Shown piece after piece: positions 1 to 39,045 of a stretch of 39,045 nucleotides of DNA (its first letter is position 1; each line of letters opens with the position of its first letter). This DNA is from Prevotella sp. Lineage in GTDB: Bacteria > Bacteroidota > Bacteroidia > Bacteroidales > Bacteroidaceae. The notes under the pieces are model-generated. The model did no database searches. It had not been told where the DNA came from and saw nothing but the letters and a program-made list of their open reading frames with translations. The position numbers were made by a program, and so were the translations under genes. The stretch spans positions 1 through 39,045 of the forward strand of contig JAFQQY010000010.1 in NCBI GenBank assembly GCA_017410365.1, read 5' to 3'.

Positions 1-54
1 AAAATATATTGATTGGTATAACAATAAAAGAATAAAATTGAGGTTAAAAGGAAT

Positions 55-77
55 GAGCCCGGTACAATACCGAGCTC
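55..77. other. Imperfect hairpin at left edge
   Basis: GAGC-C-CGGTA and TACCG-A-GCTC pair around a CAA loop. On the minus strand it is followed by a short T-rich run (ATTCCTTTT), so it could be the terminator of a gene lying to the left or on the other strand. No T-run follows it on the plus strand. Its owner is outside the window. Confidence 0.4.
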
Positions 78-182
78 ACTACTATAGAGAGTTGAATAAT
101 TAATGTTTGATTTAATGTCCAACTTTTCGGGTTCACTTCAGTTCTGGCTCTATTTTTTTTATTGCCCGTAGGTTGTTGACAA

Positions 183-213
183 TTTGGAACAATACTTTAT
201 TATTGTATTTTTT
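183..213 (+). promoter_or_regulatory. Candidate ara operon promoter with AraR operator
   Basis: TTTG at 183-186 and TATTTTTT at 206-213 are 19 bp apart, close to the Bacteroidota -33 TTTG / -7 TAnnTTTG pattern (the last base of the -7 differs). Between them lies an 18-bp inverted repeat, ACAATA-N6-TATTGT (189-206), exactly where a repressor would block polymerase. Because the operon encodes its own AraR repressor, I infer that this is the operator. A second weaker box (TAAATTTA at 300-307) could give a shorter leader. The 5' untranslated region from the first candidate would be about 140 nt. Confidence 0.45.
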
Positions 214-357
214 CGTTAAAAAACATAGGCTGTTATTTCATTTATACATTATAATAGGAAAAAGTAGCTGATTTTTATGGATATTTCAGAAAATAATTGT
301 AAATTTACACCCAAAATAAGATAATCTTTAAATACAATAACTAAAAAACATTACAAA

Positions 358-1548
358 ATGAAAAACTTAAGAATGTCATTGTGCGGTTTTGGTATTGCTG
401 CAGCAATACTTTCTGCATGTTCTGGTGGCCAACAAGTGGAGACAACTGTGTCTGGATTGAACCCAGCTAAGTTCGATTCTACCATTAATGGCAAGCAGAC
501 AGCTCTGTACACTTTAAAAAATGCAAATGGTATGGAAGTTTGCATCACAAACTATGGTGCACGCGTTGTGTCATTGGTTGTTCCTGACAAAGATGGCAAG
601 CCAACTGATGTTGTACTCGGTTTTGACAACCTGGCACAGTATGCAGACACTGTAAATTCGCCAAGCGATTACGGTTCATCTGTAGGCCGCTATGCCAACC
701 GTATTAACGACGGTAAGATTACAGTTGACGGTGTAGAGTACCAACTGAGACAGAATGACACAGGCAATGGTGCTAAGCACTGTTTGCACGGTGGCGGCAA
801 CTCAGGTTGGATGCACAAGGTTTACGATGCTGAACAGATAGGAGATTCAATACTTAAGCTTTCACTTGTTTCTCCTGACGGTGACAATGGCTTCCCTGGC
901 GAAGTTAAGGTTACAACAACCTACAAGGTGACAGCAGACAACATGCTTGACATCGTTTTCGAAGGCGAGACAGATAAGGAGACAATCATCAACATGACAA
1001 ATCATAACTACTACAATCTCAATGGCGACCTGTCAAAGGTTGGTACAGACATGATTCTTTATGTAAACGCAGACAACTTCACTCCATCTGATTCATCTTA
1101 CATGACAACAGGTGAGATTGTTTCAGTAGAAGGTACTCCAATGGATTTCCGTACACCTCATGCTATTGCAGACAGCATCAACTCTGACTACTATCAAGTT
1201 AAGAATGCAACTGGTTACGACCACAACTGGTGTCTGAACACATATAAGGACGGTAAGGGTGACGATACTCAGGTTTGTGCATCACTCTATTCTCCAACAA
1301 CAGGCATCTTCATGGAAATGTACACAAACGAACCTGGTGTTCAGGTTTATACAGCTAACTTCCAAGGCGTTGGTCGCGATGCTGAAATACTTCGCAAGCA
1401 TGGTGTTAAGTATCCAAAGCATGTTAGCGTTTGCTTGGAAAGTCAGAAGTATCCAGACTCTCCAAACAAACCAGAGTGGGTTCAGCCAACTTTGAAGCCA
1501 GGCGAAAAGTATTATAGCCGTGCAGCTTACAAGTTCTCTATCAAGTAA
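358..1548 (+). CDS. galM: Aldose 1-epimerase (mutarotase), lipoprotein
   Basis: This 396-residue protein interconverts alpha and beta anomers of free sugars; in this operon the likely substrate is L-arabinose. The N-terminus is a lipoprotein signal with a lipobox ending SAC (Cys21), so the mature protein should be membrane-anchored on the periplasmic side. Family signatures are present: YGARVVSLVVPD near residue 65, GRYANRI, the catalytic-His region TNHNYYNLNG and the catalytic-Glu region CLESQKYPDSPN near the C-terminus. It is the first gene of a ten-gene + strand operon and lies 32 bp before the symporter gene. In Bacteroides thetaiotaomicron a similar epimerase gene heads the arabinose operon. 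Specificity for arabinose is inferred from context only. Confidence 0.93.
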   Translation: MKNLRMSLCGFGIAAAILSACSGGQQVETTVSGLNPAKFDSTINGKQTALYTLKNANGMEVCITNYGARVVSLVVPDKDGKPTDVVLGFDNLAQYADTVNSPSDYGSSVGRYANRINDGKITVDGVEYQLRQNDTGNGAKHCLHGGGNSGWMHKVYDAEQIGDSILKLSLVSPDGDNGFPGEVKVTTTYKVTADNMLDIVFEGETDKETIINMTNHNYYNLNGDLSKVGTDMILYVNADNFTPSDSSYMTTGEIVSVEGTPMDFRTPHAIADSINSDYYQVKNATGYDHNWCLNTYKDGKGDDTQVCASLYSPTTGIFMEMYTNEPGVQVYTANFQGVGRDAEILRKHGVKYPKHVSVCLESQKYPDSPNKPEWVQPTLKPGEKYYSRAAYKFSIK

Positions 1549-1580
1549 TTATTATCCTAAATTATAAATATTAAAAACAA

Positions 1581-3524
1581 ATGGAAACAATAAAACAAGC
1601 ATTAGCGAATAATGGATTCCAAACGATTGACTATGTAGTATTTGCAGCCTATATTGTTATACTCGTTGGTTTGGGTATGTTCCTTTCCCGCAAGAAGGAC
1701 GGCAAAGAACAATCATCTACCGACTACTTCCTCGCAGGTAACACTCTTACATGGTGGGCAGTCGGTGCATCTTTGATTGCAGCGAACATTTCAGCAGAAC
1801 AGTTTATCGGTATGTCAGGTTCTGCATACGTTTCAGGTATTGCAATGGCTGCTTACGAGCTTATGGCTGCAGCAACACTTATCGTAGTAGGTAAATTCCT
1901 GTTGCCACTTATGATTAAGAAGCAGGTATATACCATTCCGCAGTTCCTTAGCGACCGCTACAACTGGGGTGTAGGTCTTGCATTCTCAATCTTCTGGTTG
2001 TTCCTCTATGTATTTATCAACCTTACTTCTGTTGCATGGCTCGGTGCATTGGCTATCAAGCAGATTCTTGGTTTGCCAACAATCGCAGGCGTTATTCTAG
2101 GCATGCAGGTTGATATGACATTGCTCACAATCATTCTTTTCTTCTTTATTATAGCCGGTGTTTATTCTATCTATGGTGGTCTTGCATCAGTTGCTTGGAC
2201 AGACGTTATGCAGGTTACATTCCTCGTAGGTGGTGGTCTTATAACAGCATATGCAGCTCTCGACGTTATCGCTTCTAATCTTGACATTAGCGGTGGTGCT
2301 CTCGGAGCTTTGAGTGAAATATATACAAACCTCATTGAGAATCCAGACGACAAGCACTTCAACCTTGTTGTTACTCGTAACGAAGCGTTGTATCCAAATA
2401 TTACAGACGACCCATACTTCGACATCCCAGGTATCGTAGTTATCGTTGGTGCTCTTTGGCTTACAAACCTAGGTTACTGGGGTTTCAACCAGTACATCAT
2501 CCAGAAGGGTCTTGCAGCAAAGTCACTTGCTGAGGCAAAGAAGGGTATGATTTTCGCAGCATTCCTTAAGATTTTGATTCCATTCATCGTTTGTATCCCA
2601 GGTGTTTGTGCATATTATATCATGACTTCTCCAGAGTGTGCAGACCTTAAGGCAAGTCTTGCTGGTTCACTCGACCGTCCAGACGATGCTTATCCATTCC
2701 TCATCCGCAACTTCACCCCTGCATTTGTTAAGGGTCTTTCATTTGCCGCCCTTGCAGCAGCTGTAATTTCTTCACTTGCTTCTATGTTTAACTCAACTTC
2801 AACTATCTTTACTATGGATATCTATAAGAAGTTCTTTAACAAGAATGCATCTGAGAAGAAGTTGGTTAACGTTGGTCGTATGACATCTTTGGCAGCTCTT
2901 GTACTTGCTCTCGTTGCTGTTTACCCAATCATGGGTGGAGCAGATCAGGCATTCCAGGTTATTCAGGAGTATTCAGGTTTCGTATATCCAGGTATCGTAG
3001 TTATCTTCGGTCTTGGCCTGTTGTGGAAACGCGCTTCTGGTACTGCTGCCGTTGTTGCTGCTATCGGTACATTCGTATTCTCAATCCTTTTCAAGTTCCT
3101 GTTGCCAGAAGTTCCATTCCTGTTGCGTATGGGTTACGTTTTCTTCTGCCTCGTAGTATTGTTCTTCACAATTTCTATGATGAGCAAGAAGACCGTTAAG
3201 GCTGATGAACTCGATGAGCATACTATCAAGACTCAGATGAAGTGGGCTACAATCCTGTTTGCATCAAGCGTTCTCTGCTTTGCAATCGGAATCATCTCAC
3301 TCTTCAACGACACAATGATGGCATACGGATTTGAGGCAATATTCTTCCTCGCTCTCATGCTTCTGGTTCTTGCCGCTTATCTGCGCTCAAATGCTAAGGA
3401 TACAGTACAGGATCCAAAGTCTATTGGCATTGACATTGCAATCTTCCGCACAGACAAGGCATTCAACATCGGTGCTATTGGTGTTGTTGTGATTTTGATA
3501 ATCCTTTACTGGGCATTGTGGTAA
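1581..3524 (+). CDS. araP: Sodium:solute symporter (SSS family), probable arabinose transporter
   Basis: A 647-residue inner-membrane protein with about 14 hydrophobic segments. Family features include the early DYFLAGNTLTWWAVGASLIAAN segment, followed by the EQFIGMSGSAY loop typical of SglT-like sodium/sugar symporters, and the internal SLASMFNSTSTIFTMDIYKKF region. It should import L-arabinose with Na+ from the periplasm. The gene lies between the epimerase and the AraR regulator, the order known for the Bacteroides arabinose operon in which the transporter is called AraP; I use that symbol by context. A perfect 11-bp hairpin follows the stop codon and may lower read-through into araR. Confidence 0.88.
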   Translation: METIKQALANNGFQTIDYVVFAAYIVILVGLGMFLSRKKDGKEQSSTDYFLAGNTLTWWAVGASLIAANISAEQFIGMSGSAYVSGIAMAAYELMAAATLIVVGKFLLPLMIKKQVYTIPQFLSDRYNWGVGLAFSIFWLFLYVFINLTSVAWLGALAIKQILGLPTIAGVILGMQVDMTLLTIILFFFIIAGVYSIYGGLASVAWTDVMQVTFLVGGGLITAYAALDVIASNLDISGGALGALSEIYTNLIENPDDKHFNLVVTRNEALYPNITDDPYFDIPGIVVIVGALWLTNLGYWGFNQYIIQKGLAAKSLAEAKKGMIFAAFLKILIPFIVCIPGVCAYYIMTSPECADLKASLAGSLDRPDDAYPFLIRNFTPAFVKGLSFAALAAAVISSLASMFNSTSTIFTMDIYKKFFNKNASEKKLVNVGRMTSLAALVLALVAVYPIMGGADQAFQVIQEYSGFVYPGIVVIFGLGLLWKRASGTAAVVAAIGTFVFSILFKFLLPEVPFLLRMGYVFFCLVVLFFTISMMSKKTVKADELDEHTIKTQMKWATILFASSVLCFAIGIISLFNDTMMAYGFEAIFFLALMLLVLAAYLRSNAKDTVQDPKSIGIDIAIFRTDKAFNIGAIGVVVILIILYWALW

Positions 3525-3532
3525 TCTATTAT

Positions 3533-3560
3533 TATACGGGTTGTTTCGGCAACCCGTATA
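3533..3560 (+). terminator. Intercistronic hairpin between symporter and araR
   Basis: An 11-bp perfect stem (TATACGGGTTG / CAACCCGTATA) closes on the loop TTTCGG. The bases after it (TACTTTGATATAA) are only weakly T-rich, so this is more likely an mRNA-stability or partial-termination element than a full terminator. Confidence 0.6.
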
Positions 3561-3576
3561 TACTTTGATATAAATA

Positions 3577-4254
3577 ATGAGCATATTTTACAATGAGCAT
3601 AGCAAGGTCTTCGTTTCTGTTGACTGTATAGTATTTGGCTTTGATGAAGGTCAGTTAAAGGTTCTTGTTGGTCGTCGTCGTATGAACCCTGGTTGTGGCC
3701 AATGGTCATTATATGGCGGTTTTGTCAGAGACAACGAAAGTATTGACGATGCTGCAACGAGAGTTCTTTTCGAACTAACAGGAATCCGTAATCTATACAT
3801 GCGTCAGGTAGGTGCCTTCGGAAGTGTTGACCGCGACCCGGGAGAACGAGTAGTTTCCATTGCTTATTATGCTCTGATAAATGTCAATGACTACGATAAG
3901 AAATTGCAGGAACAATATGCTGCTGAATGGGTGAGCATCGACAATGTGCCTCAGTTGTATTCTGACCATAACGAAATGCTCAGAAAGGCCCGCAAGATGA
4001 TGCAAATGAAAATATCAAGCGAGCCGATTAGTTTCAAACTCCTTCCCAACTTGTTTACATTAACGCAGTTGCAACGTCTGTATGAAGCTGTTTGTGGGGA
4101 GGAAGTTGACAAACGAAATTTCAGGAAGCGCATAAAGGAAATGGATTTCATCGAGAAGACAGAACTGATAGACAAGTCTGGTTCAAAAAGAGGTGCTTAC
4201 CTATATAGATTCAACAAAAAAGCTTATAAGGAAGACCCTAATTTTAAACTATAA
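3577..4254 (+). CDS. araR: AraR, Nudix-fold arabinose repressor
   Basis: A 225-residue protein with an N-terminal Nudix-like domain (about 10-140) and a C-terminal winged helix (about 145-225, FTLTQLQRLYEAV ... FRKRIKEMDFIEKTE). The Nudix box is degenerate: the normal RExxEExG reads RVLFELTG, so two of the metal-binding Glu residues are gone and hydrolysis is unlikely. This matches the AraR type described in Bacteroides thetaiotaomicron, where the Nudix-like domain binds L-arabinose and releases the repressor from DNA. The gene lies inside the operon it should control, 12 bp before araD. The generic alternative annotation 'NUDIX hydrolase' is less likely because of the lost catalytic residues. 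Confidence 0.9.
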   Translation: MSIFYNEHSKVFVSVDCIVFGFDEGQLKVLVGRRRMNPGCGQWSLYGGFVRDNESIDDAATRVLFELTGIRNLYMRQVGAFGSVDRDPGERVVSIAYYALINVNDYDKKLQEQYAAEWVSIDNVPQLYSDHNEMLRKARKMMQMKISSEPISFKLLPNLFTLTQLQRLYEAVCGEEVDKRNFRKRIKEMDFIEKTELIDKSGSKRGAYLYRFNKKAYKEDPNFKL

Positions 4255-4266
4255 TCATAAAGTATT

Positions 4267-4962
4267 ATGTTAGAAGAATTAAAGGAGAAAGTATTTCAAG
4301 CAAACCTTGACTTAGTTAAGCAAGGATTGGTTATATTTACATGGGGAAATGTTTCAGGTATTGACCGTGAAAAAGGGTTGGTAGTAATCAAACCTAGCGG
4401 AGTCAGCTATGACGACATGAAAGCCTCAGACATGGTTGTTGTCAGTCTTGAGACCGGTGAGGTTGTTGAAGGTGACTTAAATCCATCTTCAGATACTCCG
4501 ACACACCTTATATTATATAAGTCATTCCCGAACATACAAGGTGTAGTACATACCCACTCAACCTACGCAACAGCTTGGGCACAGGCAGGTAAGGACATTC
4601 CAAATATCGGTACAACTCATGCCGACTATTTCTACAAGGAAATACCTTGTACTGCAGATATGACTAAAGAAGAAGTAGAGGGAGAATACGAACTTGAGAC
4701 AGGCAATGTTATTGTAAAGCGTTTTGAGGGAATGAATCCAGACCACACACCTGGTGTATTGGTAAAAAATCATGGTCCATTCAGTTGGGGTATAAGTCCA
4801 GCCAATGCAGTTTATAACGCAAAGGTAATGGAACAGTGTGCAAAGATGGCATATATCTCTTTCACACTTAACCCAGAGACAACAATGAACCCATTGCTTA
4901 TCGAAAAGCACTATATGCGTAAGCATGGACCAAACGCATATTACGGACAGAAAAAGAAGTAA
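4267..4962 (+). CDS. araD: L-ribulose-5-phosphate 4-epimerase
   Basis: A 231-residue cytoplasmic class II aldolase-fold enzyme that converts L-ribulose 5-phosphate to D-xylulose 5-phosphate, the last arabinose-specific step. Visible signatures are GNVSGID near residue 27, the zinc-binding [12 protein letters not shown] segment, the [14 protein letters not shown] loop and KNHGPFSWG, which supplies the third zinc His. The length matches E. coli AraD. It is tightly linked to araR upstream and araA (29 bp) downstream. Confidence 0.97.
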
Positions 4963-4991
4963 CAATAAAAACAAATAAACTATTTAATATT

Positions 4992-6533
4992 ATGGTAAAA
5001 GCATTTGAAAACTTAGAAGTATGGTTTATCACTGGTGCACAGCTTCTTTATGGAGGCGACGCAGTGGTACAGGTTGACGGACATTCAAAGGAGATGGTTG
5101 ATGGACTGAACAATTCAGGACGTCTTCCTATCAAGGTAGTATATAAGGGAACTGCAAACAGTTCAAAGGAAGTTGTGGACCTCTTCTCTGCAGCAAACAA
5201 CGATAAGAAGTGCGTAGGTGTAATCACATGGATGCACACCTTCTCTCCTGCTAAGATGTGGATACACGGTCTGCAGATTCTCCACAAGCCGCTGCTCCAC
5301 CTGCACACACAGTACAATGCTGAGATTCCATGGAATGACATCGATATGGACTTCATGAATCTCAACCAGAGTGCACACGGTGACCGTGAGTATGGTCATA
5401 TCATTTCTCGTATGCGCATCCGCCGCAAGCTCGTTTGCGGTTACTGGAAAGATGAGTCAACACAAGACCACATCGCAGTATGGGAGCGTGTATGTGCTGC
5501 TTGGGCAGATTCACAGGATATGCTCATCCTCCGCTTTGGCGACCAGATGAACAATGTAGCTGTTACCGACGGTGACAAGGTTGCTGCCGAACAGGTTCTC
5601 GGTTATCATGTTGACTATTGTCCATTCAGCGAGGTTCTCAGCTATTTCGATAAGATTAAGGATGAAGAGGTTGATGCACTTGTTGCTGAATACTTCCAGC
5701 TCTATGATCATGATGCAGCTTTGGAGGAGAAGGGAACAGAGGCATATAAGAAGGTTTGGAATGCAGCAAAGGCTGAACTTTCTTTGCGTGCTATCTTAAA
5801 GGCTAAGGGTGCTAAGGCATTTACAACCAACTTCGACGACCTTGGCGATGCAAACATCGACGAGACTGGTCATGGTTTCGACCAGATTCCAGGTCTTGCT
5901 TCTCAGCGCTTGATGGCTGAAGGTTATGGTTTCGGTGGTGAAGGTGACTGGAAGACAGCTGCAATGGTTCGTACAATCTGGGTTATGACACAGGGTATGC
6001 CGGGCGGTTGCTCTTTCCTCGAGGACTATACACTCAACTTCAACGGTCAGCAGAGTTCTATCCTCCAGTCACACATGCTTGAGGTAAGTCCGCTGATTGC
6101 CACAAGCAAGCCACGTCTTGAACTCCACCACTTAGGTATCGGTTATCGCAAGACCCTCACAGCTCGTTTGGTATTCACATCTAAGACTGGCCATGGTATT
6201 GCTGCTACAATCGTTGATATGGGCAACCGTTTCCGTATGATTGTGAATGATGTAGATTGCATTGAACCAAAGCCACTGCCAAAACTGCCAGTAGCAAGCG
6301 CTTTGTGGATTCCACAGCCAAACTTCGAGGTAGGTGCAGGTTGCTGGATTTACGCAGGCGGTACACATCATAGCGGTTTCTCTTATGACCTTACAGATGA
6401 GTACTGGCAAGACTTTGCTGAAATCGCAGGAATCGAGTGTGTTATTATCAACAATAATACAACAGTCGATGAGTTCCGTAAGGAATTGCGTTTCAACGAA
6501 ATCTATTATATGCTGAACAAGTCTTTAATGTAA
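4992..6533 (+). CDS. araA: L-arabinose isomerase
   Basis: A 513-residue cytoplasmic metalloenzyme converting L-arabinose to L-ribulose. The family metal and catalytic positions are present: Glu in YGFGGEGDWK, Glu in FLEDYTLNF, His in QSHMLEVSP and His in GGTHHSGFSYD near the C-terminus. Length is typical (about 500). It is followed by a 94-bp gap with a long hairpin before araB. Start chosen at the ATG giving the usual FENLEVWFITGAQLLYG beginning of the family. Confidence 0.97.
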   Translation: MVKAFENLEVWFITGAQLLYGGDAVVQVDGHSKEMVDGLNNSGRLPIKVVYKGTANSSKEVVDLFSAANNDKKCVGVITWMHTFSPAKMWIHGLQILHKPLLHLHTQYNAEIPWNDIDMDFMNLNQSAHGDREYGHIISRMRIRRKLVCGYWKDESTQDHIAVWERVCAAWADSQDMLILRFGDQMNNVAVTDGDKVAAEQVLGYHVDYCPFSEVLSYFDKIKDEEVDALVAEYFQLYDHDAALEEKGTEAYKKVWNAAKAELSLRAILKAKGAKAFTTNFDDLGDANIDETGHGFDQIPGLASQRLMAEGYGFGGEGDWKTAAMVRTIWVMTQGMPGGCSFLEDYTLNFNGQQSSILQSHMLEVSPLIATSKPRLELHHLGIGYRKTLTARLVFTSKTGHGIAATIVDMGNRFRMIVNDVDCIEPKPLPKLPVASALWIPQPNFEVGAGCWIYAGGTHHSGFSYDLTDEYWQDFAEIAGIECVIINNNTTVDEFRKELRFNEIYYMLNKSLM

Positions 6534-6543
6534 TATAGTTATG

Positions 6544-6603
6544 ATTCACAATTTACATTCACAGCGTACATTAAGTTGTGCCTGCGGATTGTAAGTTGTG
6601 AAT
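6544..6603 (+). other. Long intercistronic hairpin between araA and araB
   Basis: ATTCACAATTTACA (6544-6557) pairs over 14 positions with TGTAAGTTGTGAAT (6590-6603), with one G-T pair. A smaller CACA/TGTG pairing lies inside. No T-run follows directly, so it is likely an mRNA-processing or stability element rather than a terminator. Confidence 0.6.
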
Positions 6604-6627
6604 TGTTGCTTTTAAACTTATTTACCT

Positions 6628-8229
6628 ATGGCAAATATAAATGCAAAGACAACTATAGAATCGGGCAAGGCCATTCTCGGTATTGAATTCGGTTCAACAC
6701 GTATCAAGGCAGTATTGATAGACCAAGACAACAAGCCTATAGCACAAGGTAGTCATGAGTGGGAGAACCAACTCGTTGACGGTCTTTGGACATATAGCGT
6801 AGAAGCTATTTGGTATGGTCTTCAAGACTGTTATGCAGACCTTCGCTCAAATGTAAAGAAGGAATACGACATAGAGATAGAGACATTGGCCGGAATCGGT
6901 ATCAGCGCCATGATGCACGGTTATATGGCTTTCAACGATAAAGATGAAATCCTTGTTCCGTTCCGCACCTGGAGAAACACAAACACTGGCAAGGCTGCTG
7001 CAGAGTTGTCAGAACTGTTTGTTTATAACATTCCTCTTCGCTGGAGTATTTCCCACCTTTACCAGTGCATACTTGAGGATAATGAGCATGTAAAGGACAT
7101 TAAGTTCCTTACAACCCTTGCAGGCTTCATCCATTGGCAGATTACAGGCAAGAAGGTTTTGGGCATCGGCGATGCATCAGGTATGCTTCCTATCGACCCT
7201 GAAACAAAGAATTATTCTGCTGAGATGGTTGACAAGTTCAACAAACTCATTGCTCCGAAACAATACGACTGGACACTTCTTGACATCCTTCCACAGGTAT
7301 TGGTTGCAGGAGAGAATGCAGGTTTCTTGACTGAAGAAGGTGCAAAGCGCCTCGACGTTTCTGGTCATCTGAAGGCAGGTGCTCCAGTATGTCCTCCAGA
7401 AGGTGATGCTGGTACTGGTATGGTTGCCACTAATGCTGTCAAGCAGCGCACAGGAAACGTTTCTGCCGGTACTTCATCATTCTCTATGATAGTATTGGAG
7501 AAAGACTTGTCAAAGCCTTACGAAATGATTGATATGGTTACAACACCAGACGGAAGTCTTGTTGCCATGGTACATTGCAACAACTGTACCTCCGACCTTA
7601 ATGCATGGGTTGGTTTGTTCAAGGAGTATCAGGAACTTCTCGGTATACCTGTTGACATGAACGAAGTTTATGGCAAACTCTATAACAATGCATTGAACGG
7701 TGATACAGATTGTGGCGGATTGATTTCTTATAACTATATTTCTGGCGAACCGCTCACAGGTCTTTCAGAGGGCCGTCCATTGTTTGTTCGTTCTGCCAAC
7801 GACAAGTTCAATCTTGCCAACTTCATCCGCACACACCTTTATGCATCAGTAGGCGTATTGAAGCTTGGCAACGACATCCTTTTCAATGACGAGAAGGTAC
7901 GTGTTGACAGGATAACTGGTCATGGCGGTCTGTTCAAGACTAAGGGTGTTGGCCAGAGAATCCTTGCTGCTGCCATCAACTCACCTATTTCAGTTATGGA
8001 AACAGCTGGTGAAGGCGGTGCATGGGGTATTGCACTACTCGCATCATATCTTGTAAACAACACCAACAAGCAGAGTCTTGCCGATTATCTCGACGAGGTA
8101 GTATTTGCAGGCGATGCAGGTGTAGAGATTAAGCCTACAAAAGAAGACGTTGCCGGTTTCAATAAGTATATTGAGAACTATAAGGCATGCCTTGCCATCG
8201 AAGAGGCTGCTGTTAAGGCAAAGAACTAA
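6628..8229 (+). CDS. araB: L-ribulokinase (FGGY sugar kinase)
   Basis: A 533-residue FGGY-family kinase, which phosphorylates L-ribulose to L-ribulose 5-phosphate with ATP. The N-terminal nucleotide-binding segment ILGIEFGSTRIKAVLID (about 16-32), a GIGISAMMHGYMAF segment, the C-terminal-domain GNVSAGTSSFSMI and RITGHGGLFKTKGVGQR, and AGEGGAWGIALLAS are visible. Sequence resembles the xylulokinase branch more than E. coli AraB, but its position between araA and the arabinofuranosidase gene fixes the likely substrate as L-ribulose, as in Bacteroides. It is followed by a hairpin at 8239-8270. Confidence 0.93.
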   Translation: MANINAKTTIESGKAILGIEFGSTRIKAVLIDQDNKPIAQGSHEWENQLVDGLWTYSVEAIWYGLQDCYADLRSNVKKEYDIEIETLAGIGISAMMHGYMAFNDKDEILVPFRTWRNTNTGKAAAELSELFVYNIPLRWSISHLYQCILEDNEHVKDIKFLTTLAGFIHWQITGKKVLGIGDASGMLPIDPETKNYSAEMVDKFNKLIAPKQYDWTLLDILPQVLVAGENAGFLTEEGAKRLDVSGHLKAGAPVCPPEGDAGTGMVATNAVKQRTGNVSAGTSSFSMIVLEKDLSKPYEMIDMVTTPDGSLVAMVHCNNCTSDLNAWVGLFKEYQELLGIPVDMNEVYGKLYNNALNGDTDCGGLISYNYISGEPLTGLSEGRPLFVRSANDKFNLANFIRTHLYASVGVLKLGNDILFNDEKVRVDRITGHGGLFKTKGVGQRILAAAINSPISVMETAGEGGAWGIALLASYLVNNTNKQSLADYLDEVVFAGDAGVEIKPTKEDVAGFNKYIENYKACLAIEEAAVKAKN

Positions 8230-8238
8230 TAATTATAG

Positions 8239-8270
8239 CGGATAATTGGGGATTCGTCCCCTCTTATCCG
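8239..8270 (+). terminator. Hairpin between araB and the GH51 gene
   Basis: CGGATAA pairs with TTATCCG, and inside it GGGGA pairs with TCCCC around a TTCG tetraloop. There is no clean T-run (TATTATCAC follows), so it is more likely a 3'-end stabiliser or weak terminator that separates expression of the cytoplasmic enzymes from the secreted glycosidases. Confidence 0.6.
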
Positions 8271-8303
8271 TATTATCACTAAACATTACTCACAAAACTA
8301 AGT

Positions 8304-9851
8304 ATGAAGAAAATACTATATTCAATAGCAATATCATTGTTCGCCTTGCCATCAATGGCGCAGGAAATGACAATGACAATACATGCCGATCAGGGTAATC
8401 AGAAGATTCACAAAGAGGTGTACGGTCAGTTTGCCGAGCATCTCGGTTCATGTATCTATGGTGGTCTTTGGGTTGGAGAGAATTCTCAGATTCCAAACAT
8501 CAACGGATACCGTAAGGATGTTTTCGAGGCATTGAAGAATCTTCAGATACCAGTTCTTCGTTGGCCAGGCGGTTGCTTTGCTGACGAGTATCATTGGATG
8601 GACGGAATCGGTCCACGCGAAAAACGCCCGAAGATGCAGAACAACAACTGGGGCGGAACTATAGAAGACAATTCTTTTGGAACACACGAGTTCCTCAACC
8701 TTTGCGAAATGCTGGGTTGCGAACCATATATTAGCGGCAACGTAGGTAGTGGTACTGTTGAAGAATTGGCCAAGTGGGTTGAGTATATGACCAGCGATGG
8801 CGATACTCCGATGGCAAAACTTCGCCGTCAGAATGGCCGCGACAAGGCTTGGAAGGTTAAGTTCCTTGGCGTAGGTAACGAGAGCTGGGGTTGCGGTGGT
8901 GACATGCGCCCGGAATATTATGCCGACCTCTATCGCCGATATGCCGTATATTGCCGCAATTACGACGGAAACAATCTTTATAAGATAGCAAGTGGTGCAA
9001 GTGATTATGACTACAACTGGACAAAGGTGTTGATGAACAACGTCGGTCATCGCATGCATGGACTTTCACTCCACTACTACACCGTGACAGGTTGGACAGG
9101 CAGCAAGGGTTCTGCAACCAACTTCGACAAAGACCAATACTACTGGACAATCGGCAAGTGCCTTGAGATAGAAGATGTTATCAAAAAGCACAAGAAAATC
9201 ATGGATGACAAAGACCCAAAGAAGCGTATCGGTCTTTTGGTTGATGAATGGGGAACATGGTGGGATGAAGAACCAGGTACTATCCGTGGTCATCTCTACC
9301 AGCAGAATGCTCTTCGCGACGCTTTCGTTGCAGCCCTCTCTCTCAATGTATTCCATCGCCACACCGACCGTGTACGCATGGCAAACATCGCACAGATAGT
9401 CAACGTGCTTCAGTCTATGATTCTTACTGACCAGAAGGGTACGGGTCACATGGTACTGACACCTACATATCATGTGTTCGATATGTACAAAGGTTTCCAG
9501 GAGGCAACATATCTTCCTATGGATGTAACTGTTGACAGCATGAAGGTACGCGACAATCGCATAGTTCCATTGGTAAATACCTCTGCAGCAAAACAGACAG
9601 ACGGTTCTATCATCATTTCTCTGTCAAATATCGATGTTGACAAGGCACATGAGATGACTATCAACCTCAATGGCTACAAAGCCAAGGAAGTTACAGGCAG
9701 AATACTTACAAGTAAGGAAGTTACCGACTACAACGATTTTGAGAATCCTAACAAGGTTAGTCCTGTTGAGTTCAAGGGCGCAAAACTAAAGAATAATGTT
9801 CTTACAGTCAAGTTACCAGCTAAGTCAATCGTTGTTCTTAATGTAAAGTAG
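8304..9851 (+). CDS. abfA: Secreted alpha-L-arabinofuranosidase, GH51
   Basis: A 515-residue GH51 enzyme that releases terminal alpha-L-arabinofuranose from arabinan or arabinoxylan fragments. It has a signal peptide (about residues 1-19, ending SMAQ), so it should act in the periplasm or at the surface. The acid/base Glu193 lies in GVGNESWG and the nucleophile Glu315 in LLVDEWGTWW; the RWPGGCFADEYHW segment near residue 86 is also family-typical. A C-terminal beta-domain completes the usual length. Its stop overlaps the spacing to the GH43 gene (1 bp gap), so the two are co-translated in effect. Confidence 0.95.
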   Translation: MKKILYSIAISLFALPSMAQEMTMTIHADQGNQKIHKEVYGQFAEHLGSCIYGGLWVGENSQIPNINGYRKDVFEALKNLQIPVLRWPGGCFADEYHWMDGIGPREKRPKMQNNNWGGTIEDNSFGTHEFLNLCEMLGCEPYISGNVGSGTVEELAKWVEYMTSDGDTPMAKLRRQNGRDKAWKVKFLGVGNESWGCGGDMRPEYYADLYRRYAVYCRNYDGNNLYKIASGASDYDYNWTKVLMNNVGHRMHGLSLHYYTVTGWTGSKGSATNFDKDQYYWTIGKCLEIEDVIKKHKKIMDDKDPKKRIGLLVDEWGTWWDEEPGTIRGHLYQQNALRDAFVAALSLNVFHRHTDRVRMANIAQIVNVLQSMILTDQKGTGHMVLTPTYHVFDMYKGFQEATYLPMDVTVDSMKVRDNRIVPLVNTSAAKQTDGSIIISLSNIDVDKAHEMTINLNGYKAKEVTGRILTSKEVTDYNDFENPNKVSPVEFKGAKLKNNVLTVKLPAKSIVVLNVK

Positions 9852-9852
9852 A

Positions 9853-12708
9853 ATGAACAGAAAAAAAACATTTATCCTTTTGTGCCTTGTCTTCATCTTT
9901 ATGCAGGCAAATGCACAAAAGGTTTTGAAATCAACTCCTGAATATGCAGGTTATCTCTTTGCCTATTTTGAGGGCAAGGGCGATAAGATGCTTCAGGAGC
10001 AGTTGCGTTTTGCCATTAGCGAAGACGCCCAATCATGGTATGCCTTAAATGACAACCGCCCCATTATTCCATCCGACAAGATTAGTGAGAGTGGCGGAAT
10101 CCGGGACCCGCATATCCTTCGTGGTGAAGACGGCAATTTCTATCTTGTTGCCACCGATATGTTCACCCATAAGTATGGTTGGAAAGAGAATCCTGGCATC
10201 GTTCTTTTAAAGTCAAAAGACCTTATCAACTGGTCACATGCCAAGATTAACCTTTCAAAAGACTATCCAGAAAATTTCGGTGATGCCTACTGGGTTTGGG
10301 CACCACAGACCATATACGACAACAAGGCGGGCAAGTACATGATTTACTTCACCCTCCAACGTAGCGACAGAAAGAGTCTTATCACTTATTATGCATACGC
10401 AAATGCCGACTTTACCGGATTTGAGAGTGAGCCGAAGGTGTTTTTCTCAGCCAAGTATGGTTGCATTGATAACGACATTATATATAAGGATGGAACATAT
10501 CACATGTTCTACAAGGGCAATACCAAGGACAAGAACGGCAAGGAGATAAAGAACGGCATTCAGAAAGCTACAAGCAAGACCCTTCTTGGCAAATGGAAAG
10601 AGACTCACAAGTATTTCGACTGCTATTCATCTAAAGGTGTAGCTGTTGAAGGTTCAAGCGTTTTCAAGCTTAATGGCAAGAACGAGTATGTACTTATGTA
10701 CGACCTTTACACAAAGGGACGCTTTGAATACGAGACATCAAAGGATTTAAAGAAGTTCTCTGGCAATCCAAAAGAATTCAAGCGCGACTTCAATCCACGT
10801 CACGGTTCGGTAATCTCTCTAACAGCAGAAGAACTTAGTCGCGTACAGGAAAGATGGGGATATGTACTTAAGCATGATATCGTTAGCAACGGCAATCCAC
10901 TCTTCCGCCATAAGTTTACTGCTGACCCTTCTGTTTTAGTTAAGGGCGATACCCTTTGGCTATTTGCCGGCGAAGATTTCGAGGGCAACCAGCGTGGTTA
11001 CCACATGGAAAACTGGCTTGTGTTCTCTACCACCGACATGAAGCATTGGACAGAATATCCTGCGCCTCTTCGTGCCGCAGATTTCAAGTGGGCAAGTCGC
11101 AACGCCTATGCAGGCCATGTTACTGAGCGTAACGGCAAGTACTACTGGTATGTAAGTACAAACACCACAGGTATCGGTGTGGCAGTTGCCGACCGCCCAG
11201 AAGGACCATATAAGGATGCTATCGGTAAACCGCTGCTCACCAATAAAGACTGCTTTGCTTCTAAGCACAGTTGGGCATGTATAGACCCTGCTGTATTTAT
11301 CGATGACGACGGTCAGGCATATCTCTTTTGGGGCAACACGCAATGCTATTATGTGAAACTCAAGGAGAACATGATAGAAACCGAAGGAGAGGTGAAGCAA
11401 ATAGATTTCGCACCTAATCATCCGTTCACAGAAGCACCGTGGATTCACAAGCATAACGGCAAGTACTATCTCACTTACGCCTCTGAATGGCCTGAGAAGA
11501 TAGCGTACGCCATTTCTGATAAGATAACAGGACCATACGAGTGCAAGGGTGTTATTTCAGAAATTGCCGGCAACAGCAATACCACGCATCCTGCCATCGT
11601 CAACTTCAAAGGCAAATGGCTGTTCTTCTCACACAACGGCGGTTTGCATAGCGGCACAAGCTACAGTCGTTCTGTAATAGCTGAGGAAATGGAACATGCA
11701 GAAGACGGCACTATCAAGAAGATTCACCCAACAACACAGGGTGTTCAGTTTAAGGAATGGAGCGGAAACCCAATCCTTCCCGGATTCCATGCCGACCCTG
11801 AAGTTCTCTATTCTGAGAAGACCGGCCGTTACTATATCTACTCTACCACCGATGGACATCCGGGATGGGGAGGATGGTATTTCACCTGTTATTCATCTGA
11901 CAACCTTGTAGACTGGCGCTATGAAGGCATCAACCTTGATTTGTGCAAGCAGACTAAGTGGGCTTATGGAAATGCTTGGGCACCATGTATCATCGAAAAG
12001 AAGATAAATGGAGAATATAAGTATTTCTTCTATTATAGTGGCGACGACGGCAAGCGCAAGTCCATCGGAGTGGCTATAGCAGACAATCCTACAGGGCCTT
12101 TCGTTGACTTCGGCAAACCAATAATCAACAAGTTGCCTGCTGGTCAGAAGCATGGTCAGCAGATAGACGTTGACGTATTCCACGATCCAGATACAGGAAT
12201 CGACTACCTCTACTGGGGCAATGGTTATATGGCAGGCGCACGCCTTAATCCAGACATGACCAGTATTGATGAGTCAACAACGGTACTGATGACACCTAAG
12301 GGCGGTTCACTAAAAGATTATGCTTACCGCGAGGCACCATACGTGTTCAAGCGTAACGGCATCTATTACTTCCATTGGAGCGTTGACGATACCGGCTCGC
12401 CCAACTACCATGTAGCATACGGAACAAGCAAAAATCCTCTCGGTCCTATCGAGGTATCAGAACAACCGGTAATCCTCATCCAAGACAAGGCCAACGAGAT
12501 ATACGGACCTGCACATAATAGCGTGCTCCAGATACCAGGCACCGATGAGTGGTACTTCGTTTATCACCGCATAAACAAGAACTTCATCGACCGCTCTAAA
12601 GGACCAGGCTGGCATCGTGAGGTATGTATAGACAAGATGGAGTTTGATGCAGACGGCAAGATTAAGCCTACAATCCCAACACATAAGGGTGTAAAGAAAA
12701 TAAAGTAA
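9853..12708 (+). CDS. Secreted triple-domain GH43 glycosidase
   Basis: A 951-residue protein with a signal peptide (about 1-21, ending NAQ) followed by three complete GH43 five-bladed propellers. Each has the D-D-E set of the family. Domain 1: Asp85 (IRDPHI), Asp206 or Asp208 (CIDNDII), Glu266 (AVEGSSV). Domain 2: Asp358 (FTADPSV), Asp478 (CIDPAVF), Glu527 (FTEAPW). Domain 3: Asp648 (FHADPEV), Asp772 or Asp774 (DVDVFHDP), Glu827 (YREAPYV). Family activities are arabinofuranosidase, arabinanase and beta-xylosidase; the mixture here is likely adapted to branched arabinan or arabinoxylan oligosaccharides, but I cannot assign a bond to each domain. It is the last glycosidase in the operon and follows the GH51 gene by 1 bp. 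Confidence 0.9.
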   Translation: MNRKKTFILLCLVFIFMQANAQKVLKSTPEYAGYLFAYFEGKGDKMLQEQLRFAISEDAQSWYALNDNRPIIPSDKISESGGIRDPHILRGEDGNFYLVATDMFTHKYGWKENPGIVLLKSKDLINWSHAKINLSKDYPENFGDAYWVWAPQTIYDNKAGKYMIYFTLQRSDRKSLITYYAYANADFTGFESEPKVFFSAKYGCIDNDIIYKDGTYHMFYKGNTKDKNGKEIKNGIQKATSKTLLGKWKETHKYFDCYSSKGVAVEGSSVFKLNGKNEYVLMYDLYTKGRFEYETSKDLKKFSGNPKEFKRDFNPRHGSVISLTAEELSRVQERWGYVLKHDIVSNGNPLFRHKFTADPSVLVKGDTLWLFAGEDFEGNQRGYHMENWLVFSTTDMKHWTEYPAPLRAADFKWASRNAYAGHVTERNGKYYWYVSTNTTGIGVAVADRPEGPYKDAIGKPLLTNKDCFASKHSWACIDPAVFIDDDGQAYLFWGNTQCYYVKLKENMIETEGEVKQIDFAPNHPFTEAPWIHKHNGKYYLTYASEWPEKIAYAISDKITGPYECKGVISEIAGNSNTTHPAIVNFKGKWLFFSHNGGLHSGTSYSRSVIAEEMEHAEDGTIKKIHPTTQGVQFKEWSGNPILPGFHADPEVLYSEKTGRYYIYSTTDGHPGWGGWYFTCYSSDNLVDWRYEGINLDLCKQTKWAYGNAWAPCIIEKKINGEYKYFFYYSGDDGKRKSIGVAIADNPTGPFVDFGKPIINKLPAGQKHGQQIDVDVFHDPDTGIDYLYWGNGYMAGARLNPDMTSIDESTTVLMTPKGGSLKDYAYREAPYVFKRNGIYYFHWSVDDTGSPNYHVAYGTSKNPLGPIEVSEQPVILIQDKANEIYGPAHNSVLQIPGTDEWYFVYHRINKNFIDRSKGPGWHREVCIDKMEFDADGKIKPTIPTHKGVKKIK

Positions 12709-12830
12709 TTACAGTTTTTCATGTTAAGAAGAAATAGGAAGTAAAAGTAACTCCTTCTATTAACAAGACAAGCGGAGATTGCAAAAGAAGAAAAAATATT
12801 ATATTAATATAATCAATAAATAAAACTATT

Positions 12831-14843
12831 ATGAACGACAAGAATCTTATGATTAAGGCAGCGGATAATATCCGTATCCTTGCTGCCTCAATGGTAGAAA
12901 AAGCAAACTCAGGTCACCCAGGTGGTGCTATGGGTGGTGCTGATTTCATTAATGTTCTCTTCTCAGAGTTCTTGGTTTACGATCCAGAGAATCCTAACTG
13001 GGCAGGTCGCGACCGTTTCTATCTCGACCCAGGCCACATGTCACCTATGCTCTACTCTGCTCTCGCTCTTCAGGGTAAGTTCACACTCGACGAGCTTAAG
13101 GAGTTCCGCCAGTGGGGTTCACCAACACCTGGTCACCCAGAGCGTGACCTTGAGCGTGGCATCGAGAATACATCAGGTCCTCTTGGTCAGGGCCACACAT
13201 TCGCAGCCGGTGCAGCCGTAGCAGAGAAGTTCCTTGAGGCACGCCTTGGCAAGACAGCCATGCAGCATAAGATTTATGCTTACATCTCTGACGGTGGCGT
13301 TGAGGAGGAAATCTCACAGGCAACTGGTCGTATCGCAGGTATCCTCGGACTTAACAACCTCATCATGTTCTACGACTCTAACGACATCCAGCTCTCAACA
13401 GAGACAAGTGTTGTTATGAAGGAAGACACAGAGGCTAAGTACAAGGCATGGGGCTGGAACGTTATCAACATAAACGGTAACGATGCTGACGAAATTCGCG
13501 AGGCTCTGAAAGCAGCTCAGAAGGAAGAGAAGCGTCCTACACTTATCATCGGTAAGACAATCATGGGTAAGGGTGCTCTCCGTGCCGACGGTACAAGCTA
13601 TGAGGCATGCATCAACACTCACGGTGCTCCTCTTGGCGGCGATGCTTATATCAATACAATCAAGAACCTTGGCGGTAACCCTGAATCACCATTCGAAATC
13701 TTCCCAGAAGTTCAGAAACTCTATGCTGACCGTAAGGAAGAACTGAAGCAGATTGTTGCTGCTCGTTATGCAGAAGAGGCTGAGTGGGCAAAGGCTAACC
13801 CAGAGAAGGCTGCCCTGAAGAAGGAATGGTTCAGCGGCAACGCACCAAAGGTTGATTGGACAGCTTGCGTACAAAAAGAAAATTCAGCTACTCGTGCTGC
13901 TTCAGCAGCTTGTCTGAGCGTTCTTGCTGAGCAGGTACCTAACATGATTTGCGGTTCTGCCGACCTTTCTAACTCTGACAAGACAGACGGCTTCTTGAAG
14001 AAGACAACCTCTATGCAGGCCGACGACTTCAGCGGTGCTTTCTTCCAGGCAGGTGTTGCTGAGCTTACCATGGCATGTATGTGCATCGGTATGTATCTCC
14101 ACGGTGGTGTTATCCCAGCTTGCGGTACATTCTTCGTATTCTCTGACTACATGAAGCCAGCAGCTCGTATGGCAGCTCTTATGGAAGTGCCAATCAAGTT
14201 CATCTGGACACACGATGCATTCCGCGTAGGTGAGGACGGTCCAACCCACGAGCCAGTTGAGCAGGAGGCACAGATTCGCTTGATGGAGAAACTGAAGAAC
14301 CACCACGGCAAGGATTCTATCCGCGTATTCCGTCCAGCTGATGCTGACGAGACAACCGTTTGCTGGGCAATGGCAATGGAGAACATGGAAACACCAACAG
14401 CTCTTATCCTTTCACGCCAGAACATCACCAAGCTTCCTGCCGGTAATGACTACGAGCAGGCACGCAAGGGTGCATACGTTGTTGCAGGCAGCGACGAGCA
14501 GTTCGACGTTATTCTCCTCGCCAGCGGTTCTGAGGTTTCAACACTCGTTAGCGGTGCAGAACTTCTCCGTAAGGACGGCGTAAAGGTTCGTATCGTAAGC
14601 GTACCATCTGAGGGCCTCTTCCGCAACCAGAGCAAGGAGTATCAGGAGAGCATCCTTCCTGCAGGCAGCAAGATATTCGGTCTTACAGCAGGTCTGCCTG
14701 TAACACTCGAAGGTCTTGTAGGTGCCAACGGTAAGGTTTGGGGTATGCCAAGCTTCGGTTTCTCTGCTCCTTACAAGGTTCTCGACGAGAAGCTCGGTTA
14801 CACAGGCGAGAATGTTTACAATCAAGTTAAATCAATGTTATAA
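12831..14843 (+). CDS. tkt: Transketolase
   Basis: A 670-residue thiamine-diphosphate enzyme that moves two-carbon units between xylulose 5-phosphate, ribose 5-phosphate and erythrose 4-phosphate, taking up the xylulose 5-phosphate made by AraD. Signatures are KANSGHPGGAMGGAD at the N-terminus, GPLGQGHTFAAGAAVAEKF, the ThDP-binding YISDGGVEEE to FYDSNDIQLS segment, and the pyrimidine-domain FIWTHDAFRVGEDGPTHEPVEQ. The 122-bp gap before it has no clear Bacteroidota promoter but a perfect AT-rich palindrome (ATTATATTAATATAAT) at about 12796-12811. rpiB follows after 14 bp. Confidence 0.97.
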   Translation: MNDKNLMIKAADNIRILAASMVEKANSGHPGGAMGGADFINVLFSEFLVYDPENPNWAGRDRFYLDPGHMSPMLYSALALQGKFTLDELKEFRQWGSPTPGHPERDLERGIENTSGPLGQGHTFAAGAAVAEKFLEARLGKTAMQHKIYAYISDGGVEEEISQATGRIAGILGLNNLIMFYDSNDIQLSTETSVVMKEDTEAKYKAWGWNVININGNDADEIREALKAAQKEEKRPTLIIGKTIMGKGALRADGTSYEACINTHGAPLGGDAYINTIKNLGGNPESPFEIFPEVQKLYADRKEELKQIVAARYAEEAEWAKANPEKAALKKEWFSGNAPKVDWTACVQKENSATRAASAACLSVLAEQVPNMICGSADLSNSDKTDGFLKKTTSMQADDFSGAFFQAGVAELTMACMCIGMYLHGGVIPACGTFFVFSDYMKPAARMAALMEVPIKFIWTHDAFRVGEDGPTHEPVEQEAQIRLMEKLKNHHGKDSIRVFRPADADETTVCWAMAMENMETPTALILSRQNITKLPAGNDYEQARKGAYVVAGSDEQFDVILLASGSEVSTLVSGAELLRKDGVKVRIVSVPSEGLFRNQSKEYQESILPAGSKIFGLTAGLPVTLEGLVGANGKVWGMPSFGFSAPYKVLDEKLGYTGENVYNQVKSML

Positions 14844-14857
14844 AAATTCTACTGACT

Positions 14858-15298
14858 ATGGAAATCAAGAAAATTGGTGTTGCTTGCGACCATGCAGGCT
14901 ATCCGCTTAAGAAGTTCGTTCTCCAGTACTTAGAGGAGAAGGGTTATGAGTATAAGGACTATGGCACATGGAGCGACCAGAGTGTAGATTATCCTGACTT
15001 CGGTCATGCTTTGGCTGAGGGCATCGAGAGTGGTGAGGTTTATCCTGGCATCGGTATCTGTGGTAGCGGTCAGGGCATCGCCATCACTCTTAACAAGCAT
15101 CAGGGTGTTCGTGCCGGTCTTGCTTGGTGCACAGAGATTGCACATCTCATCCGCCAGCACAACGATGCTAACGTACTGGTTATGCCAGGTCGTTTCATCG
15201 ACAACAACACAGCACGTGCTATCATGGACGAGTTCTTCAAGACTACATTCGAGGCTGGTCGTCATCAGCGTCGCGTTGAGAAGATTGCCGTTAAGTAA
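14858..15298 (+). CDS. rpiB: Ribose-5-phosphate isomerase B
   Basis: A 146-residue LacAB/RpiB-family enzyme interconverting ribulose 5-phosphate and ribose 5-phosphate. The N-terminal KIGVACDHAGYPLKKF, the anion-hole region GICGSGQGIAITLNK and the catalytic-region Cys in GLAWCTEIA identify it. It lies 14 bp after the transketolase gene and together they supply the non-oxidative pentose phosphate steps for arabinose use. It is the last gene of the operon; a strong terminator follows. Confidence 0.96.
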   Translation: MEIKKIGVACDHAGYPLKKFVLQYLEEKGYEYKDYGTWSDQSVDYPDFGHALAEGIESGEVYPGIGICGSGQGIAITLNKHQGVRAGLAWCTEIAHLIRQHNDANVLVMPGRFIDNNTARAIMDEFFKTTFEAGRHQRRVEKIAVK

Positions 15299-15344
15299 TA
15301 AGTAGATAAGACAGGTTGCATAACCATGTCATTTACGAACCAAT

Positions 15345-15381
15345 AGTGGTGCATTTACGACCTGTAAGTGCACCACTTTTC
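15345..15381 (+). terminator. Rho-independent terminator after rpiB
   Basis: A 14-bp stem (15345-15358 with 15364-15377, one G-T pair) around a 5-nt loop is followed by TTTTCTATT. It ends the arabinose operon. On the minus strand the hairpin forms too, but without a good T-run. Confidence 0.85.
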
Positions 15382-15423
15382 TATTGAATATCTAGTAGCT
15401 TGTCTTTTCCTGATTCTACTTTT

Positions 15424-16701
15424 TTAGCCTTTTATCCCAAACCCCAGTTGTTCGACAGCCTTTCTGATATCATCAATTTTGGCTGTACCCTTTATCTTTG
15501 CCTGTCCTGAGCCAAGGTCTATTTCTACGCTCTCTACTCCTTCTACGCTCATGATGGCTTTCTCGGCATTGCTCTTGCAGTGGTTGCACATCATACCCTC
15601 AACGTAAACCACAAGGTTGTCTGTATGATGGTGGCAGGTACATGCAGAGTCATCGCAACAGTCGTTGCCTGAGTCGTGCGAACAGCAACATCCTTTGCGG
15701 TTGCGCTGTATGAAGGCGTTGGCAAGCAATACGATGATGAAGATGGTACACAGCTGATTGAACACCATGCTGTGGTGGTCGTGGCATTCCTTTATCTGGG
15801 CGATAGAATCGGTAAACCATTCTCTAGGCAGCAGATAGTCGGTGAGCAGTCCGAAAGCCATCGCTCCGCCAATAATTGAAGCAAGATAGATGATGAGTGT
15901 TTTCTTGCCCATCACCTTATTGATGACAATCATGGATGCTGCATTTACGGCTGGACCAGCCATGAGCAATACAAGTGCCGTGCCGGGTGACAGTCCCTTC
16001 ATCATGAGGGCAACGGCAATAGGAATGGAACCTGTGGCACAGATGTACATTGGCAACGAGAACAGTAATATCACAAGCATGCTGAGAATGGAGTAGTCAG
16101 AGAACATGGCGAAAAACGACTCTGGTACGAACACCGTAATGGCTCCTGCAATAAGCAAGCCCAGCATAAGCCACTTGCCAATGTCCTGCATCATTTCAAC
16201 AAAAGCATAATGAAGGGCATTCTTGATTTTCTGCCAGAAGGACAAGTGGGGATGGTTGGTGGATGAGGGTTGGCTGTCGATTGTCGATGGATTTGGGTTG
16301 ATAGATGTGGAATCATCAAACTTGTTGACCATCAGACCGCTGAAGAGTGCTGTGAAGAGCGCGGCTATAGGTCGCATGAGCGCAAACGGCAGTCCGATGA
16401 GCGAATAAGTGGCGATGATAGAGTCGACACCCGTCTGTGGTGTGGAAATAAGAAAAGATACAGTGGCACCTTTTGATGCACCTTCTTTCCTTAGTGACAT
16501 GGCTGTCGGTATGGTTCCGCATGAGCATAGTGGGAGCGGTATGCCCAATAATGTGGCGTTGAATACGGCTTTCCATGATTTTCCACCCAGAAATTTTTTG
16601 TACATAGTGTTAGGTACGAATGCGTGCATGATGCCTGCCAGTAGGAAACCCAGCAGCAAGTATGGCGACATTTCGTTTACCAAGTTGAAAATCTCGTTCA
16701 T
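15424..16701 (-). CDS. Heavy-metal permease with C-terminal HMA domain (SO_0444 type)
   Basis: A 425-residue inner-membrane protein of the PF03773 permease family (SO_0444-type Cu/Zn efflux). Two half-domains carry the repeated motifs PLPLCSCGTIPTAMSLRKEG and YICATGSIPIAVALMMKG, with Cys residues suited to metal transfer. A Cys/His-rich linker (about 335-362: CCCSHDS, CC, CTCHHH) leads into a C-terminal heavy-metal-associated domain (364-425) with the metal site MMCNHC (Cys372, Cys375). Together these suggest a permease that picks up Cu or Zn through its own tethered chaperone domain. It is last in the minus-strand cluster, 40 bp after the esterase gene. Metal identity is inferred from the family. 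Confidence 0.87.
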   Translation of the reverse strand: MNEIFNLVNEMSPYLLLGFLLAGIMHAFVPNTMYKKFLGGKSWKAVFNATLLGIPLPLCSCGTIPTAMSLRKEGASKGATVSFLISTPQTGVDSIIATYSLIGLPFALMRPIAALFTALFSGLMVNKFDDSTSINPNPSTIDSQPSSTNHPHLSFWQKIKNALHYAFVEMMQDIGKWLMLGLLIAGAITVFVPESFFAMFSDYSILSMLVILLFSLPMYICATGSIPIAVALMMKGLSPGTALVLLMAGPAVNAASMIVINKVMGKKTLIIYLASIIGGAMAFGLLTDYLLPREWFTDSIAQIKECHDHHSMVFNQLCTIFIIVLLANAFIQRNRKGCCCSHDSGNDCCDDSACTCHHHTDNLVVYVEGMMCNHCKSNAEKAIMSVEGVESVEIDLGSGQAKIKGTAKIDDIRKAVEQLGFGIKG

Positions 16702-16741
16702 GTTTTATTGTTTATTTATTATTTAGTTGACGGAATACTGC

Positions 16742-18052
16742 TCATTTCAACCTTTTCTTTATCCAAAGCATCTGACCATATTCCGTGTCGTCACTGGTCC
16801 AGTGTTCGTTGATAGGAGTTATGAGAGCCTCTTTGGGTGCGCTGATAAGGTTGTAGACGATGTAGCTTGTGGTAGGAGGACAAACATTGTCGTTGTATCC
16901 CCATGTGATGTAAGTCTCCGCCTTTACCCTTCTTGCAAAGTTCACGACATCGTAGTACTGCATGGTCTTCACCTTGTCGGGTGTGAGCATCTGGTTGGAA
17001 CGGTTGAAGTGAGGATAGCCTCCGCACTTGTCGCCCAGGTATCCAGCCATGTCGCTCAGTGCCGGGTGGTTGGCCACGCATTGGGTCACTCTCTTGTCGA
17101 GTCCGGCTGTTATGATGGCCAGTGCACCGCCTTGGCTTCCGCCTTGCACGATGACGTTCTTGCCATCCCACTCGTCGAGCGAGGTCAGATAGTCAATGCA
17201 CCTTACGCAAGCCTGATAGACATGCTTCATATAGTAGTTGTCGCGATTGTCCAAACCGTTCTCCAGATAGGCGTTGTTGGTGGAGTTGAATGCCTTGCTC
17301 ATGTCGGCAAAATCTTCTGTACTGATTTCAGGGTTCAGACCGTGTATCTCCATTTCCATTCTGATGAATCCGTTCTTCACGTAGTATGTTCTCTTCATCG
17401 GCTCTTTAATGGTTTTTATGCCAGCACCAGGAGGACAGAGCACAACAGGATATTTGCCCGCTTTCTTAGGCATGGTAAGATATGCGTAGACGTGATGCCC
17501 TTGCTTGTCGACTCTGAGTTTAATGAGGTAACAGTCGAACTCATCGGTGCTGTATTTCTCTACTTTCTCTTTAGTGAACTTCAGCGGAAGATTCTGCACG
17601 TCGTCTATGTTCTTAGCCCAAAACTCGTCGAAGTCGGCTGGGTTCTTGGTGAAAGGTTTCAGCTGTTCGGGCGAAAAGCCAACTTTCACATGATGTGTGT
17701 ATGTCTTGCCGTCTACCTCTGTCTTCAGCACGCAGTCCTTAAAGCCCGGATGCTTCATTGTGCCCAGGTTAATGACAGCCTTGCCGTTCTTCAGGGTTAC
17801 TGTGCCTTTCTCTTCGGCCGGTCTCATGTCTGGACCTATCTCATATTCCACGACAGCCTCTCTTGGCATGCCGTACTTATAAAATCCTATTTCTACCGTG
17901 GCTTTTTCGCCTGTCTTGTAAAGCCAATTGCCGTTGTTGGGCACAGTTACCCAAAGCACGTCGCTACGGTAAGGATAGTTCTCGGCACAGATGTCCTGCA
18001 CATTTGCCATTGCTATAGCTAAGGCAAACAATAGTTTAAAAATCTTTTTCAT
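16742..18052 (-). CDS. Secreted acetylxylan esterase, CE7 family
   Basis: A 436-residue alpha/beta hydrolase of the AXE1/CE7 family that removes acetyl groups from xylan oligosaccharides or cephalosporin-like esters. A signal peptide (about 1-22, ending CAE) directs export, and an N-terminal beta-rich domain of about 120 residues precedes the hydrolase fold. The catalytic triad is visible: Ser306 in GGSQGG, Asp388 in GYNDNVCPP and His417 in NEHW; the oxyanion region is LCPPGAG. It lies 28 bp after tex on the same strand. Functionally it belongs with the arabinoxylan enzymes of the opposite strand, although it is not in their operon. Confidence 0.9.
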   Translation of the reverse strand: MKKIFKLLFALAIAMANVQDICAENYPYRSDVLWVTVPNNGNWLYKTGEKATVEIGFYKYGMPREAVVEYEIGPDMRPAEEKGTVTLKNGKAVINLGTMKHPGFKDCVLKTEVDGKTYTHHVKVGFSPEQLKPFTKNPADFDEFWAKNIDDVQNLPLKFTKEKVEKYSTDEFDCYLIKLRVDKQGHHVYAYLTMPKKAGKYPVVLCPPGAGIKTIKEPMKRTYYVKNGFIRMEMEIHGLNPEISTEDFADMSKAFNSTNNAYLENGLDNRDNYYMKHVYQACVRCIDYLTSLDEWDGKNVIVQGGSQGGALAIITAGLDKRVTQCVANHPALSDMAGYLGDKCGGYPHFNRSNQMLTPDKVKTMQYYDVVNFARRVKAETYITWGYNDNVCPPTTSYIVYNLISAPKEALITPINEHWTSDDTEYGQMLWIKKRLK

Positions 18053-18080
18053 GCTACATATAATTTCATTAATCTTTTTA

Positions 18081-20222
18081 TTATCTGGTTGTTCCCCTCA
18101 TTGACAAAGCTATTCGCTTTCTCTTTCTGTCAACCTCTACCACTCGCACCATGACATGCTGATGCAACTTGACCACTTGCGTCGGGTCGCTCACATACTT
18201 GTCTGCCAGTTGCGATATGTGTACCAGTCCGTCTTGATGCACGCCGATGTCTACAAATGCCCCGAAGTTTGTTATGTTCGTTACGATGCCCGGCAGAACC
18301 ATACCCTCCACAAGGTCGTCAATGGTGTTGACGTTCTTGTCGAACTCGAATGTCTCGATTTTATCTCTTGGGTCGCGGCCTGGCTTTTCAAGCTCATTCA
18401 TGATATCCGTCAGCGTTGGCATTCCCACCTCTGCGGTTATGTATTTCCTTATGTCTATAGCCTGTCTCTTTGCCTTGTTGTCTATAAGGTCAGCTACCGA
18501 ACAGCCGCAGTCTTTTGCCATCTGTTCCACAATCTTATAGCTCTCTGGGTGCACGGCGCTGTTGTCAAGTGGGTTCTTGGCATTGGGGATGCGCAAGAAA
18601 CCGGCACATTGCTCATAGGCAGCAGGTCCCAGGCGTGGCACCTTCTTCAGTTGCGCCCTGCTTGTAAACGCTCCGTTTGCACGTCTGTATTCAACAATAT
18701 TCTTTGCTAAGGTCGGGCCTAGGCCGCTCACGTATGTCAGCAGATGCTGACTGGCTGTGTTCAGGTTAACGCCTACGGAGTTTACGCAACTCTCTACTGT
18801 CAGGTCAAGACTCTTTTTCAGTTTCCCTTGGTCTACGTCGTGCTGATATTGTCCTACGCCGATGCTCTTAGGGTCAATCTTCACCAGTTCTGCCAACGGG
18901 TCCATCAGTCGTCTGCCTATCGATACGGCACCTCTCACCGTTACGTCCTCATTCGGAAACTCCTCGCGTGCCGTCTTTGATGCCGAATATATTGAAGCAC
19001 CATCCTCGCTTACGGTAAACGTGGCAATGTCTCTTGCTGCATCTACGGTAGCGATAAAGGCTTTTGTCTCTCGGCTTGCTGTTCCGTTGCCTATGGCTAT
19101 AGCCTCTATGGCATACCTGTTGAGCATTGCCTCCACCTGCTTTCTCGCTGTCTCTTGCTTGCCTGCAGGAGGGTGGGGGAATATGGCTTCGTGGTGCAGC
19201 AGGTTGCCTTGTGCATCAAGACATACTACTTTGCAACCGGTGCGGAAGCCTGGGTCAATGCCCATCACTCTTTTCTGTCCTAATGGTGCAGATAGCAGCA
19301 GTTGTCTTAGGTTTTCAGCAAAAACGTTTATAGCCTCTTCGTCTGCCTTCTCCTTGCTTAGTGTGGCAAACTCCGTTTCTATTGACGGTTTAAGCAGGCG
19401 CTTGTAGCCATCCTCGACAGCCTCAGACACCAGCTGACTGCATTTGCCGTTGGAGTAGACATAGTGGCGCTTCAACCTGTCTACGCATTCCTCATCGTCA
19501 GCCGTTATGCTTATTCGCAGCACACCTTCGTTCTCGCCCCTTCTCATGGCAAGCAGTCGGTGTGAAGAACATCTCTTGAGCGGTTCCTGCCAATCGAAAT
19601 AGTCAGAATATTTGGCAGCCTCTTCTGTGTCGGCCTTTGCTTTTACCACCTTAGATATAATCATTGCCTCTCTTCTGAAGGCATTTCTAAGCTGCTGTCG
19701 TGAGCGCTCGTCCTCGCTTACGGTCTCTGCAATAATGTCCTGTGCTCCTTTTATTGCGCTTGCCGTGTCTTTCACGTCGCCCTTTACGAAGCGTCTTGCC
19801 GTTCCGTCAATGTCCCTTTCGCGCTGCATCATAATTATTGAAGCCAGCGGTTCCAGTCCTAGCTCCCTTGCCACCTGTGCCTTTGTCCTTCGCTTAGGCT
19901 TGTATGGCAGATAGATGTCCTCAAGTTCAGTCGCATCCCAACAGTCGTCTATGCGCTTACGCAGTTCGTCTGTCAGTTTCCCTTGCTCCTCAATGGTCTT
20001 CACTACTGTTTCCTTTCGCTTGGCAATCTCCTTCAGTCGGTCGTTGTGCTCGGCTATGCTTGCAATCTGCACTTCGTCCAGTCCTCCAGTCCGTTCCTTG
20101 CGGTATCTGCTTATGAATGGTATTGTGCACCCTTCCTCCAGCAGTGTCAGAGTGTTGTCAACAGATTTCTCCTGTATGTTCAACTCTCTTGCAATTCTCT
20201 TTGTAAATATGTTCTGTTCCAT
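18081..20222 (-). CDS. tex: Tex, S1-domain transcription accessory protein
   Basis: A 713-residue cytoplasmic nucleic-acid-binding protein. Order of domains: N-terminal helix-turn-helix-like region (EQNIFTKRIARELN), a central YqgF/RNase H-like domain (VMGIDPGFRTGCKVV), helix-hairpin-helix motifs (LTYVSGLGPTLAKNIVEYR ... RLGPAAYEQCAGFLRI) and a C-terminal S1 domain (GIVTNITNFGAFVDIGVHQDGLVHIS). Length is close to that of Bordetella and Pseudomonas Tex. The start is 7 bp after the stop of the alkD-like gene, which suggests co-transcription. Confidence 0.96.
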   Translation of the reverse strand: MEQNIFTKRIARELNIQEKSVDNTLTLLEEGCTIPFISRYRKERTGGLDEVQIASIAEHNDRLKEIAKRKETVVKTIEEQGKLTDELRKRIDDCWDATELEDIYLPYKPKRRTKAQVARELGLEPLASIIMMQRERDIDGTARRFVKGDVKDTASAIKGAQDIIAETVSEDERSRQQLRNAFRREAMIISKVVKAKADTEEAAKYSDYFDWQEPLKRCSSHRLLAMRRGENEGVLRISITADDEECVDRLKRHYVYSNGKCSQLVSEAVEDGYKRLLKPSIETEFATLSKEKADEEAINVFAENLRQLLLSAPLGQKRVMGIDPGFRTGCKVVCLDAQGNLLHHEAIFPHPPAGKQETARKQVEAMLNRYAIEAIAIGNGTASRETKAFIATVDAARDIATFTVSEDGASIYSASKTAREEFPNEDVTVRGAVSIGRRLMDPLAELVKIDPKSIGVGQYQHDVDQGKLKKSLDLTVESCVNSVGVNLNTASQHLLTYVSGLGPTLAKNIVEYRRANGAFTSRAQLKKVPRLGPAAYEQCAGFLRIPNAKNPLDNSAVHPESYKIVEQMAKDCGCSVADLIDNKAKRQAIDIRKYITAEVGMPTLTDIMNELEKPGRDPRDKIETFEFDKNVNTIDDLVEGMVLPGIVTNITNFGAFVDIGVHQDGLVHISQLADKYVSDPTQVVKLHQHVMVRVVEVDRKRKRIALSMRGTTR

Positions 20223-20229
20223 TAAATGG

Positions 20230-20934
20230 TTATTTCCTCATTAAATATTTTCTTTCTGCTTCCGAGAACTTCTCAATGGCATATCTGAGCATTGTTCTCG
20301 GCATTTCTTTTCTGTGCTCATCGACAAAGCAGTACAGTCTTCTGGCATCGTCTCTTTTTCCAGACTCCCTTAGCATCCATCCTATGGCCTTGTGCATCAG
20401 GTCGTGCTTGTGGTTCATCATCTTCAATGCCAGTCTATAGGTGTCGTCGCTATCCTTGTTTTTTATGAAGGCCAATGTCGCCACCATTGCTATCCTGTTG
20501 TCCCATAGCCAGTTGCTTTCAGCCATCTGATATAATATGTCGCGTGGCTTGTCTGCCAAGTAACCGCCAACGATTGTAGGTGCCGACAGGTCCACCAGGT
20601 CCCAGTTGTTTATCCTGTCTGTATGGGCCATATAGCAGTCGTAAAATGCCCTTTTAGCCTTCTCATCCGCCCTTTTCCATTGTTCGGTCATAATGAGCAG
20701 GGCACAGAGTCTTACCTCATGCCATTCTGATTGCAGCAATTCTGCTATCACCTCGATGTTGGCATCCTTATGCTTCCTTGCCACCATTCTGGTCATAGGC
20801 ACAACCACTCCCAGAAACTTGTCGCCTTCGCCGTATTGTCCTTTCTGGGTTTTGAAAAATCGTTGCAGCACTTCGCGTTTCTCAGCACTGCCCAACTCTT
20901 TCATTTCTTTCTCTATCTCCTTTGCCTTGTTCAT
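20230..20934 (-). CDS. DNA alkylation repair protein, AlkD-like
   Basis: A 234-residue HEAT-like-repeat protein of the AlkD family, DNA glycosylases that remove N3- and N7-alkylated purines. The N-terminal QRFFKTQKGQYGEGDKFLGV, the RLCALLIM helix, NNWDLVDLSAP and the RDARRLYCFVDEHR region followed by MPRTMLRYAIEKF are family-typical. The catalytic-type Asp of NNWDLVD is present. The ATG is only 5 nt downstream of a TACCTTTG -7 box, so the mRNA from that box would be essentially leaderless; more distant copies of the box lie in the 74-bp tandem repeat upstream. tex follows after 7 bp. Confidence 0.9.
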   Translation of the reverse strand: MNKAKEIEKEMKELGSAEKREVLQRFFKTQKGQYGEGDKFLGVVVPMTRMVARKHKDANIEVIAELLQSEWHEVRLCALLIMTEQWKRADEKAKRAFYDCYMAHTDRINNWDLVDLSAPTIVGGYLADKPRDILYQMAESNWLWDNRIAMVATLAFIKNKDSDDTYRLALKMMNHKHDLMHKAIGWMLRESGKRDDARRLYCFVDEHRKEMPRTMLRYAIEKFSEAERKYLMRK

Positions 20935-20939
20935 CAGTG

Positions 20940-20947
20940 CAAAGGTA
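20940..20947 (-). promoter_or_regulatory. -7 promoter box next to the alkD-like gene
   Basis: On the minus strand the sequence TACCTTTG fits the Bacteroidota -7 consensus TAnnTTTG exactly and is 5 nt from the ATG. I see no convincing TTTG at the expected -33 position. The same box recurs at 21014-21021 and 21089-21096 in the tandem repeat. Confidence 0.5.
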
Positions 20948-21105
20948 GCGAAAATGAGCGGAGAAGAAAAAGAAATCTTTTCTTTTTTTCTCCCGAATGC
21001 CTCATACCTTATTCAAAGGTAGCGAAAATGAGCGGAGAAGAAAAAGAAATCCTTTTCTTTTTTTCTCCCGAATGCCTCATACCTTATTCAAAGGTAACGA
21101 AAATA
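20941..21105. repeat. Tandem repeat, 74-75 bp, 2.2 copies
   Basis: Units start at 20941 (74 bp), 21015 (75 bp, one extra C) and a third partial at 21090. The two full units are otherwise the same by eye. Each contains a promoter-like TACCTTTG on the minus strand and an A/T-rich inverted repeat (GGAGAAGAAAAAGAAA with TTTCTTTTTTTCTCC) that can fold as a hairpin in either direction. It fills the gap between the alkD-like gene and the next gene's terminator. Confidence 0.95.
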
Positions 21106-21113
21106 AATAAAAA

Positions 21114-21141
21114 AAGATGCACATCTTGATGAGTGCATCTT
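21114..21141 (-). terminator. Terminator of the outer-membrane barrel gene
   Basis: On the minus strand AAGATGCAC pairs with GTGCATCTT around a 10-nt loop and is followed by an unbroken run of seven Ts. It ends transcription of the barrel gene 25 bp after its stop codon. Confidence 0.88.
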
Positions 21142-21165
21142 CTTTGTATGTAACTTTTAGATAAT

Positions 21166-21699
21166 TTAGAAGCTATAATATACGGCGAACTCAAGATCAG
21201 CTCCATCAAGAGAAAGACCGAAGTCTGAAATTGTTTCTGCTCCGTCAATGTCATCTTTAGATGATTGGTAACCAATGAAGCCAACCTTTGTAACGAATGA
21301 CAACTTGTCGTTGACAGCAATAGCAAGACCAGGCTTTACACCAAGTCCCCAAGCATTATTCTTCAAATCGCCGACCTTTGTGTGTGTATAATCCAAACCT
21401 GCATCAGCAAAAATACCGACTGCACCTATCTTTGCAAATGTATAACGGAAATAAGGACTTACAGAAAATACATCGCTCTTAATGTCACCTGCCTTAGAAT
21501 GGCCGTAACCGATAGCAATACCCAATGCTGTGCTCTCGTCAAGTGTATAGCCTATTTCTGGTGCTATAGCAATTGTTGTTGTCTTGTCGCCTTTGCCAGG
21601 ATCGTGTGAATTGAAACCAATTCCGCCACCAACATAAATCTGTGCATTTGCTGCAACACAAGCAACCATAAAGGCTGCAATCATCATTAACTTTTTCAT
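21166..21699 (-). CDS. Small outer-membrane beta-barrel protein
   Basis: A 177-residue protein starting at the ATG at 21699, with a signal peptide (about 1-19, MKKLMMIAAFMVACVAANAQ) and a body of alternating amphipathic strands ending in an aromatic C-terminus (VYYSF), as in OmpA/OmpX-like eight-stranded barrels. It has no OmpA peptidoglycan-binding domain. A longer reading frame reaches 21744, but that extension overlaps the promoter's -7 box, so the shorter start is right. The role is unknown; related small barrels are adhesion or envelope-integrity proteins. It has its own strong promoter and terminator. Confidence 0.85.
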   Translation of the reverse strand: MKKLMMIAAFMVACVAANAQIYVGGGIGFNSHDPGKGDKTTTIAIAPEIGYTLDESTALGIAIGYGHSKAGDIKSDVFSVSPYFRYTFAKIGAVGIFADAGLDYTHTKVGDLKNNAWGLGVKPGLAIAVNDKLSFVTKVGFIGYQSSKDDIDGAETISDFGLSLDGADLEFAVYYSF

Positions 21700-21746
21700 A
21701 ATCTTAATTTTTAAAATTAATAATAAGAATTTGTTTAATAACACTG

Positions 21747-21777
21747 CAAATGTATGAAAAATATTTTATTCGACAAA
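21747..21777 (-). promoter_or_regulatory. Promoter of the outer-membrane barrel gene
   Basis: On the minus strand TTTG (21774-21777) and TACATTTG (21747-21754) are 19 bp apart, a full match to the Bacteroidota -33/-7 consensus. The 5' leader would be about 40 nt. Confidence 0.85.
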
Positions 21778-21953
21778 GTTTTATGCATATAAAATAGTTT
21801 GCGTATGAAATTTTTTTCAAAGTCTAAATAGAGAGAATCGGAAACTAATATATGAAACAAATGTTAAGTTATATTAAATTTCAAGATGTCTTTTATGCTA
21901 TTATTTTATTGATTTTACCATGTTGAAATAATAATGATTTATAGTCAAAAATA

Positions 21954-22041
21954 GAGAAATGCCAGTTCTTGCATCGAGAAGTGCCAGATCTCTCATCGAG
22001 AAGTGCCAGTTCTTTCATTAAGAAGTGCCAGTTCATTTTTC
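21954..22041. repeat. Tandem repeat, 22 bp x 4
   Basis: Four head-to-tail 22-bp units start at 21954, 21976, 21998 and 22020. The conserved core is AGAARTGCCAGTTCT; the last third of each unit varies. They lie in the 0.4-kb gap between the divergent barrel and Nudix genes. I see no open reading frame in them. Confidence 0.93.
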
Positions 22042-22157
22042 AGAGTATCAAAAATACTATGTGAAAAGAGACGATAAAAGCAATTGAATTTTTAACTTTT
22101 GTTTACAGATACTCGTATATAAACTTGCTTTTTTCTCTTAAAACGAAAATATTTTAT

Positions 22158-22165
22158 TAACTTTG
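22158..22165 (+). promoter_or_regulatory. -7 box of the Nudix hydrolase gene
   Basis: TAACTTTG fits TAnnTTTG and is 21 nt before the ATG at 22187. A TTG-initiated reading frame that begins at 22163 would start inside this box, which argues against it. No clear -33 TTTG is at the expected distance. Confidence 0.55.
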
Positions 22166-22186
22166 CGCAACATAAATAAAGCTAAT

Positions 22187-22735
22187 ATGGAAATGCGAGA
22201 CATGCGATGGGAGACTCTCGATAAGGAGTATCTGGTGAAACGTCCTTGGCTTACGGCAAGACGAGACACCGTGAAACTGCCGAGCGGAGTGGTGATGGAT
22301 GAATACTACGTGTTGGAATATCCCGACTGGATAAATGTCATTGCACGGACTAAAGACGGCAACTTCGTGTTCATTCGCCAGTATCGCTATGCTTTGGGAC
22401 AGGCTTGCTTTGAACTTGTGGCAGGTGTAGTGGAGCAGGGCGAGGCTCCCGTGGATGCCGCAAAGCGTGAACTGCTTGAAGAAACAGGTTATGCCGGTGG
22501 CGAATGGCAGGAAATAATGACCATCTCTGCCAATGCAAGCACGATGAACAACCTTACCCATTGCTTTTTGGCTGAAGGTGTGGAGAAGGTGGCAGAGCAA
22601 AATCTTGAAGCAACAGAAGATATTGAAGTACACATCATGACCACCGAAGAGGTTCGCTCATTGATGGAGAAAGGCGATATGAAGCAAGCCTTGATGGCAG
22701 CTCCGCTGTGGAAGTATTTCTGTTTAAAAGGATGA
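22187..22735 (+). CDS. Nudix hydrolase, ADP-ribose pyrophosphatase-like
   Basis: A 182-residue protein with an intact Nudix box: GVVEQGEAPVDAAKRELLEETGYAGGEW fits GX5EX7REUXEEXGU with all catalytic Glu residues. The preceding FIRQYRYALGQACFELVAG segment is typical of the ADP-ribose / nucleoside-diphosphate-sugar pyrophosphatase branch. It likely cleaves ADP-ribose or a similar compound to AMP and a sugar phosphate in the cytoplasm. Start chosen as ATG 22187 because the upstream promoter box excludes the longer frame. The stop codon touches a palindromic REP-like repeat. In contrast to AraR in this window, this is a catalytic Nudix protein. Confidence 0.9.
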   Translation: MEMRDMRWETLDKEYLVKRPWLTARRDTVKLPSGVVMDEYYVLEYPDWINVIARTKDGNFVFIRQYRYALGQACFELVAGVVEQGEAPVDAAKRELLEETGYAGGEWQEIMTISANASTMNNLTHCFLAEGVEKVAEQNLEATEDIEVHIMTTEEVRSLMEKGDMKQALMAAPLWKYFCLKG

Positions 22736-22736
22736 G

Positions 22737-22776
22737 AAGCCTCACCCCCGACCCCTCTCCATAATGAGAGGGGAGT
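22737..22776 (+). repeat. REP-like palindromic repeat, copy 1
   Basis: A conserved 40-bp block, GCCTCACCCCCGA followed by CCCCTCTC-CATAAT-GAGAGGGG (hairpin 22752-22773), placed immediately after a stop codon. Other copies in the window begin at 24245, 27502, 29717 (inverted) and 31866, with looser ones at 29641 and 36029. Confidence 0.9.
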
Positions 22777-22838
22777 GAATACTCTTTGAGTTGGAAGGGA
22801 GATGAGGGACTTAAAAACAACACTAAATAAAAACATAT

Positions 22839-24236
22839 ATGAAAAGAAAACAAATGCTTATGATACTGGCCATGGCAGCAGCAACGGCTATGGCACAGAC
22901 AAACGAAGGCGGCATCTCAACACAGATGCTTGATGAAATAAAGAAGTCGCAAACAAACACTCCTGCCGAGCGAGCACTGAAGAACGCAATAGCAGGCAAT
23001 TCCATCGACGCCCTGGCAAAGAACTATAATGCAGGCGACATAGATACGCACTTTACGATAGAGACACCCAGACAGTCGATTACCGACCAGCAGAGCAGTG
23101 GCAGATGCTGGATGTTCAGCGGCTTCAATGTGCTTAGGTCTAACTTCGCACAGCGCACCGATTCACTTCGTGTGAACCTCTCTCACAGTTATCTGTTCTT
23201 CTGGGACCAGCTGGAGAAGTCAAACCTCTTCCTGCAAGGAGTTATCGACCATGCCGACAAGGCCATTGACCATCCGCGCGTACAGTTCTTCTTCAAGCAT
23301 CCTGTTAGCGACGGCGGTACATTCTGCGGTGTGTCTGACTTGGTAGATAAGTACGGACTTGTGCCAAAGGAGGTTATGCCAGAGACATATTCAAGCGATA
23401 ACACCAGCCGCATGGCAAAACTGATATCATCTAAGTTGCGTGAGTATGGTTTGCAGTTGCGCCAGATGGTGGCAGACAAGAAAAAGCCTGCAGCTATAAA
23501 GGCAGAGAAAACAAAGATGCTTGCCACTATCTACCGCATGCTCGCTATGACAATAGGTGAACCGCCTGCACAGTTTACTTACGCTTTCAAGAACGAGAGT
23601 GGCAGAACCGTTACCGAGGCAAAGACATACACTCCGCAGGAGTTTGCAAAGGAGGTTGTCGGCGGACCGATTAGCGGCACTTTCATCATGGCTATGAACG
23701 ACCCTCGCCGTCCTTACTACAAGACTTACGAGGTGGAATACGACCGCCATACCTACGACGGTACAAACTGGAAGTACATCAACCTGCCAATGGACGAGAT
23801 AGAGAAGATGGCCATCGCATCGCTTAAGGACGGCAAAAAACTGTATAGTTCTTACGATGTGGCTAAGATGCTCGACCGCGAACAAGGTTATGCCGACCTC
23901 GATAATTATGACTATGGTTCGCTCTTTGGCACAACATTCACTATGGACAAGGCTCAGCGCATAAGCACCTATGATAGCGGTTCTACACACGCAATGACGC
24001 TTACTGCTGTTGACCTCGATGAGAACGGCAAGGCTACACAGTGGAAGGTAGAGAACAGTTGGGGTGCTGCATGGGGACAGCAGGGATGTATGATAATGTC
24101 AGACCGTTGGTGGCGCGAATATACCTTCCGTCTGGTGGTTGACAAGAAGTACGTGCCAGAAGATATTCTGAAGGCAAACGAGCAGAAACCTCTGATGGTG
24201 ATGCCGGAAGACCCGTTGTTCTTGGAGGATAAGTAA
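22839..24236 (+). CDS. Secreted C1-family aminopeptidase (bleomycin hydrolase-like)
   Basis: A 465-residue papain-fold cysteine peptidase of the PepC/bleomycin hydrolase group. The catalytic Cys90 lies in DQQSSGRCWMFSG, the His in DSGSTHAMTLTAV and the Asn in VENSWGAAWG; the length and the RVQFFFKHPVSDGGTFCGVSDLVDKYG region match the family. Unlike the cytoplasmic bacterial PepC, it begins with a signal peptide (about 1-19, ending AMAQ), so it should work in the periplasm or outside, probably trimming peptides for nutrition. It stands between two REP-like repeats. Confidence 0.93.
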   Translation: MKRKQMLMILAMAAATAMAQTNEGGISTQMLDEIKKSQTNTPAERALKNAIAGNSIDALAKNYNAGDIDTHFTIETPRQSITDQQSSGRCWMFSGFNVLRSNFAQRTDSLRVNLSHSYLFFWDQLEKSNLFLQGVIDHADKAIDHPRVQFFFKHPVSDGGTFCGVSDLVDKYGLVPKEVMPETYSSDNTSRMAKLISSKLREYGLQLRQMVADKKKPAAIKAEKTKMLATIYRMLAMTIGEPPAQFTYAFKNESGRTVTEAKTYTPQEFAKEVVGGPISGTFIMAMNDPRRPYYKTYEVEYDRHTYDGTNWKYINLPMDEIEKMAIASLKDGKKLYSSYDVAKMLDREQGYADLDNYDYGSLFGTTFTMDKAQRISTYDSGSTHAMTLTAVDLDENGKATQWKVENSWGAAWGQQGCMIMSDRWWREYTFRLVVDKKYVPEDILKANEQKPLMVMPEDPLFLEDK

Positions 24237-24244
24237 GAAGGGAG

Positions 24245-24282
24245 GCCTCACCCCCCCGACCCCTCTCCCTAAGAGGGGGAGA
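24245..24282 (+). repeat. REP-like palindromic repeat, copy 2 (variant)
   Basis: GCCTCACCCCCCCGA followed by a CCCCTCTCCCTAAGAGGGGGAG hairpin variant, again just after a stop codon. The loop differs from copy 1 (CCTAA in place of CATAAT). Confidence 0.8.
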
Positions 24283-24349
24283 AAGAAAGCATTCGGCTTA
24301 ACTACTTAACTTCATAACTTCAAATAATTTAAAAAATCAAGCATTATAA

Positions 24350-25228
24350 ATGGGTTTGTGGAATTTATTGTTTGGCGGCGATGAGAAGACGCCAGAACAG
24401 GAACAGGCGGCAGAGGTGTCGAAGAAGTTCGACCTCTTTAAGTATGACGGTGTCAAGGCCATGAAGATGGGACAGGTTGACTATGCGGTAAGATGCTTTA
24501 CCGAAGCTCTTGCCATACAGGAAGACGGCGAGTGCATGGATTATCTTGCACAATGCTACATGCGTGCCGGACAACTGGATGAGGCTATGGCCACGCTAAG
24601 TCGTTTGGCGGAATTAGTACCCGATAATGTCGGCGTATATCTGCAGATGGCACGATTGGCTTTTATGCAAGAAGACTACGAAGCAATGACAGCAACATGT
24701 GCCAAGGCAATGGAGATAGAACCGGAATCGGCAACTGCCCACCTGCTTAATGGTCAGGCACTGGTAGGGCAGGGCAAGATGATAGAAGCTATAGCAATGT
24801 TCACCAAAGCCATCAGCCTTAACGAAGGATTGGGCGACGCCTATCTGCAGCGCGGCAGACTGCTGTTGGCAATGGGCGATATGCAATCGGCAGATGCAGA
24901 TGCCGACTATCTGTTGTCTGTAGTGCCAGATAACGAGGATGTACTGATGTTGAAGGCCCGCATCGAGCATGCAAAAGGAAAGGCAGCAGAAGCCATAGCC
25001 ATATATAATAAGGTAATAGATGTCAATCCGTTTAATGCCGATGCCTATAAGGAACGAGGCAAGGTGAAGTTCGAACAGGGCGATACCATAGGTGCAAAGG
25101 AAGATGTAGAGAAATTGCTCGAACTGATGCCCGATGCATTGTCAAACGTCAGTGGCGACTATTCAGCCGATGGCGTGGAGCATAAGGTGAAGCAGGCATA
25201 TAGCAATCTTAATCCGTTCGGAATATAG
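24350..25228 (+). CDS. Tetratricopeptide repeat protein
   Basis: A 292-residue soluble protein of about six TPR units from residue 30 to 270, for example AMKMGQVDYAVRCFTEALAIQEDGE, YLAQCYMRAGQLDEAMATLSRLAELVPDN, HLLNGQALVGQGKMIEAIAMFTKAISLNE and AIAIYNKVIDVNPFNADAYKERGKVKFEQGD. No signal peptide or membrane segment is seen; the N-terminus (MGLWNLLFGGDEKTPEQEQ) is polar and Gly-containing. TPRs mediate protein-protein contacts; the partner is unknown. It lies just upstream of the aromatic amino acid promoter and is probably a separate unit. Confidence 0.85.
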   Translation: MGLWNLLFGGDEKTPEQEQAAEVSKKFDLFKYDGVKAMKMGQVDYAVRCFTEALAIQEDGECMDYLAQCYMRAGQLDEAMATLSRLAELVPDNVGVYLQMARLAFMQEDYEAMTATCAKAMEIEPESATAHLLNGQALVGQGKMIEAIAMFTKAISLNEGLGDAYLQRGRLLLAMGDMQSADADADYLLSVVPDNEDVLMLKARIEHAKGKAAEAIAIYNKVIDVNPFNADAYKERGKVKFEQGDTIGAKEDVEKLLELMPDALSNVSGDYSADGVEHKVKQAYSNLNPFGI

Positions 25229-25276
25229 CGGAAAACAACAAAATGGCAGTTAAAATAGATTTTTTCTGTCATTTTA

Positions 25277-25308
25277 TTTGTTCGTTTCGCCTAAAAGTTA
25301 TACTTTTG
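25277..25308 (+). promoter_or_regulatory. Promoter of the Phe/Tyr biosynthesis operon
   Basis: TTTG (25277-25280) and TACTTTTG (25301-25308) are 20 bp apart, a full match to the Bacteroidota consensus. The start site would be at about 25313, giving a leader of about 200 nt before pheA that contains the attenuator. Confidence 0.85.
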
Positions 25309-25340
25309 CAGTCGTTAAACAAAAAAACAAGAAAACAGAT

Positions 25341-25418
25341 ATGAATCTATTTAGCGCATCTTTTTATTACTTTTATTTTTACTTTGCAGGGCTCTGTGAA
25401 GCGGGAAGTTGCGTGTAG
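25341..25418 (+). CDS. Phe/Tyr leader peptide of the attenuator
   Basis: A 25-codon reading frame from ATG to TAG within the long leader upstream of pheA. It has five Phe and four Tyr codons, eight of them consecutive (FYYFYFYF, residues 8-15) and one more Phe at residue 4. A ribosome short of charged tRNA-Phe or tRNA-Tyr would stall here. The last codons overlap the antiterminator strand (25397-25406), so a ribosome that reaches the stop codon hides it. A purine-rich stretch (AAGAAAACAG) precedes the ATG. This is direct sequence evidence for a classical leader peptide; ribosome stalling itself is inferred from the E. coli pheA and trp systems. Confidence 0.88.
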   Translation: MNLFSASFYYFYFYFAGLCEAGSCV

Positions 25419-25494
25419 ATTTCAACTTATGACAAGAATAAATCAATAAAGATATTCAACAGTCCCGCTTCATTCTGAATGAGGCGGGATTTTT
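25397..25494 (+). promoter_or_regulatory. Attenuator: antiterminator and terminator pair
   Basis: Terminator: TCCCGCTTCATT (25463-25474) pairs with AATGAGGCGGGA (25478-25489) as a 12-bp stem with one G-T pair and a CTG loop, followed by TTTTT. Antiterminator: TGAAGCGGGA (25397-25406) is perfectly complementary to TCCCGCTTCA (25463-25472), the 5' half of the terminator. The two are mutually exclusive. With plentiful Phe/Tyr the ribosome covers 25397-25406 and the terminator forms; on stalling at the Phe/Tyr run the antiterminator forms and transcription continues into pheA. Confidence 0.9.
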
Positions 25495-25511
25495 ACATAA
25501 AGAGAATAAAG

Positions 25512-26354
25512 ATGAAAAGAATTGCCATACAAGGAGAGTTAGGTTCGTTCCACGACATAGCAGCCCATCAGTATTTCGAGGGCGAGCAGGTGCAGTTGAT
25601 ATGCTGTTCTACGTTTGAACAGGTGTTTGAGAATATCAAGCAAGACCCTACTGTTATCGGAATGACTGCCATAGAGAATACCATTGCCGGCAGCTTGCTT
25701 CATAACTATGAGTTGCTTCGCGATTCAGGTGCTGCTGTGGTTGGCGAGCACAAACTCCATATCTCGCATTGCATCTGCTGTCTGCCTGAAGACGATTGGG
25801 ATAGCATTAATGAAGTACACTCTCACCCTGTAGCCCTGCAGCAGTGCCGATGTTTCTTGGCCGCTCACTCAGGTTTGAAAGCCGTTGAGGCAGAAGATAC
25901 AGCCGGTTCCGCACAATACATTGCTGAGCATCAGTGCAAGGGTTGGGCAGCTATATGCAGCGTAGATGCAGCCAATATGTATGGCATGAAGATACTTGAG
26001 GCACATATCGAGGACAACAAGCACAACTTCACCCGTTTCCTTGTTGTTTGCGACCAGCGCAAGGCCGACTTCCTTCGCCCGTTGGCAGAGACCAACAAGT
26101 CAAGCCTTGTCTTCTCGCTGCCTCACGAAGAAGGTTCGTTGTCGCAGGTGCTCAGCATACTGAACTTCTACAAGATAAACCTCACCAAGATTCAGTCGCT
26201 GCCGATTATCGGTCACGAGTGGGAGTATATGTTCTACGTCGATGTTACATACAACAATCTTACTCGCTATCGTCAGAGCATAGATGCTATAATGCCATTA
26301 ACAAAAGAACTAAAGATTTTAGGAGAATACAAAGATGGAAAACAAGTTGACTAA
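25512..26354 (+). CDS. pheA: Prephenate dehydratase
   Basis: A 280-residue enzyme that converts prephenate to phenylpyruvate in phenylalanine synthesis. The catalytic domain (about 1-185) includes AIENTIAGS and the active-site TRF motif (Thr174-Phe176, NFTRFLVV). A C-terminal ACT domain (about 198-270; HEEGSLSQVL and KIQSLPIIGHEWEYMFYVD) should bind phenylalanine for feedback inhibition; the usual ESRP motif reads QSLP here. Start chosen at ATG 25512, since the upstream extension (from 25479) overlaps the attenuator terminator. The last 20 bp overlap the aminotransferase gene. There is no fused chorismate mutase; that activity sits on the DAHP synthase. Confidence 0.95.
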   Translation: MKRIAIQGELGSFHDIAAHQYFEGEQVQLICCSTFEQVFENIKQDPTVIGMTAIENTIAGSLLHNYELLRDSGAAVVGEHKLHISHCICCLPEDDWDSINEVHSHPVALQQCRCFLAAHSGLKAVEAEDTAGSAQYIAEHQCKGWAAICSVDAANMYGMKILEAHIEDNKHNFTRFLVVCDQRKADFLRPLAETNKSSLVFSLPHEEGSLSQVLSILNFYKINLTKIQSLPIIGHEWEYMFYVDVTYNNLTRYRQSIDAIMPLTKELKILGEYKDGKQVD

Positions 26355-27516
26355 CATACAGCCTGCCGACCGCCTCTCGCTGGTCAGCGAATACTATTTC
26401 AGTCGCAAGCTGAAAGAAGTGGCAGCCCTGAATGCCGAAGGAAAAGACATAATCAGTCTGGCAATAGGCAGTCCTGACATGCCGCCGTCAGAACAGACAG
26501 TAGAGAAACTGTGCGAAACAGCGCGCCGCAGCGATACCCACGGCTATCAGCCAACAGGCGGTACGCCAGAACTTCGTGAAGCCATGGCCGATTTCTACAA
26601 GCGTTGGTATGGCGTAGAACTTGATGCCAAGAGCGAGGTGCTGCCTCTTATTGGTTCAAAAGAGGGCATACTTCATGTAACTCTGGCTTTTGTAAATCCT
26701 GGCGACGAGGTGCTGGTGCCTAATCCAGGTTATCCTACATACACCTCTCTAAGCAAGCTCTTAGGTGCCAAGGTGGTAAACTACAATCTTTGCGAGGATA
26801 ACGGTTGGCAACCAGATTTCGAAGAACTGGAGAGCATGGACCTTAGTCGTGTGAAACTGATGTGGACCAACTATCCTAACATGCCAACAGGCGGCAATGC
26901 GCAGATGGAGACATACGAGCGCCTTGTGGCTTTTGCCAAGAAGCACGGCATAGTTGTGGTTAACGACAACCCATATTCGTTCATCCTGAATGAGAAACCG
27001 ATATCGTTGTTGCAGGTAGAAGGAGCGAAAGACTGCTGCATAGAGTTCAACTCTATGTCAAAGAGTCACAACATGCCCGGCTGGCGTGTAGGTATGTGCA
27101 TGACCAATGCCACATTCATCAGTTGGATAATGAAGGTCAAGAGCAATATCGACAGCGGAACATTCCGCGGTCTCCAGCTTGCAGCAGCAGAGGCTTTGCG
27201 CAACGAGGCAGAATGGCATGTGCAAGCAAACATAGAGACATACGCCCGACGCCGCAAGTATGCCGAACAGATTATGGATGTGCTTGGTTGTAAGTACGAC
27301 AACAAGCAGGTGGGCATGTTCCTCTGGGGGCGCATCCCCGACGAGTACGACGATGTAGAGGTACTGACAGAGCGTGTGTTGCACGAAGCCCGCGTCTTCA
27401 TCACCCCCGGCTTCATCTTCGGTTCAAACGGCAAGCGATACATCCGCATCTCCCTTTGTGCTAAGGAGGAGAAGTTGGAAGAGGCGCTGAGGAGGATAAA
27501 AAGCCTCACCCCCTAA
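26335..27516 (+). CDS. PLP aminotransferase, probably aromatic amino acid
   Basis: A 393-residue fold-type I, class I/II aminotransferase. The PLP-binding Lys243 is in SMSKSHNMPGW, with the supporting Asn in TNYPNMPTGG and Asp-Asn in NDNPYSF, and the substrate-carboxylate Arg region RYIRISLC near the C-terminus. Between prephenate dehydratase and DAHP synthase it most likely makes phenylalanine and tyrosine from their keto acids; the LL-diaminopimelate or aspartate aminotransferase subfamilies are alternatives by sequence type. It overlaps pheA by 20 bp. The last residues (KSLTP) and the stop codon are encoded by a REP-like repeat. Confidence 0.88.
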   Translation: MENKLTNIQPADRLSLVSEYYFSRKLKEVAALNAEGKDIISLAIGSPDMPPSEQTVEKLCETARRSDTHGYQPTGGTPELREAMADFYKRWYGVELDAKSEVLPLIGSKEGILHVTLAFVNPGDEVLVPNPGYPTYTSLSKLLGAKVVNYNLCEDNGWQPDFEELESMDLSRVKLMWTNYPNMPTGGNAQMETYERLVAFAKKHGIVVVNDNPYSFILNEKPISLLQVEGAKDCCIEFNSMSKSHNMPGWRVGMCMTNATFISWIMKVKSNIDSGTFRGLQLAAAEALRNEAEWHVQANIETYARRRKYAEQIMDVLGCKYDNKQVGMFLWGRIPDEYDDVEVLTERVLHEARVFITPGFIFGSNGKRYIRISLCAKEEKLEEALRRIKSLTP

Positions 27517-27541
27517 CCCCTCTCCATAATGAGAGGGGAGT
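27502..27541 (+). repeat. REP-like palindromic repeat, copy 3
   Basis: The block begins inside the aminotransferase gene and provides its stop codon (TAA, 27514-27516). The hairpin CCCCTCTC-CATAAT-GAGAGGGG is at 27517-27538. Confidence 0.9.
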
Positions 27542-27574
27542 AGAAAGTACTCATGAACTTAATAACTGTAAGTA

Positions 27575-27650
27575 ACAACTTGTAAACTCGTTAACTTGTT
27601 AACTATAACAATTAACTCGTCAACTTGTCAACTTGTTTACTTGTCAACTA
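27575..27650. repeat. Octanucleotide-period repeat CAACTYGT
   Basis: About nine degenerate 8-bp units of the form (T/C)AACT(T/C)GT fill the gap before the DAHP synthase gene. An 8-bp period is not compatible with coding. Related arrays occur at 28733, 30696 and 32031. Confidence 0.85.
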
Positions 27651-27664
27651 AAAAATAAAATATT

Positions 27665-28729
27665 ATGGATTTAGAATTAGAGAAACTGAATTTACCATGT
27701 GATAGTGATAGACCTTTGGTTATTGCCGGTCCTTGTTCGGCAGAGACAGAGGAGCAAGTGATGTGTACCGCCAAGCAGCTGGCAGAAAAAGGATGCCACA
27801 TCTTCCGTGCCGGTGTGTGGAAACCGCGTACCAAGCCGGGAGGATTCGAAGGCAATGGCGAGGCGGCACTGCCATGGCTTGCACAGGTAAAGAAAGAAAC
27901 AGGCATGCTCATTTCTACAGAAGTGGCAACGCCAGAACATGTGGAACTGGCTCTGAAATATGGTGTTGACGTGCTTTGGGTTGGTGCTCGCACCTCTGCC
28001 AACCCATTCGCTATGCAGGCATTGGCAGACTCGCTGAAAGGTGTTGACGTGCCGGTACTGGTCAAGAACCCTGTCAATCCCGACCTCGAACTGTGGATTG
28101 GTGCTCTGGAGCGCATCAACCAGGCAGGTATAAAGCGACTCGGTGCCATTCACCGTGGTTTCTCTTCTTACGACAAGAAGATTTATCGCAACCTGCCAAT
28201 GTGGCAGATACCTATCGAACTTCATCGCCGTCTGCCTGAGTTGCCTATCATCTGCGACCCAAGCCATATCGGTGGCACACGCGAACTGATAGCACCATTG
28301 TGTCAGCAGGCCATGGACTTAGGTTTCGACGGACTTATCGTTGAAAGCCATTGCGAACCGGACAAGGCGTGGAGCGATGCCAAGCAGCAGGTAACGCCAG
28401 ATGTGCTTGACTATATTCTCAGTCTGCTTGTCGTTCGCAACGAGTCTGTTACAACAGAAGGCATCAACGTTCTTCGCAAGCAGATTGACGAACTTGACAA
28501 TCAGCTGATGGACTTGCTCGCCAAGCGTATGCGTGTTTGCCGTGAGATTGGCCAGTACAAGAAAGAACACAACATGACCGTTCTTCAGACAGCCCGCTAC
28601 AATGAGATTCTTGAGAAGCGCGGAGCGCAAGGTGCTCTGTGCGGAATGGGCGCAAAGTTCGTAAAGAAGATTTTCGAGGAAGTGCACGAAGAGTCTGTGC
28701 GTCAGCAGATTGAGATATTGAATAAGTAG
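27665..28729 (+). CDS. Bifunctional DAHP synthase - chorismate mutase
   Basis: A 354-residue fusion. The N-terminal class I-beta 3-deoxy-7-phosphoheptulonate synthase domain (about 1-255) starts the shikimate pathway from PEP and erythrose 4-phosphate; GPCSAE (22-27), RAGVWKPRTKPGGFEG, WVGARTSANPFAMQ, VKNPVNPD and ICDPSHIGG are visible. The C-terminal AroQ-type chorismate mutase domain (about 263-354, LRKQIDELDNQLMDLLAKRM ... QTARYNEI) turns chorismate into prephenate. In Bacteroidota and Gram-positives the mutase domain often acts as the allosteric sensor of prephenate. The next and previous genes take prephenate to tyrosine and phenylalanine. Confidence 0.95.
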   Translation: MDLELEKLNLPCDSDRPLVIAGPCSAETEEQVMCTAKQLAEKGCHIFRAGVWKPRTKPGGFEGNGEAALPWLAQVKKETGMLISTEVATPEHVELALKYGVDVLWVGARTSANPFAMQALADSLKGVDVPVLVKNPVNPDLELWIGALERINQAGIKRLGAIHRGFSSYDKKIYRNLPMWQIPIELHRRLPELPIICDPSHIGGTRELIAPLCQQAMDLGFDGLIVESHCEPDKAWSDAKQQVTPDVLDYILSLLVVRNESVTTEGINVLRKQIDELDNQLMDLLAKRMRVCREIGQYKKEHNMTVLQTARYNEILEKRGAQGALCGMGAKFVKKIFEEVHEESVRQQIEILNK

Positions 28730-28732
28730 TTT

Positions 28733-28844
28733 AGTAGACAAGTTAACAAGTAAACGAGTAAACAAGTTAAGTGATTCGGAAACAAGTAACTCATTAACTT
28801 AAAGTATCAACTCGTCAACTTGTCAACTCGTCAACTCGTCAACT
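28733..28844. repeat. 112-bp repeat, inverted partner at 30741-30852
   Basis: This block of octanucleotide-like units (AACTCGTC, AACAAGTA and a central non-repetitive part CGGAAACAAGTAACTCATTA) is the reverse complement of 30741-30852 with six mismatches counted by eye. The two copies enclose tyrA and the dihydrouridine synthase gene. It begins 4 bp after the DAHP synthase stop codon and ends 15 bp before the tyrA ATG. Confidence 0.9.
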
Positions 28845-28858
28845 TAAATAAACAAAAT

Positions 28859-29638
28859 ATGAAAATACTAGTCCTTGGCGCAGGCAAGATGGGAGCATTC
28901 TTCCTTGACCTGCTCAGTTTCGACCACGAAACGGCGGTGTATGAGAAAGACCCTAAGCGCATGCGATTTACATATAACTGTCAGCGTCTCACAACGCTCG
29001 AAGAAGTTAGGGAGTTCCATCCCGAACTGGTTATCAATGCCGTAACGGTGAAATATACCATACCGGCTTTTGAAGAAGTGATGCCATATCTGCCAAAAGA
29101 GTGTATCATCAGCGATATATCATCGGTAAAGACAGGCTTGCGCGATTTCTATATGCAATGCGGCCATCCCTACGTTTCTACTCACCCTATGTTCGGTCCT
29201 ACGTTTGCCAACCTCAGCAACCTGCGCGAGGAGAATGCCATCATCATCAGCGAGGGCGACTATATGGGACGTATATTCTTTAAAGACTTGTATAGCCGAC
29301 TCGACCTCAACATCTATGAATATACATTCGAGGAGCACGACAAGACCGTGGCCTACTCATTGAGTATTCCGTTCGTCAGCACATTCGTGTTCGCTGCCGT
29401 GATGAAGCATCAGGATGCGCCGGGCACCACCTTCAAGCGCCATATGCGCATAGCCAAGGGTGTGCTCAGCGAAGACGACTACCTCTTGCAGGAGATTCTT
29501 TTCAATCCATATACGCACGACCAAGTGGCGCAGATTCGCGAGGAGTTGAAAGACTTGCTTGAGATAATCGACAAAAAGGATGCCGAAGGCATGAAGGGGT
29601 ATCTGACTAAGATTAGGAAGAATGTGGATGAGAATTGA
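28859..29638 (+). CDS. tyrA: Prephenate dehydrogenase
   Basis: A 259-residue NAD(P)-dependent enzyme that converts prephenate to 4-hydroxyphenylpyruvate for tyrosine synthesis. The N-terminal Rossmann loop LGAGKMGAF, the DISSVKTGL segment (with the Ser-Val-Lys typical of the family) and the STHPMFGPTF active-site stretch are visible. No ACT or chorismate mutase domain is attached. Start chosen at ATG 28859; an upstream TTG frame (28820) is just translated repeat. It ends the aromatic cluster, opposite the convergent dihydrouridine synthase gene. Confidence 0.93.
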   Translation: MKILVLGAGKMGAFFLDLLSFDHETAVYEKDPKRMRFTYNCQRLTTLEEVREFHPELVINAVTVKYTIPAFEEVMPYLPKECIISDISSVKTGLRDFYMQCGHPYVSTHPMFGPTFANLSNLREENAIIISEGDYMGRIFFKDLYSRLDLNIYEYTFEEHDKTVAYSLSIPFVSTFVFAAVMKHQDAPGTTFKRHMRIAKGVLSEDDYLLQEILFNPYTHDQVAQIREELKDLLEIIDKKDAEGMKGYLTKIRKNVDEN

Positions 29639-29640
29639 GG

Positions 29641-29676
29641 AGGCCTCCCCCCAACCCTCCGAAGGAGGGAAGGCTT
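29641..29676. repeat. Degenerate REP-like repeat between convergent genes
   Basis: GGCCTCCCCCCAACCCTCC followed by a small CCCTCC-GAA-GGAGGG hairpin. It begins 3 bp after the tyrA stop and may act as its terminator, although no T-run follows. Confidence 0.6.
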
Positions 29677-29715
29677 GAAACCATTCTAAGAAGTTAGCAG
29701 GGGGCAGGGAGGTTC

Positions 29716-30672
29716 CTACTCCCCTCTCATTATGGAGAGGGGCGGGGGTGAGGCTTCTTCAACTCTACAAAGGTAATTCTTCATATTCCCCGCCTTGACG
29801 ATTTTCTTCCATTGCTTTCGTCCGATTGTCGGTTCCAGATAGTCCCAGAAGGAGCGTATCTTCATCAGTTGCTGCGCCTCTCCTGGGATAACTTTTGTGT
29901 AGTGCTCAAGCAACGCCTCGTGCATCTGCTTGATTTTCATTATCAATGTGCCTTGACTTAGCGGTGTTCCCGACGCATATTCCTCTGCCATCGAAGGACG
30001 GGCAAGCAGTCCTCTGCCAATCATCACGCCTGCCAACCGCTCACCGTATTTTTCCTCCAGACTCCTGATGTCATCGACGCTGCAGATGTCGCCGTTATAC
30101 ACCACAGGATGCTTGCAAAGGGCAAGAAACTCGTCGAAAGCGTTCATGTTCACTTCACCCTTATACTGCTGTGTGGCTATGCGCGGGTGCATGGTCACGT
30201 GGCAAAGCGGCATGCCGTTGATGATGCCGATACATTGTTGCCATTGACTGGCGTCGTCAAATCCTAGGCGCATCTTCAGAGAGAAAACAACATCAGGGTT
30301 GTCGTTCATCACCGCAGCAATTTCATTCAACTTATCCGGAACAGTAAGCAAACCGGCACCTCTTCCATGGCGTGTCTGCAACGGGAACGGACAACCTGCA
30401 TTCACGTCTATCCTCCTGTATCCCAATGTCTTAAGATACTCAACAAGCACGCGCATCTCCTCGCCGTCATTGGCAATGATTTGAGGCACAACGTTAACGC
30501 CCTCGTTAAACTCAGGTCTCACGTCGCGCATGTCCTTACTCCTCACCGTTCCGTGCTCCAGTCTTACGAATGGGGTAGTGTACGTGTCTATTCCTCCGAA
30601 AAACCTCTTGTGCAAACGTCTGTATGCATCTTCCGTATAGCCTTGCAGTGGCGCAAAATGAATCTTGTACAT
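29716..30672 (-). CDS. tRNA-dihydrouridine synthase
   Basis: A 318-residue FMN-dependent Dus-family TIM barrel that reduces uridines in tRNA D-loops. The N-terminal FAPLQGYTEDAYRR, the catalytic Cys in DVNAGCPFPLQTRHGRGAGLL, the SLKMRLGFDD segment and VMIGRGLLARPS are family features. The Dus subtype (A, B or C) is not clear to me. The last 14 or so residues (EEASPPPLSIMRGE) are translated REP-like repeat, so the native C-terminus was probably near SLCRVEE. The ATG is 5 nt from a TACCTTTG box, implying a nearly leaderless mRNA. Confidence 0.92.
   Translation of the reverse strand: MYKIHFAPLQGYTEDAYRRLHKRFFGGIDTYTTPFVRLEHGTVRSKDMRDVRPEFNEGVNVVPQIIANDGEEMRVLVEYLKTLGYRRIDVNAGCPFPLQTRHGRGAGLLTVPDKLNEIAAVMNDNPDVVFSLKMRLGFDDASQWQQCIGIINGMPLCHVTMHPRIATQQYKGEVNMNAFDEFLALCKHPVVYNGDICSVDDIRSLEEKYGERLAGVMIGRGLLARPSMAEEYASGTPLSQGTLIMKIKQMHEALLEHYTKVIPGEAQQLMKIRSFWDYLEPTIGRKQWKKIVKAGNMKNYLCRVEEASPPPLSIMRGE
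29717..29757 (-). repeat. REP-like palindromic repeat, copy 5 (inverted)
   Basis: Same block as copies 1, 3 and 6 on the opposite strand, lying within the 3' end of the dihydrouridine synthase gene. Hairpin at 29721-29742. Confidence 0.9.
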
Positions 30673-30677
30673 GGGTG

Positions 30678-30685
30678 CAAAGGTA
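30678..30685 (-). promoter_or_regulatory. -7 box of the dihydrouridine synthase gene
   Basis: TACCTTTG on the minus strand, 5 nt upstream of the ATG. The nearest TTG upstream is 24 bp away, further than the usual 19-21. Confidence 0.5.
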
Positions 30686-30695
30686 ATAATTTTTT

Positions 30696-30942
30696 AGTAA
30701 ACGAGTAAACAAGTTGACGAGTAAACAAGTTATTACTTTTAGTTGATGAGTTAACGAGTTGACAAGTTGACGAGTTGATACTTTAAGTTGATGAGTTACT
30801 TGTTTCCGAGTCACTTAACTTGTTTACTCGTTTACTTGTCAACTTGTCAACTGTAACACTTAACTTGTCAACTCGTTTACTTGTCAACTTGTCAACTGTA
30901 ACACTTAACTTGTTTACTCGTTTACTTGTCAACTCGTCAACT
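30696..30942. repeat. Octanucleotide-rich repeat block with 45-bp tandem units
   Basis: The block contains the inverted 112-bp copy (30741-30852) and a 45-bp tandem repeat with starts at 30817, 30862 and 30907 (last partial). The basic unit is 8 bp (ACTTGTCA and variants TTTACTCG). It occupies the whole gap between the divergent dihydrouridine synthase and EamA genes, so both promoters sit at or in its edges. Confidence 0.92.
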
Positions 30943-30956
30943 TTTTATTACCTTTG
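30926..30956 (+). promoter_or_regulatory. Promoter of the EamA transporter gene
   Basis: TTG (30926-30928) and TACCTTTG (30949-30956) are 20 bp apart. The -33 element falls inside the octanucleotide repeat. The ATG follows 10 nt after the -7 box, so the leader is only a few bases. Confidence 0.65.
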
Positions 30957-30966
30957 CAAAGATTTT

Positions 30967-31920
30967 ATGAAAAAAGAGTCAGATATATTTGCCCATATAG
31001 TGGCATTTGTCACGGTAGCCATTTGGGGAACGACGTTTGTGTGGACTAAGCTGTTGATATACAACGGTATTTCGCCCGCTCAGATATTCACCTTGCGCTT
31101 CGTCATTGCCTATCTGCTGATGCTCGGCTTCTCGCTTTATTGGCAGAAGGGCGCAAGGCATAAGTGGTTTGCCGACTCATGGAAGGACGAACTGCTCATG
31201 CTCGCCCTTGGAGTGACAGGCGGGTCCGTCTATTTCCTTGCAGAAAACGAGGCACTACGGTTCACCACCGCCACCAACACCTCGCTCATCGTTTGCTCCT
31301 GTCCGCTGCTTACGATGCTCATCTACAGGATGTTCTACAACAGCGAGCGCCTGAAAATCATGCAACTGGCTGGGTCCGTAGTGGCATGTCTGGGCATGGT
31401 CATCGTGGTTCTTAACGGTCGCTTCGTGCTCAATCTCTCGCCCGTAGGCGATGTGCTTGCCTTCATAGCCTGTCTCAGTTGGGCATTCTATTCGCTCATG
31501 ATGAAACCAGCCCTGCAGCGCTACTCATCGCTGTTCATCACGCGCAAGGTGTTCTTCTATGGAGTGCTCACCGTTCTGCCTTATTACATAGCTGTGCCGG
31601 GCTTCCCGTTGATGGATGCTCTCCTTCAACCGGCAGTACTCGCCAATCTCCTCTTCCTCAGTGTCGTGGCCTCCATGGTCTGCTTCCTCACGTGGAACTG
31701 GTGCATAGGTCGCCTGGGAGCTGTGCAGGCCATCAACTGGGTGTATCTGAACCCCATTGCAACGATAGTTGCGGCGTGGTTGGTGCTTGGCGAACAAATT
31801 ACGGCATACTTTTTGATAGGAAGTATATTGATACTGATAGGAATGTATGTGTCGGAGAGGAAAGGAGCCTCACCCCCGACCCCTCTCCATAATGAGAGGG
31901 GAGTAAGCAGTTCCAAATAA
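30967..31920 (+). CDS. EamA/DMT-family transporter
   Basis: A 317-residue inner-membrane protein with ten predicted hydrophobic segments in two EamA halves (AIWGTTFVWTKLLIYNGISPAQIFTLRF at the start; YLNPIATIVAAWLVLGEQIT near the end), typical of drug/metabolite exporters of unknown substrate. Start chosen at ATG 30967, placed next to the promoter; an upstream in-frame extension to 30820 is translated repeat and lies before the promoter. The last 18 residues (GASPPTPLHNERGVSSSK) are encoded by a REP-like repeat, so the native end was probably near YVSERK. Confidence 0.9.
   Translation: MKKESDIFAHIVAFVTVAIWGTTFVWTKLLIYNGISPAQIFTLRFVIAYLLMLGFSLYWQKGARHKWFADSWKDELLMLALGVTGGSVYFLAENEALRFTTATNTSLIVCSCPLLTMLIYRMFYNSERLKIMQLAGSVVACLGMVIVVLNGRFVLNLSPVGDVLAFIACLSWAFYSLMMKPALQRYSSLFITRKVFFYGVLTVLPYYIAVPGFPLMDALLQPAVLANLLFLSVVASMVCFLTWNWCIGRLGAVQAINWVYLNPIATIVAAWLVLGEQITAYFLIGSILILIGMYVSERKGASPPTPLHNERGVSSSK
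31866..31904 (+). repeat. REP-like palindromic repeat, copy 6
   Basis: Identical in form to copy 1; it lies fully inside the EamA coding sequence and extends the protein's C-terminus. Hairpin at 31880-31901. Confidence 0.92.
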
Positions 31921-31965
31921 AAATTGAAGGATTGAGAGATTGAAGACTGTTACCAAAGCATACGT

Positions 31966-32065
31966 CTGAACTCCTACACTCCTGAACTCCTGAACTCCTT
32001 TAAAAGTCACTCCTGAACTCCTCAAAATCAAACAACTCGTCAACTTAAAATACAACTCGTTAACT
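31966..32065. repeat. ACTCCTGA and CAACTCGT octanucleotide repeats
   Basis: About six copies of ACTCCTGA-like units (31966-32025) pass into CAACTCGT-like units (32031-32065). Upstream of them, 31925-31945 has ATTGARRG units, also with an 8-bp step. This is the 160-bp gap before the TerB/DnaJ gene. Confidence 0.8.
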
Positions 32066-32079
32066 AAATATAAAAAAAT

Positions 32080-32856
32080 ATGGCAATTGGAAAATGGATA
32101 GGCGGCATAGTCGGTTGGATGACCGGCGGCATGTTTGGAGCATTGGCAGGCGTAGTCCTTGGCCACTGGTTCGATAAAGGACTTGATAGTGTAAGTAATG
32201 AATCAAACTCAGGTGAGCGCAGCTTCTCTGATGTCTATGGCAATGAGGGACACCGCAACAACTTCCTCTTTGCCCTGCTTGTGCTCATGGCATACATCAT
32301 CAGAGCCGACGGCAAGGTGATGCATTCTGAAATGGAGTTCGTGCGCAACTTCCTGCGCAATAACTTCGGTGAAGCAGCCGTGCGACAGGGCGAACAGATA
32401 CTGCTCAAACTCTTTGAGGAGCAGAAGCGACAGGGTAGCGCTACCTATCAGAACACCGTCCGCCAGTGTTGTCAGCAGATAGCCATGAACATGCCTTATG
32501 CCGAGCGTCTGCAACTGCTCAGTTTCCTGTCAGCCATCAGCAAGGCCGACGGCAGAGTAACGTCCGACGAGATTAAGGCCATAAGAGACTGTGCCCTCTG
32601 GATGCAGATATCAGATGCCGACCTTGAGTCTGTGCTCAACCTTGGCGGAGGCAGTCTTGAAGAAGCCTACAAGGTGCTTGGCGTCAGTCCCGATGCCACC
32701 GACGACGAGGTGCGCAAGGCCTACCGCAAACTGGCTCTTCAGCATCATCCCGACCGCGTGGCCACTCTTGGCGAGGACATACGCCGTGCGGCAGAACAGA
32801 AGCTTCAGAAGATAAACGAAGCAAAAGAACGGATATACAAAGAAAGGGGAATGTAA
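32080..32856 (+). CDS. TerB-like and DnaJ-domain protein (DjlA type)
   Basis: A 258-residue protein with an N-terminal Gly-rich membrane segment (IGGIVGWMTGGMFGALAGVVLGHWF, about 7-31), a TerB-like helical domain (about 55-185, IIRADGKVMHSEMEFVRNFL and ISKADGRVTSDEIKAIRDCA), and a C-terminal J domain (about 194-258) with the HPD tripeptide in LQHHPDRV. This is the layout of DjlA, a membrane-anchored DnaK co-chaperone. The role in Bacteroidota is not established. The stop codon sits in the loop of its own terminator. Confidence 0.9.
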   Translation: MAIGKWIGGIVGWMTGGMFGALAGVVLGHWFDKGLDSVSNESNSGERSFSDVYGNEGHRNNFLFALLVLMAYIIRADGKVMHSEMEFVRNFLRNNFGEAAVRQGEQILLKLFEEQKRQGSATYQNTVRQCCQQIAMNMPYAERLQLLSFLSAISKADGRVTSDEIKAIRDCALWMQISDADLESVLNLGGGSLEEAYKVLGVSPDATDDEVRKAYRKLALQHHPDRVATLGEDIRRAAEQKLQKINEAKERIYKERGM

Positions 32857-32882
32857 TCAAACATCCCCCTTTCTTCTTTTTT
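32840..32882 (+). terminator. Terminator of the TerB/DnaJ gene
   Basis: AAGAAAGGGG-A-ATGT pairs with ACAT-C-CCCCTTTCTT (one mismatch) and is followed by CTTTTTTATA. The TAA stop codon (32854-32856) is in the loop, so termination overlaps the end of translation. Confidence 0.88.
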
Positions 32883-32896
32883 ATATCAACAAAATC

Positions 32897-34372
32897 TTAT
32901 TCTATCTTCTTCACCGGGTCGCAAGTAAGACCGATGCCCAGTTTCTTGAACACCTTGCGGTCCACTTCGCTCATCATAACCGTACAGTGTACCTGACAGC
33001 CCTGCAGCTTGGGCACTTGGTCGAGCGCTTTTCTGCAGTCCTCATCTTGGTTGCTCAGCAAAGAAAGAGCCACAAGCACCTCGTCCATGTGCAGGCGCGG
33101 GTTATGACCATGCAGATATTCCACCTTAGTCTTCTGAATAGGAGCAATCAGTTCTTCCGGAATCAGTCGCTTCTCATGAGGTATGCCTGCCAGATGTTTT
33201 GTGGCATTGAGCAATAAGGCGGCACACGGACCTAACAAAGAACTGGAACGTGCGGTAATTATGGTTCCGTTCTGAAGCTCTATGGCAGCACTGGCCACAC
33301 CGCCAGACAGTTCGCGTCTTTCATGAGCAGCCACGGTCGTGCGACGATACTCAGGTGTCAGCTTAGCCTGCTTCATGATAAGAGAAATCTTGTTCACCTC
33401 ATTCTCGTTGTTTCCCTTTTCAGCCAGATTGCACAAAGCATAGTAATAACGGCGGATAATTTCCTCGCGGGCAGCGCTGCAGCAAACATCCTCCGCGCTC
33501 ATGCAGTTGCCAATCATGTTAACGCCCATGTCCGTTGGCGACTTGTATGGGCTCTCGCCATAGATACCCTCGAAGATGGCATTCAGCACAGGGAATATCT
33601 CTATGTCGCGATTGTAGTTCACGGCAATGTTGCCATAAGCCTCCAGATGGAACGGGTCAATCATGTTCACATCGTTAAGGTCGGCCGTAGCAGCCTCATA
33701 AGCCATGTTCACAGGGTGCTTTAGCGGCAGGTTCCACACAGGGAACGTCTCAAACTTAGCATATCCCGCCTTGACGTTTCGCTTGTTCTCCTGATAGAGC
33801 TGGCTCAGGCAAACAGCCATCTTGCCGCTGCCCGGTCCTGGAGCCGTAACCACCACCAGCGGGCGCTCCGTCTCCACGTAGTCGTTCTTGCCAAAACCAT
33901 CGTCAGAGTCAATCAGCGCCACGTTGTTCGGGTAACCCTCTATCGTATAATGATAATACACCTTTATGCCGAGGCGTTCCAAGCGATTTCTATAAGCATC
34001 GGCACTTGACTGGCCGTTGTAGTGGGTAATGACAACACCTCCTACATGCAGTCCCACTTTCTCGAACTCTCCGCGCAGGCGAAGCACATCCTCGTCGTAA
34101 GTGATACCCAAATCGCTGCGCATCTTGTTTTTCTCGATGTCAAGAGCACTGATTACAATAACGATTTCAGCATATTCGCTCAACTGCATCAACATCTGCA
34201 ACTTGCTGTCAGGCTGGAATCCTGGAAGCACACGACTGGCGTGATTGTCATCAAACAATTTGCCGCCAAATTCGAGGTACAATTTATCTCCGAACTGAGC
34301 AATTCGCTCTTTGATTCGCTCGGATTGTATCTTCAGATATTTTTTGTTATCAAAACCTATTTTCATAATCAA
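32897..34372 (-). CDS. DUF1846 family protein
   Basis: A 491-residue cytoplasmic protein of the DUF1846 family (PF08903), recognised by the start KIGFDNKKYLKIQSERIKERI, the FGGKLFDDNHASRVLPGF segment, the phosphate-loop-like VVTAPGPGSGKMAVCLSQLYQ and the FPVWNLPLKHPVNMAYEAATADLNDVNMIDPFH region. Structures of the family suggest a nucleotide- or ATP-utilising enzyme, but I know of no firm function. Start is the ATG at 34372 or 34366 (MIM). A TACCTTTG -7 box lies at 34390-34397. Gene is monocistronic and convergent with the TerB/DnaJ gene. Confidence 0.88.
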   Translation of the reverse strand: MIMKIGFDNKKYLKIQSERIKERIAQFGDKLYLEFGGKLFDDNHASRVLPGFQPDSKLQMLMQLSEYAEIVIVISALDIEKNKMRSDLGITYDEDVLRLRGEFEKVGLHVGGVVITHYNGQSSADAYRNRLERLGIKVYYHYTIEGYPNNVALIDSDDGFGKNDYVETERPLVVVTAPGPGSGKMAVCLSQLYQENKRNVKAGYAKFETFPVWNLPLKHPVNMAYEAATADLNDVNMIDPFHLEAYGNIAVNYNRDIEIFPVLNAIFEGIYGESPYKSPTDMGVNMIGNCMSAEDVCCSAAREEIIRRYYYALCNLAEKGNNENEVNKISLIMKQAKLTPEYRRTTVAAHERRELSGGVASAAIELQNGTIITARSSSLLGPCAALLLNATKHLAGIPHEKRLIPEELIAPIQKTKVEYLHGHNPRLHMDEVLVALSLLSNQDEDCRKALDQVPKLQGCQVHCTVMMSEVDRKVFKKLGIGLTCDPVKKIE

Positions 34373-34389
34373 ATTACATCTACAAACCG

Positions 34390-34397
34390 CAAAGGTA
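34390..34397 (-). promoter_or_regulatory. -7 box of the DUF1846 gene
   Basis: TACCTTTG on the minus strand; a TTTG lies 22 bp further upstream, slightly more than the usual spacing. Confidence 0.55.
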
Positions 34398-34545
34398 CAA
34401 AAAAAATGCTTCTCAACGGCAAATGATAGTGTGAAAAAATGCCAAATAATAAATTAAAAGCATCCTCCCTCGCCATATTTCTGCAAAGTGTCTTGGAAAA
34501 ACTAAGAATATCTAAGTTCTATTTAGTTATTTCAAAATATTTTTC

Positions 34546-34553
34546 TATCTTTG
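34546..34553 (+). promoter_or_regulatory. -7 box of the DUF3791/DUF3990 cassette
   Basis: TATCTTTG fits TAnnTTTG and lies about 50 nt before the first gene. A longer in-frame extension of that gene back to 34439 would start upstream of this box and is therefore unlikely. Confidence 0.6.
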
Positions 34554-34603
34554 TCGCTGAAAAATATAGCAACCAATTACATGCAATTCTAAAGAAATTC
34601 ATT

Positions 34604-34852
34604 ATGCAAATGAAACCAGTGAACTATACAGACAACGAAACTTACAGGCGCATTCATTTCGCATTTATGGCAATTGAGAGTGGAGCCAGAAAGATGGGCG
34701 TTTCTGGCAAGGAAATGCATGATAGGTTGCTTAAGCAAGGGCTGATACGTCGCCGCCTGATAAATAAGTACGACGACCTTCACACCCAAAGTCTTGACTG
34801 GGTGGCAGATGACATTTGCGAAACATTATTAAATTGGGAGGCTGAAGAATGA
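34604..34852 (+). CDS. DUF3791 family protein, first of cassette
   Basis: An 82-residue helical protein (start ATG 34604 or 34610). The body, RIHFAFMAIESGARKMGVSGKEMHDRLLKQGLIRR followed by LHTQSLDWVADDICETLLNW, has the DUF3791 pattern: a helix with the tissue MGVSGKEM, then H-TQS-DWVADDI. It overlaps the next gene by 4 bp (ATGA type), a sign of coupled translation. In many gut Bacteroidota and Firmicutes DUF3791 genes sit beside DUF3990 genes; I infer an immunity/antitoxin-like or adaptor role, which is unproven. Confidence 0.75.
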   Translation: MQMKPVNYTDNETYRRIHFAFMAIESGARKMGVSGKEMHDRLLKQGLIRRRLINKYDDLHTQSLDWVADDICETLLNWEAEE

Positions 34853-35355
34853 TTACTCTTTTTCATGGTTCTTACATATTAGTTTCAACTCCGCTTGTGA
34901 AGTTAGGTAGAAAAAAAGTAGATTTTGGTCAAGGCTTTTATCTTACTAAACTTCAAAAGCAGGCAGAATCATGGGCCATTACAATAGCAGAAAGAAAAGG
35001 TCGTAATGCCCGCCCCATTCTATCATCCTATTCTTTTGACGATGAAGCCATAAAGTCTGGTGGATTTCGTGTGAAAGTATTTGAAAATTACGATATCGAA
35101 TGGCTGGAATATGTAGTTGACTGCCGAAGAGGCGGAGTACTGCATCAACAATATGATATGGTAGAAGGTGGTGTTGCCAATGACAATGTTATTGACACGG
35201 TAGAAGACTATGAAAATGGAATTATCACAGCCGAGCAAGCACTGGGTCAATTGAAATACAAGCAAGTAAATCATCAGATTTGTATTTTGAATCAAGACAT
35301 AGCAGATAAATACTTGTCGTTTATTGCGTCTGAAACAGTAGAGATGGAGGATTGA
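34849..35355 (+). CDS. DUF3990 protein, ADP-ribosyltransferase-like fold
   Basis: A 168-residue protein of the DUF3990 family, which is grouped with the ADP-ribosyltransferase fold. The expected triad positions are visible: His6 in LFHGS, Tyr31 in DFGQGFYLT and a likely third position, Gln143, in NHQICI. This H-Y-Q/E pattern is that of the diphtheria-toxin-like branch. It is sandwiched between two DUF3791 genes with 4-bp and near-zero spacing. I infer a toxin or regulator that modifies a target with ADP-ribose; target and activity are unknown. Confidence 0.78.
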   Translation: MITLFHGSYILVSTPLVKLGRKKVDFGQGFYLTKLQKQAESWAITIAERKGRNARPILSSYSFDDEAIKSGGFRVKVFENYDIEWLEYVVDCRRGGVLHQQYDMVEGGVANDNVIDTVEDYENGIITAEQALGQLKYKQVNHQICILNQDIADKYLSFIASETVEMED

Positions 35356-35357
35356 CA

Positions 35358-35564
35358 ATGAGAGATACAGTACTTTGGCGTAAACAGAGCCGTATAATAA
35401 TGTTGCTGGCAGATGCCTTGGCTATTGATGCTGAGCGCGCACTATCTTTGTATTATTCAACAAACGTATATCAGCAAATGTCTAATCCAAAATACGGTCT
35501 TCATTTGATGAGTGATGGTTATATTCTTGATGAACTTATAGAAGAATTAAGAGAATCACAATAG
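35358..35564 (+). CDS. DUF3791 family protein, third of cassette
   Basis: A 68-residue protein starting at ATG 35358, 2 bp after the DUF3990 stop, with GAGATGGAGGA just upstream as a strong ribosome site. Its sequence (WRKQSRIIMLLADALAIDAERALSLYYST ... LHLMSDGYILDELIEELRES) fits the DUF3791-like small helical family but is distinct from the first gene. A hairpin terminator follows directly. Confidence 0.7.
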   Translation: MRDTVLWRKQSRIIMLLADALAIDAERALSLYYSTNVYQQMSNPKYGLHLMSDGYILDELIEELRESQ

Positions 35565-35594
35565 AAAGGGGGATGAAAGTCCTCCTTTCTTGCA
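35564..35594 (+). terminator. Terminator of the DUF3990 cassette
   Basis: GAAAGGGGGA (35564-35573) pairs with TCCTCCTTTC (35580-35589) as a 10-bp stem with one G-T pair. It overlaps the stop codon and is followed by TTGCATTTT, a weak T-run that is also the start of the first 32-bp tandem repeat. Confidence 0.7.
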
Positions 35595-35704
35595 TTTTAA
35601 CCCACTTTAGAAGTCGAAAACTTGCATTTTAACCCACTTTGGAAGTGAAAAACTTGCATTTTAACCCACTTTAGAGAGCAAAAACTTGCATTTTAACACA
35701 CTTT
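35589..35704. repeat. Tandem repeat, 32 bp x 4
   Basis: Four units start at 35589, 35621, 35653 and 35685, exactly 32 bp apart. The first 20 bp are conserved (CTTGCATTTTAACCCACTTT; the fourth copy has one change) and the remaining 12 bp vary. The variable part is too short for CRISPR spacers and is A-rich in all copies. Confidence 0.95.
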
Positions 35705-35818
35705 ATTTGCGTAACCAAAAGATTTTCAGCTTGTTATTGAAATAACGGCAAAACAATCAAAATCATCAATATTATAGAGTGGTTGTTAGGGTAGTATATT
35801 TACAAATCTTTATCCAAT

Positions 35819-36013
35819 AAATCCCCAAATCCCTAGACACAAAAACATAATAATATCCTTAAACATAAAGACAAAAATCCTATAAATCCCAAAATCCTTA
35901 TACACAAAGACGTATATTATTCTTAGACATAAAGACAAAAAATCCTTTAAATCCCCAAATCCTTAGACACAAAAACATAATAATATCCTTAGACACAAAG
36001 ACAAAAATCCCAA
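35819..36013. repeat. Tandem repeat, 65 bp x 3
   Basis: Units start at 35819, 35884 and 35949. Each has AAATCCCCAAATCCTTAGAC then ACAAAAACATAATAATATCC-like and ends with AAAGACAAAAATCC. The middle copy has diverged most. Shorter internal echoes of ATCCTTAGACA are seen. Confidence 0.92.
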
Positions 36014-36028
36014 AAATCCTAATACAAA

Positions 36029-36135
36029 AGCCCCTCTCCAGGAGAGGGGTTGGGGAGAGGCTTTAAGTCCCTCCCCCAAGGGGGAGTTTAGGTGGGGGCT
36101 TTTCCTTTAGAGGGGCGGGGGAGAGGCTTTTCCTA
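36029..36135. repeat. Cluster of G/C-rich REP-like palindromes
   Basis: Three related palindromic pieces: CCCCTCTCC-AGGAGAGGGG, CCTCCCCCAAGGGGGAG and GAGGGGCGGGGGAGAGGC. They belong to the same class as the repeats at 22737 and 31866 but are more diverged and packed together. Confidence 0.75.
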
Positions 36136-36300
36136 AAAGTGGTGCGGTTAGCACTCCTAAATGCATCACTTTTGACACCCAAACGGCCCAGTTACGATAC
36201 CCAAACGGCCCTTTCAGAAGTCTAAAACGGCCTTTTAGAAATACCAATCTTTACTACCTAAATTTGTTAAAATTACCAAAATGCACCGAAAAACGGCCAA
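36135..36300. repeat. 22-bp-period array with AAACGGCC cores
   Basis: AAACGGCC occurs at 36181, 36203, 36225 and 36291, spaced 22, 22 and 66 (3 x 22) bp. It is preceded by a hairpin AAAAGTGGTGC / GCATCACTTTT (36135-36172). The rest of each unit is not conserved. The gap between 36300 and 36467 holds a short inverted pair of TGTAGGA but no gene that I can see. Confidence 0.7.
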
Positions 36301-36467
36301 AAAATGTAGGATTGAAATCCTCCTACACTGCACTTAACGCTCTATGGCTTAATGTCTTACATGCAAAAATGTAGGATGTATGAGAAAATTGATTTTTTAA
36401 AATCTTGGGAAGTAATTTGGAGATAAACTTCTTTCTAGGGATTTGGAGATTTAAAGGATTTCTGTTC

Positions 36468-36521
36468 TTCAATTATTCAATCGTTCAATTATTCAATCGT
36501 TCAATCATTCAATCATTCAAC
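36468..36521. repeat. Octanucleotide repeat TTCAATYR x 7
   Basis: TTCAAT recurs every 8 bp from 36468 to 36516 (last unit TTCAACCG). It is another octamer-period family, distinct in sequence from the CAACTYGT arrays. Confidence 0.92.
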
Positions 36522-36703
36522 CGCACCACTCTTCTGTAAAATACTTTACCTGAGATTTTTGAAACTCATCGCTCTCATTTAAATCTAATTGGCTATTAAT
36601 AAAGATTATTTTATGGTTTTGTTTTTCATCCTATTAGTGTAAACAATCGTTCTGCGAAAAAAGTGGTCTTAAAACTTTGCCATAAATAAAATTCCGATTC
36701 TTC

Positions 36704-36734
36704 TTTGCGTTCTCCGCATTTTATTCTATCTTTG
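36704..36734 (+). promoter_or_regulatory. Strong promoter before a structured RNA
   Basis: TTTG (36704-36707) and TATCTTTG (36727-36734) are 19 bp apart, a full match to the Bacteroidota consensus. No coding sequence starts nearby; a structured RNA begins at about 36739. Confidence 0.85.
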
Positions 36735-36738
36735 CAAC

Positions 36739-36990
36739 TGGTTTGTTAGTCTTGGCGAAGACTGCACAACCATTTTCGAGGGAAAAATTAGCGTTTGCTG
36801 TTTATTAACATTCCGAAGTTTGGCCGCAGAAGAAAGTTGACAGTATTCAAGTAAACGTCCACGATATTCGTGGGCGTGCTTGTCTGTTGACTTAGGTATG
36901 GCCAAACACCTGGAATGTTGGACGAGTATCGTCCACGTTTTGTATCTATACGATACGTGCAGAGGGTGTTTGGCCATGCTTTTGTTTTTA
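36739..36990 (+). ncRNA. Structured RNA of about 250 nt, unknown family
   Basis: Helices seen by eye: P1 36739-36743/36768-36772 capped by AGTCTT-GGCG-AAGACT; P2 AACATTCC and GTTTGGCC (36807-36825) with GGCCAAAC and GGAATGTT (36900-36919); P3 36834-36843/36884-36893 (two G-T pairs); P4 a 10-bp stem 36855-36864/36868-36877; P5 TGGACGA/TCGTCCA; P6 GTATC/GATAC. A final inverted repeat, ATGGCCAAACACC (36898-36910) with GGTGTTTGGCCAT (36965-36977), is followed by TTTTGTTTTT, a terminator. The strand at 36898-36910 can pair with either P2 or the terminator. It could be a small RNA (compare Rfam 6S and Bacteroidales-1) or a leader that controls the methylase genes downstream. Confidence 0.75.
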
Positions 36991-37235
36991 ATCACGCAGC
37001 GCATTTTAGTTAAAGCGTCAAGTTTCGTATGTCAAGAAGATATATGAAGTTAAAGGAAGATATGCCGCTTTCAGCGGCGAAGATAGATGACGATACTTTG
37101 GCAAGCGGATGTTCTGCATCAAGACAAATGTCTTTTATCTCCTTCTATCTTCATCTGCCTCCTTTTATCTCCTGCTATCTAAAAGACAATCGGAGCTTGC
37201 AAAAGTTGAATTAAACTTAAAACTATTAATGCACT
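36991..37235 (+). other. Leader between the structured RNA and the methylase genes
   Basis: It contains two clear hairpins, GCCGCT-TTC-AGCGGC (about 37064-37078) and a long stem from GAAGATAGA with TCTATCTTC (about 37079-37152) that encloses AAGACA/TGTCTT. A 61-codon frame (37029-37214, or from ATG 37044) crosses these hairpins. It ends ISCYLKDNRSLQKLN and looks like no family I know; it may be a fortuitous frame. Confidence 0.4.
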
Positions 37236-37970
37236 ATGGCGAAGAATTGTAATAGTGTTGCATGCTGTGCATATAGCGGTGTGCAACGTGATACTAGTCA
37301 GATAAAATCTAAAGAGCGAGTGGCAGAGCGGGGCGAGGTGTTCACAGCCGAAAGGGAGGTGAATGCCATGCTCGACCTTGTGGCAGATGAGTGCTTGCGC
37401 CCTGATTCACGTTTCTTGGAACCTGCTTGCGGCGACGGGAATTTTCTTGCCGCTATTCTCAGACGTAAGCTTACAGAACTGCGTAGGAAATACAAGAAGA
37501 GTAGCCGCGACTATGAGAAGATGGCTATTGTTGCCATCGGCAGTCTCTATGGCGTTGACATAATGAACGATAATGTGCTCGCATGCCGTGAGCGTCTTTT
37601 CTCCATTTGGAACGAAGAGTACACCGCCCACTGTGATGGCGATGCTTCTGACGAGGCTCGTGAGGCTGCCCGCTTCATCATCGGCCGAAACATCATCAAC
37701 GGCAATGCGCTCACATTGAAGTGTGTTGACGCTGATGGGAACGACACGAATGCACCCATCGTTTTTTCTGAATGGACGTTGATTGGCGGAACCCAGATGC
37801 AACGTTCTGATTACACTATGGATGACCTTCTTCTTTACAACGATACAAGTACTGAGAATGGTATGGGCAATCTCTTCGCACTTACCGAAGAACAGAAGGA
37901 AGAGGGCGGCGTGTTTCTGAGAAGATATATTACTCACTATAAAAAGGTGCAAGACTATGGAAAACAGTAG
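37236..37970 (+). CDS. SAM-dependent adenine methylase-like protein lacking NPPY
   Basis: A 244-residue protein with the N-terminal motif X region (RGEVFTAEREVNAMLDLV, about 32-49), motif I FLEPACGDGNFL (60-71), motif II YGVDIMNDNVLACRERL and motif III IINGNAL. Where the catalytic NPPY of N6-adenine methylases should follow, it reads PIVFSEWTLIGG, so it has a SAM fold but no visible catalytic motif. It overlaps the next gene, which carries NPPY, by 14 bp. I infer a two-subunit methylase of a restriction-modification or related defence locus. Alternative: a degenerate paralogue. Confidence 0.8.
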   Translation: MAKNCNSVACCAYSGVQRDTSQIKSKERVAERGEVFTAEREVNAMLDLVADECLRPDSRFLEPACGDGNFLAAILRRKLTELRRKYKKSSRDYEKMAIVAIGSLYGVDIMNDNVLACRERLFSIWNEEYTAHCDGDASDEAREAARFIIGRNIINGNALTLKCVDADGNDTNAPIVFSEWTLIGGTQMQRSDYTMDDLLLYNDTSTENGMGNLFALTEEQKEEGGVFLRRYITHYKKVQDYGKQ

Positions 37971-38919
37971 CCTATTTAATAATGTATATAATCCCGACGT
38001 GCTGTCGTGTATAGCCAACCTGAGCAACGATGAAGTGTTTACTCCGCCCGAACTGGCAAACAAGATACTGGACATGTTGCCGCAGGAACTGTTTGAGAAT
38101 CCCGACACCACGTTTCTTGACCCTTGTTGCAAGAGCGGAGTGTTTCTGCGTGAGATAGCCAAGCGACTGATAAAAGGACTTGAGCAGCAGATTCCCGACC
38201 TTGAAAAGCGGTTGGAGCATATATTCTTGAAGCAACTCTTTGGCATTGCCATCACCGAACTGACCAGTCTGCTTTCTCGACGCAGCGTATATTGCAGCAA
38301 GTTCCCAAGCAGCGAGTTCTCGGCATATCAGTTTCCTGAAGACAAGCCGCAAGGAAACATCATCTATCAGCGCATAAAGCACACTTGGAGTGCAGGAAAG
38401 TGTATTTATTGCGGTGCTTCTAAGAGCGAGTACGACCGTGGGGCAGACCTTGAAACCCACGCTTATCAGTTTATTCATAATTTAGATGTAAAGAAACTAT
38501 TCAATATGAAATTCGATGTTATTATTGGGAATCCGCCGTATCAGTTGAGTGATGGAGGTGGAACAGGTAGTAGTGCAATGCCAATATATCATAAGTTTAT
38601 CCAACAAGCTAAAAAACTAAATCCTCGATATCTAACTATGATTGTACCATCAAGATGGTTCACAGGTGGCAAAGGCTTAGATGATTTTCGAGATGAAATG
38701 CTCCATGACGAACATATAAGAGAAATTCACGATTTTGGAAATGCAAACGACTGTTTCCCTGGTGTTGCTATAGAGGGTGGTGTATGTTACTTCTTGTGGA
38801 ATCGTGAACAAAAAGGACTGTGCAAAGTATATTCTCATTCTCAAAACAAGATTACTGCAATGTCAGAGCGCCCTCTTTTGGAAAAAGGTGCAGATGTCTT
38901 TATTATAATACTTAGTTAA
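37957..38919 (+). CDS. Eco57I-type adenine methylase, probably truncated
   Basis: A 320-residue protein with motif X DEVFTPPELANKILDML (25-41), motif I FLDPCCKSGVFL (53-64), a CIYCGA pair of Cys (149, 152), motif IV NPPY (192-195, IIGNPPYQLSDGGG) and the start of a target-recognition region (MIVPSRWFTGGKGL ... FPGVAIEGGVCYFLWNR). Full-length relatives I recall run on well beyond 500 residues; this frame stops after DVFIIILS, so the C-terminal specificity part is missing. Codon use changes near residue 168: the N-terminal part is C/G-ending, the rest A/T-rich, suggesting a mosaic gene. Confidence 0.8.
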   Translation: MENSSLFNNVYNPDVLSCIANLSNDEVFTPPELANKILDMLPQELFENPDTTFLDPCCKSGVFLREIAKRLIKGLEQQIPDLEKRLEHIFLKQLFGIAITELTSLLSRRSVYCSKFPSSEFSAYQFPEDKPQGNIIYQRIKHTWSAGKCIYCGASKSEYDRGADLETHAYQFIHNLDVKKLFNMKFDVIIGNPPYQLSDGGGTGSSAMPIYHKFIQQAKKLNPRYLTMIVPSRWFTGGKGLDDFRDEMLHDEHIREIHDFGNANDCFPGVAIEGGVCYFLWNREQKGLCKVYSHSQNKITAMSERPLLEKGADVFIIILS

Positions 38920-39045
38920 TAATACATTTAATCGCTTAAAAATCAATGAGTTACTTTAACATAATATAACTAATAAAATTTGGTCAAGTGCCTGGTTTTC
39001 AGTAACTTAGTAGTCTCTTACCTCTGCTAAGAAAATGAATAAAAT
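38920..39045 (-). mobile_element. Possible end of an insertion sequence
   Basis: AT-rich sequence follows the abrupt end of the methylase gene. On the minus strand an open frame runs in from the right edge and ends at 38999 with a basic, aromatic tail (FIHFLSRGKRLLSY). This is consistent with the C-terminus of a transposase, but 14 residues are too few for identification. A short inverted pair AGTTACT / AGTAACT lies at about 38949 and 39001. Confidence 0.28.

Follow-up and report, generated by a model that had tools for sequence, protein, structure and literature searches.

We found that the pheA operon of a Prevotella genome is very probably controlled by ribosome-mediated transcription attenuation of the trp/phe type, a reading to which we give a probability of roughly 0.92. 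The operon runs from pheA through an aminotransferase gene and a DAHP synthase (DAHPS)-chorismate mutase gene to tyrA, and the attenuator would very probably let these Phe/Tyr genes be read only when Phe/Tyr are short. The reading is built on sequence elements, their conservation and covariation, their geometry, and the agreement of leader codons with operon content, all of which were observed directly. The DNA analysed, called the window below, is a stretch of 39,045 nucleotides from Prevotella sp. (assembly GCA_017410365.1, contig JAFQQY010000010.1, positions 1 to 39,045, forward strand).

Elements of the probable switch and operon in the window

The following features were located in the window.

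25277..25308, + strand: promoter of the Bacteroidota type; TTTG at 25277-25280, a 20-nt spacer, and TACTTTTG (TAnnTTTG) at 25301-25308
25341..25418, + strand: leader ORF MNLFSASFYYFYFYFAGLCEAGSCV, ATG at 25341, stop codon TAG at 25416-25418, 25 codons; homologous leaders in relatives
25362..25385, + strand: control codons F Y Y F Y F Y F, leader codons 8-15
25382..25389, + strand: strand 1, the 5' arm of the 1:2 hairpin (-7.7 kcal/mol)
25394..25401, + strand: 3' arm of the 1:2 hairpin, overlapping the antiterminator strand
25397..25406, + strand: strand 2, the antiterminator strand TGAAGCGGGA, inside the leader frame (codons 19-22)
25406..25428, + strand: accessory hairpin AAGTTG/CAACTT, 25406-25411 with 25423-25428, stop codon in the loop
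25462..25494, + strand: strands 3 and 4, intrinsic terminator hairpin (25462-25490) and T-run (25490-25494)
25512..26354, + strand: pheA, prephenate dehydratase (best NCBIfam match, below cut-off)
26335..27516, + strand: aminotransferase, probably aromatic/prephenate (aminotransferase families below cut-off; substrate suggested by context)
27665..28729, + strand: DAHP synthase-chorismate mutase fusion (best NCBIfam match, below cut-offs)
28859..29638, + strand: tyrA, prephenate dehydrogenase (below cut-offs; putative start; searches used 28853-29635)
27577-27649, 28807-28844, 30692-30798, 30815-30943, 31966-31999 and 36468-36520: degenerate 8/16-bp tandem repeats

The original prediction proposed classical leader-peptide attenuation, with a consensus promoter at 25277, a 25-codon leader containing FYYFYFYF, a terminator stem at 25463-25489 followed by a T-run, and a 10-bp perfect antiterminator complement overlapping leader codons 19-22. 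Each of these elements could be read in the sequence. TAnnTTTG with an upstream TTTG is the Bacteroidota-type promoter motif. The frame holds five Phe and four Tyr codons, and TGAAGCGGGA at 25397-25406 is the exact complement, over 10 nt, of TCCCGCTTCA at 25463-25472 in the 5' arm of the terminator. The terminator arms (25463-25474 and 25478-25489) contain one U-G pair and enclose the loop CTG; folded in isolation, the hairpin reaches -19.0 kcal/mol (z -5.2). A generic promoter and terminator scan of the window reported neither the leader promoter nor the leader terminator. Both the attenuation logic and the overlap of strand 2 with codons 19-22 were supported by sequence and by the comparison described below.

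All four genes of the predicted operon (pheA, aminotransferase, DAHPS-chorismate mutase and a guessed dehydrogenase) were recovered by best match, in every case below curated cut-offs. The start of the aminotransferase gene overlaps the end of pheA. Spacers of the window carry degenerate tandem repeats of 8/16 bp, with units such as AACTTGTT and TCAACTCG, and two of these tracts sit within the aromatic operon. In relatives, AATTGAAG-like repeats fill the linker from leader stop to terminator (L021, by eye).

Conservation of the leader in relatives

We looked for a Phe/Tyr leader upstream of pheA in relatives. A named-genome scan yielded 80 pheA loci, mostly titled Prevotella or Prevotellaceae, and a genus search 30 including the window's own. 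Together these 110 loci had 93 distinct upstream regions, and leader and terminator were found in 90 of them. This count uses a looser terminator criterion, which replaced a stricter first one that had detected 36/110 loci. One of the three leaderless regions (L051) is cut by its contig to only 140 nt upstream and was excluded from the chance test. Conservation of the Phe/Tyr run with covarying arms in relatives had been named beforehand as the check, and its outcome favoured the attenuator.

An order search found pheA in 88/198 genomes, own included. From the 87 others we took the upstream regions of 60 and then 22 more, the remaining 5 lying outside the counts. The 60 were joined by 20 further genus-level regions, and one (L148, at a contig end) was dropped. 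Here the rule for a leader was a frame starting with ATG, GTG or TTG in which 6 or more of 10 residues are Phe/Tyr. Among the resulting 79 usable regions, 73 had a leader and 72 leader and terminator; the order-level part contributed 56/59 with leader and 55/59 with both, and the genus-level part 17/20. The further order-level set (20 new loci plus L259 and L260) had a leader in 19/22. The leader was absent from 3/59 and 3/22 order-level and from 3/93 and 3/20 Prevotella-type regions. All 15 class-level pheA regions from other orders and 5 phylum-level ones were also sampled: leader and terminator were present at 13/15 in other Bacteroidia orders and at 2/5 elsewhere in the phylum. In the genus, 23/120 genomes gave no pheA match, including 11/56 of those at least 90% complete; these are possible Phe auxotrophs.

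The promoter box and the codons of the run are conserved as well. TAnnTTTG lies no more than 110 nt before the leader ATG at 104/107 Prevotella-type loci (4.8 expected from base shuffles) and at 49/55 order-level loci (3.9 expected). At the last five positions of the run, 512/515 codons from 103 distinct loci are Phe or Tyr, with third bases varying at several positions, and this codon conservation points to translation of the leader. The mixing of Phe and Tyr codons in one leader, which had been presented as unusual, held as an observation and fell as a peculiarity, being the rule among the sampled Bacteroidales loci.

Frames of the leader kind are rare by chance. Counted without deduplication and with ATG starts, frames with 6 or more Phe/Tyr in 10 residues occurred upstream of pheA in 54/59 order-level and 107/109 Prevotella-type regions, against 1/59 and 9/109 on the reverse strand of the identical regions and 0.3% and 0.6% in dinucleotide shuffles. 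In the window's own genome, the 16-mer around strand 2 has a single exact occurrence. Six-codon Phe/Tyr runs are not enriched there (27 matches vs 30 for a control pattern), and among them only the window leader was found to be a short frame with an ATG start and a strong terminator downstream; for the other short ATG frame with such a run (L300), the best hairpin that follows reaches -3.9 kcal/mol. Altogether, the comparison lends strong support to the predicted attenuator.

Antiterminator and terminator pairing

Pairing and covariation were studied in an alignment of 68 Prevotella-type loci, of 103 distinct. Each of the three helices (1:2, 2:3 and 3:4) had more paired cells than any of 500 shuffles. 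The terminator helix 3:4 was paired in 85.3% of cells, with 40 two-sided cells. The antiterminator helix 2:3 was paired in 90.3% of cells, versus 36-49% for slid versions, and six of its pairs show two-sided changes. The covariation score of 2:3, 0.062, was reached by 12/500 shuffles and exceeded by two slid versions (0.068, 0.083).

We also swapped antiterminator partners between loci. For 72 loci of L121-L200 (55 order-level, 17 genus-level), the duplex reached -15.5 kcal/mol with its own partner, -10.4 with swapped and -6.9 with shuffled ones, and 87% of swapped partners were worse than the own one. Among the 90 closer loci the contrast is weak (-19.7 own vs -18.0 kcal/mol swapped, 63% of swaps worse). 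Strand 2 persists in a shifted reading frame at two loci (L010, L185), and at eight others (L016, L074, L077, L084, L092, L183, L184, L200) it is kept with a stop codon in it or just behind it. Since it survives frame shifts and early stops, strand 2 is conserved as RNA and not as peptide.

The hairpin around the stop codon (AAGUUG/CAACUU) was paired in 79.4% of cells, versus 20-45% for slid versions, with two-sided changes at 4/6 pairs, a number that slid versions equal. It is missing or weak in a sizeable minority of loci.

Geometry and folding with a ribosome

The distance from the last control codon to strand 2 has a median of 10 nt in 90 Prevotella-type loci and 12 nt in 55 order-level loci. 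It falls between 9 and 13 nt in 89/90 of the former and between 8 and 16 nt in 49/55 of the latter, with order-level outliers from 2 to 47; in the window, 11 nt separate the last control codon from TGAAGCGGGA. Overall, the antiterminator strand usually starts 10-13 nt past the last control codon, a place that a stalled ribosome would not cover.

For folding, we assumed a ribosome footprint of 18 nt upstream and 13 nt downstream of the A site. When the A site was placed on the last control codon, the nascent 2:3 helix was predicted to form with a probability of 0.99 (n=107) or 0.87 (n=55), and when it was placed three codons later this dropped to 0.02 (n=107) or 0.05 (n=55). In the model, then, stalling on the control codons would free strand 2 and moving on would cover it. 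When the full-length RNA was folded to equilibrium, the terminator of the window was predicted to be favoured wherever the ribosome was placed; across loci, for a ribosome whose A site sits on the last control codon, the computed probability of the terminator exceeded 0.5 in 96/107 and 51/55. With the terminator favoured at equilibrium, the decision of the switch would have to be kinetic.

From these observations we infer translation, stalling, termination and read-through in the following order. Transcription would start a few bases past the TAnnTTTG box, and a ribosome would then enter the 25-codon leader. With ample charged tRNA-Phe and tRNA-Tyr, it would pass FYYFYFYF and cover strand 2, so that strands 3 and 4 would form the terminator and transcription would stop before pheA. 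If either aminoacyl-tRNA were short, the ribosome would stall on a control codon and strand 2, 11 nt further on, would stay free; it could then pair with the emerging strand 3 before strand 4 exists, and RNA polymerase would read on.

Leader codons follow operon content

We searched stretches of about 6.5 kb from pheA (some shorter) at 60 loci with the window's operon proteins. One locus whose contig ends within pheA (L258) was dropped before the operon-content test, and the rules for run and partner genes were simple. Leaders of operons with partner genes had at least two Tyr codons in 46/46 cases, while the four leaders of lone pheA genes had 0, 0, 0 and 1 (L130, L145, L172 and L162, respectively; Fisher p = 4e-6, kinship ignored). 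The lone-pheA leader with one Tyr, L162, has a weak antiterminator (-7.9 kcal/mol). In the 46 partner-gene operons, DAHPS was in reach in 45 and tyrA in 34. Downstream of one pheA with a Phe-only leader (L244, genome G153), the same strand carries genes resembling ilvD, ilvB, ilvN and ilvC, as judged by eye from the protein starts.

In 8 genomes pheA stands apart, and in 7 of these the partner genes lie behind leaders of their own, eight leaders in all (L280-L286), which were hand-picked from candidates. The share of Tyr in the run was 0.04 for pheA alone (n=4), 0.42 for the operon (n=46) and 0.58 for partner operons without pheA (n=8), the last two differing with p = 6e-5. Within this group, no tyrA match was obtained in G133, G153 and G208. 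The G153 contig begins at the DAHPS gene, in G133 a protein that resembles prephenate dehydrogenase by eye precedes DAHPS, and no leader was found at a second DAHPS copy in G208 (L287).

For 22 further loci, the prediction was stated before the sequences of 20 of them were fetched and before the leaders of L259 and L260, fetched earlier, were read. Partner genes were present at 20 of them, with 19 leaders, 18 of which had at least two Tyr codons; the exceptions were L344, with one Tyr, and L362, which has partners and no leader by the rule. The two new lone-pheA loci had no leader, and the Phe-only half of the pattern rests on four leaders. Pooled, at least two Tyr codons occurred in 64/65 partner-gene leaders vs 0/4 lone-pheA leaders (p = 6e-6, kinship ignored).

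Trp codons were seen inside the run of some leaders (L164, L166, L169, L174, L152, L158, L178, L186). Where the operon also includes genes of the common pathway, they are possibly a third signal. When Trp codons were set against the lack of an aminotransferase gene in the operon, the difference was not significant (4/33 vs 5/13, p = 0.09). In G208, the region upstream of the aminotransferase gene (L284, reverse strand) carries two leader-plus-terminator units in tandem, MTTYTFSYFYYWFRTP, which has a Trp codon, followed by MVNFEFYYGFYYYLD; their hairpins reach -16.3 and a weaker -11.6 kcal/mol, respectively.

The 1:2 hairpin and alternative explanations

In a simpler form of attenuator, only the antiterminator and the terminator would matter and an untranslated leader would be read through by default. 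The original prediction leaned this way: it described two helices in competition, without a separate 1:2 hairpin. Folding agrees with it in part: before strand 4 exists, 2:3 is predicted to be favoured even on ribosome-free nascent RNA (0.98 in the window; means of 0.72 and 0.63 in relatives), and the 8-bp 1:2 hairpin of the window (CUUUGCAG/CUGUGAAG, 25382-25389 with 25394-25401) is worth only -7.7 kcal/mol. That hairpin, whose 5' arm falls in the last control codons and whose 3' arm overlaps the antiterminator strand, is nonetheless well kept. Its consensus CUUUGCAN/NUGYGAAG was paired in 99.6% of cells in the 68 loci, versus 33-60% with a slid partner, and 30 two-sided changes were found, all at one pair that alternates in step between A-U (34/68) and G-C (28/68); four of the eight pairs are invariant and hence uninformative for covariation. 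Moreover, the 5' arm is near-fixed at synonymous sites, with TAC in 103/103, TTT in 102/103, and GCA in 96 and ACA in 6 of 103 loci. Outside Prevotella-type genomes, the excess is weak (0.73 vs 0.64 in synonymous controls). Comparison of the sequences shows that a separate conserved 1:2 hairpin exists in Prevotella-type loci, contrary to the prediction, and we hold the two-helix form to be unlikely, at something like one chance in four. The role of the hairpin may be that of a pause signal or of a default terminator.

Two explanations that dispense with the sensing of Phe and Tyr by a ribosome fare worse. Phe and Tyr codons are rich in U, and the run might have arisen as a side effect of selection not for codons but for a U-rich stretch free of structure, acting as a translation or decay signal. 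In such a stretch one would have to accommodate second bases of the run that are almost always A or T beside third bases that vary between C and T, and a Tyr content that nearly vanishes with lone pheA and rises in partner operons without pheA; we consider this explanation very improbable. More improbable still is control of the operon by a ligand-binding riboswitch, a T-box or a protein-bound leader with the small frame being incidental. Terminator/antiterminator pairs occur in such systems too, but here the conserved part is the frame together with its switch, and the window has no Rfam match at gathering thresholds: permissive E-values gave 19 matches, all weak, below their own thresholds and taken as chance. 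Ribosome-mediated attenuation remains the reading that we prefer.

Relation to known systems

Compared with classical attenuators, the element has a short leader with clustered end-product codons, an intrinsic terminator between leader and first gene (by sequence and fold), an antiterminator exclusive with the terminator (with weak contrast among close relatives) and, in Prevotella-type loci, a 1:2 protector or pause hairpin as a structure. The enterobacterial pheA and pheST attenuators (RF01859) share with it a Phe-rich leader peptide, alternative hairpins and an intrinsic terminator before a Phe gene. Here, in contrast, the leader alternates Phe with Tyr codons and its frame contains strand 2. 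The RF01859 Phe_leader covariance model scored at best 18.8 bits in the window, against a threshold of 55, at 25247-25367, a stretch that does not contain the switch. In the ilvGMEDA and thr attenuators of E. coli, a single leader responds to several end products of a branched pathway; the window leader, in a different phylum, would sense the aromatic Phe and Tyr, and relatives sometimes have Trp codons in addition.

The Bacteroid-trp model (RF01692), linked to trp by its name, had no match in the window or its own genome and was above cut-off in 2/30 genus genomes. The element lies outside the Rfam Phe_leader and Bacteroid-trp families by their models. Weinberg et al. 2010 (PMC2864571) list Bacteroid-trp RNA among predicted cis-regulatory RNAs of Bacteroidetes; our element is alike in this respect and fails its model. 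The uORFC-13-1 motif, upstream of aroF, is reported only from Acholeplasma and environmental sequences; it shares a Phe-containing leader frame that precedes a terminator and a DAHP synthase gene, and differs in having at least one Phe codon and another predicted structure (PMC8632094). Among the open-licence full-text matches listed, including PMC2864571, PMC8632094, PMC1262725 and PMC4833913, we found no description of the element; the survey of Lopatovskaya, Seliverstov and Lyubetsky (2010) lies outside this scope and may list Bacteroidetes leaders. The open-licence matches listed contained little on the regulation of amino acid synthesis in Bacteroidota.

Altogether, it is well supported that the element works like the classical ribosome-mediated attenuators, and its sequences offer an unusually clear evolutionary test of the sensing logic. 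We consider it likely that an ancestral, Bacteroidia-wide attenuator of the Phe/Tyr operon had its sensor codons retuned to the genes it controls: Phe only for lone pheA, Phe and Tyr for the operon, Tyr-rich without pheA, sometimes with Trp, and in tandem in one genome. Bacteroidota largely do without Shine-Dalgarno initiation, and the finding raises the puzzle of how ribosome and polymerase are timed in such a phylum. If true, aromatic amino acid synthesis would have a concrete and widespread switch in bacteria among which are many gut and rumen Prevotella, and the retuned sensors would form a natural set in which the codons of each leader tell the signal predicted for its operon.
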